A DNA stretch of 64,000 nucleotides from NCBI RefSeq assembly GCF_900129875.1, contig NZ_FQXC01000005.1, forward strand, positions 1 to 64,000, given 5' to 3'. This DNA comes from Marivita hallyeonensis (lineage in GTDB: Bacteria > Pseudomonadota > Alphaproteobacteria > Rhodobacterales > Rhodobacteraceae). The position numbers were made by a program, and so were the translations under genes. Every line of letters starts with the position of its first letter. The first letter of the stretch is position 1. This document shows, one piece after another, positions 1 to 64,000 of this stretch. The notes under the pieces are model-generated. The model had not been told where the DNA came from. It saw only the letters and a program-made list of their open reading frames with translations, and made no database searches.

Positions 1-139
1 GAAGACGAAGGTCTCCGTCAGCGGCTCTTTTGCGCGGGCTTTTCCCGCGCCGGTGGGGTTCGAAGGGGAGGCTTGCCGCCCCTCGCAAGGTCCCGGGTCA
101 TCCGCGCCAGCGTATGACATGGGTCGCCTTGCTGTTTCC

Positions 140-991
140 TCAGACCGCATGGCGGTTCTCCTCCGCGCTCGGGGCAACATCCTGCGGAAGACACGATGCG
201 CTCTGCGTCTGACGCGGTGCAAAAGACGCGATGCGGGGTGCGGGCGACGCGGCGCATGCGTCATCCTGCGCTTGACGGATGACATCCCGCAGAAGACGCA
301 ACTGCGCCTGCCATTCCGCGCTGTCAGCCGGGGCCGGTGTCCGTGCTGGAAGCCAGTAGCCCAAGTGATGCTCATGCGGTGACAGGGGCAGGCTGCGGTC
401 CAGCGTGGTCATGCCTTCCCGGGCCAGCCGTGCATCCCAGTCCCGGACAAAGCAGATGCCCCTCGAGACAAACACCAGGTCTGGGCGCGTTCCGCCGGAT
501 TGCCCTTCATCGGGTAAATCCGGCGCGGACGCGCGCGCCTGTTCTTTTCTAAGTTCTTGTTCTCTGTTCGGGGGGCGATCCTGTCCCCCTTTGCCGGACA
601 GGTCTGTCCCGCTTTGCGGACAGGAGTGTCCCCCTTTGGCGCGGCTAAGCGGGACAACCTTGTCCCCCTCCCGGCGGCGCTCGGTAGCCCGTTTCAGGGC
701 CGCTTCGGTCGGGCGGTAGCGCGAGGATTTCCCCTTGTTGGTCCCGCGCTCCACGGTCATGTAGCCTGCCGCCTCGACCTTGTTCAAGGCGCGCTTGACC
801 GACTTGGCGTGCTTGCCGATGGCCGCGCCGATGGTCTCGAAAGACGGGCGGCTCTCGCCGGTCGCGTGGTCTGCATGCGCCAGTGCCAGGTAGAGGGCGA
901 CCCGCAGGGCGTTGTCGTCCAGCTCGTGGTCCGTGACCATCTCCAGCAGGTATTGCAGCTTGATCTTGCAGAAGGGCAGAACCTCAGACAT
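140..991 (-). CDS. Winged-helix DNA-binding protein, phage/plasmid replication-initiator-like
   Basis: A 283-residue protein. Residues about 15-90 read as a winged helix-turn-helix of the HTH_36 type, including the segment GAAIGKHAKSVKRALNKVE followed by a basic wing. The middle (about residues 105-150) is low-complexity and built of repeated Gly-rich units, and the C-terminal part is unrecognised. I chose the ATG at 991 rather than the upstream TTG at 1006 because a GGAGGGG ribosome site lies 4 bases before it. Such proteins are common on prophages, plasmids and integrative elements of Rhodobacteraceae, often as replication initiators. Here that role is inferred from the domain and from the dyad repeats inside the gene at 582-668. 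It could instead be a plain regulator. No mobile-element neighbours are visible because the window starts here. Confidence 0.6.
   Translation of the reverse strand: MSEVLPFCKIKLQYLLEMVTDHELDDNALRVALYLALAHADHATGESRPSFETIGAAIGKHAKSVKRALNKVEAAGYMTVERGTNKGKSSRYRPTEAALKRATERRREGDKVVPLSRAKGGHSCPQSGTDLSGKGGQDRPPNREQELRKEQARASAPDLPDEGQSGGTRPDLVFVSRGICFVRDWDARLAREGMTTLDRSLPLSPHEHHLGYWLPARTPAPADSAEWQAQLRLLRDVIRQAQDDACAASPAPRIASFAPRQTQSASCLPQDVAPSAEENRHAV
582..668. repeat. Iteron-like tandem repeats inside the winged-helix gene
   Basis: Units begin at 582, 605, 627 and 661, each opening with TGTCCC and a C or G. The first two (about 22 bases) have imperfect dyad symmetry, TGTCC...GGACA. The third is longer and the fourth is only the opening part. 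In the coding (minus) direction they are followed by an AT-richer purine stretch at about 571-538. Dyad iterons followed by an AT-rich stretch inside an initiator gene is the layout of the lambda O gene origin. An origin role here is inference. Confidence 0.45.
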
Positions 992-1526
992 CGGCCCCTC
1001 CAGCAATTGCGGTCACGGGCGCGATCTGATATCCATATCTAGCAAAGTTTTCGGTTTGGCCGTTGACGCGGGTGCCAGCCCAGTCAGCGGCCTTTCGGTT
1101 TCTAGGCTCCCTGAAACGGTTCGCCAGAGGCCCGAAAAGCCCAATCAAATCAAGGGGCGGGGTTTTCCGGTTCGCCAGCGCAAGCCGTTGATTTCCCTCA
1201 CCCCGCACAGTCCTACACGGCTCACCACTGAATCCAGTAAGTTAGACAAACGTCACGTATTGCGACTCGCGCTTGGATAAGCGTTACGTGAGCATGCGCT
1301 CAGTTTTGTCAGGGCAGCAGGTTCTCTTCTCCAAGTAGCCATCGCTGAGCCTCCGAATTGCGGGACGTTCCATTCCAGTTGGTGGGCCATGTTCGGCGGG
1401 ATGCTCCACAAAGGTTGCCAGTCCCTCTCACCCTACGGTTTTCGAGGTGGGGCATGCACCGCAATTGATCGATGCCACGTCAGAGGCAGCTGGCATCTAG
1501 CGGTTTTGACGTCGTTGGGCATCAAA
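992..1526. other. Gene-free stretch with nested dyad symmetry
   Basis: No convincing gene on either strand. It separates the winged-helix gene from the CoA-transferase gene. The only structure seen is at 1245-1310. Arms TCACGTA (1253-1259) and TACGTGA (1285-1291) enclose a small hairpin, CGCTT-GGAT-AAGCG (1270-1283). GACAAA (1245-1250) and TTTGTC (1305-1310) lie outside. It could be an operator, a partition-type site or the scar of a mobile element; nothing decides between these. Confidence 0.4.
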
Positions 1527-2717
1527 TCATTCGGGCTGCTCAACAATCCCATCAGCCAGCATGTCGTACACGTCAGTGTCCCCGAATCCAAGTTCACTCA
1601 GAACGGACTTGGTATCTGCGCCCAGCCGTCGTGGGAGTTCGCTTGTCCCGCCGGGTTCGGTTCTGAATGGCAAACCAACAAAGCCGGCTGGACCGCGTGT
1701 TGCAAAGGCTCGGTCCTTCGCAGGCGGAAGATCAAGCGCCTCTGCCAAGCTGCGCAAGCGTGCGCAGGGGACGCCGGCGGCTAGCAAAATTTCTTCCCAC
1801 GCATGTGCGGTTTTGGTCCGCAACACAGCAGTCAAATCTTCGACAAGTGCGCTTCTGTTCTTGTCACGCTCTTCAGGCGCCGCAAACCTTGGATCTCTCA
1901 GCCAGTCTGATCGCCCAATCGCCACTGCCAGTGCACGGAACTGCGGTTCCTCATTGACGCCAAGGCTGAGATGTCCGTCTTGGCAAGGGAATGTGCCAGA
2001 GGACGGCGACCTGCTGTTGGCGGCATTGCCGCGTGGTTGGGGCTCTGTGCCTGTCAGGCGGTAATCGGTGATTGTCGAGCTCATCAACGCAAAGGCCGTT
2101 TCCAGCATCGACACATCCACGAAAGCGCCTTCGCCGCTGTGGCTGCGCGACATCAGTGCGGACATGACCCCCAATGCCCCGGCCAACCCGGTGGCGTAGT
2201 CAATGATCGGCGCTCCCGTGCGGATTGGGCCGGTTTCCTGTGTGCCGGTCAGTGCCATCAAGCCGCTGATTGCCTGTATGTTCACGTCATAGGCCGGGGA
2301 GCCAGACATTGGATTGTCACGCCCGTACCCCGTCATCGCGCAGTGGATGAGGCGCGGATTGATGTCGCGCGTGTGGCGCTCAGTCAGGTTCAACCGCTCA
2401 AGCGTCGAAGGGCGATGGTTTTCCACCAGCACATCTGCGGAGCGAAGCAGGCGCTCGAAAACCTCGCGGCCCTTGGGCGTTTCAAGATCAACGGACAATG
2501 ATTTCTTACCCGCCCCTTGGGTCAGGAACGCGGTGCTCATTCCTTGGGATGCGCGGGCGGCGTCGCTGCCACCCCGGTGGCGCATTGCGTCGCCACGACC
2601 GGGGCGTTCGACCTTGATCACTTCGGCGCCGAGTTGCCCGAGGTAGTAGGCACATGCCGGGCCGGCCAGCACATGCGTCCAGTCGATCACCCGTATCCCG
2701 TGCAGTGCAGCAACCAT
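1527..2717 (-). CDS. CaiB/BaiF family (class III) CoA-transferase
   Basis: A 396-residue protein matching class III CoA-transferases over its whole length: the N-terminal GIRVIDWTHVLAGP segment, a Rossmann-like LGAEVIKVE strand, and an SPAYDVNIQA segment whose Asp (about residue 144) fits the catalytic aspartate that forms the mixed anhydride. These enzymes move CoA from a donor thioester to an organic acid without ATP. The ATG at 2717 shares one base with the tctA stop (TGATG) and has GAGGGA upstream; a GTG at 2720 is the alternative. Being last in the tctCBA operon suggests that it activates the acid brought in by the transporter. The substrate cannot be read from the sequence. Confidence 0.85.
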   Translation of the reverse strand: MVAALHGIRVIDWTHVLAGPACAYYLGQLGAEVIKVERPGRGDAMRHRGGSDAARASQGMSTAFLTQGAGKKSLSVDLETPKGREVFERLLRSADVLVENHRPSTLERLNLTERHTRDINPRLIHCAMTGYGRDNPMSGSPAYDVNIQAISGLMALTGTQETGPIRTGAPIIDYATGLAGALGVMSALMSRSHSGEGAFVDVSMLETAFALMSSTITDYRLTGTEPQPRGNAANSRSPSSGTFPCQDGHLSLGVNEEPQFRALAVAIGRSDWLRDPRFAAPEERDKNRSALVEDLTAVLRTKTAHAWEEILLAAGVPCARLRSLAEALDLPPAKDRAFATRGPAGFVGLPFRTEPGGTSELPRRLGADTKSVLSELGFGDTDVYDMLADGIVEQPE

Positions 2718-4225
2718 CACGCGTCCCTCAAGGCAACGGCACGCGCCTGTTTGTTCACGCTGCGAATGCGCGCAAACATCGCCGCGAGGCCGATCAGCAG
2801 GAATGTGAGCGCAATGGGGCGGGTGACAAAGATCATCAATCCGTTGTCACTCAGAAGCAGCGCCTGCCGAAACGCCTCTTCCGCGCCGCCTGCCAGCACG
2901 AAGGAGATCACGAACGCGGCAGGGTTGAAATCGAGCTTGCGCATGGCCCAGCCGGCAAAGCCCGCCGCCACCATGACATAAACATCGAACAGGTTGCCGC
3001 GCGATGTATAGGCTGCGACGAACGACGTCAGAAAGATAACGGGATAAAGCACCTGCGTCGGAACACGCATGATTAACCGGCCCACATAGGCCGCGCCGAA
3101 GTAACCTATGACGCCGTACATGACGATGCCGATCAGCCCGCACGCAAACAGCGCAAACACCAGATCACGGCTTGTCAGGAACATCGTTGGGCCGATCTGG
3201 ATGCCGTGGATCAGGAACACACCGATCAGGATCGCGCCGATGGTTGAACCCGGAATGCCCAGCGTCAGCAAGGGAGCCATTGACGGACCGCTGACCGCGT
3301 TGTTGGCCGCCTCCGGTGCCGCCACGCCCTCTAACGCGCCGTGTCCCCACTCATCGGGGTTCTTCGCAAGCCGTTTGCCTTCGCCGTAGGCCACAAAGGC
3401 CGCAATGGCAGAGCCGAGACCGGGGAGCATTCCGATGAATGCGCCGATGAAGGATGATCGTATGACATGCGGCATACAGGGTTTGTATTCTGCCCAAGTG
3501 AGACGATTGCGGGCGGCATCGCTGTCACCGGTCGGAACCATGCGGGTTTTGACGCCGCGCTCTTCGATTTGGGAGAACACCTCGCCCAGCACGAAGATTC
3601 CGATCATCAGAGGCACCAGCGAAATGCCATTTGTCAGATCAAAACTGCCGAAAGTGAAGCGTTCTGTCGAACTGATCGGATCGAGGCCAATCATGGCAAC
3701 CAGGACGCCCAGTGCCGCCGATGCAAGGCCCCGCGTTACGGATTTGCCGATGACCGACCCGATTACGATGAACGCGGCGAAATAGACGGCGAACAACTCC
3801 GGCGGCCCAAGTTTCAGGGCGATGGCCGCGATCCATGCAACGCCAATGATTAGCAGGATCTCTCCGGTAAAGTCACCGATCACGGACGAGATCGTCGCGA
3901 CCTTCATAGCCTTGCCCGCCTTTCCCTGTCGTGCCAGCGGATAGCCATCCAGCTGCGTCGCCGCTGACGCTGCCGTGCCGGGGGTGTTGAACAAGATCGC
4001 GGCGATCGAGCCGCCGTAGCGCCCCGATTTGCCGATCACATAGAGAAACGCGAGGGCGGGCAGTGGTTCCATGTAAAAGGTGAGCGGAAGCAACATGGCA
4101 ATCGCGGCGGATGCCGTAAGACCGGGGATAGCCCCGACGATCATTCCGACAATTGCAGCTAGAAAAACCCAGCCCAAAAGAACGGGATCACTTAGAACGG
4201 TGGCGAGGCCCACAAAGATGTCCAC
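2717..4225 (-). CDS. tctA: Tripartite tricarboxylate transporter, large permease (TctA family)
   Basis: A 502-residue integral membrane protein of the TctA family, usual length about 500. It has many hydrophobic helices, the family's glycine-rich GAIPGLTASAAIAMLLPLTFYM segment near the N-terminus, and a matching GMLPGLGSAIAAFVAYGEGKR segment in the second half. TctA forms the membrane channel of binding-protein-dependent secondary carriers for carboxylates and related anions, working with the small TctB and a periplasmic TctC. The start is a GTG three bases beyond the tctB stop, so the two are translationally coupled. The last four bases overlap the CoA-transferase start region. Confidence 0.92.
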   Translation of the reverse strand: MDIFVGLATVLSDPVLLGWVFLAAIVGMIVGAIPGLTASAAIAMLLPLTFYMEPLPALAFLYVIGKSGRYGGSIAAILFNTPGTAASAATQLDGYPLARQGKAGKAMKVATISSVIGDFTGEILLIIGVAWIAAIALKLGPPELFAVYFAAFIVIGSVIGKSVTRGLASAALGVLVAMIGLDPISSTERFTFGSFDLTNGISLVPLMIGIFVLGEVFSQIEERGVKTRMVPTGDSDAARNRLTWAEYKPCMPHVIRSSFIGAFIGMLPGLGSAIAAFVAYGEGKRLAKNPDEWGHGALEGVAAPEAANNAVSGPSMAPLLTLGIPGSTIGAILIGVFLIHGIQIGPTMFLTSRDLVFALFACGLIGIVMYGVIGYFGAAYVGRLIMRVPTQVLYPVIFLTSFVAAYTSRGNLFDVYVMVAAGFAGWAMRKLDFNPAAFVISFVLAGGAEEAFRQALLLSDNGLMIFVTRPIALTFLLIGLAAMFARIRSVNKQARAVALRDA

Positions 4226-4228
4226 GCC

Positions 4229-4699
4229 TCAATACCCCCCGATAATATCAAGGAGGTCGAACCACCGTCCCAACGGGGGAAAGACGCCCAACGCAACAAA
4301 GAACACGGTGTGATAGATGGCGGGGCACAACACTGCCGCTGCACACAGGCCAATCGGATTGCGCACACCGAAGATGTAGAGCGCCAGAGGTGCGGCTACT
4401 GTGGTGCTCAGCAGATACCCAACAACGGAAATCGACCAGACATAGGCAATAGATAAAAGAAGGAGCGCCAAAATCGCAGGTAGGTGGCGACGGTCAGACG
4501 GTTCGGATGGTTTCGCCCCCCAAAGCTCCACAACTCCAAGCACGAGCAACGATAGTGACCCTGCCAACGGAAAGAAGCGCGCGCCCCAGCGTCCGTATTG
4601 ATCCAGCCCGATGCTCATGCTCGTGACGGTGGCGCCAATCCCGATCAGGATCAGCGCCACGCCGACGGCACGCGAGGCGGGAGCGGCCTGCGGTGACAC
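4229..4699 (-). CDS. tctB: Tripartite tricarboxylate transporter, small permease (TctB family)
   Basis: A 156-residue membrane protein with about four hydrophobic helices (near residues 12-30, 45-60, 75-105 and 115-140), the size and layout of TctB subunits. The sequence is poorly conserved in this family, so the call rests mainly on position between tctC and tctA. It starts with GTG, three bases after the tctC stop. It would be the accessory membrane subunit that pairs with TctA. Confidence 0.85.
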   Translation of the reverse strand: MSPQAAPASRAVGVALILIGIGATVTSMSIGLDQYGRWGARFFPLAGSLSLLVLGVVELWGAKPSEPSDRRHLPAILALLLLSIAYVWSISVVGYLLSTTVAAPLALYIFGVRNPIGLCAAAVLCPAIYHTVFFVALGVFPPLGRWFDLLDIIGGY

Positions 4700-4702
4700 G
4701 TC

Positions 4703-5665
4703 CTAGCCCTGCGACTTCAGCGCATCGATGACCGGTTGGGTTTCTTCCTGCATCTGGCGCAAACGCGCTTCAGTCTCCGCGCCGCTGAGAAAGGCGGGTA
4801 CGTTTCCACGCTCCAGCATCAAGGCAGCGAACTGCTCCGTTTCGGTGATTGCCTTCAAGGCCGCTTCCATTCCGCTGATGATCTCGGGATCGGTGCCCTT
4901 CGGCGCGAAGAAGACAATCGGTGAGGACACGGCAACATAGTCAAAGCCAAGCTCTTCCAGCGTCGGGACATCGTCGCGCACCGCATCGCGTTCCGGTGCA
5001 GCCAGCGCGAGCACGCGCAATTCGTTTTCGAACCCGGCCGCCTGCTGAATGCCGACAAAGGCAAAATCCACCTGCTCGCCGATCACGGCGGCGCGTGTGG
5101 GCCCGCCGCCTTTGAAAGGCACGTCCTGCGCCTCCAGATCGTTGCGGTTCAGGAAGCTTTGGCCCGCGACCTGATGGAACCCACCGCGTCCGTTATGCGC
5201 CCAGCGAAGTGAACCTGGGTTCGCCTTCGCTGCGTCGACCAGATCCTGCACCGTCTGGAAGGGGCTGTTGGCGGGCACGATGACGGCTGGTGTCAGATTG
5301 CCGATTTGCGCGATGATCTCGAAACTGTCGAACGGGTTCACATCCGTGTCGCGCAACATCGAGGTCAGCAGGAAGGATCCCGCCGATGTCACCATGACGG
5401 TGTTGCCGTCGGGCCGGGCGGCTGCCGCCTCTGTTGCGCCCGTGATGCCGGACGAGCCGGGCTTGTTCACGATTACCAGCGGAACTGGCAAGATGCCTTC
5501 TGCAGAGGCTGCCGCCGCACGCGCCAGGGCGTCGGTACCGCCACCGGCGGAATACGGCAAAATCGCATTGATCGGGCGACGCGGTGCCCATTCTGCCAGA
5601 GCCGGGCCAGCGGCCAGAACAGCAGAGGCAGACAACCCTGCTTTGATAAAGTCACGTCTTTCCAT
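4703..5665 (-). CDS. tctC: Tripartite tricarboxylate transporter substrate-binding protein (TctC/Bug family), Tat signal
   Basis: A 320-residue periplasmic binding protein of the Bug/TctC family. The start is the ATG at 5665, which has GGGAGGA eight bases upstream and gives MERRDFIKAGLSASAVLAAG, a twin-arginine signal with cleavage likely after PALA. The mature N-terminus carries the family's PINAILPYSAGGGTDALAR segment, with the carboxylate-binding glycine-rich turn; PGSSGITGATEAAAARPDG follows. It would deliver an organic acid to TctAB. It is first in a four-gene leftward operon and divergent from a LysR gene across 123 bp. Confidence 0.9.
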   Translation of the reverse strand: MERRDFIKAGLSASAVLAAGPALAEWAPRRPINAILPYSAGGGTDALARAAAASAEGILPVPLVIVNKPGSSGITGATEAAAARPDGNTVMVTSAGSFLLTSMLRDTDVNPFDSFEIIAQIGNLTPAVIVPANSPFQTVQDLVDAAKANPGSLRWAHNGRGGFHQVAGQSFLNRNDLEAQDVPFKGGGPTRAAVIGEQVDFAFVGIQQAAGFENELRVLALAAPERDAVRDDVPTLEELGFDYVAVSSPIVFFAPKGTDPEIISGMEAALKAITETEQFAALMLERGNVPAFLSGAETEARLRQMQEETQPVIDALKSQG

Positions 5666-5754
5666 GATGTCCTCCCACAGACGTCGGCACCGCTTTTGCG
5701 CGCCGAAAAAGGTGTTGCTGGAGCTTAGCAAACGGCGCATCGTATAAAAAACGC

Positions 5755-5773
5755 AATTATCGCATCTATAATT
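5755..5773. promoter_or_regulatory. Candidate LysR operator between tctC and its divergent regulator
   Basis: AATTAT and ATAATT arms flank seven bases in the AT-rich gap between the tctC start (5665) and the LysR start (5789), close to the regulator's own start. The size and placement fit a LysR-type T-N11-A box serving both genes. This is inference from symmetry and position. Confidence 0.4.
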
Positions 5774-5788
5774 CGAAAAAGTAGAACT

Positions 5789-6703
5789 ATGAACATCCGG
5801 TCTTTGCGCATCTTCGTCTATGTCATGGAAGAGGGGACGCTTGCCCGCGCTGCTGACCGGATGAACCTCAGCCAATCCGCTGCAAGCCGTCAGCTTGTGC
5901 TGCTAGAGCAGGAATACGACGTCACGCTCTTCAGCCGCGCGCAAAAGCGACTGATCCCGACGCCGGAAGCGGAAAAGTTCTATCCCGAGGCGCTGAGCCT
6001 TCTGGCCCAGATTGACGAACTTCCATCCGTGTTAGGCCAAATGCGGAAGGATGTGCGCCCACCGCTGCGGATCGTGTCACAGACCCGCATTGCAAATGGA
6101 CTTGTGCTTCCCTCTATCGCGGAGTTCGCGGCGTCGTATCCCGACCATCCGGTCAAACTGGAAATCATGTTGCGCCGCGATCTGGGTCGCCGGATCATGC
6201 ACCAGAAATTTGATGTGTGTGTCTCGGCGCTGCCCTTGCCCGTGGAGAAGCTAGAGCCGATACCCCTTGGCGCGGCAACTCTTTGCATCGCTTTGTCTCG
6301 CAATCACCCCTTGGCAACGAGACCTGTCCTCGGACCACGCGACCTTCGCGATGTGCCCTACATTGCCTTGGATGAAACAACGGTGTTGCGCCGCCTTATC
6401 GAGCGCGAAGTGTCCGGTCTTACCAAACCCGCATACGAGGTGTCCGTCGGCACCGCCGCTTACCGGCTTGTCCATAAAGGGCTTGGGTTCGCCTTCGCCG
6501 ATCCCGTGTCACTCGATCCTGAATTGGCGGAAGGCGTTGCTTTGGTGCCATGGGAGCGAAAGCTGACCATCGAGTTTGGTTACTTCGTAGCCGAGGGAAA
6601 GGAAAACAATCGCGTGTCTCACGCGTTGGGCGGCATCTTGGAGCGGCAGTTCCAATTGAAATCACGGCAGTTCGAAGATTTAGAAAATGGCAATGATCCT
6701 TAG
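5789..6703 (+). CDS. LysR family transcriptional regulator
   Basis: A 304-residue protein. The N-terminal winged helix-turn-helix spans about residues 1-60, including TLARAADRMNLSQSAASRQLVLLEQE, and a typical LysR effector-binding domain follows. It is divergent from tctCBA and the CoA-transferase gene, the usual arrangement for a local activator responding to the transported acid. The effector is unknown. The gene ends 66 bp before the convergent CobW-family gene, and no clear terminator hairpin lies between them. Confidence 0.9.
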   Translation: MNIRSLRIFVYVMEEGTLARAADRMNLSQSAASRQLVLLEQEYDVTLFSRAQKRLIPTPEAEKFYPEALSLLAQIDELPSVLGQMRKDVRPPLRIVSQTRIANGLVLPSIAEFAASYPDHPVKLEIMLRRDLGRRIMHQKFDVCVSALPLPVEKLEPIPLGAATLCIALSRNHPLATRPVLGPRDLRDVPYIALDETTVLRRLIEREVSGLTKPAYEVSVGTAAYRLVHKGLGFAFADPVSLDPELAEGVALVPWERKLTIEFGYFVAEGKENNRVSHALGGILERQFQLKSRQFEDLENGNDP

Positions 6704-6769
6704 CTGAAAATGATCACATCCAACTGAGTGTTTACCAGAAAACCGTGCGACCATGGCCGGTTCGGCGTT

Positions 6770-7654
6770 TCAGTGATCAAGTTTGGTCACCGAAGCCCAC
6801 CAAGCCTCAACTTCGGCCAAGTCGACGCGCTCGCGAAGGCCGATTCCAACAAGCGCGGGCGGTGCTGATCCGGTGTTCGGTGTGATTTCGATGTTCTGGC
6901 CCACGACTTGCACGCCCCATTTTGCTCCTGCGCTGTCCACAACCAAGCCTTTGACGCGAAAAAGCCCGGTGGGGCGACGGGCCAGCGCGTGATGCAGAGC
7001 AGTCTTGTCAATGCCGGCTACCTCCTGGCTGACCCATGCTGTGTAATCGGGATGCCTTGCCGCGCGTTCGGGTACTGTCGCAGGTACCGGGTCGGACAGC
7101 ATGAGTTTAAACACCGCATATAAATGCGGTTCTTGCAGAATGGGCGCACTGGTGAGTTCGACCAGACACGTCTCCAAGTTGTCTGACACCTGTTTGGTGA
7201 TGACGACAAGGTCTGCCTTTGACACTTGGTTGCGGACTTGCGGGCCGATCAGAGGGTCGCGGGCCAAGGCGTCAAATTCCTGACCATCGACCAGCGTCAG
7301 AATTCCCGCATAGCGCATGTCGGGTTCCGCTTGTGCGGCGGTGGCGATACGCGATGGATCCGCGACGCCGCTGGCCTCGACGATCAAGTGATCGGGTCGT
7401 GGGCGGCGGTCCAACGCGTCTCCAAGCGCCAGGAACAGGTCCGACCCCATTGTACAGCACACGCAGCCATTGGTCAGTGCGATGGTGTCTTCGTCTTTCG
7501 ACGCAAGCAGCGCGGCGTCGATGTTGATGGCCCCGAAATCATTGACAATGATCATCAGGCGCAACCCGTGATCTCCGGCCAGCAGTTGGTTGATGAATGT
7601 GGTTTTTCCGGCTCCGAGGTAGCCAGAGATCACAGTCATCGGCAAAGGTATCAT
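6770..7654 (-). CDS. CobW/P47K family (COG0523) GTPase, probable metal chaperone
   Basis: A 294-residue protein with a Walker A motif GYLGAGKTT at about 11-19 and the family's metal-binding CVCC at 64-67 inside NGCVCCTMGSDL. VNDFGAINIDA follows Walker A, and the C-terminal half is the CobW_C type. COG0523 proteins couple GTP hydrolysis to delivery of Zn, Co or Ni to client enzymes. Its start overlaps the amidohydrolase stop by 4 bp, so the two are co-translated. Because amidohydrolases are metal-dependent, the neighbour is the obvious candidate client; that is inference. The family also includes Zur-regulated zinc chaperones, but no Zur-type site was recognised here. Confidence 0.87.
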   Translation of the reverse strand: MIPLPMTVISGYLGAGKTTFINQLLAGDHGLRLMIIVNDFGAINIDAALLASKDEDTIALTNGCVCCTMGSDLFLALGDALDRRPRPDHLIVEASGVADPSRIATAAQAEPDMRYAGILTLVDGQEFDALARDPLIGPQVRNQVSKADLVVITKQVSDNLETCLVELTSAPILQEPHLYAVFKLMLSDPVPATVPERAARHPDYTAWVSQEVAGIDKTALHHALARRPTGLFRVKGLVVDSAGAKWGVQVVGQNIEITPNTGSAPPALVGIGLRERVDLAEVEAWWASVTKLDH

Positions 7655-9276
7655 AACAGTGTTGCCCGTCCACCGAAGACCGTTCCAAGAATGCGGATGT
7701 CCTTTAGTCTTGTCGGGTCTTCCTCAAGCGGGTTCGCCTCGAGAACAGCAAAATCCGCACGTTTACCGACCGAAATAGAGCCGATCTCGTCATCAAATTT
7801 CAAGGTTTTCGCCGCGCCCATCGTGATTGCGTAAAGCGCCTCTGAAACCGATATACGCTGCGCAGCGCCAAGCACTTTACCGGTCATCGTCTGTCGGTTG
7901 ACCGCGCACCACGCGGTGAAAAGCGGCCCCATCGGAGTGACCGGCGCGTCCGAATGGATACCGACCGTGAGTCCCGCGTCCAATGCAGATCGCACAGCGT
8001 CCATCCGTTCTGCGCGATCTTTGCCAATGGTCAACGCGACGTGTTGATCCCCGAAATACCATAGATGGTTGGCAAAAAGGTTCACCGAGACGCCAAGTTC
8101 GGCACAGCGCCGGAATTGCGCTTCATCCATCATCTGTCCGTGTTGCAGCACGTGCCCGTGGTCCGGCCATGAGGCATGGCGCATCGCCTTGGCCAAGGCG
8201 TCAATCACCACTTCGGACGCCTCATCGCCGTTGACGTGGATATGCATCTGCACCCCAGCAGCATGGAGGGCGGTACAGGTCGCATAAATCTGATCTGGCG
8301 CCATGTTCCAGATGCCGTTTGGCTGCCCGCCGACGTAACCGGGCCATTTGACCCGCGCGGTCCACCCCTGAATGGACCCATCGGTCATGAGCTTCACTGC
8401 GCCGAGGCGCACCTTATCCGTGGACTTCGCTTTCAATGCCAAAGCCCGCGTGGCAATGGCCGCCGGATCACCGCTGGCTGCCAGAGCGGGTATGATGCGC
8501 AGTGGAAATTCGGCCTCGCCTGTGACTGACAGCATCACATCAAGGTCTTCTTCCTCAAGCTGCGAAAACAGGTCAGTCACGGTCGTGACCCCCGCCCGTG
8601 TGGCCACCTGTGCATAAGACCGGATCGCGCTTTCTTTCTGCGACAGAGCGCGAAAATCTATGCCCAACCGCCGCATGATCGGAAACATTGCAGCCATTTC
8701 CTGCAGCTCACCTGTGGGCTTGCCATCGGGGCCTTTGACAACACCTTCCGCATTGGTGGTTTCCGAGTATCCCACCATGTCGAGCGCTGCGGAATTCACG
8801 CACATCAGATGGAAATTCGAATACAGAATCGCGATGGGGCGCGTAGTGGACACCTTGTCGAGATGCGCGCGGCTGAGGCGGTCATCGGGTAGAAAGATCG
8901 GATCGAAACCCCAACCGATCAGCGGCTCATCGGCAGGCAGCCTGTCTTCAATCTCGGCCAGGCGCGCGACGACATCCTCGAGCGATGCGAGCCCGGTCCA
9001 AAGGCGTCCCTCAGGGTCGATACGGTCATGGTAGCCGGTATACGCAAACTCCCAAATCGCGCCGGCGAGCATATGCGCATGGCCTTCGACAAGGCCGGGC
9101 ATCAGCACCGCGTCAGCGAGCGAAGCATCACGCGTTACGTCACCCCATTGATCAGCGCAGGTCGCGTCACCAACCGCCAGAATGCGCCCATCGCGCACTG
9201 CGACATGGGTGGCGTTCGGTACATTCGGGTCCATGGTAACGATTGATTTTGCTTGAAAAAGCGTGATGTCTGACAT
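7651..9276 (-). CDS. YtcJ-like amidohydrolase (amidohydrolase family 3)
   Basis: A 541-residue protein, the full length for YtcJ-type metal-dependent hydrolases. It shows the N-terminal GLVEGHAHM metal ligands, a central MTDGSIQG loop, a conserved HIHVNGDEASE segment and the late HSDAPVTP motif with the catalytic Asp. No signal peptide is seen, so it is likely cytoplasmic. These enzymes hydrolyse amide or imide bonds, and the substrate is unknown. It is the first gene of a two-gene leftward unit with the CobW-family GTPase. Start ATG at 9276. It is separated by 77 bp from a LysR gene on the same strand. Confidence 0.85.
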   Translation of the reverse strand: MSDITLFQAKSIVTMDPNVPNATHVAVRDGRILAVGDATCADQWGDVTRDASLADAVLMPGLVEGHAHMLAGAIWEFAYTGYHDRIDPEGRLWTGLASLEDVVARLAEIEDRLPADEPLIGWGFDPIFLPDDRLSRAHLDKVSTTRPIAILYSNFHLMCVNSAALDMVGYSETTNAEGVVKGPDGKPTGELQEMAAMFPIMRRLGIDFRALSQKESAIRSYAQVATRAGVTTVTDLFSQLEEEDLDVMLSVTGEAEFPLRIIPALAASGDPAAIATRALALKAKSTDKVRLGAVKLMTDGSIQGWTARVKWPGYVGGQPNGIWNMAPDQIYATCTALHAAGVQMHIHVNGDEASEVVIDALAKAMRHASWPDHGHVLQHGQMMDEAQFRRCAELGVSVNLFANHLWYFGDQHVALTIGKDRAERMDAVRSALDAGLTVGIHSDAPVTPMGPLFTAWCAVNRQTMTGKVLGAAQRISVSEALYAITMGAAKTLKFDDEIGSISVGKRADFAVLEANPLEEDPTRLKDIRILGTVFGGRATLL

Positions 9277-9353
9277 TGGGGACCCCGAAGCTACACATTG
9301 CTAGGACTACAGCAGAATCTCGGGAAGACAACGGATTTGACTGTCGCTCTGCC

Positions 9354-10256
9354 TCAGATTGACGAGCTGGGGTTAGGCAGCCCGCGCAGGTATTCGACGA
9401 AGTGCCGTGTCGGCCCGACCATGTGATCACGCCGCCAGATTGCTGTCGTTGTGAGGCGCTCGGTCACGTCCTCAATTGGAATTATGACCAGACCGGGCGG
9501 CAGCCCGCAGCACACTTTTTCAGTCAGCACTGTGACCCCCATTCCACAAGACACGAGGCCAAAAATCCCCGCCGTATTGAAGGCTTCTTGCACAATGCGG
9601 GGCGTGAACCCGGCTCGACGGCACAGCGGGATCAGGAAATCATAAAAATGCTGCCAATCGGTTGAGCTGCCATGCACGAAATCCTCGTTCGCAAGTTCTG
9701 CAAGTTGGATCGACTGGCGTACGGCTAGGCGATGACTGTCCGCACAGACACAGACAAAGGCCTCTGTTTGTACGGGATGTTCCTCGTAGCCGTTTTTGTT
9801 CACGGGCCCGGTGACAAACCCGATGTCGAGTTGACCCTCGGCCAAACGGTTCAACTGCATCAGGGTCACACCGTGCTGGGGTTTGAGGGTAATCTGGCGC
9901 TGGCGTTCCTGGAAATCCTTGAGAAGGGTCGGCAATGGGCCTGCTATCGCAAAATCCGTATAACCGATGCGCAGGGTTCCGACCCGGCCGTTATGGGCAT
10001 TGCGTACGTCTTCGGTGGCCCGGTGCATCAGGTTCAGGATTTCATTGGACCGCTCCAGAAACACCTGACCGGCCGGTGTGATTTGAACGTTTCGGTTCGA
10101 CCTGACAAACAAGGCCACGCCCAATTCAGTTTCCAAGGTTTGGATCGCTCGACTGAGCGCCGGTTGCGCGATCCCAAGCCGGTCTGCCGCGCGCCGGAAA
10201 TGCAACTCTTCCGCGACGGCCACAAAGTAGCGCACCAGGCGAAGATCAGATCGCAT
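9354..10256 (-). CDS. LysR family transcriptional regulator
   Basis: A 300-residue protein with an N-terminal helix-turn-helix (LHFRRAADRLGIAQPALSRAIQTLE, about residues 17-42) and a LysR substrate-binding domain. The AEELHFRRAA start is typical of the CatR/BenM-like branch. It is divergent from the TRAP operon across about 100 bp that contains a dyad at 10282-10297, so it most likely controls dctPQM and the deacylase. It may also govern the amidohydrolase/CobW genes lying downstream on the same strand. Confidence 0.88.
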   Translation of the reverse strand: MRSDLRLVRYFVAVAEELHFRRAADRLGIAQPALSRAIQTLETELGVALFVRSNRNVQITPAGQVFLERSNEILNLMHRATEDVRNAHNGRVGTLRIGYTDFAIAGPLPTLLKDFQERQRQITLKPQHGVTLMQLNRLAEGQLDIGFVTGPVNKNGYEEHPVQTEAFVCVCADSHRLAVRQSIQLAELANEDFVHGSSTDWQHFYDFLIPLCRRAGFTPRIVQEAFNTAGIFGLVSCGMGVTVLTEKVCCGLPPGLVIIPIEDVTERLTTTAIWRRDHMVGPTRHFVEYLRGLPNPSSSI

Positions 10257-10281
10257 GATGCCGATTGGGTATCAAAAGTGT

Positions 10282-10297
10282 CATAATTGATATTATG
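10282..10297. promoter_or_regulatory. Candidate LysR operator upstream of dctP
   Basis: CATAAT and ATTATG form perfect six-base arms around TGAT, in the gap between the LysR start (10256) and dctP (10360). A T-N11-A box can be read across it. The role is inferred from symmetry and from its place between divergent genes. Confidence 0.45.
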
Positions 10298-10359
10298 CCC
10301 ACACGGCATCCCATGCAAAGCTGAAAGAAAAAAACAGATGGACAACAAGGAGAATGATC

Positions 10360-11352
10360 ATGGGATTTCACACCAGAACGCTCGGCGCGGTGATGGCGCT
10401 TACGATGTCGACCGCAGCGGTTTCGGCGCAGGACATCACGATGAACGTGGGATTTGGCGCACCCGAGGATTCGCTCTACGGCCGCTTCGGCGCGATTTTC
10501 GAGGAACTGGCCGAGCAATACACGGACGGCGCGGTCGATGTTCGCCTGCGTTGCTGCAACCAGGTGGCGACCGAAGACGAAGGTTTCCGCGCGATGCAAT
10601 TGGGCACTGTGGACGGCTTCTTCATCACGGCCAATAACGTTTCGCCGCATTGGCCGCTGATGGATGTGACGGTGCTGCCATATATATTCCAGAACACCGA
10701 CCACCTTGCGCGCGTCGTGGATGGTGAAGTTGGCGATTTCATTCGGTCACAGCTTTTGGCCGACACCGGTGTGCATCTGCTGAGCTTTGGCCCGGCACTG
10801 TATCGTGATTTCTACAACTCGGTTCGTCCGGTGAACACGATGGCGGATATGGCAGGTCTGAAAGTCCGCACACCGAACAATTCTGTTATGCTCCAGACAT
10901 TCGAGGCCTTTGGTGCGAACCCCGTGCCGCTTGCATGGTCCGAAACCCCGACTGCGTTGCAGACGGGCACGGTGGATGGTGGCGACAACGGAACGTCTTT
11001 CATCCGCGACATGAGCTTCTACGAATTCATGCCGAACTTGGTGATCCTGGAACACTTCGTGTCGATGGCCCCGCTATTCGCGTCTTCCAGCTTCATGGAC
11101 CGCCTGAGCGAAGAACAGCGCGAGCAGATCATGCGCGCCGCGGTCGACGCGGGCAACCGGTTCAGCGAAGAGGTTCGCACTGAAACGGAAGAGGTACGCC
11201 AGTGGCTTGCCACCGAAGGCGGCATGACCCGCACTGACCCCGACCGCACGGACTTTATCGCGGCAGCCCAAAAAGTTCAGCAGGCCGTCGCGGCCGAGCG
11301 GGGCGAAGAATTTGTTGAACTGGTCAACATGATCAACGCCGCTGCCGAATAA
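10360..11352 (+). CDS. dctP: TRAP transporter solute-binding protein (DctP family)
   Basis: A 330-residue periplasmic protein. The signal peptide MGFHTRTLGAVMALTMSTAA ends near AVSAQ. The DctP fold is supported by LKVRTPNNSVMLQTFEAFGA, which carries the conserved Arg that binds the substrate carboxylate, and by VPLAWSETPTALQTGTVDGGDNG. The ATG at 10360 is preferred over the one at 10354 because the AAGGAG site lies seven bases upstream of it. TRAP systems use ion gradients to import organic acids. It is followed by a stem-loop and then dctQM. The deacylase at the end of the operon points to an acylated amino acid or its acid product as ligand; this is inference. Confidence 0.92.
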   Translation: MGFHTRTLGAVMALTMSTAAVSAQDITMNVGFGAPEDSLYGRFGAIFEELAEQYTDGAVDVRLRCCNQVATEDEGFRAMQLGTVDGFFITANNVSPHWPLMDVTVLPYIFQNTDHLARVVDGEVGDFIRSQLLADTGVHLLSFGPALYRDFYNSVRPVNTMADMAGLKVRTPNNSVMLQTFEAFGANPVPLAWSETPTALQTGTVDGGDNGTSFIRDMSFYEFMPNLVILEHFVSMAPLFASSSFMDRLSEEQREQIMRAAVDAGNRFSEEVRTETEEVRQWLATEGGMTRTDPDRTDFIAAAQKVQQAVAAERGEEFVELVNMINAAAE

Positions 11353-11359
11353 ACGCGAC

Positions 11360-11388
11360 GGGCGAGAGCCGAAAACAGGCTCTCGCCC
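11360..11388 (+). terminator. Intercistronic stem-loop between dctP and dctQ
   Basis: GGGCGAGAGCC and GGCTCTCGCCC form a perfect 11-bp stem with a seven-base loop, eight bases after the dctP stop. There is no T-run. In binding-protein operons such a hairpin often attenuates transcription or protects the 3' end, so that the binding protein outnumbers the permeases. That function is inferred here. Confidence 0.7.
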
Positions 11389-11409
11389 AATATCGACTGG
11401 GGGCAGGTC

Positions 11410-11943
11410 ATGGCCGTTCTGCGATGGCTCGAAAAACACTTTGAAGAAGCGTTGTGTTGCATTGCGCTGTCGATCATCGCAGTAGCGGTTATCTCGCAGG
11501 TTCTGGCGCGCTACGTGTTCGAAGTGGCCCTGCACTGGACAGAAGAGACCGCCGCGATCTGCATGGTCTGGGCAGTTTACATGGGCGCATCCCTGTGCGT
11601 CCGCGAACGGTTCCACATCCGCATTCTGGTCGCGGTTCAGGCCCTGCCCCCAAGGGTCGGGCGCTATACGATCTTTATGGCAGACCTCGCCTGGGCCGCA
11701 TTCAGTATCATCATGATCCGGGTCAGTTGGGAGTACCTGACCGTCCTTTGGAAGTTCCCGTCCCGAAGCCCAAGCCTCGGGATTAACGAGTTTTACCCTC
11801 AGACCATTCTGGTGATCGGCTACGGCCTGATGCTCGCCCGGCTGATCCAGACATACGTGCTTTGGTATCGCAACGGGGCGCACGGGTTGCCTGGCATGCT
11901 GGTGGAAGATGGCGATGCCGTGGATGAGGAGCACTTGTTTTGA
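11410..11943 (+). CDS. dctQ: TRAP transporter small permease (DctQ family)
   Basis: A 177-residue protein with four predicted membrane helices (about residues 15-38, 45-62, 85-110 and 125-150) and the family's FEVALHWTEETAAICMVWAV segment. DctQ is the small membrane subunit needed with DctM. It overlaps dctM by 4 bp (TTGA). Length is normal for the family. Confidence 0.9.
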   Translation: MAVLRWLEKHFEEALCCIALSIIAVAVISQVLARYVFEVALHWTEETAAICMVWAVYMGASLCVRERFHIRILVAVQALPPRVGRYTIFMADLAWAAFSIIMIRVSWEYLTVLWKFPSRSPSLGINEFYPQTILVIGYGLMLARLIQTYVLWYRNGAHGLPGMLVEDGDAVDEEHLF

Positions 11944-13235
11944 ACGAGCTCTCAATCCTCGCGATCACCTTTGTCGTTTTGACGCTGATCGGCGTTCCGT
12001 TGTTTGCCGCCGTAGGGCTGACAACAGCGTTGGCGCTGTTCCTGATCGACATCCCGTACACCTTGCTGGCGCAGACAGGATATAACAGCCTGACACCCTT
12101 TCCTCTGTTGACCATCCCCTTGTTCGTTCTGGCCGGGAGGTTGATGGAAACCGGCGGCATGGCGAACCGCATGATCGGGATTGCAACCAAGCTGGTGGGC
12201 GCATATCGCGGCTCCATGGGGCTGGTAACAGTATTTGCCTGCATGCTCTTCGGCGCGTTGTCCGGGTCCGGCCCCGCTACGACCGCTGCCATCGGATCGG
12301 CAACTGTTCCCGCGATGAAGAGAGAGGGATACGACGTGCCCTTCGCCGCCGCCATTACGGCGAGCGCTGGCGCGTTGGGAAGCCTGATCCCACCGTCGAA
12401 CCTGATGATCATCTACGGTCTGGTCTCTGAAACCTCGATACCGCGTCTGTTTCTGGCGGGCATCATTCCCGGCTTCATCGTGACCACGCTTCTGATGATG
12501 ACCACTTACATCATCGCCCGTCGTCGCGGGTATGGGGGTGGTGGCGACGCGTTCACGTGGGGACCGTTCCTGAGTGCGGCTTGGGAAGGCAAGTGGTCTA
12601 TAGGTGCGCCGGTTCTGATCCTCGGCGGTATCTACGGCGGCATCTTCACCCCGACCGAAGCGGCAGGTGTTGCGGTGTTCTACGCGCTGTTCGTCGGCTT
12701 GTTCATCTACCGCGAACTGACCATGCGCAAAGTCCTTGAGGCCCTGCGCTTCACGGCCCTTCTGACCGGTATCCTGATCCTGCTGACACCGACGCTCGCC
12801 TTCGGACAGCTTACCGCATTCTACGACGTTCCCGCTGCGGTTCAGGCGGGGATCACGTCGATCACCACCAGCCCATTCCTCGTCCTGATGCTGATCGGCA
12901 TCTTCTACATCTTCATTGGCACCTTCATGGAGAGCCTTGCACAGATCGTGCTGTTCACGGCCGTGTTCCTGCCGCTTGTCGTGTCGCTGGGTATCGACCC
13001 GGTTCTCTTCGGTATCTTTACCGTCATCACGTGCGAAATCGGATTCCTTACGCCGCCGTTGGGGGCGAACCTGACCATCGCGTCGCGTATCTCAAAAATC
13101 TCGCTCGAACGCATTTCGGTGGCGGTGCTGCCGTTTATCGGAGCGTATATCGTTGGGATGATCATCCTGATCCTATTCCCCGACCTAACTCTTTTCCTCC
13201 CCAACTGGGTCTACGGACCTGCATCCGTGAGGTAG
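11940..13235 (+). CDS. dctM: TRAP transporter large permease (DctM family)
   Basis: A 431-residue, roughly 12-helix protein matching DctM: FPLLTIPLFVLAGRLMETGG near residues 45-65, the SGSGPATTAAIGSATVPAMKREGYD segment, and SLIPPSNLMIIYG. The TTG start is supported by GAGGAG eight bases upstream inside the end of dctQ. It forms the ion-coupled transport channel of the system. It ends three bases before the deacylase gene, so all four genes are one operon. Confidence 0.92.
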   Translation: MNELSILAITFVVLTLIGVPLFAAVGLTTALALFLIDIPYTLLAQTGYNSLTPFPLLTIPLFVLAGRLMETGGMANRMIGIATKLVGAYRGSMGLVTVFACMLFGALSGSGPATTAAIGSATVPAMKREGYDVPFAAAITASAGALGSLIPPSNLMIIYGLVSETSIPRLFLAGIIPGFIVTTLLMMTTYIIARRRGYGGGGDAFTWGPFLSAAWEGKWSIGAPVLILGGIYGGIFTPTEAAGVAVFYALFVGLFIYRELTMRKVLEALRFTALLTGILILLTPTLAFGQLTAFYDVPAAVQAGITSITTSPFLVLMLIGIFYIFIGTFMESLAQIVLFTAVFLPLVVSLGIDPVLFGIFTVITCEIGFLTPPLGANLTIASRISKISLERISVAVLPFIGAYIVGMIILILFPDLTLFLPNWVYGPASVR

Positions 13236-13238
13236 CCG

Positions 13239-14834
13239 ATGTTCGATCTGATCCTGAAGGGCGGAGAGGTGTTTGATGGCAGTGGCACGGCTGGCAAGAT
13301 CGCCGATGTCGGCATCAAGGACGGGATAATCGTTGAGGTTGGCACTATCAACGACGACACAGGGGCCAAGGTGATCGATGTGTCCGGCCTTGCGGTGTCG
13401 CCGGGTTTTATCGATATGCACACGCATTCGGACTTTACCCTGATCGCCGATGGCCGCGCCGAAAGCCAGGTGCATCAGGGCGTGACCACCGAAGTCATCG
13501 GCCAATGCGGCATCTCTTGTGCACCGGTCTGTTCGCATGACGCAATCCGGCAGGTCTCCCCGTGGTTCACCGAAAAAGCCAAACACCGCAAATGGCTGGG
13601 ATTTGGCGAATACCTCGACGTGCTTGACGACACCGATCTGGGTGTGAACGTGGTGGCCTTCGTGGGCCACGGCACCATCCACCGTGCAGTTCTGGGCGGT
13701 GATCTTCATCCAGGCGAGCCCGATGACGTCGCCAAGATGGCCAAGCTTGTCGATCAATGCATGGAGGAAGGGGCCGGGGGCTTTTCATCCGGCCTGGAAT
13801 ACTTCCCCGGCAGTCTTGCCGCTCCCGATCACCTTGTCCCGATGGTCGAGGTCGCGGCGAAATACGGACGGCTCTACGCAACCCATGTGCGCAACCGCGA
13901 CACTGAATATGATCTGGGGTTCACCGAAGCCATGAGCACCGCGCGTCAGGCTGGGGCGCGGCTGCAGATCAGCCATATTCAGCCCAAGTACGGTGCGCCG
14001 AGCCACGCAATGCAACACACGCTTGAGATGATCGATATTGCGCGCACGCATGATGCCGACATTGCATTTGATGTGATCCCGCATGACTGGAACCACACGC
14101 TGATGGCTGCGATCCTGCCGAAATGGGCGCAGGCGGGCGGGATCGACGATGTCCTGAAACGGCTTGCCGATCCAGAGGCGCGCGAACGGATCAAAGCCAA
14201 CCCGAAGCCGATGTGGTTGATTGTCAAAGCGCGGCAATGGAAAGACATCATTCTGCTGAACGCCACCGAAAATAAAGATCTGGTCGGTGCGACCTTCGAC
14301 GAAATTGGACGGATGCGCGGCGTTGATCCCTATGACGCGGTCCTCGATATCCTGCTTGAGGAAGGTGAGAACATGATGGCCACGATGTGGTCTTCAAAGA
14401 GCTTTCAGAACGTGGATATCGATCTGTGCCTTGAGCAACCGGAATGTGCCGTGATCTCAGACACAGTCGCGATCGCCAACGATGGCATTCTGAGCGACCA
14501 TATCGGTTCTCTCAGTGGCTATGGCTGGGCGGCCCGGTTCCTTCAACACTATGTCAGGGACAGAGGCGTATTAAGCCTGTCGCAAGCCATCGCCAAGATC
14601 ACAGGCGTGCCGGCGGATCGGTTGGGATTGAAGGGACGGGGCAAGCTCCAAAAAGGGTACCACGCCGATATCTGCGTTTTCGACCCGGCCGCGATCTCAA
14701 GCAATGCCACGGCGCGTCATCCCCGTCGGTATGCCTCGGGCATTGCCCATGTTTTGGTAAATGGCAGCTTGTCCATGCACAACGGGAAACGCACGGCAAA
14801 CAACACAGGCGTCGTCCTGCGCGAATTCCAATAG
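13239..14834 (+). CDS. N-acyl-D-amino-acid deacylase family amidohydrolase
   Basis: A 531-residue metal-dependent hydrolase of the D-aminoacylase/dihydroorotase-like group. It shows HTHSD at 61-65, the QCGISCAP segment typical of D-aminoacylases (whose metal-ligand Cys lies here), YATHVRNRD and LQISHIQPKYG with further His ligands, and a late NDGILSDHIGS with the catalytic Asp region. It would release an amino acid from an N-acyl or N-carbamoyl form. Directly downstream of dctM, it presumably processes the TRAP substrate in the cytoplasm. The exact substrate, and the D- rather than L-preference, cannot be settled from motifs alone. Confidence 0.82.
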   Translation: MFDLILKGGEVFDGSGTAGKIADVGIKDGIIVEVGTINDDTGAKVIDVSGLAVSPGFIDMHTHSDFTLIADGRAESQVHQGVTTEVIGQCGISCAPVCSHDAIRQVSPWFTEKAKHRKWLGFGEYLDVLDDTDLGVNVVAFVGHGTIHRAVLGGDLHPGEPDDVAKMAKLVDQCMEEGAGGFSSGLEYFPGSLAAPDHLVPMVEVAAKYGRLYATHVRNRDTEYDLGFTEAMSTARQAGARLQISHIQPKYGAPSHAMQHTLEMIDIARTHDADIAFDVIPHDWNHTLMAAILPKWAQAGGIDDVLKRLADPEARERIKANPKPMWLIVKARQWKDIILLNATENKDLVGATFDEIGRMRGVDPYDAVLDILLEEGENMMATMWSSKSFQNVDIDLCLEQPECAVISDTVAIANDGILSDHIGSLSGYGWAARFLQHYVRDRGVLSLSQAIAKITGVPADRLGLKGRGKLQKGYHADICVFDPAAISSNATARHPRRYASGIAHVLVNGSLSMHNGKRTANNTGVVLREFQ

Positions 14835-14981
14835 GTCGGATAAAGGCGGCACGCGCATCCAGCGCTTTTTGCCCCGGCGCGGAGAGCGTGCGATGATTGA
14901 TGTCGCACGGTGCGCTGGTTTCAGGATGCATTGATTTCCGCCGTATCGCGTAATTCTCGGCTCTGAAAGCGGAGTGGCGAC

Positions 14982-15490
14982 ATGGGCGATCTTTCTTGGC
15001 TGACCGACGCGCAGATAGCGCCTCTGGAACCTTTCTTTCCGAAACCTCACAACAAGCGTCGGGTTGATGACAAGCGCGTTTTGAGCGGGATAATCTTCAT
15101 CAGCCGCAATGGCTCAAGGTGGTGCGATGCGCCTGCTGCCTATGGCCCGCACAAGACGCACTACAGTCGTTGGAAGCGTTGGAGCGAGAAAGGCATCTTC
15201 GTGCGAATTTTGGTGGGCCCGGCCGCTGAGCACGGCAAACGGAAGACGGTGATGATCGTCGCGACCTTCCTCAAGACACACTGAACAACCACCTGCGTGG
15301 GCGTGAAGTTCGGAGCGCCACAAACCGATCCAGTGAATCGTTTTACAGACGGACGGGGCATGGACGCCTGATTGGTCGAACCAAGGGTGGCATGAATACG
15401 AAATTGTACACACTCTGCGGCAGCCAGGGACGACCTCTCGATCTGTTCCTCACCGCCTGGCAGGTCAGTGAATATATCGGCGGACGCATG
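14982..15490 (+). pseudogene. Decayed IS5-family transposase
   Basis: From 14982 the frame reads MGDLSWLTDAQIAPLEPFF and then SRWCDAPAAYGPHKTHYSRW, the N-terminal domain of IS5-family transposases. It stops at 15284. A second piece in another frame (about 15363-15480: GRTKGGMNTKLYTLCGSQG, then RPLDLFLTAWQVSEYIGGR) is the following part of the same protein, so there is a frameshift and a deletion between them. In the VMIVATFLKTH segment a Val stands where active relatives have the first catalytic Asp (VMIDAT). The C-terminal DDE part is absent. It is an inactive remnant; no terminal inverted repeats were identified. Confidence 0.85.
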
Positions 15491-15541
15491 TTCCATAGCA
15501 TGCGCTATAATCGTTTACTGTTCAACCAGACGCACCAACAA

Positions 15542-16366
15542 TCAAATAGTCCACTTCGTCCCGGACGCAGTGGCGGTTGCGCTCGTTGCATTGATACCTA
15601 CATCCTGCGGATTGATGCGCCAAAAGCCGTCGTCGGTTTGGGCAGCTGCTTCGAGATAACTCAGCAACATAAAGTCCGTTTGCGCGTTCGGTTGCATGAC
15701 TTGTTGTTTGCACAGTCTCTTGTAGAGAAAACAGTATGCCCCCACCATCTCGATCCTCAGGGTGGATTTGTTCGTGTTACTTTTCCGATTGGCTGGATCA
15801 TTCTTGTATTCCATCATCGCCCCCATCTCGCTGTCGGCACCGACGGTTGGGTTGTTTGCGTGTTGTTGTTTGATGGCCTGAACGCGCCCGCCATAAGTTT
15901 CGCTTCCCTTGCGGTGATGGTGGCCTGAAACAACAACTGCGAGACCCCGACGTTTCAACTCATTGGCGTTTGCAGCGCCGTAGGGATTAACGCCCGCAGA
16001 ATACATCACCTGATTGATTGAGTCGGCGAGCAGGTGATCACGGTTCGTCTTGTGGCCTTTGCCCCAGGGCGCGGTTCGGCTGGTCAGCTTGCCGTACTCC
16101 TCGACATCCCATCTGGCCAATTCTCCACTCGTTCGATCTTCGCGCTGATAAGACAGAACATTTCCCGTCAGCGGATCGACAACCTGTTTTGCGGCGGCCA
16201 TCTCGGTTTGTCGGCCCGCGCATTTGAACCGGATAAACTGCGTATGGTTCAGCGTTACCGTTTTTTGGATCGCGTTCTGAGGGATATTGTAGTTTTGCAA
16301 TCGGCCGTGGAGGTTCTGAAGGTTCGCTCCATAATGTATCTTTCCGTCTATAATGGTGATTTCCAT
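15542..16366 (-). CDS. Unrecognised protein with HNH/GHH-nuclease-toxin-like motifs
   Basis: A 274-residue protein in AT-richer DNA than its surroundings. The core reads NRDHLLADSI (Asp110-His111) followed after about 35 residues by SGHHHRKGSETYGGR (His149-151). A D-H pair, then a histidine cluster with an invariant-looking TYGGR, resembles the treble-clef HNH/endonuclease VII-type toxin domains (SHH/GHH groups) of polymorphic toxins and type VI effectors. There is no signal peptide and no visible PAAR, VgrG or Hcp domain, and no obvious immunity gene sits next to it. The C-terminal 70 residues are unplaced. The start is uncertain, since no strong ribosome site precedes 16366. Function is inference only. 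Confidence 0.5.
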   Translation of the reverse strand: MEITIIDGKIHYGANLQNLHGRLQNYNIPQNAIQKTVTLNHTQFIRFKCAGRQTEMAAAKQVVDPLTGNVLSYQREDRTSGELARWDVEEYGKLTSRTAPWGKGHKTNRDHLLADSINQVMYSAGVNPYGAANANELKRRGLAVVVSGHHHRKGSETYGGRVQAIKQQHANNPTVGADSEMGAMMEYKNDPANRKSNTNKSTLRIEMVGAYCFLYKRLCKQQVMQPNAQTDFMLLSYLEAAAQTDDGFWRINPQDVGINATSATATASGTKWTI

Positions 16367-16526
16367 GCGGTGGCCTCGCCAAAATCTTGAAGCAGGACGA
16401 TCGACGTAAAAATGGGTGCGGCCTCGGTTCGCCGCGCCAAGTCCATTCTATACTACCAAAAAAGACGCGGCTTTTCATCAAGGATCCGGATTGACTTGCA
16501 TTATCCGCGCGTGTCCCGGGCGTGTG

Positions 16527-16546
16527 TCCCGATTTGCGGGATTTTT
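16527..16546 (+). terminator. Small hairpin with T-run
   Basis: TCCCG and CGGGA enclose ATTTG and are followed by five T. This is a short rho-independent-like terminator reading rightward, upstream of the sit promoter region. No rightward gene precedes it except the IS remnant, so it may insulate sitABCD or end an unseen small transcript. Confidence 0.4.
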
Positions 16547-16581
16547 CAAAGAATCAGTTGCGCCCATCTTGAGAACCGTTC

Positions 16582-16613
16582 GCAACTACCTAGTTAGTTG
16601 CGAGTGATTTGCA
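16582..16613. promoter_or_regulatory. Candidate Mur/Fur-type operator upstream of sitA
   Basis: GCAACTA and TAGTTGC are perfect seven-base arms around six bases (16582-16601). A second, overlapping TTGC...GCA element follows (16598-16613). The site lies 45-75 bases before the sitA start. Manganese importers of alphaproteobacteria are commonly repressed by Mur, a Fur-family protein that binds AT-centred dyads with TTGC/GCAA ends. The assignment is by position and general shape. Confidence 0.5.
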
Positions 16614-16657
16614 TCTACAGGGCGAAAGCCTGTATATCTCATCGGGAGGTTCCAAGA

Positions 16658-17557
16658 ATGAAGAAGCTTTTCCTTGCTGTGTCTGTCTCTGCCGTGACGG
16701 CTGCCTTCGCCGGGCAGGCGTGGGCGGACGACAAGATGAAGGTGGTTACCACTTTCACCGTGATCGCGGATATGGCGTCGAATGTGGCTGGCGACGCGGC
16801 CGAAGTCGTGTCGGTGACCAAGCCCGGCGCGGAAATCCACGGATACGAGCCGACGCCGCAGGACATCGTCCGCGCGTCGAATGCCGATCTGATCCTGTGG
16901 AACGGTATGAACCTCGAGCTTTGGTTCGAGCAGTTCCTTTCGAACCTCGGGGATGTGCCGTCCGTGACAGTCTCCGAAGGCATCGACCCGATCTCGATCT
17001 CGTCCGGCAGCTACGAAGGCAAACCCAACCCGCATGCCTGGATGGGTCTCGATAATGCGCTGATCTATATCGACAATATCGTCACGGCATTCTCAGAGCA
17101 GGACCCCGAAAATGCCGAGATCTACCGCGCGAATGCGGAGGCCTACAAGGAACAGCTGCGCGCCACGCTCCAGCCTCTGCGTGACGAAATCGCGTCCATT
17201 CCGGTGGACCAGCGCTGGCTCGTGACCTGTGAGGGCGCGTTCAGCTACCTTGCCCGGGATTTCGGGATGAAAGAGCTTTACCTCTGGCCGATGAATGCCG
17301 ACCAGAACGGCACGCCACAACAGGTGCGCGCGGTGATTGACGGGGTGCGGGACAACAACATTCCAGTCGTGTTCTGCGAGAGCACAGTGAACACCGCCCC
17401 TGCGGAACAGGTCGCGCGAGAGACAGGTGCCGCCTATGGCGGCGTCCTGTATGTCGACTCGCTCAGCGAAGCGGACGGTCCTGTGCCCACCTATCTCGAT
17501 TTGCTCACCGTGACCTCGCGCACCGTCGCGGAGGGCCTGACCGCTGCCACGAACTAG
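16658..17557 (+). CDS. sitA: Mn/Fe ABC transporter substrate-binding protein
   Basis: A 299-residue periplasmic metal-binding protein. Signal peptide MKKLFLAVSVSAVTAAFAGQ, cleavage after AWA. The four expected ligands are visible in IHGYEPTP (His), PNPHAWM (His), TCEGAFSYL (Glu) and YVDSLSE (Asp). A Glu as third ligand and the absence of a His-rich loop fit the manganese/iron (SitA/MntC) branch rather than ZnuA. Start ATG at 16658 with GGGAGG nine bases upstream. It is first of the four-gene operon sitABCD. Confidence 0.88.
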   Translation: MKKLFLAVSVSAVTAAFAGQAWADDKMKVVTTFTVIADMASNVAGDAAEVVSVTKPGAEIHGYEPTPQDIVRASNADLILWNGMNLELWFEQFLSNLGDVPSVTVSEGIDPISISSGSYEGKPNPHAWMGLDNALIYIDNIVTAFSEQDPENAEIYRANAEAYKEQLRATLQPLRDEIASIPVDQRWLVTCEGAFSYLARDFGMKELYLWPMNADQNGTPQQVRAVIDGVRDNNIPVVFCESTVNTAPAEQVARETGAAYGGVLYVDSLSEADGPVPTYLDLLTVTSRTVAEGLTAATN

Positions 17558-17654
17558 GCGCGGCCTATATTGAAAGTTGGTGGACCTGCGGTGCGCGCAT
17601 CGCAGGTTCGCGCGTTTCCGGCCCCTTGGGGCCATTAAGTCGAAGGATACCGTC

Positions 17655-18554
17655 ATGCTTGACGCCCAAAACGCAACGATTGACGCACCGGACTCCGAAC
17701 CCGGCGGTGCGGGCTTGTCGGCGCACGACGTCACGGTGACCTATCGCAACGGGCACACCGCACTGTGGGATGCGACCTTCGAGATCCCACGTGGTACGGT
17801 CACGGCTTTGGTCGGCATCAACGGGGCGGGCAAATCCACGTTGTTCAAGGCGATCATGGGATTTGTGCCCGCGGCCAAAGGACAGATCCGCATCCTTGGC
17901 ATGACGGTGAAAGAGGCATTGGCGAAGAACCTCGTGGCCTATGTTCCCCAATCCGAAGAGGTCGACTGGGCCTTTCCGGTTCTCGTCGAAGACGTGGTCA
18001 TGATGGGTCGTTACGGCCATATGGGCTTTCTGCGCCGCCCTGCAGCGGCCGATCACACCGCCGTTGATGAGGCGCTCCGCCGGGTGAACATGCAGGACTT
18101 CCGCCATCGCCAGATCGGCGAGCTGTCCGGTGGTCAGCGCAAACGTGTGTTCCTTGCCCGCGCATTGGCGCAGGACGGGCAGGTGATCCTGCTGGACGAG
18201 CCGTTCACCGGCGTTGACGTAAAAACCGAGGACCAGATCGTCGCCCTCCTGCGCGAATTGCGGGACGAAGGCCGCGTGATGCTGGTCTCGACGCACAACC
18301 TTGGGTCGGTGCCCGAGTTCTGTGACCGCACGATCCTCGTCAAAGGCACCGTGCTGTGTCACGGCCCGACTGAGACGACCTTCACGCGCGAGAACCTCGA
18401 AGCTGCGTTCGGTGGCGTGTTGCGCCACTTCACGCTGGGCGGCGAAGCGCTGCACGACGATGAGGACGCGCGCGAGATCACGATTTTCACCGACGACGAA
18501 CGGCCGTTTGTGCAATACGGCGAAATCACCCAAAAAACGGATCCAGACGCATGA
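17655..18554 (+). CDS. sitB: Mn/Fe ABC transporter ATP-binding protein
   Basis: A 299-residue ABC ATPase: Walker [10 protein letters not shown] (54-62), signature LSGGQRKR, Walker B VILLDEPF, and the switch His in STHNLG. The ATG at 17655 has AAGGA eight bases upstream, and no ribosome site supports an earlier in-frame start. An N-terminal extension of about 20 residues precedes the core, and a C-terminal tail of about 40 follows it. It overlaps sitC by 4 bp (ATGA). It powers import of the metal delivered by SitA. Confidence 0.9.
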
Positions 18555-19453
18555 TCGACCTCCTGCTGGAGCCGTTCACCTACAGCTACATGACAAATGC
18601 CATGTGGGTGTCCGCGCTTGTGGGGGCGGTCTGCGCATTCCTGTCGGCTTATTTGATGCTCAAGGGCTGGTCGCTGATTGGTGACGCGCTGGCGCATTCC
18701 GTTGTACCGGGTGTGGCTGGAGCCTACATCCTCGGTCTGCCGTTCGCCCTGGGGGCCTTCATTGCCGGAGGGCTGGCAGCCGGGGGCATGCTCTTTCTGT
18801 CCGAACGGTCGGGTCTCAAGCCCGATGTCATCATTGGCCTGATCTTCACGTCCTTCTTCGGGCTCGGCCTGTTCATGGTCTCGCTCAATCCGATGTCGGT
18901 TTCGGTTCAGACAATCACGATGGGCAACATCCTTGCCATCACGCCAGAGGATACGCTGCAACTAGCGATCATCGGGGTTGTGTCGCTCGTGGTGCTATTG
19001 GCGAAGTGGAAAGACCTGATGGTCACCTTCTTCGACGAAAACCACGCCCGCGCCATAGGGTTGCGACCCGGCCTCTTGAAGGCGATCTTCTTTGTCCTGC
19101 TTTCGGCCTCGGTCGTGGCAGCGATGCAGACGGTGGGGGCGTTTCTCGTCATTGCGATGGTGGTGACCCCGGGCGCCACGGCCTACCTGCTCTGTGATCG
19201 GTTCCCGCGCCTGATCCTCTTGTCGGTGACGATCGGAGCGCTGAGCAGTTTCTTCGGGGCCTACATCAGCTACTTCCTCGACGGCGCGACGGGCGGGATC
19301 ATCGTCACACTGCAAACGCTGGTGTTTCTTCTGGCGTTCGTTTTCGCGCCCAAGCACGGGCTTCTGGCGGCGAAACGCAAGGCCAGAGCCGCGCTGGAAA
19401 AAAGCGCGGGTCAGACACGGGTCACTCATCGCCCCGCGCAAGAGGGTCTCTGA
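18551..19453 (+). CDS. sitC: Mn/Fe ABC transporter permease
   Basis: A 300-residue ABC-3 family permease with about eight to nine membrane helices. It has the early [20 protein letters not shown] segment and the late [20 protein letters not shown] segment typical of metal-type permeases. It is a paralogue of the next gene. Four-gene systems with two permeases are characteristic of SitABCD/YfeABCD rather than ZnuABC. It shares one base with the start of sitD (TGATG). Confidence 0.9.
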
Positions 19454-20301
19454 TGGACGTCGAAACGCTTCTCCTGCCGTTCCGCTTCGCCTTCATGCAG
19501 AACGCGTTCCTGATCTCGATCATGGTCGCGGTGCCGACGGCGCTCCTGTCGTGTTTTCTGGTGCTCAAAGGCTGGGCGCTGATGGGCGATGCGGTCAGTC
19601 ACGCTGTCCTGCCGGGCATTGTGCTGGCTTACATCCTCGGTTTGCCGCTGATCGTCGGGGCCTTTGCCGCAGGCATGACCTGCGCCCTCGCGACCGGGTA
19701 TCTGGCGAACAACAGCAGGGTGAAACAGGACACCGTGATGGGGGTCGTGTTTTCGGGCATGTTTGGTCTGGGGATCGTCCTCTACGTCTCGGTTGAGACG
19801 AATGCCCATCTCGATCACATCCTGTTCGGCAACATGCTCGGCGTCGGGGCAAGCGATCTGTGGACCGCCGGGATCATCTCGGCCCTCGTCGCCCTGGTCC
19901 TGATCCTGAAGTGGAAAGACCTGCTCTTGCACAGCTTCGATCCGGCGCAGGCGCAGGCTTCGGGTCTCTACGTCAACGTGCTTCATTACGGGCTGCTGGC
20001 GGCGCTGTCGCTGACCATCGTTGCGACGCTGTCGGCCGTTGGCCTTATCCTCGCCATTGGCTTGCTGATCGCACCGGGGGCGATTGCCTTCCTGCTGGTG
20101 CGCCAGTTCTCGACCATGCTCTGGGTCTCGGTTCTGGTTTGCGTCGCGTCAATGCTCGCAGGAACCTATCTGAGCTTCTTCCTCGACAGCGCACCCGCCC
20201 CGACCATTGTGTTGATCTTGACAGTGCTGTTCTTGGCGGCGTTCGTCCGCCGCCAGATGCTCACCCGTCGGGCGTCCAGACTGAAGGTGCGCAAGGCGTA
20301 A
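19453..20301 (+). CDS. sitD: Mn/Fe ABC transporter permease
   Basis: A 282-residue ABC-3 family permease, paralogous to sitC: FLVLKGWALMGDAVSHAVLPG and VGLILAIGLLIAPGAIAFLL occupy equivalent positions. It likely forms a heterodimeric channel with SitC. Last gene of the operon, ending 19 bp before the convergent pgm stop. Confidence 0.9.
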   Translation: MDVETLLLPFRFAFMQNAFLISIMVAVPTALLSCFLVLKGWALMGDAVSHAVLPGIVLAYILGLPLIVGAFAAGMTCALATGYLANNSRVKQDTVMGVVFSGMFGLGIVLYVSVETNAHLDHILFGNMLGVGASDLWTAGIISALVALVLILKWKDLLLHSFDPAQAQASGLYVNVLHYGLLAALSLTIVATLSAVGLILAIGLLIAPGAIAFLLVRQFSTMLWVSVLVCVASMLAGTYLSFFLDSAPAPTIVLILTVLFLAAFVRRQMLTRRASRLKVRKA

Positions 20302-20314
20302 CGTCCGTTGGACG
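20302..20314. terminator. Short hairpin between convergent sitD and pgm
   Basis: CGTCC and GGACG around GTT fill the 19-bp gap between two convergent stops. The stem is short and there is no T-run, so a bidirectional terminator role is tentative. Confidence 0.3.
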
Positions 20315-20320
20315 CGCATT

Positions 20321-23927
<3,607 letters not shown>

Positions 23928-23931
<4 letters not shown>

Positions 23932-26032
23932 GCCACGACCCTGTCGGTCAGGACGAAAGCGCTCACCGATTGCGCCGGGACGGTCACGCGATCGGTGTCG
24001 AGGCGGTGCGAGGACTGCACCATCTCGGACGTATCGATCTCGCGCGTCCAGGCGCGGGTCTCGGGGTCGGGAAGCGTCAATTCAAGATCGTCCTCACCCC
24101 GGTTGAAGGCCAAGAGAACCTCATCCGTCACCCTACGCCCGATTACACTCTCGGCGTTGCCGCGCAGGTGCAGACAGAGTGACGACAGGTCCGGATCGGT
24201 CCAGTCGATGTCGGTCCCTGCGAAGGACTGCCACTCCACATCAGGTTTCTGGTCAATCGGACGGATCGCGCCGTGCAGAAAACCCGATTGCCGCAGCACC
24301 GGGTGCGCTTGCCGGAACCGCGACAGCACCGTCGTGAATTCAATCAGCTCGGCATCCATGCTGGCCCAGTCAAGCCAGCTGATCTCGTTGTCCTGGCAGT
24401 AGCTGTTATTGTTGCCCTGTTGCGAGTTGCCGCCTTCGTCTCCCGCCAAGAGCATCGGCGTGCCTTGCGACAGGAACACAGTGGCCAGAAGGTTACGTTG
24501 CCGCTGACTGCGCTTGGCTTGGATGGCTGGATCGTCGGTCTCTCCCTCCACGCCAAAATTTTCGCTGAAATTCGCGCGGTGACCGTCCTGATTGTTCTCG
24601 CCATTGGCGTGATTGTGCCGCGCCTCGTAGCGCGTCGTGTCGGCCAGCGTGAACCCGTCATGTGACGCGGCATAGTTGACCGATGACCAGACCCGCCGCC
24701 CGCGCTGGTCGAAGATGTCGGCGGTGCCAAGCAACGCCGACCCAAGCCCTTGCGCCCCATGTGCGTCGCCGCGCCAGAACAGGCGTGCGGTATCGCGGAA
24801 CCGATCGTTCCATTCGGCGAATTTCGCTGGAAACGCGCCAAGCTGATACCCGCCAAAGCCGATATCCCACGGCTCCACGATGAGCTTGACGCCAGCCAGA
24901 ACCGGGTCCTGCCGCAGCGCGGTCAGAAACGCGCCATGCGGCTGAAACCCTTCCGCATCGCGGCAGAGCGTCGTGGCCAGGTCGAACCGAAACCCGTCAA
25001 TCCCGAAGGTCTGAACCCAGTAGCGGAGGCTGTCGAGGATCATGCGGGTGACAAACGGATGGCTGACGTCAAGCGTATTCCCGCAGCCGGTGTCGTTCAC
25101 GTAGTACCGCGGGTCCTCTTGCAAGCGATAGTACGACGCATTGTCGAGACCGCGAAACGAGAAGGTCGGTCCCAGGTGGTCACCCTCGGCCGAATGATTG
25201 TAGACCGCGTCCAGAATGACCTCGATCCCGGCAGCGTGGAACCGGTCCACCATTGCGCGGAACCCGCGCAGACCGGACGGCCCCATGTAGCGCGGTTCGA
25301 GCGCGAAAAATCCGGCCGTATTATACCCCCAGTAATTGACCAGACCGCGCCCGCCCAAGGCACCTTCCGACTTGATCGCCTGCACCGGCAGCAGTTCCAC
25401 CGCCGTCACGCCAAGTCGCGTCATGTGATCAAGCATCGCTGGTGAGGCCAGCCCGTCGAACGTGCCGCGCGCTTCGACCGGGACGTCAGGATGGCGCATC
25501 GTCAGACCCTTCACATGCGCCTCGTAGATAAACGTGCTCTCCCAACCCCGTCCCAGAGGTGTGGCCGTTGCGGGCAAGAAGCCCGGGTCCGGCACAACGC
25601 TTTTCGGCGTGTGGCCCGCACTGTCGCGAGTGTCAAATGACAGGTCTGCCTCTGGTGCGGTCAACGTGTAACCAAATGTGACAGGATGGTCGTTGAACGC
25701 CCCGAAGAAGGATTGGCTGTACGGGTCGATCAGAAGCTTGTTGAGGTTGAAGCGATGACCTGCCTCGGGCGCGTACGGCCCTGCCGCGCGATACCCGTAA
25801 AGCGTACCTGGCTTCACGCCGGGCAGGTAGCCGTGCCAAACCGATCCTGTGCGCTCCGGCAAGGGGAGCCGTAGCTCCTCACGCTTGCCGTCCGGCGAAA
25901 AAAGACACAGAAACACAGCCTCCGCGTTTTCCGAGAAGACGGCAAAATTTGTGCCATGCCCATCGAAATGCGCGCCCAGCCGGGTCGGCATGCCGGGTTC
26001 AAGCTGTGCAGAGACGGTGTTCTGATAGGTCA

Positions 26033-26033
<1 letters not shown>
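23928..26033 (-). CDS. glgX: Glycogen debranching enzyme (isoamylase type, GH13)
   Basis: A 701-residue GH13 protein with an N-terminal CBM48-like domain. The catalytic set is present: DAVYNHSAEG, GFRFDLATTL (Asp nucleophile), LIVEPWDIG (Glu acid/base) and ASHDGFTL (Asp). GlgX removes the short branch stubs left by glycogen phosphorylase. The ATG at 26033 shares one base with the glgA stop, and the TTG at 26036 is an alternative. Length is normal for the family. Confidence 0.95.
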
Positions 26034-27466
<1,433 letters not shown>

Positions 27467-27467
27467 G

Positions 27468-28727
27468 TCAGCCGTCCAGTTTATCAATCATCGACTGTGT
27501 GATGAGGCAGATGCCCCCTTCGGTGCGCCGGAAGCGCTTGGCGTCCAGTTCGGGGTCTTCACCCACGATCATCCCGGGCGGGATCTTTACACCGCGATCC
27601 AGCACCACGTTCTTGAGATAGGCCCGCCGTCCGACCTCGGCGTAAGGCAGGGCGACGACGCCCTCGAGCTGTGAATAGGAGTGCGTCTTCACGCCGGTGA
27701 ACAAGAGGCACCGGTACAGCGACGATCCCGAAATGATGCACCCGCCCGACACCATCGACGACACCGCCTGACCGCGGCGGCCTTCCTCGTTATGGATGAA
27801 TTTCGCGGGTGGGACCAATTCGGAATAGGTCCAGATCGGCCAATCGGTCGCGAAGATGTCCAGCTCCGGCTTGAAGTCCGTCAGGTCGATATTGGCCTGC
27901 CAGTAGGCATCGATCGTACCCACGTCGCGCCAGTAGGGTTCGGTCTCCAGCCCCGACATGACACAAGAGCGGCTGAACGGATGCGCCCGCGCGCCGCCTT
28001 CAGCCACGATGCTCGGGATGATGTCCTTACCGAAATCGTTGTCGGATTTCGGGTTTTCCGCGTCCTTCTTGAGGATCTCATAGAGATACTCGGCCTCGAA
28101 CACGTAAATTCCCATGCTCGCCAGCGATTTGGTGTCATCGCCCGGCATCGTGGGGGGCTCTGCCGGTTTCTCCACGAAGTCGAGAATGGTGTCATTGTCA
28201 TCGACATGCATGACGCCAAAGCCCTTCGCCTCGTCGCGCGGCACCGCGATGCAGCCGACGGTCACCTTGGCGCCGGACCGGACGTGTTCCTCGATCATGA
28301 AGGAATAGTCCTGCTTGTAGATGTGGTCACCTGCGAGGATCAGAACGTATTTCGGACCATAGCCGCGAATGATGTCGATGTTCTGCGTCACCGCATCGGC
28401 CGTGCCCTTGTACCAGTTCTCTTCGTTCAACTGTTGCGAGGCCGGCAGGATATCGAGCGACTCATTGCGTTCCGCGCGGAAGAAGCTCCAGCCGCGCTGG
28501 ATGTGGCGGATCAGGCTGTGTGCCTTGTATTGCGTCGCGACGCCTATTCGGCGGATACCCGAGTTGACCGCGTTCGACAGCGCGAAGTCGATGATCCGCG
28601 TCTTGCCGCCAAAATAGACGGCGGGTTTCGCGCGGATGTCCGTCATCTCTTTCAGGCGGCTACCGCGCCCCCCGGCCAGGATGAAGGCCATGCTTTGCTG
28701 TGCGAGACTGAATCTGTCTTCTTTCAT
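27468..28727 (-). CDS. glgC: Glucose-1-phosphate adenylyltransferase
   Basis: A 419-residue ADP-glucose pyrophosphorylase. [17 protein letters not shown] is the nucleotide-binding loop with the catalytic Arg, [19 protein letters not shown] follows, and a C-terminal left-handed beta-helix region carries the allosteric part. It makes ADP-glucose from glucose 1-phosphate and ATP, the committed and allosterically controlled step. A GGGGAGGG ribosome site precedes the ATG at 28727. Confidence 0.95.
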
Positions 28728-28754
28728 CTTTCCCTCCCCTCTGTCCGCGTGCGG

Positions 28755-30959
28755 TCAGTCCTCCAACTGAAAGAACACGGTCGCCAATGGTGGCACTGTG
28801 ATTTCGATAGAATAGGGGCACCCGTGCATCGAGACCGCGTCGGTCCGTGCGCCACCGGGGGTACCCGTATCCGTGCCGCCATAGATCGCGGCATCCGAGT
28901 TTAGTTTTTCGTCCCAATGCCCTTCATGCGGCACGCCGATGCGGAAACCGGTGCGCGGGACCGGGGTGAAATTCGCGACGACCAGAACGGGTGTCTCACC
29001 CGCCTCGCCGTATCTAACCCAGGAAAAGACCGAGTCCGCCGCGTTGCCGCCGTCGATCCAGCGGAACCCGTCTTCTTGATGGTCCTTCTGGAAGAGCGCG
29101 GGCGTCGCGCGGTAGAGCGTGTTCAGATCCCGCACCAAGCGCTGCATTCCCTCATGCGAGGCATGGTCAAGCAGGTGCCAGTCGAGGCTTGTTTCGTTGT
29201 TCCACTCCTGCGCCTGGGCGAACTCGCCGCCCATGAACAAGAGCTTCTTGCCGGGATGGCCCCACATGAAGCCGAAATAGGCACGCAGGTTCGCAAAGCG
29301 CTGCCAGTCGTCCCCCGGCATCCGGCCCAAGAGCGACCCCTTGCCATGCACCACCTCGTCATGGCTGAGCGGCAGGATGAAATTCTCGGAGAACGCGTAA
29401 TGCAGTCCGAAGGTCATCTTGTCGTGATGATATTTCCGGTTGATCGGATCTTCGGCCATGTAGCGCAGGGTGTCGTTCATCCACCCCATGTTCCACTTGA
29501 AGCCAAAGCCCAGGCCGCCCGCATCGACCGGAGCGCTGACGCCCGGAAACGCGGTGCTTTCCTCGGCGGCGGTCAGAATGCTGTCATCGGCGCCGTAGAC
29601 GGTCGTGTTCATCCGCTGCATAAAGGCAATCGCTTCGAGGTTCTCGCGCCCGCCATCCTTGTTGGGCACCCATTCGCCCTCTTTCCGCGAATAGTCGCGG
29701 TAAAGCATCGACGCCACGGCATCCACGCGCAGCCCGTCGATGTGGTATTCCTCGAACCAGAACCGCGCATTCGCGATCAGGAAGTTCTGCACCTCCGTGC
29801 GCCCGTAGTTGTAAACGAGCGTGTTCCAGTCCGGATGGAAGCCTTCTTTCGGGTCTGCATGTTCATAAAGAGGCGTGCCATCGAACCGGCCCAGCCCGTG
29901 CTGGTCGGTCGGGAAGTGCCCCGGCACCCAGTCGATGATAAGACCAATCCCAGCCGCATGGCAGGCATCGACGAACTGGCGGAACTCTTGCGGCGTGCCA
30001 AAACGCGAGGTCGGCGCGAAGAGGCCAACTGGCTGATAGCCCCACGAACCGCCAAACGGGTATTCCGACACCGGCGTCAATTCGATATGCGTGAACCCCA
30101 TGTCGCGCACGTAGTCGACAAGCATCGTTGCATGCTCAAGGTATGTGAGCGAGCGGTTACCCTCTTCCGGCACCCGCCGCCAGCTTTCCAGATGCACCTC
30201 GTAGATCGAGATCGGCTGGTCGATCCGCTGTTTCGCGCCGCGTTTCTTCAGCCAGCCAGCGTCGGACCAGTCGTACCCGTCAAGGTCTCGCACGACCGAC
30301 GCCGTGGCCGGTGGCAACTCCGCGCCAAATCCGACCGGGTCGGCTTTCAACGGCAGCAGGTTTCCATGCGCATCGAGGATTTCGTATTTGTAGACCGTGC
30401 CGTCCCCAAGTCCCGGAACGAAGATCTCGTGCACGCCCGTCGCGCCCCGGCGGCGCATCACGTGGCGGCGGCCATCCCAGCCGTTGAAGTCACCGACGAC
30501 CGAGACGCGCAACGCATTCGGTGCCCAGACCGCGAAATGCGTGCCATGGACACCCTCATGCGTGCAGACATGCGCCCCAAGCGCGTCCCACAGGTTGTCA
30601 TGCGTACCCTCGCCGAGAAGGTATTCGTCCATCTCGCCCAGCTTCGGGCCAAATGCATAGGCGTCCTGCTCTTCCCAGGACTCGCCGCCGCGTGTCAGGC
30701 GCAGTTTGTAGTCGAACCGGTTCTTTCGTCGCGGAACAACGCCCGCGTACAAGCCGTCCCGCACGTTTTCCAAAGCTGCAATCTTGCGCCCGGTCTTGGC
30801 GTCGAGCACCTCGACACTGTCCGCCTCGGGCCGCATGGCACGGACCACGATCTTACCGCCGATCTCGTGCAAGCCGAGCACCGCGAACGGATCCCCGTGC
30901 CGACCTTCAGCAATCGCGGCGGCAGTCCCGGCGTCGATCAGATCAGCAGTGTCGCTCAT
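28755..30959 (-). CDS. glgB: 1,4-alpha-glucan branching enzyme (GH13)
   Basis: A 734-residue branching enzyme of the long type, with N1 and CBM48 domains before the barrel. The barrel motifs are [21 protein letters not shown] (nucleophile Asp), [10 protein letters not shown] (Glu) and [14 protein letters not shown] (Asp). It introduces alpha-1,6 branches into the GlgA product. It overlaps glgP by 4 bp (ATGA), and glgC begins 27 bp after its stop, the widest gap in this operon. Confidence 0.96.
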
Positions 30960-33340
30960 GCGGATTTCTCAAGCTTCGGTCGTGTGACGGACTCCGCGCC
31001 CCAGATATCGCGGGCATAGCCCGTGATCGTCCGGTCGGACGAGAACCATCCCATGCTTGCGGTATTGGCCAGCGCCATCGCCGCCCAGTTCTTTGCGTTC
31101 CGGTACGCCACATCCGCACGGCGCTGCGTATCGAAATAGCTGTCGAAATCGCAGGTCACGAGGAAATAGTCATGGTCATAAAGCATTCCCACGAGCCCAT
31201 GATACCGGCTTGGGTCGTGAGGTGCAAAACGGCCCTCGGCGATCTGGCCCAGCACCCGCTGCAGACGCGGGCTCGCCTCGATCGCGGCGCGGGCGAAGCC
31301 GTGATGCGTGCGCCGCTCCATCACCTCCTGCGCGGTCAGGCCGAACAGGAAGAAATTCTCGGACCCGACATGCTCGCGGATCTCCACGTTCGCGCCGTCC
31401 AGCGTGCCGATGGTCAGCGCGCCGTTCAGGGCGAATTTCATGTTACCAGTGCCAGACGCTTCCTTGCCCGCCGTCGAGATCTGTTCCGACAAATCCGCTG
31501 CCGGGATCAACCGTTCGGCCATCGTCACGTTATAGTTCGGCGGGTAGACGATCTTGAGCTTGTCGCCCGTCACCTCGTCGGCATTGATGACACCGGCCAC
31601 GTCGTTGATGAGCCGGATGATATCTTTCGCCACGAAGTACCCCGGTGCGGCCTTGCCGCCGAAGATCTTCACGCGGGGGGTCCAGTCTGCATTCGGAGTG
31701 TCGCGCATGTCGTTCCACAACGCGACAGTCTCCAGAAGGTTCATCAGCTGGCGTTTGTATTCGTGGATGCGCTTGATCTGCACGTCGAACATCGCCTCGG
31801 GATCAAGGGTGATCCCCATGGTTTCCCCGATCCAGTTCGACAGGTTGACCTTGTTTTCGCGCTTCGACGCGGTGAACGCCTCGATGAAGCCCACATCGTC
31901 GCGTTTTGACTTGAGCGTGGAAAGCTGTTCGAGGTCCGTCACCCAGCCCTCGCCGATCTCGTCCGTGATCAACCGCCGCAATGACGGGTTGCAGCCATGA
32001 AGCCAGCGGCGCGGCGTGATGCCGTTGGTCTGGTTGATGATCCGCGTCGGGTGGATACGGTGCAGGTCGGCGAAGACCGTTTCCTTGACCAATTCGGTGT
32101 GCAGCGCCGACACCCCGTTGACCTTGTGCGCCATGATGAAGGCCAGTTCGCCCATGCGCACATCGCCATGTTCAAGGATGCGTGGGCTTCCGGGATACTC
32201 GGACTGATGCGCGTGTTCGATGACGCGGATGATCTCAAGATGGCGCGGCAGGATACGACCCATCAGGTGTTCGCTCCACCGTTCCAGTGCCTCGGGCAAA
32301 AGCGTGTGGTTGGTGTAAGCCAGACAGCGCCGCGCGATGTCCATCGCCTCGTCCATCGGCAATCCGTGGTCGTCCACCAGAAGGCGCACCAGTTCCGGCC
32401 CGGCAATCGCCGGATGTGTGTCGTTCAACTGGATCGCCACGTAATCGGGCAGGGCACGGATGTCGTCATGGTCCTGCAGGTAGCGGCGCATCAGGTCCAT
32501 CAGCGACGCGGCCGTGAAGAAGTATTCCTGCTTCAACCGCAATTCCTTGCCGCTTTCCGTCGTGTCGTCGGGATAAAGCACCCGACTGATCGTGCGCGCC
32601 AGTGCCTCCGACCGTCCGGCGGCGAGGTAATCGCCGCGGTTGAAGCTTTCCAGATCGAAATCCTTCGACGGCTCCGCCGCCCACAGGCGCAGTGTGTTGC
32701 CCCATGCGCCCTTCCAGCCGACAATCGGCGTGTCATAGGCGGTGGCCATCACCACCTCGCCCGGATGCCAGTATGCCTTGCCTTCGTGGTGATCCACATG
32801 CCCGCCGAACCCGATCCGGTACTGTGCCTCCGGCCGTTCGAATTCCCACGCGTGCCGTTGTGTCAACCACGTCTCGGGCTTCTCGACCTGCTGGCCTTGC
32901 GCGAAGCTCTGTTCAAACAACCCGTGTTCGTAGCGGATGCCGTAGCCAAAGGCCGGGATGCCCAACGTGGCCAGCGAGTCCATGAAACAGGCGGCCAGCC
33001 GCCCCAATCCGCCATTGCCCAACGCCGCGTCAGGTTCGTCATGCACGATGGCGTCGTAGTCGAGCCCCAATTCGTCAATCGCGGCTTTGACCGCCTCTTC
33101 CATCTGAAGGTTGCCGATCATGTCCTCGATCAGCCGTCCCATCAGGAATTCCATCGACAGGTAATACACCCGCTTCGGCGAGGCCGCGTAGGTCTCGCGC
33201 GTGGCGTCGAACCACGTCTCGACCATCTGGTCGCGCAGGACGAGTGACAGCGCGATGCGCCAGTCATAAGTCGAGGCGTGCTCGGCGTCTTTGCCAAGCG
33301 AGTATTTCAGGCGGTTCAGAATGTCGGTTTTCATCGTCAT
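30956..33340 (-). CDS. glgP: Glycogen phosphorylase (GT35)
   Basis: About 794 residues, normal for GlgP/MalP. The pyridoxal-phosphate lysine lies in [20 protein letters not shown] near residue 635. The N-terminal [20 protein letters not shown] and [19 protein letters not shown] segments are intact. It releases glucose 1-phosphate from glycogen. It is first in the seven-gene operon glgP-glgB-glgC-glgA-glgX-malQ-pgm. The start is uncertain: ATG at 33340, ATG at 33334 or TTG at 33352, none with a strong ribosome site. A LacI-type palindrome lies just upstream. Confidence 0.95.
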
Positions 33341-33643
33341 TTTGCTGTCCAACGCGACTCAAAGCGCTTTGATTGCGCTAACAATGGCGTCTATGGCGCA
33401 AATTCGGCCCTTTGACCACTGTTATAAGCGCAAAGCTGTGCCGCAGATTCAGCATATACGCAAGCCGATAGCAATCTGTTCGACGTCAACGTAGGGCGTC
33501 GGAGATGTTTTGACCGTCATGAAGCAAACAACCCCAAGAAAACGATCGACAATCGCACAAGGTCGCCTTGAAAGCGCCACGCTGATGGGTGCTGTGTTGG
33601 GCACGCTTGTCTGCAATGATGAATTGAAAGCCTTGGTCGTGTT
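33341..33643. other. Divergent gap between glgP and a membrane protein gene
   Basis: No gene is seen in about 300 bases. The half nearest glgP is AT-richer and holds the LacI-type palindrome and an adjoining half-related site at 33359-33383, so it must contain the glg promoter. Exact -35 and -10 elements could not be fixed. Confidence 0.5.
33359..33383. promoter_or_regulatory. LacI-family operator candidates upstream of glgP
   Basis: TCAAAGCGCTTTGA (33359-33372) is a perfect 14-bp palindrome with the central CG expected of LacI-family operators. TGATTGCGCTAACA (33370-33383) overlaps its end and also has a CG centre with TG/CA ends. The palindrome lies 19 bases before the likely glgP ATG. LacI-family sugar regulators of alphaproteobacteria use sites of this AAAGCGCTTT type; which regulator acts here is unknown. 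Confidence 0.6.
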
Positions 33644-34165
33644 TTGAGTGATCAACCAGAAAACCAATCGGACGCGTACTCGCGCCGGCAATGGGTTCGC
33701 GCCGTAAATCTGTCCGCCATCCTCGGCTGGTTGGTCGTGGCTGTACCCATTTCTATGGGCATAGGCGGCGGTGAAGTCCGCCAATCGGCCGGCGTCATGA
33801 TCTGGGCTGCGGTCATCGGTCTGCCCATCGCATTTGCGGTGAGTTGGCTGATTGCCGCGCCAATCCTCAAGCGCATGATGCGTTCGCCCATCACGTGGCT
33901 CCGCGCGGCGTCCTCGGGCGCTTTCGTTGCGTTCATCATCGCCTTGGTGAGCATCGTGATGGGTCGACTAAGAGGCTGGATGCAGTCGATGAACCCGGAC
34001 TCCTTTTCGCAACGCGGTGGGGGTGACAGGATCCAGGAAGTTGATGGGATTTTGACAACCTACGGATGGTTGGTTCTTGGCCAGAGAACGGCTGTTTTCG
34101 TGCTGGCGGGCGCTTTCATCGCCATCCTCATACGCGCGATCATCGGTCCCGGACGAAAACCCTAG
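33644..34165 (+). CDS. Hypothetical membrane protein
   Basis: A 173-residue protein with a hydrophilic N-terminus (about 20 residues), hydrophobic helices near residues 25-42, 48-68 and 85-106, a polar loop with GGGDR, and a last helix near 143-165. No family was recognised. The start is a TTG with no clear ribosome site; no better in-frame start is near. It is transcribed away from the glg operon and convergent with the GNAT gene. It is probably an inner-membrane protein, and the role cannot be guessed. Confidence 0.55.
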   Translation: MSDQPENQSDAYSRRQWVRAVNLSAILGWLVVAVPISMGIGGGEVRQSAGVMIWAAVIGLPIAFAVSWLIAAPILKRMMRSPITWLRAASSGAFVAFIIALVSIVMGRLRGWMQSMNPDSFSQRGGGDRIQEVDGILTTYGWLVLGQRTAVFVLAGAFIAILIRAIIGPGRKP

Positions 34166-34309
34166 AAGAAGAGACGCTGGTGTTCGGGAACGCTTTGAAA
34201 ACCGCCACGAAGGATTCTCAACAAGCGCCTGGTGAATAAGGAAAGCATGGCACGCCCAGCTCGTTAGGAACACCACGCCTGGTCTACGAGGGTCCGCCGC
34301 TGTGTCCCG

Positions 34310-35020
34310 TCACACATCCCCCAGCGACCGAAGCTGCGCGCCCGTGTCGTCAAAATTCGCCGGGTCGAGCCAGCGTTCAAAGCGCGCTTTGAGGTCCGGC
34401 CATTCACTGTCGAGGATCGAGAACCACGCGGTGTCGCGGTTGCGCCCCTTGTAATGCGTCGCCTGTCGGAAGGTGCCCTCGTAAGTGAAGCCCAACCGCT
34501 CTGCCGCCTGCCGGGAGGGCGCATTCAGCGCGTCGCATTTCCATTCGTAACGCCTGTAGCCCAGCTCATCGAAGACGCGTGCCATCATGAGGTACTGAAA
34601 CTCGGTCGACGCGCGGGTCCGTTGCAGCGCAGGGGAAAGGTTGATGTAGCCAACTTCGATCGACGCGTTTTCCGGCGCGATACGCAAAAAGCTCGCGTGG
34701 CCCACTGCGCGCCCATCGACAAGGATCGCGTGCATCAGGGGATCATCCCACGTGACAGCCTTCTGCACCCATTCGCGGAATGCTTCGACATCGTCATACG
34801 GACCGTTTGGCAAATAGGTCCAGAGGCGGTCCTCCTGATCCTCGCAAAACGCCAAATGAAGGTCATCGGTATGGTCGAGGCGCAACGGTACTACAGTGCA
34901 ATACCGCCCCGTCATCTCTGTCTTTGGCGGCAATGGTCGCGTGCTCAAGTCAGAAAGGGGCAACCCGACAGGCTGCCCCAACTCGTTCAGTGTTTGCCCG
35001 GTGACGAACGGATCCGTCAC
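34310..35020 (-). CDS. GNAT family N-acetyltransferase (RimJ/RimL-like)
   Basis: A 236-residue protein of the RimJ/RimL-like GNAT branch. GYINLSPALQRTRASTEFQYLM is the beta-strand and acetyl-CoA loop region, and YRRYEWKCDALNAPSRQAAERLGF is motif A/B with the Asn-Arg-Ala segment typical of this group. The GTG start at 35020 overlaps the aminotransferase stop (GTGA). The acceptor is unknown. Co-translation with the aminotransferase hints that an amine or amino acid could be acetylated, but this association may be incidental. Confidence 0.82.
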   Translation of the reverse strand: MTDPFVTGQTLNELGQPVGLPLSDLSTRPLPPKTEMTGRYCTVVPLRLDHTDDLHLAFCEDQEDRLWTYLPNGPYDDVEAFREWVQKAVTWDDPLMHAILVDGRAVGHASFLRIAPENASIEVGYINLSPALQRTRASTEFQYLMMARVFDELGYRRYEWKCDALNAPSRQAAERLGFTYEGTFRQATHYKGRNRDTAWFSILDSEWPDLKARFERWLDPANFDDTGAQLRSLGDV

Positions 35021-36405
35021 GCAAATTCGCGGGTCAGAGCCTCGTCGACCGACGCGATGATCTGGTCGATATCGTCCTTCGTCGCGATCAGCGCGGGGCT
35101 GAAGCACAGCGTGTTGTTGTAGCCAGGAAGCGACCGGTTCGTTGCGCCGATGATGATGCCCTGCGCCATGCAGTCGGCAACGACCTTCTGCACGCGCTTC
35201 TCGGCCATCGGCTTGCGGCTTTCACGGTCCTCCACCAGCTCTGCGCCAAGGAACAGACCTTTGCCTCGCACGTGGCCGATCACGGAATGCTTGTCGGCCA
35301 GCGCGTGCAGTTCACCAAGCATGTAGTCGCCCATCTGCGTTGTGTTTTCGAGCAGGTTCTCATCCTCGATGATCCGCATGTTCTCCAACGCCGCCGCCGG
35401 TCCTGCGGTACAGCCCCCGAAGGTCGAGATGTCGCGGAAGTAGTTCATCGGGTCTTCGTGGTTGTCCTTGAACATCGAGAACACGTCTTCCGTCGTGACC
35501 ATGCAAGCAATTGCGGCATAGCCGGACGCGACACCCTTGGCCATTGTCACCATGTCAGGCTGCACACCGTATTGCTGGTAGCCAAACCAGGTGCCCGTCC
35601 GACCCACGCCGCAAACAACTTCGTCGATATGCAACAGGATATCGTACTTGCGGCAGATCTCCTGCACCCGGTCCCAATAGTCTTGCGGCGGGGTGATGAC
35701 ACCGCCACCCGCTGTCACCGGCTCAAGGCACAGCGCGCCGACGGTGTCCGGACCTTCGCGCAGGATGACCTGTTCGATCTGGTCCGCCGCCCATTCACCG
35801 TAGTTCTCGGTTGGGGCGCCCTGATCGGCGGCGCGGTATTCAAGGCAATGCGGCACGCGCACGAAGCCGGGGTTAAACGGCCCGTACTGCGCGTTGCGCT
35901 CGTCCTGACCGCCAGCGCTCAGGCAGGCAATCGTGGTGCCGTGGTAATCGCGGTCGCGGTAGAGGATCTTGTGCTTCTTGCCGCCATAGCGCTTGTGCGC
36001 GATCTGACGGACCATCTTGAACGCCTTCTCGTTCGCCTCGGAACCGGAGTTGCAGTAGTAAACCCGCGTCATCCCCGGCATCTTCGAGATCAGCTTTTCC
36101 GAGAATAGCGCGCCAGGGATCGACCCGGCGGAGCCCGCGAAATAGTTCAGCTTTAGCAGCTGGTCATAGACCGCCTTGGCGATGCTTTCGCGCCCGTAGC
36201 CGACGTTCACGGTCCAGACACCACCGGACACGGCATCAAGGTGCTCTTTGCCTTTCTGGTCCCAGACCCGCATGCCCTTGCCCTCGACGATGATGCGCGG
36301 GTCGGTCGTCTCGAACGGTTTATGCTGAATAAGGTGGTGCCAGACGTGGGCGCGGTCGGCTTCGACCACGTGGCTGAGATCGTTCTGGGACAAGGTGCCG
36401 TCCAT
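35017..36405 (-). CDS. Class III pyridoxal-phosphate aminotransferase, taurine-pyruvate aminotransferase-like
   Basis: A 462-residue class III aminotransferase. YYCNSGSEANEKAFKM binds the cofactor phosphate, LLHIDEVVCGVGRTG holds the cofactor-binding Asp, and TMAKGVASGY has the Schiff-base Lys. The ATG at 36405 has GGAGG eight bases upstream. The N-terminal HVWHHLIQHKPFETTDP block resembles the taurine--pyruvate aminotransferases of roseobacters. However, no taurine transport or sulfoacetaldehyde acetyltransferase genes are nearby, so an omega-amino-acid or polyamine aminotransferase is equally possible. It forms an operon with the GNAT gene. Confidence 0.85.
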   Translation of the reverse strand: MDGTLSQNDLSHVVEADRAHVWHHLIQHKPFETTDPRIIVEGKGMRVWDQKGKEHLDAVSGGVWTVNVGYGRESIAKAVYDQLLKLNYFAGSAGSIPGALFSEKLISKMPGMTRVYYCNSGSEANEKAFKMVRQIAHKRYGGKKHKILYRDRDYHGTTIACLSAGGQDERNAQYGPFNPGFVRVPHCLEYRAADQGAPTENYGEWAADQIEQVILREGPDTVGALCLEPVTAGGGVITPPQDYWDRVQEICRKYDILLHIDEVVCGVGRTGTWFGYQQYGVQPDMVTMAKGVASGYAAIACMVTTEDVFSMFKDNHEDPMNYFRDISTFGGCTAGPAAALENMRIIEDENLLENTTQMGDYMLGELHALADKHSVIGHVRGKGLFLGAELVEDRESRKPMAEKRVQKVVADCMAQGIIIGATNRSLPGYNNTLCFSPALIATKDDIDQIIASVDEALTREFA

Positions 36406-36597
36406 GGCTGTCGCCTCCGTATGAGAATCAGTGCCACCCAAGCGCGGACCCCGCCTTGGTTCGAAACAACTTGAGCAGAAGGCGTGACCCGGGGTTAGGG
36501 CCAGAAGCACATCAGAAATGAGTCCAAATGAAAAGGCCCCTGCGCGTCTGTGCGACAGCGCAACCTGAGCGATACAAAGGGCATTGAAACAAGCCGC

Positions 36598-37437
36598 TTA
36601 AGCGCTGTCCCCACCGATCATGGCGCGGATACTGTCGATCTGAGTATCGAGCCAGGCCCGCGCCTGATCAACCGTTGCGACGTACATCTCCATAGGCCCG
36701 GCAAGCCCCGGAAAGCTTTCGGCCAGCTGTGGTCCGAAAATGTAGACCGCGGTGGCGATCACGAAAATGAGCGCGGTGAAGATGAAACCGCGTCCAAACC
36801 CGCCGTTTGGCTCATCGTCGTCTTCCAGATCGCCCTGAACCGTCCGAACCTCGCGCCGCTCGGTCGAGGCGCGCAGCGTCTGGTTGATCTCCTCCACATC
36901 GGGCAGCATATCGCTGCGCGATTGAGGCCTTGTGTCGACGACCGCCCCCGTGGCAGCGGCCGCAATGGACGGATCAGGCGGATCACCGCGCAGCTTGCGC
37001 ATCCGGTCCTGGGCCTGACGCGCGCGCTTTGCCGCCTCGTCTTCGGGTTCCTGCAATCCCAGATCGGGTTGGTCTTCCAGCACGTCGGCTTCGGCTTCGC
37101 GGGCCCGCGCCTCAAGCTCGGCTTCCTCGCGCAAAATTCCGGCAACGGCAGGATCAAGTTCCTTGCGTTTCGGGGGCGCTGGCGGGGGCGTCTTCCCCGG
37201 CGCCGCGTCCTGGTTCACGGACGGGCCGTCATCCCCATCGCTGTCGACCTCCGGATGCCAGACGGCGTCCTTCGGTGCAGCTTCGGCGGCAGCAACTGCC
37301 TCCGGACTGTCTTCCGTGCCTTTCGCCTGAAACCACGTTTTCCCGCAATTCGAGCACTGAACGTCGCGTCCCTCGTCCGGGATCACGTCATCGGGAACTT
37401 CGTATTGCGCTCCGCAACTTGGACATGTCAGCCGCAT
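36598..37437 (-). CDS. Zinc-ribbon (MJ0042-type) single-pass membrane protein
   Basis: A 279-residue protein. The N-terminal zinc ribbon has Cys5, Cys8, Cys28 and Cys31 (CPSCG...CSNCG), the MJ0042 type. A long charged, Ala/Glu-rich, disordered middle (about 40-210) includes heptad-like stretches. One membrane helix lies near 215-235 (FTALIFVIATAVYIFG), with a short C-terminal domain in the periplasm. It is divergent from ftsE, a pairing common in Rhodobacteraceae. The role is unknown; a link with cell-envelope or division functions is suggested only by the neighbour. Confidence 0.75.
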   Translation of the reverse strand: MRLTCPSCGAQYEVPDDVIPDEGRDVQCSNCGKTWFQAKGTEDSPEAVAAAEAAPKDAVWHPEVDSDGDDGPSVNQDAAPGKTPPPAPPKRKELDPAVAGILREEAELEARAREAEADVLEDQPDLGLQEPEDEAAKRARQAQDRMRKLRGDPPDPSIAAAATGAVVDTRPQSRSDMLPDVEEINQTLRASTERREVRTVQGDLEDDDEPNGGFGRGFIFTALIFVIATAVYIFGPQLAESFPGLAGPMEMYVATVDQARAWLDTQIDSIRAMIGGDSA

Positions 37438-37616
37438 ATTGCCTGTTGCCCCTCCTGGACGCGGCGATTGTTATGCCGTCGCCTTTTCTCACCGTGAAAT
37501 CAACATAGGCGCGCCATGCGCTGTGGAAAAGCCTCTTGTGCTGCCTCGGTCGCATTGAAACTGGCACGATGCTCAGGCACAACAGCGCCGAACGAGGGGG
37601 CAGGGGCAAGACCACC

Positions 37617-38294
37617 GTGATCGAGCTTGAAAATGTGGCGTATAGTTACGGTGGGGGTGAGCTGCTGACGGACATCACGCTTACGGTGCAACCGGGCTCG
37701 TTCCACTTTCTGACCGGGCCGTCCGGGTCGGGCAAAACCACCTTTCTGAAGCTCTGCTACGGCGCGCTGCAAGCCACCTCCGGCCATGTCCGCCTGTTCA
37801 ACCGCGATGTGCGCGGACTTGGTCGCGATGACGTGGCCGTGCTGCGCCGCAAGGTCGGTGTGGTGCATCAGGACTGCCAGTTCCTCGACCATTTGCCGGT
37901 GGAAGAAAACGTGGCCCTGCCACTGGCGGTCTCCGGGCAGGATGCGGGCGGGGATGACGCCAACCTCAAAGAGCTACTGGCCTGGGTCGGCCTGACCGCA
38001 CGCGCCGATGCCCTCCCGCCAGAACTGTCCGGCGGCGAACGCCAACGGGCCGCCCTTGCCCGGGCGGTCATCATGTCACCCGAGGTCATCCTCGCCGACG
38101 AACCCACCGGGAATATCGACTGGGAAATGTCTCAGCGCCTGTTGACGCTTTTGGTCGAACTCAACCGCATGGGCAAAACCATCCTTGTCGCGACCCATGA
38201 CCTTGGCCTCATCCGTGCCGCCAAGGCGCAGGTCCAGACGCGCGTGTTGCGGATTTCCAACCGGCGATTACAGACAGCGGGGGCGGACCTGTGA
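37617..38294 (+). CDS. ftsE: Cell division ATP-binding protein FtsE
   Basis: A 225-residue ABC ATPase. Walker A TGPSGSGKTT (33-42), signature LSGGERQRAALARA, Walker B VILADEPTGNID and switch ATHD are present; the ADEPTGN Walker B is characteristic of FtsE/LolD types. The GTG at 37617 gives the family's IELENVAYSYG start; an upstream in-frame ATG would add 27 atypical residues. With FtsX it controls peptidoglycan hydrolases at the septum. It overlaps ftsX by 4 bp (GTGA). Confidence 0.92.
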   Translation: MIELENVAYSYGGGELLTDITLTVQPGSFHFLTGPSGSGKTTFLKLCYGALQATSGHVRLFNRDVRGLGRDDVAVLRRKVGVVHQDCQFLDHLPVEENVALPLAVSGQDAGGDDANLKELLAWVGLTARADALPPELSGGERQRAALARAVIMSPEVILADEPTGNIDWEMSQRLLTLLVELNRMGKTILVATHDLGLIRAAKAQVQTRVLRISNRRLQTAGADL

Positions 38295-39196
38295 AGTTCG
38301 ATTTTCGCTCCACCGCCCAGATGCTTCGCTTCGATGAAAAAGCCGATCGCGTCGTCCCGCCGACTGGCTTCACTGCGCGTCTGACCCTGTTCAGCGCCTT
38401 TGCCATGGCGTTTCTCGCCGTATTTGCGCTGGCTTTGTCGATGGCCGCGGGCCGGGTTGCAGAGCGATGGGGTGAAGAACTCGCCCAATCCTCGACCCTG
38501 CGCATATCGGCCCCTGCGGGTGAGGTCGCGGCCCAGACGGACGCCGCGCTGCGCGTTCTGCGCACGACACCCGGCATCATCGATGCCCGCGCACTCACGC
38601 TTGAAGAACAGCGCGCGCTTCTGGCCCCCTGGTTCGGGGATGACCTGCCCATCGACGACCTGCCGCTGCCGCAGCTGATCGACATCTCGGAAACCGAGGA
38701 TGGGTTCGATGCCGCCGGGCTGCGCCTGCGTCTCGCGGCCGAAGCGCCCGGCGCGGTTCTGGACGATCACGCCCGCTGGCGGCAACCGCTGATCGAAGCA
38801 GCCACACGGCTGCGCGTCTTGGGCTGGGCGTCGATCCTGCTTATCACGGCGGCCACGGCGGCAATGGTCACGCTCGCCGCCAACGCGGCCCTTGCGGCCA
38901 ATGCGCAGGTGATCGCCGTGTTGCGCCTCGTCGGCGCCAAGGACACCTATATCGCCAGTGCCTTTGTCCGTCGTTTCGCCCTGCGCGCCCTGACGGGCGG
39001 CGCCTTCGGAACGTTGACCGGCATCATCGCGCTCTTCGTCATACCCAGCAGCAGCGACGCGGCAGGGTTCCTGACGGGCCTGACCATTCAGGGCGTCGGC
39101 TGGGTCTGGGTCGTGCTCATTCCGCCACTGACCGGTTTGGTGGCCCTGATCGCGACCCGGTTCGCGGCGGGCCGTGTGCTTGAGGAGTTGGCCTGA
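38291..39196 (+). CDS. ftsX: Cell division protein FtsX
   Basis: A 301-residue membrane protein. A first helix at about residues 30-52 is followed by a periplasmic domain to about 170, then three helices (about 175-200, 225-250 and 268-290), the FtsX topology. It starts at a GTG inside the ftsE stop. It partners FtsE in a non-transporting ABC complex that relays a signal across the inner membrane. It shares one base with the next gene (TGATG). Confidence 0.88.
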   Translation: MKFDFRSTAQMLRFDEKADRVVPPTGFTARLTLFSAFAMAFLAVFALALSMAAGRVAERWGEELAQSSTLRISAPAGEVAAQTDAALRVLRTTPGIIDARALTLEEQRALLAPWFGDDLPIDDLPLPQLIDISETEDGFDAAGLRLRLAAEAPGAVLDDHARWRQPLIEAATRLRVLGWASILLITAATAAMVTLAANAALAANAQVIAVLRLVGAKDTYIASAFVRRFALRALTGGAFGTLTGIIALFVIPSSSDAAGFLTGLTIQGVGWVWVVLIPPLTGLVALIATRFAAGRVLEELA

Positions 39197-39930
39197 TGGC
39201 ATATGCAATCCAGTGGGTCCGTTCCCTGATCTTCGTTGTCTTGATCTATGTCTCGATCGCGGTGGTCGGCATCGTTCTGTTCCCGTGGGCCGTGTTCTCC
39301 CGTCGCGGCGCGCGCACGGCGTGCATGACGGTCTGCCGCATCGTGCGCTGGCTGGGCCCGTGGCTGGTTGGCCTGAAGACCGAGATCCGGGGCACGCCAC
39401 CCGATTACGAATGCCTGGTCGCGTCGAAACACCAGAGCTTTCTGGACGTCTTCCTTGTCTTTTCGGCTTTGCCGGCGGGCAAGTTCATCATGAAGCGCAT
39501 TCTGATGTACGCGCCCATCGTCGGGCAGTACGGCCTACGCATCGGCTGTATTCCGGTCGACCGCGGCAAACGCGGCGCCGCGATCAAGAAGATGGTAGAC
39601 GCGGTTTCCAAGGGCACGGCGATCCCCGGCCAGCTCATCATCTACCCGCAAGGCACGCGCATCGCGCCCGGCGTGAAGGCCCCGTACAAAGTCGGCACGG
39701 CCGTCCTTTACGAGCAGCTGGGCCAACCCTGTGTGCCCGTGGCGGCGAATGTCGGGCTGTTTTGGCCCAAGCGCGGCATCTACCGCAAACCAGGCACCGC
39801 AGTTGTCGAGTTCCTGGAACCGATCCAGCCGGGCCTGCCGCGCGATGAATTCCTGACACTGCTGGAAGAGCGGATCGAAACCGCGTCGAACAAGCTCAAC
39901 GAAGAGGCCGGATTCCATGCGCCGCATTGA
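39196..39930 (+). CDS. 1-acyl-sn-glycerol-3-phosphate acyltransferase (PlsC family)
   Basis: A 244-residue PlsC-type acyltransferase. An N-terminal membrane helix (about 10-32) is followed by SKHQSFLDVF, a variant of the NHX4D catalytic box in which Lys replaces Asn before His. IPVDRGKRG and YPQGTRIAPG are the substrate-binding blocks. It probably makes phosphatidic acid or acylates a related lipid at the inner membrane. It is co-translated with ftsX and overlaps the PPOX gene by 14 bp. Confidence 0.88.
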   Translation: MAYAIQWVRSLIFVVLIYVSIAVVGIVLFPWAVFSRRGARTACMTVCRIVRWLGPWLVGLKTEIRGTPPDYECLVASKHQSFLDVFLVFSALPAGKFIMKRILMYAPIVGQYGLRIGCIPVDRGKRGAAIKKMVDAVSKGTAIPGQLIIYPQGTRIAPGVKAPYKVGTAVLYEQLGQPCVPVAANVGLFWPKRGIYRKPGTAVVEFLEPIQPGLPRDEFLTLLEERIETASNKLNEEAGFHAPH

Positions 39931-40522
39931 AACGATCGCCGATCTGGAAACCCTCTACGGACCACCGGTGCCCGCAGCGCTGAGCAAGGTCGCGGACCAC
40001 CTCACGCCAATGTACCGCCGCTGGATCGAGGCCTCGCGGTTCTGCGTCCTGTCCACTGTCGGCGCACAGGGCACCCACGCCACGCCGCGCGGTGATGTCG
40101 ACCCGGTGATCCGTGTGACCGATCCCTCGACCATTCTTCTGCCCGACTGGCGCGGCAACAACCGGCTCGACGCGCTGCGCGATATCGTCGAAGACCCGCG
40201 CGTCGCGTTTCTGTTCCTGATCCCGAACTGCAAGACCACAGTCCGCGTGAACGGCCGCGCGTATCTCACGGATGACGCCGATCTCCGCGCGTCGTTCGAG
40301 AAGAAAGGACAGCGCCCCGCCACCGTCATCGTGACCGAGGTAAGCGAGGCCTACACGCAATGCGCCAAGGCGCTCATGCGGTCGGGCCTGTGGGACAACG
40401 CGCCTGTTCCCGCAGATCTGCCAACGGTCGGCGATATTCTGGCGGACATGACTGACGGTGGGGTCGGAGGACCCGACTACGATCGGGGCTACGAAGAACG
40501 GGCCATCCCGAGACTCTGGTAG
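39917..40522 (+). CDS. Pyridoxamine 5'-phosphate oxidase-like FMN-binding protein
   Basis: A 201-residue split-barrel flavoprotein of the PPOX/general stress branch. The RFCVLSTVGAQGTHATPRGD segment and DWRGNNRLDALRDIVEDPRV read as the FMN-binding region. It is not the vitamin B6 oxidase itself, since the substrate-binding C-terminus differs. It is last gene of the ftsEX-plsC unit, followed by a double hairpin. Confidence 0.8.
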   Translation: MRRIETIADLETLYGPPVPAALSKVADHLTPMYRRWIEASRFCVLSTVGAQGTHATPRGDVDPVIRVTDPSTILLPDWRGNNRLDALRDIVEDPRVAFLFLIPNCKTTVRVNGRAYLTDDADLRASFEKKGQRPATVIVTEVSEAYTQCAKALMRSGLWDNAPVPADLPTVGDILADMTDGGVGGPDYDRGYEERAIPRLW

Positions 40523-40532
40523 CGCGCGGGTC

Positions 40533-40575
40533 AGAGCCTTTGAAGGCTCTGCCAAAGACCTTTCGAAAGGTCTTT
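40533..40575. terminator. Two hairpins between convergent PPOX and VOC genes
   Basis: The first (40533-40550) has the arms AGAGCCTT and AAGGCTCT. The second (40554-40575) is a perfect 22-bp palindrome, AAAGACCTTTC with its complement. Both lie between convergent stops, so they can act on either strand. There is no T-run beyond the TTTC at the end of the second. Confidence 0.65.
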
Positions 40576-40594
40576 CGACATCTATAATCCCGCC

Positions 40595-40966
40595 TTAGCG
40601 ATGTTGGTCGATCAGGATCGGATTGCCGTCCGGATCGATCACCGTGATATGCGCCGGGCCGCTGCCGTCGGGATCGGTGCGTTCGGTCAACGCGATGCCC
40701 GCCGCCTCAAGCTTTGCCTGTATCTCACGGACGTCCAAGAACCCGTCGGTGTTCTGAGCGTTCTGATCCCAACCTGGATTGAAGGTCAGCATGTTCTTCT
40801 CGAACATGCCCTGGAACAAACCGATCAGCGTGTCACCGCTCTTCAGGATCAGCCATCCCTGATCCGCATGCCCGCCAAACTCTGAAAACCCGAGCGCTTC
40901 GTAGAAGGTTTTTGATGCGCCGATGTCTTTTACGGCGAGGCTGATGGAAAACGCGCCCAAATGCAT
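40595..40966 (-). CDS. VOC (glyoxalase/dioxygenase-like) family protein
   Basis: A 123-residue single-domain VOC protein: [22 protein letters not shown] at the N-terminus and [16 protein letters not shown] at the C-terminus, each the end of a beta-alpha-beta-beta-beta unit. The ATG at 40966 has AAGGA upstream. The function could be isomerase, dioxygenase or resistance-protein like; metal ligands are not decisive. Confidence 0.85.
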
Positions 40967-41370
40967 GTGGTGTCCTTTGCGAAAAATGCTCGCGACCATG
41001 CTACCACAGCGGGTGACCGTCCGGTTCATTTCTCTGTCATTAACCACACCGGCGACAGGGTACGCGCACGATGCGCATCGAGCGGGAAGGGTCACTCCCA
41101 TGCCGCGACTTTTCTGACCCGCGTGTTTTGCGACACGCATTCTCTCACATGCCGGAAGGCTGACCATGAGAGACCGGTTTCCGAACAGGCTTGGGTATCC
41201 CCCAAGTACAGGTCGCCCGTTGAATCGGGGACGATGAGAGAACCGTCAGGCCTACGGGGCGGCGCCGCTTCTTCTCAAAGACAAAACGGCTCTTCGAAGA
41301 GCCGTTTCACGCAGCGTCGAAGCTGCGTAAGGAAGCCTGTTCGAACAGGCTTCCCGCTTGGTGTGCTCGA
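40967..41370. other. Gene-free stretch between the VOC gene and lpdA
   Basis: No credible gene on either strand in about 400 bases. The lpdA-proximal end holds the three-hairpin array (41284-41354). The rest carries the promoter side of the VOC gene and nothing else that I could recognise. Confidence 0.5.
41284..41354 (-). terminator. Array of three tandem hairpins downstream of lpdA
   Basis: It starts 16 bases after the lpdA stop. Two perfect 24-bp palindromes, 41331-41354 (arm GGAAGCCTGTTC) and 41284-41307 (arm AAACGGCTCTTC), flank a 7-bp stem at 41309-41328 (ACGCAGC/GCTGCGT). Two centres are TTCGAA and the middle loop is GTCGAA. There is no T-run. It likely ends or protects the TCA-operon transcript. 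Confidence 0.7.
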
Positions 41371-42759
41371 TCACATATGGATCGGACCGTCGCCACAGGC
41401 CAGCGCGGCCTCGCGTACAGCTTCCGAATAGGTCGGATGCGCGTGGCATGTAAGTGCCAGATCCTCCGCCGACGCGCCGAATTCCATTGCGACACAGATC
41501 TCGTGGATCAAATCCCCCGCCATCGGCCCGATGATATGCGCGCCGAGGATGCGGTCGGTTTCCTTGTCGGCAAGGATCTTCACGAACCCGTCCGCCGCGA
41601 AATTCGCCTTCGCGCGGCCATTGCCCATGAAGCTGAACTTGCCCGCTTTGTAGGCACGGCCCGCTTCCTTGAGCTGTTCCTCGGTCATGCCCACATTGGC
41701 GACCTCGGGATGGGTATAGATCACACCCGGGATTACGCCGTAATTCACGTGACCATGCTTGCCTGCGATCACCTCGGCGCAGGCCATGCCTTCGTCCTCG
41801 GCCTTGTGCGCCAGCATCGGTCCGTCAATACAGTCGCCGATGGCGTAGATGCCTTTGACATTCGTCCGCCACTGATCGTCGGTCTTGATCTGGCCGCGCT
41901 CTGACATCTCGATCCCCAACCCGTCGAGGCCAAGGCCGTCGGTATAGGGGCGGCGTCCGGTGGCGACGAGCACCACATCGGCGTCCATCGTATGTTCGCT
42001 GTCATCCTTGCGCAGCTTGTAGGTGACCTTGGCTTTCGTCTTGGAGGCATCGACGCTTTGCACCGCAGCCCCCAGCGTGAAGCTCAGCCCCTGTTTCTGC
42101 AGCAGCTTCTGGAAGGCTTTTTGCACCTCACCGTCCATGCCCGGGGTGATCGTGTCGAGGAATTCGATCACCTCGACCTCGGTCCCGAGGCGGCTGTACA
42201 CCGAACCCAGTTCAAGCCCGATCACACCTGCACCGATGACGACCATTTTCTTCGGGATCTTCGGCAACTCCAGCGCGCCGGTCGAGGTCACGACCACCTT
42301 CTCGTCGATCTCGATCCCCGGCAGGCTCGACGCCTCGGACCCGGTCGCGACGATGATGCTCTTCGCATCGTGCACCTCGTCCCCGACCTTGACCTTGCCG
42401 GTCTCCGGGATCGACCCCCAGCCCTTGAGCCAATCGATCTTGTTCTTCTTGAACAGGAATTCGATGCCCTTGGTGTTCTGGCTGATCACGTCGTCCTTGT
42501 AGGCGAGCATCTGTTTCCAGTCGACCGAAGGCGATTTGCCCTTCAGGCCCATCTTCGCGAAGTTGTGCTCGGCCTCGTGCAATTGGTGGCTCGCGTGCAA
42601 AAGCGCTTTCGACGGAATGCAGCCAATGTTGAGGCAGGTTCCGCCCAGCGTTTCGCGGCCCTCGACGCAGGCGGTTTTCAGTCCCAGCTGCGCGCAGCGG
42701 ATCGCGGCCACGTAGCCGCCGGGGCCGGAGCCGATAACGATGACGTCGTATTGTGCCAT
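41371..42759 (-). CDS. lpdA: Dihydrolipoyl dehydrogenase (E3)
   Basis: A 462-residue flavoprotein. The FAD-binding GSGPGGY is at 10-16 and the redox disulfide is Cys42/Cys47 in [13 protein letters not shown]. The NAD-binding [17 protein letters not shown] follows, and the C-terminal HAHPTYSE gives the catalytic His-Glu pair. It reoxidises the dihydrolipoyl arms of SucB. The ATG at 42759 has AAGGA upstream; in-frame starts further out are not supported. It lies downstream of sucAB, separated by four small membrane or cargo genes. Confidence 0.96.
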
Positions 42760-42787
42760 TTTGCGGTGTCCTTTTTTGGTCTGTCGG

Positions 42788-42805
42788 TTGGGGGCCAGCC
42801 CCCAA
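42788..42805 (-). terminator. GC-rich hairpin between the MAPEG gene and lpdA
   Basis: TTGGGGGC and GCCCCCAA pair around CA. A further CCCCCGG...TTTTGGGG segment up to about 42825 may extend it. It lies between the MAPEG stop and the lpdA start and resembles the G/C-tract extragenic elements often seen in roseobacter genomes. It may be a terminator, meaning lpdA has its own promoter, or a repeat element. Confidence 0.5.
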
Positions 42806-42833
42806 ACCCCCGGAGTTTTGGGGCAAGATGAAG

Positions 42834-43223
42834 TTACATAAGTGCGGCGATCAGGATGTAGAGCGTGGCAAGAAACCCGATGAACCAGATCAGCGACCGC
42901 CATGGCGCCCAGCCAAATGCATAGGCGGGCACGTAGAGGATGCGGGCGATCAGGTAGAGGGCACTGGCCAGCGCCGTCATCTCGGAGTTTTGTCCGGAAT
43001 AGGTGATCACCATCACGGCAATGCCGAACAGGATCAGGCCTTCGAAATGATTGTTGAGCGCGCGCTGCAAGCGACCCGCGATGCCGGTGATCTGCACCGG
43101 TTCGTCGCGCGGTGAGGCGGCGTATTTGCGGCCGACCTGGCGCTGGGCGGTGATGGAATAGGCCACGAATTGCAGCATCTGCAACAACGCGGCCAGGGTC
43201 AGGGCGGTCAGTTCGGGGGTCAT
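42834..43223 (-). CDS. MAPEG family membrane protein
   Basis: A 129-residue protein with four hydrophobic helices and the MAPEG signature region [20 protein letters not shown] (about 50-70). The family includes eicosanoid and glutathione-dependent membrane enzymes; bacterial members are mostly uncharacterised. Its first 40 residues are nearly repeated in the chimeric gene 750 bp upstream. It ends 74 bases before lpdA. Confidence 0.85.
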
Positions 43224-43236
43224 AAGCCCCCCCGGA

Positions 43237-43719
43237 TCAGGCGCGTCCGTTCAGACGACCCTTGTCGAGTAGTCGCCACAAGTACCCGGCCGCGGCCAGC
43301 AACACGGCCAGCGCCAGAACGCGGTACATCACCCAGATGCCCAGCATCGCTGCGGGCATCGCGGGCAGGGCGTCCGACATCTGGCCGGCCATGAACCAGC
43401 CGATAAGCTTGACGGGAATGATCAGCAGACAGGCCACAATGGCCAGCCGGGACCGTTTGTAGGCCCAGTAGGCCAGCCCGGCATACAGCACCGCCGCGAT
43501 GGCGGAGCGCAGTTTCACACCGAACGCGCCGGTCTCCGAGATCGTGCCGACAGTCTCGGACGGGGCCATCAGCATGACACCGCTGAGGGCGAACAGGTGC
43601 CAGACGGCGTTGAGGGCCGCGAAAGCGACGATGAACCAAAGAATGAGGGGCATGAGGACATCCGCTGCGTTGATTACCGGCTTTGGTGTCCAACACGCGA
43701 TCGGTGTCTTTGGTTTCAT
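43237..43719 (-). CDS. Hypothetical four-helix membrane protein
   Basis: Up to 160 residues with helices near 22-48, 66-84, 88-108 and 122-148. The start is uncertain: ATG at 43719, or ATG at 43653 (MPLILWFIVAFAALNAV), which would begin directly in the first helix. The upstream 22 residues are not signal-like. No family was recognised. It lies 13 bases before the MAPEG gene, so the two are likely co-transcribed. Confidence 0.6.
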   Translation of the reverse strand: MKPKTPIACWTPKPVINAADVLMPLILWFIVAFAALNAVWHLFALSGVMLMAPSETVGTISETGAFGVKLRSAIAAVLYAGLAYWAYKRSRLAIVACLLIIPVKLIGWFMAGQMSDALPAMPAAMLGIWVMYRVLALAVLLAAAGYLWRLLDKGRLNGRA

Positions 43720-43842
43720 CTCTTCGGGAAAGGGGCATCAGCCCGCATAGCTGCGCGCCACGTCCACGGACCATGGCATGCCTGCCCGCTGGCGCAGCGG
43801 ACGTGCAGCGGCGCATGGGCCGGGATATGGCGGCAGACCGGG

Positions 43843-44085
43843 TCACGCGGCCTCGTCGAAGGCGTAGTCGACATCGGCGAAGCGCGCGACAGGGAAGGTG
43901 AAGAGCATCTTCATCGTTTCATCCGCCTCGAACCCGTGCATCTGGCCTGCCGGAATGAAAAGCGTGTCGCGTGAGGACATCGCCGTTTTTGGCCCGACCT
44001 GCAGATTGGCGCTGATCGAGTAGGCCACGAATTGCAGCACTTGCAGCAAGGCGGCGAGGGTGAGGGCGGTGAGTTCGGGGGTCAT
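43843..44085 (-). CDS. Chimeric small protein: MAPEG N-terminus joined to a cupin-like tail
   Basis: An 80-residue product. Residues 1-40 ([20 protein letters not shown], then AYSISANLQVG) are almost the start of the MAPEG protein at 42834-43223. The second half (FIPAGQMHGFEADETMKMLF) reads like the end of a cupin barrel, with a His in the AGQMHGF turn. Neither domain is complete, so it is probably a recombination product and may not be functional. It has its own AGGAAA ribosome site and overlaps the upstream gene's stop (ATGA). Confidence 0.6.
   Translation of the reverse strand: MTPELTALTLAALLQVLQFVAYSISANLQVGPKTAMSSRDTLFIPAGQMHGFEADETMKMLFTFPVARFADVDYAFDEAA
43972..44085. repeat. Diverged direct copy of the 5' end of the MAPEG gene
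   Basis: About 114 bases resemble 43098-43223, best over the last 76, where gaps are not needed and most differences are single bases. It is a partial duplication in the same orientation. The similarity fades at the junction with the cupin-like segment. Confidence 0.65.
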
Positions 44086-44777
44086 GTTTCGTTTTCCTGG
44101 CTCGTCTTTTGTAAAGGTTCCAAGATTTGACGAAAGTATCGTTGGTTCGCCATTTGGACCAAAACAACGAGAAGCTGACACAATGCCGCGATGGCTAATA
44201 CTCTGCCGAAGCGGAAATAGTCCCACGTCTCGACAAGATGAAAAACTGCCGTTCCTACGTAAAGGGTGATCAGCGAAGTAAGACCTTGTAGAACAACTAG
44301 TGATGAAGCAAAATTTTCATATTCTCGGACTATGATTGCATTTTCAAATTTCGCAGCTTCGCCAATGAGCATAAGACTGTGATCTCGCAAAAAACTGATT
44401 GGCGATGCTCGTCCAAGAGCGATCGTGAGCTCGCCAACTGAGTAAATTACAAAGAGTGATACGAGGCCAACCAAAAAAGCCTCGGCATTGTTTAGTCGTA
44501 AGTACCAGTCGCCAGCTTTGCCAATCAGAAAGGTTACTGGCGCTTCAATTCTCGCAATCACTTCCTCTAGTTCGTTTCGTAGGTCTTCGGTTGCCAAGCC
44601 TTGGTTGTCAGCTTCCAGCAAGATGCTTTCCGCTCTCAAACTCAACTCGCTTACCTCTGTTCTCAAGTCTGGAAGAACCGCTACTACCGTTGACAAAAAA
44701 ACTATCGCGCAAGCTGCTGCTCCGAAGCCAATTGTAGTGAAGGCTCGGGGCCAACGGGGCGCGATAGTTGCAAGCAT
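44082..44777 (-). CDS. Hypothetical membrane protein in AT-rich DNA
   Basis: A 231-residue protein. A first helix at about 14-34 is followed by a Leu/Glu-rich likely coiled coil (about 38-80), then helices near 98-118, 155-178 and 190-210 and a basic C-terminus. No family was recognised. Its base composition is clearly more AT-rich than sucB and lpdA around it, suggesting transfer. It lies 22 bases after the sucB stop on the same strand, so it is probably read from the suc transcript. Confidence 0.65.
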   Translation of the reverse strand: MLATIAPRWPRAFTTIGFGAAACAIVFLSTVVAVLPDLRTEVSELSLRAESILLEADNQGLATEDLRNELEEVIARIEAPVTFLIGKAGDWYLRLNNAEAFLVGLVSLFVIYSVGELTIALGRASPISFLRDHSLMLIGEAAKFENAIIVREYENFASSLVVLQGLTSLITLYVGTAVFHLVETWDYFRFGRVLAIAALCQLLVVLVQMANQRYFRQILEPLQKTSQENET

Positions 44778-44799
44778 TATTCACAGACCGCTACTGAAA

Positions 44800-46326
44800 T
44801 TACAAATCCATCAGCAACCGGCGCGGGTCTTCGAGCGCCTCTTTGACGCGGACGAGGAAGGTCACAGCACCTTTGCCGTCGACGATGCGGTGATCGTAGC
44901 TGAGGGCGAGGTACATCATCGGGCGGATCTTGATCTCTCCGTCGATGACCATCGGGCGGTCCTGGATCTTGTGCATGCCAAGGATGCCAGATTGCGGCGG
45001 GTTCAGGATCGGCGAGGACATCAGCGAGCCGTAAACGCCGCCGTTCGAGATGGTGAAGGTGCCGCCCTGCATTTCGGCCATCGACAGCTTGCCGTCGCGG
45101 GCGCGGCGGCCTTTTTCGGCGATGGCTTTCTCGATCTCGGCGAAGGACATCGAGTCCGCATCGCGGATCACCGGCACCACAAGACCCTGCGGGGTGCCCG
45201 CAGCGACGCCCATGTGGACGAAGTTCTTGTAGACGATGTCGGTGCCGTCGATCTCGGCGTTCACTTCTGGCACTTCCTTCAGCGCGTGGCAGCAGGCCTT
45301 CGTGAAGAAAGACATGAAGCCAAGGCGCACGCCGTGCTTTTTCTCGAACTGGTCCTTGTACTGGCTGCGCAGCGCCATCACCTCGGTCATGTCCACCTCG
45401 TTATAGGTGGTCAGGATCGCGGCTGTGTTCTGCGCGTCCTTGAGGCGGCGGGCGATGGTCTGGCGCAGGCGGGTCATCTTGACCCGTTCCTCGCGCGCGG
45501 CGTCGTCGGCGCTGACCGGACCGCGCGGCGCGGCGGGTGCGGCTGCCGGGGCCGGGGCACTGGAGGCGGCGGCGACGGCCTTGGCGACGTCTTCCTTCAT
45601 GATCCGACCGTCACGGCCCGAGCCCTGTACCTGGTCGGGGGAGAGGCCCGCTTCGGCCATGGCCTTCTGGGCGGAGGGTGCGTGTTCCACATCCTTGCCA
45701 CCGGTCGAGGCCGGTTGTGCGGCGGGCGCGGGCGCGGTTTCCTGTGCCGGGGCAGCGGCCGCTGCGCCTGCGCTTCCCCCGATCACGCCAAGCTTGCCGC
45801 CCGCTTCCACGGTGCTGCCTTCGTCAGCGAGGATCTCCGACAGGACACCGGCGGTGGGCGCCGGGACCTCGACGGAGACCTTGTCGGTTTCCAACTCGCA
45901 GAGCATCTCGTCCTGCGCGACGGTGTCGCCGACCTTCTTGAACCAGGTCGAGACGGTGGCCTCGGTCACGGATTCGCCCAAGGTCGGGACCATGACGTCG
46001 ACGCTCTCACCGCCGCCGCTTGCGGCAGGGGCTGCGCTGGCTTCGGCTTTGGGCGCTTCCGCTTTGGCCGGGGCCGCTGTGGCCTCACCGCCTTCGGACA
46101 GTGTGGCAAGCAGGGCATCGACGCCGACGGTTTCCCCTTCGCCCGCGACGATCTCGGCCAGCGTGCCGGCAGCGGGCGACGGCACTTCGACCGTCACCTT
46201 GTCGGTTTCCAGCTCGCACAGCATCTCGTCCACGGCGACGCTGTCGCCCGGCTTCTTGAACCAGGTCGCAACCGTGGCTTCGGTCACGGATTCGCCCAGG
46301 GTGGGGACTCGCACTTCGGTGGTCAT
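44800..46326 (-). CDS. sucB: 2-oxoglutarate dehydrogenase E2, dihydrolipoyl succinyltransferase, two lipoyl domains
   Basis: A 508-residue E2 enzyme. There are two lipoyl domains with ETDK lysines at about 43 and 149, joined by Ala/Pro/Glu linkers. A peripheral subunit-binding domain (about 213-250, [12 protein letters not shown]...[11 protein letters not shown]) precedes the catalytic domain ending in DHRIVDG (His479, Asp483). It transfers the succinyl group from SucA to CoA. Enterobacterial SucB has one lipoyl domain; two are seen in several Rhodobacteraceae. It begins directly after the sucA stop. Confidence 0.96.
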
Positions 46327-49296
46327 TTATGTGTTCCCTTCGATCGTCAGCGCTTCGTTCACGAGCGCGGCTTGCTGTGCTTTGTGTTGGCTGGCCAGAC
46401 CTGTCGCAGGTGAGGCCGATGTGGCGCGGCCCACGTAGCGCGGGCGGTCATGCTTGGCGTTGATGCGGCTCAGCACCCATTCGAGGTTCGGCTCCATGAA
46501 GGTCCAGCCGCCCTGGTTCTTGGGCTCTTCCTGGCACCAGATCATTTCGGCGTTGGGGAAGCGCTCGAGCTCTTTCACGGCAGAGATCGCCGGGAACGGA
46601 TAAAACTGTTCGAACCGCAGCAGGTAGATGTCGTCGATGCCTCGCGCGTCGCGCTCTTCGAGCAGGTCGTAGTAGACCTTGCCCGAGCACATCACGACGC
46701 GTTTGATCTTGTCATCCGCCACCAGTTCGGTGTCCGAGTTGCCGTGCTGCGCATCGTCCCACAGCACGCGGTGGAAGCTGGACCCGGTGGTGAACTCCTC
46801 GGCCTTCGAGACCGCCAGCTTGTGCCGCAGAAGCGACTTCGGCGTCATCATGATCAGCGGCTTGCGGAAGGACCGGTGCAACTGGCGGCGCAGGATGTGG
46901 AAGTAGTTTGCCGGGGTCGTGCAGTTGGCGACGATCCAGTTGTCCTGACCGCACATCTGCAGGAACCGTTCGAGGCGCGCGGAGGAGTGCTCCGGTCCCT
47001 GACCTTCGAAACCATGCGGCAGCAGGCAAACGAGGCCCGACATGCGCAGCCATTTCGACTCGCCCGAGCTGACGAACTGGTCGAACATGATCTGCGCGCC
47101 GTTGGCGAAATCGCCGAACTGCGCTTCCCAAAGCGTCAGCGCGTTCGGTTCGGCCAGCGAATAGCCGTACTCGAAACCCAGCACCGCATATTCGCTGAGC
47201 GCGGAATCGATCACCTCGTAGCGTGCCTGACCTTCGCGGATGTGGTTGAGCGGGTAGTACCGTTCTTCCGTATCCTGGTTCACGATGCCGGAGTGCCGCT
47301 GGCTGAACGTGCCGCGGGTGCTGTCCTGACCTGCAAGGCGCACCGGGTAGCCTTCGGTCAATAATGACCCAAATGCCAGTGCCTCGGCGGTGGCCCAATC
47401 GAAGCCTTCGCCGCTTTCGAGCATGCCTTTCCGGCTTTCCAACAGACGCCCCACCGTCTTGTGCAGCGGGAAACCATCGGGAAGGCGGGTCAGCGCATCG
47501 CCCACCTGTTCCAGCGTTTCCGGTGTGATCGAGGTCTTGCCGCGTTGGTACTTGCCCTGTTTCTGACGATCCAGATGGCTCCAACGGCCATCAAGCCAGT
47601 CGGCCTTGTTCGGTTTGTAGCTTTTGCCCGCCTCGAACTCTTCGTTCAGATGCGCCTGGAAGGCCGCCTTCATATCCTCGATTTCGCCCTCGGGGATAAG
47701 GCCGTCCTTGACCAGTCGTTCGGTGTAAAGGCTGAGCGTTGTCTTATGACCCTTGATCTTCTTGTACATCAGAGGGTTGGTGAACATCGGCTCATCGCCT
47801 TCGTTGTGTCCGAAGCGGCGGTAGCAGAAGATGTCGATCACCACGTCTTTCTGGAACTTCTGGCGGAACTCGGTCGCGACCTTGGCCGCGTGCACAACCG
47901 CTTCCGGGTCATCCCCGTTCACGTGGAAGATCGGCGCTTCGACCACGAGTGCGTTGTCCGTCGGGTAAGGGGACGAGCGCGAGAAGTGCGGCGCGGTGGT
48001 AAAGCCGATCTGGTTGTTCACCACGATATGGATGGTGCCACCCGTCTTGTGGCCGCGCAGGCCGGACAGCGCGAAGCATTCGGCCACGACGCCCTGACCG
48101 GCAAAAGCCGCATCGCCATGCAGAAGGATCGGCAGAACCTGCGTGCGTTCGGTGTCGCCGATCTGATCCTGCTTGGCGCGCACCTTGCCCAGAACCACCG
48201 GGTTCACCGCTTCGAGGTGCGATGGGTTGGCGGTCAAGGAAAGGTGCACGGAATTGCCGTCGAATTCGCGGTCCGAAGACGCGCCGAGATGATATTTCAC
48301 GTCGCCCGAGCCATCGACCTCGTCGGGCTTGAAGCTGCCGCCCTGAAACTCGTTGAAGATCGCGCGATAGGGTTTGCCCATCACGTTGGCCAGAACCGAC
48401 AGGCGGCCCCGGTGGGGCATGCCGATCACGATCTCTTTCAGGCCAAGTGAGCCGCCCCGCTTGATGATCTGTTCCATCGCGGGGATCAGGCTTTCGCCGC
48501 CGTCGAGACCAAACCGCTTGGTGCCCATGTACTTGACGTGCAGGAATTTCTCGAAGCCCTCGGCCTCGACCATCTTGTTGAGGATCGCTTTCCGGCCCTC
48601 GCGGGTGAAGGCGACTTCCTTGCCGAAGCCCTCGATCCGCTCTTTAAGCCACGCAGCCTGTTCCGGGTCGGAGATGTGCATGTATTGCAGCGCAAACGTG
48701 CCACAATAGGTGCGCTTCACGATATCGACGATTTCCCGAAGTGATGCGATCTGGAGGCCGAGGACGTTGTCGATGAAGATCGGGCGGTCCATGTCGGCCT
48801 CGGTGAAGCCGTAGGATTTCGGATCAAGCTCGGGGTGCGGGGTCTGTTCACGCATGCCCAGCGGATCGAGATCGGCGGCAAGGTGCCCCCGGATCCGGTA
48901 GGCGCGGATCAGCATCAGCGCGCGGATGGAATCCAGCACGGCGCGCTGCACCTGGTCGTCGGTAACCTCGACGCCCTTTTCCTGCGCCTTGGCCTTGATC
49001 TTGTCGCCTGCGGCCTTGGCCTCTGCGGGCGGCGCGGGCCACTGACCGTCAAGCGCGGCGGTCAGATCATCGTTCGGCTGCGGCGGCCAGTCGGCGCGCG
49101 CCCAGCTTGGACCGGTGGCCTCTTTCTTGACGCTGATCTCGTCGTCGCCCAGCTGCCGGAAGAACGCCTGCCACGCCTCGTCGACCGCGTTGGGGTCGCT
49201 CGCGTAGCGCGCGTACATCTGTTCCAGATATGCCGCGTTGTGCCCCTGCATGAAGCTGGAGGCGTGGAATTGATCGTTGGGGCTTTGATCGGTCAT
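46327..49296 (-). CDS. sucA: 2-oxoglutarate dehydrogenase E1 component
   Basis: A 989-residue thiamine diphosphate-dependent E1. The N-terminal FMQGHNAAYLEQMY docking region, GMPHRGRLSVLANVMGKP, the cofactor segment GDAAFAGQGVVAEC...NNQIGFTT, and the C-terminal EEPKNQGGWTF are all present. It decarboxylates 2-oxoglutarate and succinylates the lipoyl arm of SucB. Length is normal. It is upstream of sucB with no gap. Confidence 0.97.
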   Translation of the reverse strand: MTDQSPNDQFHASSFMQGHNAAYLEQMYARYASDPNAVDEAWQAFFRQLGDDEISVKKEATGPSWARADWPPQPNDDLTAALDGQWPAPPAEAKAAGDKIKAKAQEKGVEVTDDQVQRAVLDSIRALMLIRAYRIRGHLAADLDPLGMREQTPHPELDPKSYGFTEADMDRPIFIDNVLGLQIASLREIVDIVKRTYCGTFALQYMHISDPEQAAWLKERIEGFGKEVAFTREGRKAILNKMVEAEGFEKFLHVKYMGTKRFGLDGGESLIPAMEQIIKRGGSLGLKEIVIGMPHRGRLSVLANVMGKPYRAIFNEFQGGSFKPDEVDGSGDVKYHLGASSDREFDGNSVHLSLTANPSHLEAVNPVVLGKVRAKQDQIGDTERTQVLPILLHGDAAFAGQGVVAECFALSGLRGHKTGGTIHIVVNNQIGFTTAPHFSRSSPYPTDNALVVEAPIFHVNGDDPEAVVHAAKVATEFRQKFQKDVVIDIFCYRRFGHNEGDEPMFTNPLMYKKIKGHKTTLSLYTERLVKDGLIPEGEIEDMKAAFQAHLNEEFEAGKSYKPNKADWLDGRWSHLDRQKQGKYQRGKTSITPETLEQVGDALTRLPDGFPLHKTVGRLLESRKGMLESGEGFDWATAEALAFGSLLTEGYPVRLAGQDSTRGTFSQRHSGIVNQDTEERYYPLNHIREGQARYEVIDSALSEYAVLGFEYGYSLAEPNALTLWEAQFGDFANGAQIMFDQFVSSGESKWLRMSGLVCLLPHGFEGQGPEHSSARLERFLQMCGQDNWIVANCTTPANYFHILRRQLHRSFRKPLIMMTPKSLLRHKLAVSKAEEFTTGSSFHRVLWDDAQHGNSDTELVADDKIKRVVMCSGKVYYDLLEERDARGIDDIYLLRFEQFYPFPAISAVKELERFPNAEMIWCQEEPKNQGGWTFMEPNLEWVLSRINAKHDRPRYVGRATSASPATGLASQHKAQQAALVNEALTIEGNT

Positions 49297-49332
49297 TGGG
49301 GACGCTCCCTAAAGGCGTGATCTTTTGAATTC

Positions 49333-50082
49333 TTACTCGGCAGGTCTTTTTTCGTACATTTTCACTTCGAACGAATGTCGGAGGTGCATCTTGTAATCCG
49401 TGAACGCGGCAAGGCGTTCTGGATCAATTTCGCGTACAATTGTGAACGTGCCTGCTTCGGTTTCTGTCGGCTGCACCACACGTGCGCTGAATTGCGCCGC
49501 AGTCATCATCGCGTTCGCCGCAGGAAACTCACGAAGGTCAGAGAACAGAGAGAGAAAGCTTTTAGGTGGCACGTCGGTTGACACGACAACGCAATCCGCT
49601 CCTGCACCGTAGGCGCCCGGACTCATAAGCACCAAAACCGCATCGGGCGCCGCAGGGTTCACCAGCAAACGCCGGGTCGGATCGCCGAACAATTCCGAGG
49701 GATCGGCATTCGCAATATACGACTTTGCTGCTTCATGCTCGGACGAGATGGCCCGCTTCATGTTGACCATCGCTTCTATGTTGGCATCACGTCTTGCCAT
49801 GGGGTCGTGAGATACCAAGCGCGTCCAAATGATCTCTTGAATGAGGTGACCCCACTCTGCGTAGTCCGCATTTGTCAGCAAGCGCCAGTCAAGATCGCCA
49901 GCGGCTTCCAGAATGCCAGCCATGCCTTCCTCGAACCGCTCGCACACGAGTACTGCATCAATGTGCGCGCGCGCTTCATCCGTTTTGGAATGCACCGCGG
50001 TCGCAATGGTGCTTGCGCCGACCATCAAAAGACCAGCGACAGCCCTGGCAGCTCCTTCTCGGACTATCGACATTCCCAACAT
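49333..50082 (-). CDS. Hypothetical exported protein between sucD and sucA
   Basis: A 249-residue protein whose first 32 residues look like a signal peptide (positive start, then AVAGLLMVGASTIATAVHS). The mature part is mixed charge, with no recognised domain. GGGAG precedes the ATG at 50082; a second ATG is at 50073. Codon use is less GC-rich than in sucA and sucD. It sits in the suc operon on the same strand and is probably co-transcribed. The role is unknown. Confidence 0.65.
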   Translation of the reverse strand: MLGMSIVREGAARAVAGLLMVGASTIATAVHSKTDEARAHIDAVLVCERFEEGMAGILEAAGDLDWRLLTNADYAEWGHLIQEIIWTRLVSHDPMARRDANIEAMVNMKRAISSEHEAAKSYIANADPSELFGDPTRRLLVNPAAPDAVLVLMSPGAYGAGADCVVVSTDVPPKSFLSLFSDLREFPAANAMMTAAQFSARVVQPTETEAGTFTIVREIDPERLAAFTDYKMHLRHSFEVKMYEKRPAE

Positions 50083-50135
50083 ATCTCCCGGAACTCTCGT
50101 TTATTTGGTCCCAGGAGCAACCCGGGACCTCCGTT

Positions 50136-51017
50136 TCACCCGATCGCCTCAAGCACGGCCTCGCCCAACGACGCGGGGCTTTCGGCGACGACGATGCCAG
50201 CGGACTTCATCGCTTCGATCTTGTCCTCGGCACCGCCCTTGCCACCGGCGACAATCGCGCCCGCGTGGCCCATGCGGCGACCCGGAGGGGCGGTGCGGCC
50301 CGCGATGAAGCCAGCGGTCGGCTTCCAGCGGCCTTTCTTTTTCTCGGAGGCGAGGAATTCGGCGGCTTCTTCTTCCGCAGAACCACCGATCTCACCGATC
50401 ATGATGATGCTCTCGGTCTCGTCATCGGCAAGGAACCATTCCAGCACGTCGATATGCTCGGTCCCCTTGATCGGGTCGCCGCCGATGCCCACGCAGGTGG
50501 ACTGGCCAAGGCCAACGTCTGTCGTCTGTTTCACAGCCTCGTAGGTAAGGGTTCCCGAACGGGACACAACCCCGACCGTGCCGCGCTTGTGGATGTGGCC
50601 GGGCATGATGCCGATCTTGCAGGCATCCGGCGTGATGACACCGGGGCAGTTCGGGCCGATCAGGCGCGAGGACGAGTCCATCAGCGCGCGCTTGACCTTC
50701 ATCATGTCGAGCACCGGAATGCCTTCGGTGATGCAGACGATGACTTCCATCTCGGCGTCGATCGCTTCGAGGATCGAGTCCGCCGCGAAGGGGGGCGGGA
50801 CGTAGATGACCGAGGCATTCGCACCGGTCTCGTGCTTGGCCTCGTGGACCGAGTTGAAGACCGGCAGGTCCAGATGCGTCTGCCCGCCTTTGCCGGGGGT
50901 CACACCGCCAACCATCTTGGTGCCGTAGGCGATGGCCTGTTCGGTGTGAAATGTGCCCTGAGACCCGGTGAGGCCCTGGCAGATGACTTTGGTGTTTTCG
51001 TCGATGAGGACGGCCAT
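50136..51017 (-). CDS. sucD: Succinate-CoA ligase, alpha subunit
   Basis: A 293-residue alpha subunit. The CoA-binding [20 protein letters not shown] lies near the N-terminus, and the phosphohistidine region [17 protein letters not shown] lies near 245-265. It makes succinate and nucleoside triphosphate from succinyl-CoA together with SucC. A strong AAGGAG precedes the start. It is separated from sucC by a lipoprotein gene. Confidence 0.96.
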
Positions 51018-51077
51018 GTTAGTTGGCTCCTTAGCTATTCTATTTTGCGTTGGTGCAATGGCGCACCGTTGTGTTGT

Positions 51078-51776
51078 TCACCGAGGCCGGTAAGTTGGCC
51101 CCGAACAGGGCAGGAAGACTCCGCTTCTTGGTCCGGTAGTGACTTGCGGCTTGCATTCAATCGCGTGGTTCAATCGCACTGCTGCGCCAGGTGTCTTGGG
51201 AAAGAAGTCACCAATATCGTAGGCGAGGCTGCGCTGCGGGTCGTAGGGCCCGGAAGGCCACGTTTTGTAGGCGGCAACGTAAATGCGGTGTGCATAAGGT
51301 GCCTTGTCTGGGAAGCGTGGCGGCTCTGTAAAGAACCGCCTCCAAGCCCCAGACACGTGGCTGGACAAACCATCTCCAAACTCCGCGTTCGACAATAGCT
51401 GATGGGCTTCCACCCAGATGCTAGCCAGTTGACTTGATTGAGCGGGGGTCATGCCTTCAAGCCCGACATAGCAGCTGCCCGGAAAATATAGGATACGCAC
51501 TGCATCGTCCGGAGACGTGATCCTGAAGCGAGTTACTTGGCGACCACCTCTAACCGTGACACGCTCTTGAGACACTGCAAACCCAGCCCGTCTCATTGCT
51601 TGGCTGACTGTGGTCGGACTGCTTGCATGGGAACATGCACGCGCAGCACGTTGTGCCACAGCAAAACTCTGTGCGTTGGCAGGCATTCGGCTCACTGTCG
51701 AAGTATCGACGGGTGGTATTCCACACCCTGGCAATATCGCAATGCACGCAGCGGCTATGATGGACAAACGAAGCAT
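51078..51776 (-). CDS. Hypothetical lipoprotein between sucC and sucD
   Basis: A 232-residue protein starting MLRLSIIAAACIAILPGCGI, a lipoprotein signal with the lipidated Cys at 18. The mature part has no recognised domain; it is moderately basic with aromatic-rich stretches and two further Cys residues that could pair. Only 9 bases separate it from the sucC stop, so it is almost certainly on the suc transcript, but no strong ribosome site is seen. It probably sits in the periplasmic face of a membrane. Confidence 0.65.
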   Translation of the reverse strand: MLRLSIIAAACIAILPGCGIPPVDTSTVSRMPANAQSFAVAQRAARACSHASSPTTVSQAMRRAGFAVSQERVTVRGGRQVTRFRITSPDDAVRILYFPGSCYVGLEGMTPAQSSQLASIWVEAHQLLSNAEFGDGLSSHVSGAWRRFFTEPPRFPDKAPYAHRIYVAAYKTWPSGPYDPQRSLAYDIGDFFPKTPGAAVRLNHAIECKPQVTTGPRSGVFLPCSGPTYRPR

Positions 51777-51785
51777 TGGAGAGAC

Positions 51786-52979
51786 TTAGCCCTTAACCGC
51801 CTTCACGATCTTCGCGGCACCGTCTTTCAGGTCGTCCGCTGCGATCACGTCCACGTCCGACTCATTGATGATCTTCTTACCGGCTTCCACGTTTGTGCCT
51901 TCGAGGCGCACAACGAGCGGGACTTGCAAACCAACTTCTTTCACCGCGGCCACGACGCCCTCGGCGATGACGTCACAGCGCATGATGCCGCCGAAGATGT
52001 TGACAAGGATGCCTTTGACATTGGGGTCAGAGGTGATGATCTTGAACGCCTCGGTCACCTTTTCCTTGGTCGCGCCGCCGCCCACGTCGAGGAAGTTGGC
52101 AGGCTCGGCCCCGTAGAGCTTGATGATGTCCATCGTCGCCATCGCCAGACCCGCGCCGTTGACCATGCAGCCGATCTCGCCGTCCAGCGCGATGTAGTTG
52201 AGGTCGTACTTGGACGCTTCGAGCTCTTTCGGGTCTTCTTCGGTCTCGTCGCGAAGTTCGGCAATTTCCGGGTGGCGATAGATTGCGTTGCCGTCGAAGC
52301 CCATCTTGGCGTCGAGGCATTTCAGATCGCCCTCATCGGTCACGATGAGCGGGTTGATTTCGAGCATCTCCATGTCTTTTTCGGTGAAGAGCTTGTAGAG
52401 CGTGCCCATCAGTTGAACGCACTGCTTTACCTGCTTGCCTTCGAGGCCGAGGTTGAACGCGATGCGGCGGCCGTGGAACGGCTGGTACCCAGTGGCGGGA
52501 TCGACAGAGAAGCTGAGGATTTTCTCGGGCGTGCTTTCGGCCACTTCCTCAATATCCATGCCGCCTTCGGTTGAGGCGACGAAGGACACGCGGCTGGTCT
52601 GGCGGTCAACGAGAAGCGCGAGGTACATCTCGGTCTCGATGCCCGAGCCGTCTTCGATGTAGATGCGGTTGACCTGCTTACCCGCAGGGCCGGTCTGTTT
52701 GGTGACCAGCGTGCGGCCCAGCATTTTCTTGGCTTCTTCGGCGGCTTCCTCCACCGACTTCGCCAGACGGACCCCACCGGCCTCGCCAGCGGTTTCTTCC
52801 TTGAATGAGCCCTTGCCGCGGCCGCCCGCGTGGATCTGCGCCTTCACCACCCAGAGCGGGCCGTCCATCTCGCCTGCCTTGGTCTTGGCCTCTTCAGCCT
52901 TGAGAACCACGCGGCCATCCGACACCGGAGCGCCGTAGCTGCGTAGCAGGGCTTTTGCCTGATACTCGTGGATGTTCAT
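51786..52979 (-). CDS. sucC: Succinate-CoA ligase, ADP-forming, beta subunit
   Basis: A 397-residue ATP-grasp beta subunit. [19 protein letters not shown] begins the protein, [18 protein letters not shown] is the nucleotide-binding segment, and [18 protein letters not shown] lies in the C-terminal ligase domain. It is first gene of the sucC-sucD-sucA-sucB transcript. A paired GTGATCAC operator lies about 115 bp upstream of the start. Confidence 0.97.
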
Positions 52980-53091
52980 CGGTCAACTGTCCCGTCTTTT
53001 GCTGCGATTTTGGCCGATATACGATTGTATACCGACAGAGATTAAAGGCTTTTTTGACGCAGGGTCGGCATTTGAGCGAAAAACCGACATA

Positions 53092-53122
53092 TGTGATCAC
53101 ACGTGAAAATCGTGTGATCACA
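53092..53122. promoter_or_regulatory. Paired GTGATCAC operator upstream of sucC
   Basis: TGTGATCACACG (53092-53103) and CGTGTGATCACA (53111-53122) form perfect 12-bp arms around seven bases, and each arm is itself centred on a GTGATCAC palindrome. The two palindromes are 21 bp apart, two helical turns. The same arrangement precedes sdhC at 61597-61627. A GntR-family TCA-cycle activator such as AkgR, described in Rhodobacter sphaeroides, is the leading candidate; I have not confirmed its motif. Confidence 0.75.
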
Positions 53123-53229
53123 AACCGGGTGTTGCAGGTGGGATTGATTCGTTGAAGCTGGCCGTTCGGCTTCGAACGTTGCCTGCACCAGGCGGGAATG
53201 ACCAGCGTCCGCCGGTCTACGGGTGAAGC

Positions 53230-53958
53230 CTAGCTGACCTTCTGCAGTCCGATCAGTTCCATCATCTCTTCTGGAGTGATCGCCGGGAAGTCTTCGGAAT
53301 AGCCGAATATGTCGTCGCCCATCCGGTGCAAGGTGTACCCCGCCTTGGAGAGATGCGCGCGGATCTGCGCGTCTTCTTTTTCGTCCTTCCCATTGCTTTC
53401 GATCAGGATTGCCTTGGGTTTGATCTTGGAGAGGGTCGCGCCTTTCAGAACGGCCATCTCGTGGCCTTCCACATCGACGACCAGAAGGTCTGTTGTCTTG
53501 ATCTTTTCGGCCTTGAGGATCGAGGACAGCGTCCGGACCTTGATGTCCGTGCTTTCGATATCGTCATCCTCGGGCGCGGCGACTCCGCTCAAAACAGTCT
53601 CGAGACGGGTCTTGTCCAGGGTGGCACACCCCTTGGCCCATTCAGGATACTTGGTCTCTCCGGTCTTGGAGAGATGGTGGAGTTTCAAGGTGCCTGTCTT
53701 GTCCGACACGCCGCAATTGACGAGCGTGAAATTATTCCGGCCTTTGTACCTTTTGGAGAGTTCGGAGAAATACGTGGGATTGGGTTCGATAAGCACGCCG
53801 CTCCAGTTGCGCGCTTCCGCGATCTTGTAGACGGGATCATCCATCAGGCCATCATTGGCACCGACTTGAACATAGTGCACGGTATCGTCGCCAAGACGTG
53901 AGAGCAAAAAGTCTCTTACCCGGTTGACGACCATTTTGGGACGGACACCAATTAACAT
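53230..53958 (-). CDS. FkbM family methyltransferase
   Basis: A 242-residue S-adenosylmethionine-dependent methyltransferase. VQVGANDGLMDDPVY is the cofactor loop, VLIEPNPTYFSELSKRY is the acidic ribose-binding strand, and DLLVVDVEGHEMAVLKGA is the FkbM-type post-motif. It likely O-methylates a sugar. The ATG at 53958 overlaps the glycosyltransferase stop (TGATG), with AAGGAGG seven bases upstream; GTG at 53961 is less well spaced. Confidence 0.88.
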   Translation of the reverse strand: MLIGVRPKMVVNRVRDFLLSRLGDDTVHYVQVGANDGLMDDPVYKIAEARNWSGVLIEPNPTYFSELSKRYKGRNNFTLVNCGVSDKTGTLKLHHLSKTGETKYPEWAKGCATLDKTRLETVLSGVAAPEDDDIESTDIKVRTLSSILKAEKIKTTDLLVVDVEGHEMAVLKGATLSKIKPKAILIESNGKDEKEDAQIRAHLSKAGYTLHRMGDDIFGYSEDFPAITPEEMMELIGLQKVS

Positions 53959-54794
53959 CACGCAGCCTCCTTTGTGATGGGACCGTTGGCAGGGTTGATG
54001 CCGTGTTTCTCACATAAGCGGCCAAGAAAAGATCTTGGATGCGGGACGCCATCGCTCTTTGCCAAAAGGTTTCTGATCTTTGAGCCGTAGAAGTGTACGG
54101 ACAGTGTTTCTTCCGGAATCGAGATTTTTGCGCGCCACGGCATTTGCAATACACGTGAGATTTCCCCACCGGAGATCGGGTACAGAACGTCTTTCCCGGT
54201 TGTGTGCTTGGCTTCATCATGACGCCAGGCGAAATGCGTGATCGCGAACGGCCCCCAGATTTCCCAAGGTAATTCGCTGACATGCATTGGATTTCCCGCC
54301 TTGCGCCGGGCTTCATATTCGGCGCGGACCGTTTTGCGCACGAAGGGGAAGTCTTCGGGAAGATCGGGATATTGGTGGGATGTGAATTCGAGCAAGCCCG
54401 CAAGCGTTGGCGAGTCTTTCGGCAGACGAAGCACGCCATTGGCGATCACTGTGTTGAAATGATTGCCGAAAAGGTAGTCGACTTCCGGAAAAGGTTTTGT
54501 GCAGTACGCGTCCGTGTCCACCCAGATTTCATCGGTTTTCGACAGGAGATGATAGCGAAACTTGTCCGAGTGTGGACCTGCCTTACCGCTTTGGGCATTC
54601 ACGATGAATTCGGTTGCTGGCAGGATTTCGTTTGCGTCCGCGATCTCAACGCCGTCGGGGACGTTGCCGACCGTGTCATAGACATAGAGCTTGGTCCGGT
54701 GACCTGCATCGACAAAAGATTGCAGGCACAGTTGCTCAAGAAACGTCAGAGGTGCCCCAATCCACAAAGAGGCAATGACAGGACGTTCGCTCAT
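53958..54794 (-). CDS. Glycosyltransferase-like protein with a DXD motif
   Basis: A 278-residue protein. VIASLWIGAPLTFLEQLCLQ begins a GT-A-like fold, DEIWVDTDAYC carries a DXD motif for sugar-nucleotide metal binding (about residues 90-95), and FAITHFAWRHDE and LSVHFYGSKIR are further conserved-looking blocks resembling the Gly_transf_sug group. The ATG at 54794 was chosen; in-frame starts upstream lack support. With the FkbM gene it forms a two-gene unit, probably modifying a surface or secreted glycan. Confidence 0.72.
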   Translation of the reverse strand: MSERPVIASLWIGAPLTFLEQLCLQSFVDAGHRTKLYVYDTVGNVPDGVEIADANEILPATEFIVNAQSGKAGPHSDKFRYHLLSKTDEIWVDTDAYCTKPFPEVDYLFGNHFNTVIANGVLRLPKDSPTLAGLLEFTSHQYPDLPEDFPFVRKTVRAEYEARRKAGNPMHVSELPWEIWGPFAITHFAWRHDEAKHTTGKDVLYPISGGEISRVLQMPWRAKISIPEETLSVHFYGSKIRNLLAKSDGVPHPRSFLGRLCEKHGINPANGPITKEAA

Positions 54795-55064
54795 GCACGA
54801 AACCCCAATTCTACTGCTCGGCTTTTGCCGTCTTTTGGCAGGCACCGTAAGCGTCAGGGATCACGTGTCAATTTTTCGATGTGTTCGGGTAGAACTGCTC
54901 TGATGAGTGGCACATCTTTGCTACGCGCGACGGATCTGCGGAACAGAGGCGCACGCACGCGGGCACGTGCTTTTCTCATGGTCTTGTGTACAGGAAGTTG
55001 AGCGCTTTTGCACGCCGGTGCGGCCCCCAGAGCGTGTCCGAAGGCCGCGTTATTGACGTAGATG

Positions 55065-56931
<1,867 letters not shown>

Positions 56932-56951
56932 GCGGGACATGTTTGTCCGAT

Positions 56952-57266
56952 CTACGCGTCTTCGGACGGTTTCGAAAGCGCCTCTGCCAGTTGTTCGTAG
57001 GATTGACCGCTGGCCGCGAGGCAGGTCAGGCCGCGCGCGTTGGTGATGGTGATCGTCCAGGTGCCGGTTTCGGTTGACGCGAACACCTCGACCACGGTGT
57101 TGTTTTGCGCGAGGCCCACCGATTGCCGCGTCTCTCCGTAGGCGGAGGCGAGGCGTTCGATCACCTGCTCGCGCGGCGCGCAATTGGCTTGTGCATTGGC
57201 AAGCGTCGCGGTCGTCAGAAGCGCGCCGATTGTGAGCAGTGTCATCTTCCAGAAAGTCGTGTGCAT
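56952..57266 (-). CDS. Hypothetical small secreted protein
   Basis: A 104-residue protein with a signal peptide (MHTTFWKMTLLTIGALLTTA, cleavage near ANAQA). The 75-residue mature part has two Cys (NCAPRE and GLTCLAA) that may form a disulfide. No domain was recognised. It is likely periplasmic. It is divergent from mcl2 with about 200 bp between the starts. Confidence 0.72.
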   Translation of the reverse strand: MHTTFWKMTLLTIGALLTTATLANAQANCAPREQVIERLASAYGETRQSVGLAQNNTVVEVFASTETGTWTITITNARGLTCLAASGQSYEQLAEALSKPSEDA

Positions 57267-57462
57267 GGCCGTCCCCCGATATGGCTGAATGTGGCGGGAA
57301 GCGTCCGTATGGGGGCCTTACATTTGGTTAACGGTGCGTTCGGGAGCGGGGATCGAGTGACTTTTTTCTGCGCTGCGGCACATCGGCGCTTGCAGTTTTT
57401 GGAAAAGAATGTAGCTGTCTGGCGCAAGATTATTTCGCGTGACGCCGATCAGGAGACCCGAC

Positions 57463-58320
57463 ATGGACATGCGCAGCCGCCCTTACCGCTCTGTTCTTTA
57501 TATCCCGGGGTCAAAAGATCGCGCGTTGGAAAAGGCGCGGTCGCTGCCGGTGGACGCGATCATCTTCGATTTGGAGGACGCCGTCGCGGTGGACGAAAAG
57601 CCTGCCGCGCGGGCAACGCTGACAGAGGCCTTGGCGAGCGGCGGCTATGGTCCACGGGTGAAGATCGTGCGGATCAATGGGCTAGATACCGAATGGGGCC
57701 GCGCAGATGCGGAGGCGGTGCGGAACATGGACTGCGACGCGGTGCTGTTGCCGAAAGTCGAAAGCGCGGCGCAGCTTGATGCACTGGCCGAGATCACCGG
57801 AGACCTACCGATCTGGGCGATGATGGAGACGCCGCGCGGGATGCTGAATGCCGCAGAGATCGCGGCGCATCCGAAACTGGCGGGCATGGTCATGGGGACC
57901 AATGATCTGGCCAAGGAGTTGCAATCGCGGTTCCGGCCGGACCGGTTGCCTATGCTGACGTCGTTGTCGCTGTGCCTCTTGGCGGCGAAGGCTGAGGGGT
58001 TGGTGATCGTCGATGGCGTTTACAACGCGTTCAAGGATGACGAGGGGCTCAAAGCCGAATGCGCGCAGGGGCGTGACATGGGGTTCGATGGCAAGACGTT
58101 GATCCATCCGGCGCAGGTGGAGATTGCGAATACGGCCTTTGCGCCGGCGCCCGAGGAGATCGACCTGGCCCGCCGACAAATCGCGGCGTTCGAAGAGGCC
58201 GAGGCGGCTGGGCAGGGGGTCGCGGTGGTCGATGGCAAGATCGTCGAAAACCTTCACGTTGCCACTGCGCGCGAAATACTGGCAAAGTCCGAGGCGATTG
58301 AAGCAATTACTGCGGGATAA
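57463..58320 (+). CDS. mcl2: CoA ester lyase family protein, probable (3S)-malyl-CoA thioesterase
   Basis: A 285-residue HpcH/HpaI-type (CitE-like) protein: RSVLYIPGSKDRALEKA, IFDLEDAVAVDEK with the Mg-binding acids, WAMMETPRGMLNA, and GFDGKTLIHPAQVE. The ATG at 57463 has AGGAG seven bases upstream. In Rhodobacter sphaeroides a protein of this family and size near the sdh genes is the malyl-CoA thioesterase Mcl2, and the order here matches. It would release malate in the ethylmalonyl-CoA pathway. A citrate lyase-like lyase activity cannot be excluded from motifs alone. Confidence 0.82.
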   Translation: MDMRSRPYRSVLYIPGSKDRALEKARSLPVDAIIFDLEDAVAVDEKPAARATLTEALASGGYGPRVKIVRINGLDTEWGRADAEAVRNMDCDAVLLPKVESAAQLDALAEITGDLPIWAMMETPRGMLNAAEIAAHPKLAGMVMGTNDLAKELQSRFRPDRLPMLTSLSLCLLAAKAEGLVIVDGVYNAFKDDEGLKAECAQGRDMGFDGKTLIHPAQVEIANTAFAPAPEEIDLARRQIAAFEEAEAAGQGVAVVDGKIVENLHVATAREILAKSEAIEAITAG

Positions 58321-58323
58321 GCC

Positions 58324-58875
58324 ATGTTCACCCTTCTGACACTCGGTCTTGCGCTGTGGATACTGGCGCATGTCTTCAAACGCGTCGCCCCGGAACGGCG
58401 CGCGGCGATGGGCGACAAGGGCAAAGGTATCGTTGCGGTTCTCCTATTCATCAGCCTTGGCCTGATGATCTGGGGCTATCGCGGGGCGGACTTCATCCCT
58501 GTCTGGTCCCCGCCGAGCTTTATGGTGCACATCAACAACCTTCTGATGCTTGTCGCGGTGTTCGTCTTCGGTATGAGCGCAACAACCGGGCGTTTGCGCG
58601 GGAAAATGCGGCATCCGCAACTGACCGCCGTCAAGATCTGGGCAGTGGCACATTTGCTGGTGAACGGCGATCTGGCGGCGATTATCCTTTTTGGGGGCAT
58701 GCTGATCTGGGCGGTGCTCGAGGTGATCCTGATCAATCGGGCTGAGCCGGTGTGGGATCGGCCCGAACCGGGTGAGGCGAAGAAGGATGTGGTTCTCGTG
58801 ATCATCACACTCGTCGCTTATGGCGTGATGACAGGTCTTCACGCATGGCTGGGCGTTTGGCCGTTTCCGGGGTGA
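58324..58875 (+). CDS. NnrU family membrane protein
   Basis: A 183-residue protein with about five membrane helices and NnrU-type segments: the early LALWILAHVFKRVAPERRA and VKIWAVAHLLVNGDLAAIILFGGMLIWA. NnrU was named in denitrification clusters, but members are widespread and the function is unclear. It starts three bases after the mcl2 stop and ends three bases before the DUF1737 gene. Confidence 0.85.
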   Translation: MFTLLTLGLALWILAHVFKRVAPERRAAMGDKGKGIVAVLLFISLGLMIWGYRGADFIPVWSPPSFMVHINNLLMLVAVFVFGMSATTGRLRGKMRHPQLTAVKIWAVAHLLVNGDLAAIILFGGMLIWAVLEVILINRAEPVWDRPEPGEAKKDVVLVIITLVAYGVMTGLHAWLGVWPFPG

Positions 58876-58878
58876 GCT

Positions 58879-59082
58879 ATGAAAATCTACCGATTTCTGA
58901 CCGAGGATGACACATCGGCTTTTTGCCACAAGGTGTCGGATGCATTGAGCAAAGGCTGGGAGCTGTACGGCACACCGACCTACGCGTTCGATCAGGCCAA
59001 TGGCGTGATGCGCTGCGGGCAGGCGGTGACCAAAGAGATCGACAAACCCTATAGCCCCGACATGACGCTTGGACAGGAGTGA
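58879..59082 (+). CDS. DUF1737 domain protein
   Basis: A 67-residue cytoplasmic protein with the DUF1737 pattern: MKIYRFLTEDDTSAFCHKVS, then LSKGWELYGTPTYAFD. The function of the family is unknown. It lies between nnrU-like and mch with tight spacing, an order also remembered from Rhodobacter relatives. Confidence 0.82.
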   Translation: MKIYRFLTEDDTSAFCHKVSDALSKGWELYGTPTYAFDQANGVMRCGQAVTKEIDKPYSPDMTLGQE

Positions 59083-59123
59083 CCCCGATGAACGTGCAAA
59101 GCGAAATCACCAAGGAACGACCG

Positions 59124-60155
59124 ATGTCCAAAACGAATGCGGGTCGCTTTTTCGAGGATTATTCGGTGGGTCAGGTGATCCGTCACGCGGTGCCGCGGAC
59201 GGTGTCGGGCGGTGAGCGGGCGCTGTACCACGCGCTTTATCCTGCGCGACATGCGCTTTATTCGTCCGACTTTTTTGCGCAGTCCTGCGGTTTACCGTCG
59301 TCGCCGATCGACGACTTGGCGGCGTTTCATGTGGTGTTCGGCAAAACGGTGCCGGATGTGTCTTTGAACGCGGTTGCGAACCTTGGGTACGCCGAGGGGC
59401 GCTGGCTTGCCCCGGTCTATCCGGGTGACACGCTGCGGTCTGAATCCGAGGTGATCGGGCTCAAGCAGAACTCGAACGGCAAGACCGGGGTCGTCTGGGT
59501 CCGCACGCGCGGGATCAATCAGAACGACACGGTCGTCATGGAATATGTGCGCTGGGTGATGGTGCGGAAGCGGGATGTCGATGCGCCCGCGCCCGAAACG
59601 GTGGTGCCTGAGTTGAGCAAGGTGGTGCCGGTCGAGGATCTGGTGATCCCGAAGGGTCTGGATTTCACGGACTACGATTTCGAGTTGGCGGGCGAACCAC
59701 ACCGGTGGGGCGACTACACGGTGGGCGAGACCATTGACCATGTGGACGGTGTGACCATCGAGGAAGCCGAGCACATGATGGCGACGCGGCTCTGGCAGAA
59801 CACGGCGAAGGTGCATTTCGATGCGACGTTCCGGCCCGATGGGCAGCGGCTGATCTATGGCGGGCACGTCATTTCGATGGCGCGGGCGCTGTCGTTCAAC
59901 GGTTTGGCGAATGCGCAGATGATCGTGGGCCTGAACGGTGGCGCGCATGCGAATCCGTGCTTCAGTGGCGACACCGTGCGCGCGTGGTCCGAGGTGCTCG
60001 ACAAGGCCGAGACCGACATGTCGGGGGTTGGCGCGGTGCGGTTGCGGCTTGTGGCGACCAAGGCGGCGGGTTCGTTCGAACTTAAGGGAGAGGACGGCAA
60101 GTACCTGCCGCATGTCCTTCTTGATCTGGACTACTGGGCGCTGATGCCGACATGA
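59124..60155 (+). CDS. mch: Mesaconyl-CoA hydratase (MaoC-type double hot-dog)
   Basis: A 343-residue protein with two MaoC-like hot-dog halves. GRFFEDYSVGQVIRHAVPRT starts the first, and GDYTVGETIDHVDGVTIEEAEHM starts the second. The ATG at 59124 has AAGGA seven bases upstream; the earlier in-frame start at 59079 would overlap the previous gene and lacks support. Length and position beside mcl2 and sdh match the Rhodobacter mesaconyl-CoA hydratase, which interconverts mesaconyl-CoA and beta-methylmalyl-CoA. Confidence 0.87.
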   Translation: MSKTNAGRFFEDYSVGQVIRHAVPRTVSGGERALYHALYPARHALYSSDFFAQSCGLPSSPIDDLAAFHVVFGKTVPDVSLNAVANLGYAEGRWLAPVYPGDTLRSESEVIGLKQNSNGKTGVVWVRTRGINQNDTVVMEYVRWVMVRKRDVDAPAPETVVPELSKVVPVEDLVIPKGLDFTDYDFELAGEPHRWGDYTVGETIDHVDGVTIEEAEHMMATRLWQNTAKVHFDATFRPDGQRLIYGGHVISMARALSFNGLANAQMIVGLNGGAHANPCFSGDTVRAWSEVLDKAETDMSGVGAVRLRLVATKAAGSFELKGEDGKYLPHVLLDLDYWALMPT

Positions 60156-60874
60156 GGTCGGCGCTTGGACTGACGCTGGCCCTCGCCGCGACGCCTCTGT
60201 GTGCGGATGAGGCGGAGGATGCGTTTGTCGAAGCGAATATTCTTGGCATCTTTTACCATGAGCTTGGGCACGCCCTGATCGACGTGCTTCAGATGCCGGT
60301 CTTCGGGCAGGAGGAAGACGCGGCGGATGTGGCGTCGATCCTTTTGATTGACCAGTTCTTTGAGCCGGAAGCGGCCTTGCAGATGGCGTATGACGTCTCG
60401 GACGGGTTCTGGGCCGAGGCGGAGGTCAACCACGACGATCCGGTGCCGTATTGGGACGTGCACGGGCCGGATGAGCAGCGTTTCTACAACACGGTTTGCT
60501 TGTTCTACGGCGGCGACCCGGAGACGCGGGACGTGTTCGCCGAGGACATGGGGCTTCCGGAAGATCGTGCGGAGTATTGTCCGGAGGAGTATGACCTCGC
60601 GCTGGACAGTTGGGGCGCGGTGTTCGACGACCTGACGGGAGACGGCGTGCCGATGGCCTTTGTGACGGAAGGCCCCGGGTCAATCACGTCGGACGTCATC
60701 GGTGCCGAGGTTGCGGCGCTGAATGAGGATTTCGCGTTTCCGTCGGAAATCCTGGTGCGGGTTGAACCTTGTGGTGAGGCCAACGCGTTTTACGATCCGT
60801 CAGATCAGTCGATCATCATGTGCCAGGAGTTCGAAGATCACCTGCGCGACCTGTTTACGGTTCTGGGCAACTGA
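60152..60874 (+). CDS. DUF4344 putative zinc metallopeptidase, exported
   Basis: A 240-residue protein. The signal peptide (MRSALGLTLALAATPLCADE) is followed at once by GIFYHELGHALIDVLQMPVFG, with an HExxH zinc motif (His36, Glu37, His40). GQEEDAADVASI is typical of DUF4344 and may hold the third ligand. It is probably a periplasmic metallopeptidase of unknown target. It overlaps mch by 4 bp (ATGA). Confidence 0.8.
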   Translation: MRSALGLTLALAATPLCADEAEDAFVEANILGIFYHELGHALIDVLQMPVFGQEEDAADVASILLIDQFFEPEAALQMAYDVSDGFWAEAEVNHDDPVPYWDVHGPDEQRFYNTVCLFYGGDPETRDVFAEDMGLPEDRAEYCPEEYDLALDSWGAVFDDLTGDGVPMAFVTEGPGSITSDVIGAEVAALNEDFAFPSEILVRVEPCGEANAFYDPSDQSIIMCQEFEDHLRDLFTVLGN

Positions 60875-60920
60875 CACGAATGTGAGAGACGCGGCGCGTG
60901 GCGGCGTGCAACATCGCAGG

Positions 60921-61589
60921 ATGATGCTGCGCGGTATTCTTCCGGCCTTGTCTGCCCTTCTGCCGACCGCAGGGTGGGCGTGTGACCTCGCACTGGTGCT
61001 GGCAGTGGACGTTTCCGGTTCGGTGGACAGTTGGGAATACCGGTTGCAGCGCGACGGTATGGCAGCGGCTTTGCGGGATCCGGCGGTATCGGAAGCGCTT
61101 GTTGCCGCGCGGGCCGAGGTGATGGTGCTGCAGTGGACGGGATCAGGGCGCCAGAAGGTGACGGTGCCGTGGCGGACGATCGACAGCTTTGAGGGTCTGG
61201 ACGCCTTTGCTGATGAAGTGGCGGCTGACCCGCGCATCTGGCGCAACTTCTCGACGGCGATTGGGGAGGCGCTTGAAAAGTCCATCGCGCAGTTCGAAAA
61301 CGTGCCGCACTGCAAACGACGGGTCATCGATGTGTCGGGGGACGGCACGTCGAACGAAGGTGTGGAACCGTCCCGGTTGCGCGCGGCATTGCGCGCCGAG
61401 AGTATCACGGTGAATGCGATCGTCATCGAAAGCGCGGAGGAGGACCTGACGGGGTATTTCTGGGAAAACGTTATCTACGGCGACGGGGCTTTCGTTGTGA
61501 CTGCGTCGGATTTCAAAGAGTATCCCAAACGGATCCGGCAAAAGCTGCGCCGGGAAACTACCAAACAAACCGCAGAGTTGCGCCGATAG
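60921..61589 (+). CDS. DUF1194 von Willebrand factor A-like exported protein
   Basis: A 222-residue protein. A short signal peptide (MMLRGILPALSALLPTAGWA) precedes CDLALVLAVDVSGSVDSWEY, which contains the DxSxS metal-ion-dependent adhesion motif. CKRRVIDVSGDGTSNEG completes the vWA-like fold of DUF1194. It is likely periplasmic and binds an unknown partner. The ribosome site is weak, so the ATG at 60921 or the one at 60924 may be used. It lies 46 bp after the DUF4344 gene. Confidence 0.8.
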   Translation: MMLRGILPALSALLPTAGWACDLALVLAVDVSGSVDSWEYRLQRDGMAAALRDPAVSEALVAARAEVMVLQWTGSGRQKVTVPWRTIDSFEGLDAFADEVAADPRIWRNFSTAIGEALEKSIAQFENVPHCKRRVIDVSGDGTSNEGVEPSRLRAALRAESITVNAIVIESAEEDLTGYFWENVIYGDGAFVVTASDFKEYPKRIRQKLRRETTKQTAELRR

Positions 61590-61596
61590 TCGCAAA

Positions 61597-61627
61597 TGTG
61601 ATCACGCATTTTGCGCGTGTGATCACG
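61597..61627. promoter_or_regulatory. Paired GTGATCAC operator upstream of sdhC
   Basis: Palindromes GTGATCAC at 61598-61605 and 61619-61626 are 21 bp apart, with flanking GC/GC pairing that extends the symmetry. Spacing, core and distance to the first gene (about 118 bp to sdhC) match the site before sucC at 53092-53122. This marks sdh and suc as targets of the same regulator. Confidence 0.75.
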
Positions 61628-61744
61628 AGTTCCCGAAAATCTGTCGTGTTGCGCCAAAAAACCGCGCCTCTGCGCGGTCGTGTCCCGTGACTCGGGTCAC
61701 AAAACCAATACAAAGACGGTCAGGAACCGAAAAGGACTCAGACC

Positions 61745-62131
61745 ATGGCTGACGTCAATCGGGGGAACCGCCCCCTGTCACCGCACCTGCAGGTGTATCG
61801 CCCACAGCTCAACTCTGTCACATCCATTCTGACACGTATCACCGGGAACGCGCTGATCGTCGCGGCCCTGATGATTGTCTGGTGGCTGCTGGCCGCGTCT
61901 ACGGGTGAAGACTATTTCGCCGTTGCGAACGGGTTTGTCACAAGCTGGTTCGGTGATCTGGTGATGTTCCTGTCGCTTTGGGCGCTCTGGTATCACACGC
62001 TGGCGGGGATCCGGCACCTGATCTGGGACGAGGCGAAGATGCTTGAACTGGAGAAGGCCGAGCCGCTGGGCTGGGCCGTGGTGATCGGGTCAGTTGTCCT
62101 GACCGTTTTCTCTGTCGTTGTGCTTTGGTGA
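61745..62131 (+). CDS. sdhC: Succinate dehydrogenase, cytochrome b556 subunit
   Basis: A 128-residue, three-helix membrane anchor. PLSPHLQVYRPQLNSVTSIL is the conserved N-terminal quinone-site segment, and WYHTLAGIRHLIWDEAK contains the heme-ligand His. AAGGA precedes the ATG. It anchors SdhAB and binds heme b with SdhD. First gene of sdhCDA(B). Confidence 0.95.
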   Translation: MADVNRGNRPLSPHLQVYRPQLNSVTSILTRITGNALIVAALMIVWWLLAASTGEDYFAVANGFVTSWFGDLVMFLSLWALWYHTLAGIRHLIWDEAKMLELEKAEPLGWAVVIGSVVLTVFSVVVLW

Positions 62132-62141
62132 GGGGCGAGAC

Positions 62142-62513
62142 ATGGCTTTTCTAACAGACCGTAAACGCGCTGTCGGCTGGGGCGCCGCGAAATCCGGAAC
62201 AGAGCATTTCTGGGCGATGAAGAAATCGTCCGTGGCGCTCTTGGTGCTGATCCCGTTCTTTGTCTTTACCTTCGGCAGTGTGCTGGGCTCCTCTTTCGAA
62301 GAGGTTCAGGCCTATTACGCACGTCCTTTCCCGGCGATCATCGCGGCGCTGACGCTGATCGTGGGGTTCAAGCACTTCAATGACGGTTTCCAGACGCTGA
62401 TCGAAGACTATGTGCACGGGATTTGGGAAAAGGTCCTGATCCTCGGCATGACTTGCATCAGCTACGGCGCGGCCGCCATCGGCGTCTTCGCAATCGCCAA
62501 AATGGCCCTTTGA
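62142..62513 (+). CDS. sdhD: Succinate dehydrogenase, hydrophobic membrane anchor subunit
   Basis: A 123-residue protein with three helices. AKSGTEHFWAMKKSSVALLV begins the membrane part, and GFKHFNDGFQTLIEDYVHG holds the H...DYVHG segment typical of SdhD. The ATG at 62142 has GAGGGG upstream; an upstream start would overlap sdhC and is not needed. Confidence 0.94.
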   Translation: MAFLTDRKRAVGWGAAKSGTEHFWAMKKSSVALLVLIPFFVFTFGSVLGSSFEEVQAYYARPFPAIIAALTLIVGFKHFNDGFQTLIEDYVHGIWEKVLILGMTCISYGAAAIGVFAIAKMAL

Positions 62514-62534
62514 GACATCGGAGCTTCTAAGAAT

Positions 62535-64000
62535 ATGGCTGCATACGAATACGAGACGCATGAATATGACGTCGTGGTCGTGGGTGCGGGCGGCGCAGGT
62601 TTGCGCGCTACGCTGGGCATGGCGGAACAGGGGCTGCGCACGGCGTGCGTGACCAAGGTTTTCCCGACCCGGTCGCACACGGTGGCGGCGCAGGGCGGCA
62701 TCGCCGCGTCCTTGTCGAACATGGGCCCGGACCACTGGCAGTGGCACATGTACGACACGGTGAAGGGGTCGGACTGGCTCGGCGACACGGACGCGATGGA
62801 GTACCTCGCCCGTGAAGCGCCCAAGGCGGTGTATGAGCTTGAGCATTACGGCGTGCCTTTTTCTCGGACAGAAGACGGCAAGATTTACCAGCGTCCGTTC
62901 GGGGGCCATACGACTGAGTTCGGTGAAGGCCCGCCTGTGCAGCGCACCTGTGCGGCTGCGGACCGGACAGGTCACGCGATCCTGCACACGCTGTATGGTC
63001 AGTCGCTCAAGAACAATGCCGAGTTTTACATCGAATATTTCGCCATCGACCTGATCATGTCGGACGATGGGGCGTGTACCGGTGTTATCTGCTGGAAGCT
63101 CGATGACGGCACGATGCATGTCTTCAACGCCAAGATGGTGGTGCTGGCGACGGGTGGCTATGGCCGCGCGTATTTCAGCGCTACGTCTGCGCACACTTGC
63201 ACCGGGGACGGTGGCGGTATGGTGGCGCGGGCCGGTCTGCCGCTGCAGGACATGGAGTTCGTGCAGTTCCACCCGACGGGGATCTACGGTTCCGGCTGTC
63301 TGATCACCGAAGGCGCGCGTGGTGAAGGTGGATATCTCACCAACTCCGAAGGCGAGCGGTTCATGGAGCGGTATGCGCCGAACTACAAAGACCTCGCGCC
63401 GCGGGATTACGTGTCTCGATCCATGACGATGGAGATCCGCGAAGGGCGTGGTGTGGGCGACGAGGGGGATCACATCCATCTCAACCTGTCTCACCTTCCG
63501 GCCGAAGCATTGGCGGAACGGCTGCCGGGCATCTCGGAATCCGCGAAGATCTTTGCCGGTGTGGATGTCACCAAGGAGCCGATCCCGGTTCTGCCGACGG
63601 TGCATTACAACATGGGTGGCATACCGACGAACTACTGGGGCGAGGTGCTGAATCCGACCAAGGACGACCCGAACGCCGTGGTGCCGGGCCTGATGGCCGT
63701 CGGCGAGGCGGGCTGTGCGTCGGTGCATGGTGCAAACCGTCTTGGGTCGAACTCGTTGATCGACCTCGTGGTGTTTGGTCGTGCGGCGGCGATCCGCGCG
63801 GGCAAGGTGGTCGATCCAGAGAGCGCGGTGCCATCGACGAATACAGCTTCGGTGGACAAGGCGTTCGATCGTTTCGACAGCCTGCGCAACGCGTCGGGTA
63901 CCGTGCCGACGGCGGAATTGCGGTTGGAGATGCAGAAGACGATGCAGGCCGATGCTGCCGTGTTCCGCACCGCCAAGACGATGAAAGAGGGCCTCGACAA
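62535..64000 (+). CDS. sdhA: Succinate dehydrogenase, flavoprotein subunit (cut by the window end)
   Basis: About 488 codons are present of an expected 600. [20 protein letters not shown] is the FAD-binding start, [14 protein letters not shown] carries the His for covalent FAD, and [20 protein letters not shown] and [19 protein letters not shown] are active-site blocks. It oxidises succinate to fumarate. The reading frame is open to the window edge. The ribosome site is weak and far (GGAG about 13 bases upstream). Confidence 0.96.

Follow-up and report, generated by a model that had tools for sequence, protein, structure and literature searches.

What do two identical pairs of palindromes in front of sucC and sdhC do in Marivita hallyeonensis, and which protein recognizes them? 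The window, i.e., the whole 64-kb stretch of DNA analyzed here, carries seven copies of the palindrome GTGATCAC, while its shuffled versions carry 1.27 on average and none of 100 shuffles reaches seven. Four of these copies form the two pairs, each in front of the first gene of a predicted regulated operon:

51786..52979, minus strand: sucC, leading an operon predicted to be regulated (Pfam ATP-grasp_2 and Ligase_CoA)
53093..53100, no strand: sucC pair, GTGATCAC palindrome nearer to the promoter, conserved in relatives
53114..53121, no strand: sucC pair, GTGATCAC palindrome farther from the promoter, exact motif match
61598..61605, no strand: sdhC pair, GTGATCAC palindrome farther from the promoter, exact motif match
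61619..61626, no strand: sdhC pair, GTGATCAC palindrome nearer to the promoter, exact motif match
61745..62131, plus strand: sdhC, leading an operon predicted to be regulated (Pfam Sdh_cyt)

Both pairs measure 21 bp from start to start, with a gap of 13 bp. The original prediction had placed them at 53092-53122 and 61597-61627 with this same spacing, and the exact motif positions bear out both points, the predicted spans being the sites plus one flanking base on each side. It had also put the pairs at 115-118 bp from the first gene, which is right for sdhC (118 bp to the ATG) and wrong for sucC (113 bp, outside the range). The three remaining copies in the window (9423, 16034 and 43003) all lie unpaired within long ORFs, again as predicted. 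In the rest of the 4,189,955-base genome, there is no third exact pair, and degenerate pairs number zero at one mismatch and eight at two mismatches; the reversed-pattern control is likewise zero. The string TGTGATCACR occurs at 17 places in this genome, four being the operators in the window and one the site before akgR, discussed below. The other 12, including C12:9422 in an ORF of the window, are all located inside ORFs and are therefore left out of the regulon.

A scan of related genomes, proposed along with the original prediction, places the M. hallyeonensis pairs in a family-wide pattern. The exact 21-bp pair is found in 212 out of 246 Rhodobacteraceae genomes (369 pairs in all), and the reversed control in none of the 246. 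A 20-bp form adds 46 pairs in 43 genomes, 41 of which have fewer than two 21-bp pairs. Taking both forms together, 224 of the 246 genomes carry a pair and 179 carry exactly two. Other gaps are at background, with 19 cases spread over the 12 lengths from 0 to 11 and, among the matches listed, three cases at length 14. Outside the family, the pair occurs in two out of 284 other alphaproteobacteria. Judged by this sequence comparison, the spacing of the pair is restricted to 20 or 21 bp.

The original prediction named AkgR, a GntR-family protein, as the likely binder. Its ortholog is not on the contig that carries suc and sdh:

C9:275470-276120: akgR ortholog (Pfam GntR HTH PF00392 and FCD PF07729)

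The protein is 74% identical to the product of the gene at the position of RSP_0981 (AkgR) in genome G046, which we take to be Rhodobacter sphaeroides from published coordinates. That gene, 0.75 kb past sdhB, is also the best G046 match to the C9 protein (tblastn, 24.5 kb stretch), and G046 has 21-bp pairs before both sucC and sdhC. Across genomes, the presence of pairs follows akgR: 132 of 135 genomes with the gene carry them versus two of 15 without (Fisher 3e-14 with kinship ignored, computed for the C9 gene only and using the best listed match per genome). The two genomes with pairs and no strong akgR relative (G018 and G105) are draft assemblies, with 210 and 320 contigs. Three genomes (G035, G056 and G139) have akgR yet no exact pair, G035 having two pairs with one mismatch. 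The available part of PMC6365646 identifies GTGATCAC among the AkgR binding sites and terms AkgR an activator, and that of PMC4344238 lists sucCD, odh and sdh as predicted RSP_0981 targets; motif and targets thus agree with those found here. Both promoters have GTGATCAC upstream, a suc/odh or sdh target downstream and akgR in the same genome, which makes them predicted members of the AkgR-controlled class. As the published regulator, motif and targets match, all three are already known. The pairs most likely dock the AkgR ortholog, which would turn on the suc-odh and sdh operons, and the naming of AkgR has held up.

How the pairs would act is suggested by the promoters behind them, for which M. 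hallyeonensis offers two candidates:

53017..53047, minus strand: candidate sucC promoter (CTTTAA at 53047-53042, GTATAT at 53022-53017; hexamers picked by eye)
61687..61714, plus strand: candidate sdhC promoter (GTGACT at 61687-61692, 16 bp, TACAAA at 61709-61714), 61 bp after the pair

A promoter-like block is scored in 52 out of 58 sdhC regions of relatives (six without a score), and 11 out of 58 sucC regions are likewise without a score. Its distance after the pair is 58-61 bp in 42 of the 52 sdhC cases and 44-46 bp in 42 of the 47 sucC cases; the candidate sucC promoter of M. hallyeonensis lies about 1-2 bases off the latter place. Among the outliers, 13 out of 14 fall within 2 bp of a whole helical turn (chance 0.4 each), or 10 out of 11 when distinct positions are counted. 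This test omitted a sucC outlier at 96, just outside a whole turn, and the count with it included is 13 out of 15 (about 3e-4, hand calculation). The phase value R of 0.86 mostly reflects the main peak and is much alike for periods of 10-11.5 bp. By comparison of these regions, the distance between pair and promoter shifts by about whole helical turns. Both this geometry and the spacing fit the activator-like upstream position that had been claimed. As a separate observation, a GTGAC in L060 at 49 fits a whole turn, yet is unscored as a promoter block. A CceR-like element (TTAGCGC/GCGCTAA) between pair and promoter was also considered; it occurs in five of 58 sucC and eight of 58 sdhC regions (shuffled means of 0.65 and 0.89) and was rejected as a weak excess in a string that may not match CceR's own motif.

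The same geometry bears on the possibility that AkgR binds the pairs but loops the DNA between the two operons or represses them. GntR proteins are often repressors, and many of the genomes listed have their two pairs within a few kb of each other (8.5 kb between the operons in M. hallyeonensis). However, the pair stands upstream of the promoter block and in phase with it, and looping as a requirement is set aside because the pairs are about 89 kb apart in G086 and about 190 kb apart in G221. With AkgR called an activator in the accessible text of PMC6365646, we regard looping or repression as unlikely.

A different regulator might occupy the pairs instead, given that the genome has 16 FCD matches. 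One of them lies near sdh:

C12, about 75.7 kb (C12:75963): GntR/FCD gene near sdh

The original prediction had proposed this local gene for binding tests, which turns out to be the wrong protein, the akgR ortholog sitting on C9. The product of the C12 gene is 30% identical to the C9 protein, as opposed to the 74% between the C9 and G046 proteins, and has no match at E 1e-15 in the 24.5-kb G046 stretch. It is not orthologous to the G046 gene and was set aside. Moreover, apart from the sdhC pair, no GTGATCAC is present in the 20 kb examined around the gene. That this protein, or any of the remaining 14 with an FCD domain, is the actual binder seems decidedly improbable. TGTGA and TCACA are also the half-sites of CRP, and CRP/FNR-type operators space them as TGTGA-N6-TCACA. 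The half-sites here are identical, but they abut at all four sites without the 6-bp spacer, the pair goes with akgR and a single copy precedes akgR itself, so that we give very little credence to CRP/FNR-type operators. Finally, a role of the repeat at the RNA level, or its origin from base composition, is scarcely credible: base pairing between the palindromes would be possible in RNA, but the promoter block is located downstream of the pair, which would therefore be absent from that transcript, and the reversed-pattern controls are empty in all 246 genomes.

Returning to activation by AkgR, one AkgR dimer would sit on each palindrome, and the two dimers would be neighbors on the same helical face, about 85-120 bp ahead of the point where transcription starts. 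For R. sphaeroides, starts are estimated to fall about 93 bp (sdhC) and 83 bp (sucC) beyond the end of the pair. So placed, the dimers may assist RNA polymerase in class I activation of both operons, suc-odh and sdh; we infer both the cooperative binding and the activation. The akgR gene itself presents another arrangement. One GTGATCAC site covers its own -10 in 85 out of 119 orthologs, exactly 18 bp behind TTGAC in 68 of the 85, and the M. hallyeonensis gene has a single site ahead of its start. At this place, AkgR would repress its own gene, i.e., two upstream sites would activate and one site in the core promoter would repress. An own site is absent before 34 of the 119 genes, and autorepression is therefore not general. 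G046 has none, either exact or with one mismatch. Loss of the site shows no clear trend with linkage to suc/sdh (of the linked loci, 12 have it and 21 do not; of the unlinked loci, 20 have it and 27 do not), a comparison made on the best 80 of the 508 matches obtained with a Cereibacter-like query, some loci being on short contigs.

We consider it highly probable that the pairs serve the AkgR ortholog as two-site operators, from which it would exert class I activation, with a predicted autorepression of akgR. We lean, with less assurance, towards a code in which both the number of sites and their placement count: two sites separated by two helical turns, on a constant face of the helix ahead of the promoter, would activate TCA operons, and a single site 18 bp behind TTGAC would repress akgR. 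Such feedback would be common in the family and missing in the Cereibacter/Tabrizicola-like lineage where AkgR was characterized, so that the standard model organism would be without half of the circuit.

The closest known system is the AkgR (RSP_0981) regulon of R. sphaeroides, which has the same motif, GntR/FCD protein and suc/odh/sdh targets (accessible parts of PMC6365646 and PMC4344238) and, with G046 taken as this species, the same pairs. Unlike in G046, where akgR adjoins sdhB and lacks an own site, the M. hallyeonensis gene is unlinked and has one. In Pseudomonas simiae, GntR-like PS417_07240 (32% identical to AkgR) is proposed to bind GTGATCAC, but it belongs to a deoxyribonate cluster, in front of which one palindrome occupies -47 to -40, according to the part of PMC6365646 that was available. 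Among solved chains, the one that best matches a profile of AkgR relatives comes from a distant relative, Escherichia coli McbR (PDB 4p9f; E 7.4e-24). The strict two-site geometry, the whole-turn distances and the own site of akgR were not found in the accessible literature, a scope outside which the primary AkgR study falls; the available portions of PMC4419725, PMC11323563, PMC5507952, PMC7471390, PMC5343134 and PMC5359404 mention neither pairs nor autoregulation.

Promoters whose distance shifts by about whole turns form a natural set, ready for studying how a GntR/FCD protein activates, and the autorepression predicted here, which the R. sphaeroides-like genome lacks, is directly testable in laboratory strains of the Ruegeria or Sulfitobacter type. 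For the family at large, the pair is an operator that the majority of the sampled genera of this large group share, marine roseobacters included, and that is tied to one regulator of the TCA cycle.

The perfect palindrome GTGATCAC occurs four times in the window, arranged as two pairs:

53093-53100 and 53114-53121: GTGATCAC pair 1, before sucC
61598-61605 and 61619-61626: GTGATCAC pair 2, before sdhC

Both pairs have a gap of 13 bp (21 bp from site to site), and the ATG follows the end of the pair by 113 bp for sucC and 118 bp for sdhC. The paired arrangement described in the original prediction is therefore real, with all four sites at the spacing it reported. Across the genome (4,189,955 bases) the exact pair is found nowhere but at these two operons and the reversed control is likewise absent, while a search allowing up to two mismatches adds eight further places, all with two mismatches.

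Within the family Rhodobacteraceae, 212 of 246 genomes (one per genus as tabulated) contain the 21-bp pair, amounting to 369 pairs, and the reversed control pattern occurs in none of the 246. A form that is one bp shorter (20 bp) occurs 46 times in 43 of these genomes. It seems to replace a missing 21-bp pair, as 41 of its 43 carriers have fewer than two 21-bp pairs. Either form is present in 224 genomes, exactly twice in 179. Gaps of 0-11 bp (twelve lengths) account for only 19 cases in total, and a 14-bp gap for at least three among those listed, a listing that lacks one of nine places in genome G233. In a class-wide draw of 289 alphaproteobacterial genomes, the pair is present in all five family members versus two of 284 others, and both of the latter lack sucC and sdhC within 500 bp of the pair. 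A triplet of GTGATCAC with successive sites 21 bp apart precedes sucC in G122 (L352:1501-1550), and a similar array is present in G170.

Among 120 distinct exact pairs in extracted loci (those listed by the tools, not a random draw), 58 lie before sucC, 58 before sdhC and four before neither, two of the latter being the non-family ones and the other two belonging to G157 and G037. In G157, the pair (L073:1501-1529) lies 136 bp before odhA, which directly follows mdh, and not before sucC. G037 carries a third exact pair (L069:1501-1529) about 124 bp upstream of a gene for a class II fumarase (TIGR00979, 729 bits), a possible further TCA target. An exact pair of G243 (L356:1501-1529), also taken from the listed pairs, stands roughly 165 bp upstream of a PotF-like gene; G243 also has a pair on contig C5.

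The original prediction gave AkgR as the likely regulator, which is right in substance, but the local GntR protein that it proposed for a binding test, encoded near sdh, is probably not the one. For this genome the probable regulator is the product of a GntR/FCD gene on contig C9, with a single TGTGATCACA (C9:275453) directly upstream of its ATG. Strong relatives of this protein (best E 6.5e-77 or lower; next best genome 1.1e-46) were detected in 135 of the 150 family genomes searched. Of those 135, 132 also carry a 20- or 21-bp pair, compared with two of the remaining 15 (Fisher p 3e-14, genomes counted as independent and kinship ignored). The exceptions are G035, G056 and G139, with a strong relative and no exact pair (G035 has two pairs with one mismatch in each), and the draft genomes G018 and G105, with a pair and no strong relative. 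Among the 13 genomes lacking both gene and pair, the 12 that gave a sucC locus show no two-site case in the 300 bp upstream of sucC; G100 and G016 have one copy each there, with one mismatch. Mapped on the SucC tree (34 rows), the absence needs six changes (bootstrap 6-7), and well-supported branches force two.

In G046, a relative of the C9 protein (74% identity) is encoded 0.75 kb past sdhB, and 21-bp pairs precede both sucC and sdhC. Two binding motifs that PMC4344238 gives for R. sphaeroides chromosome 1 occur on its contig C4, both within the published intervals, so we take G046 as R. sphaeroides and its gene as RSP_0981, i.e., AkgR. The closest match to the G046 protein in the named collection is from Cereibacter ovatus (94%), R. 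sphaeroides being absent from the 80 loci kept. In the accessible sections of the literature, sucCD, sdh and odh are predicted RSP_0981 targets (PMC4344238), AkgR is termed an activator and GTGATCAC is among its binding sites (PMC6365646), in agreement with the original prediction. Most likely, judging from sequence, the pairs are operators through which an already described regulator acts on targets already assigned to it. Here mdh and sucC are separated by an ORF for an FkbM-type methyltransferase and by a second ORF that lacks a Pfam match (window 53230-54845); in G046 and several relatives the two genes are close together. An ORF without Pfam match (51078-51776) also separates sucC from sucD, which nearly adjoin each other in G046, and another such ORF lies between sucD and odhA (49333-50082).

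A promoter-like block (GTGAC, then TA..AA) follows the sdhC pair in 52 of 58 regions, as scored by an iterated matrix seeded by a motif noticed beforehand in those very sequences. Of these 52 blocks, 42 start 58-61 bp past the pair, four at 70-72 bp, five at 79-82 bp and one at 93 bp. For sucC, the block was scored in 47 of 58 regions, starting at 44-46 bp in 42 and at 35, 35, 57, 68 and 96 bp in the remainder. The distance from the sdhC pair to the ATG (80-191 bp) has no 10.5-bp period (R 0.17 vs 0.86 for the block). Because the latter value stems mostly from the main peak and is nearly constant for periods of 10-11.5 bp, the outliers form the real test of phase: the sdhC outliers alone give R 0.75, and 13 of 14 outliers deviate from a whole turn by no more than 2 bp (13 of 15 including the one at 96). 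We read this as selection for helix face, which would imply contact with RNA polymerase by a regulator bound at two sites on a fixed face upstream of the promoter. Estimated from the blocks, the proximal site would lie near -88 for sucC and near -98 for sdhC; the distal site would be another 21 bp upstream. Across 56 pairs, the gap core is A+T-rich (74%, compared with 51% over the next 100 bp downstream), which could make bending easier. Between the sdhC pair and the candidate sdhC promoter, TGCGCCAAAAAACCGCG occupies window 61650-61666, possibly the site of a second regulator; GCGCCAAA is found in 13 of 58 sdhC regions of relatives versus a shuffled mean of 0.16.

The upstream stretch was read for 119 of the 135 strong akgR relatives. 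GTGATCAC lies 16-79 bp before the matched start in 85 and is absent in 34, including the G046 gene. In 68 of the 85, a TTGAC precedes the site with an offset of exactly 18 bp from start to start, and the second half of the site therefore falls where a -10 would be expected. By its placement this is the predicted position of a repressor, and AkgR bound to the single site over the -10 would repress akgR. Among the 80 named loci, a set biased to Cereibacter-like sequences, 32 have the site (e.g., Ruegeria, Roseobacter, Sulfitobacter, Rhodovulum, R. capsulatus) and 48 do not (e.g., Cereibacter, Tabrizicola, Gemmobacter, Pseudorhodobacter). Neither the paired geometry nor autorepression was found described in the accessible sections of the literature searched; other papers, and other parts of these, may differ. 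What is added to the known regulation is the strict geometry of the pairs, their promoter distances of approximately whole turns, their joint absence with akgR, and a predicted autorepression that is missing from the model species.
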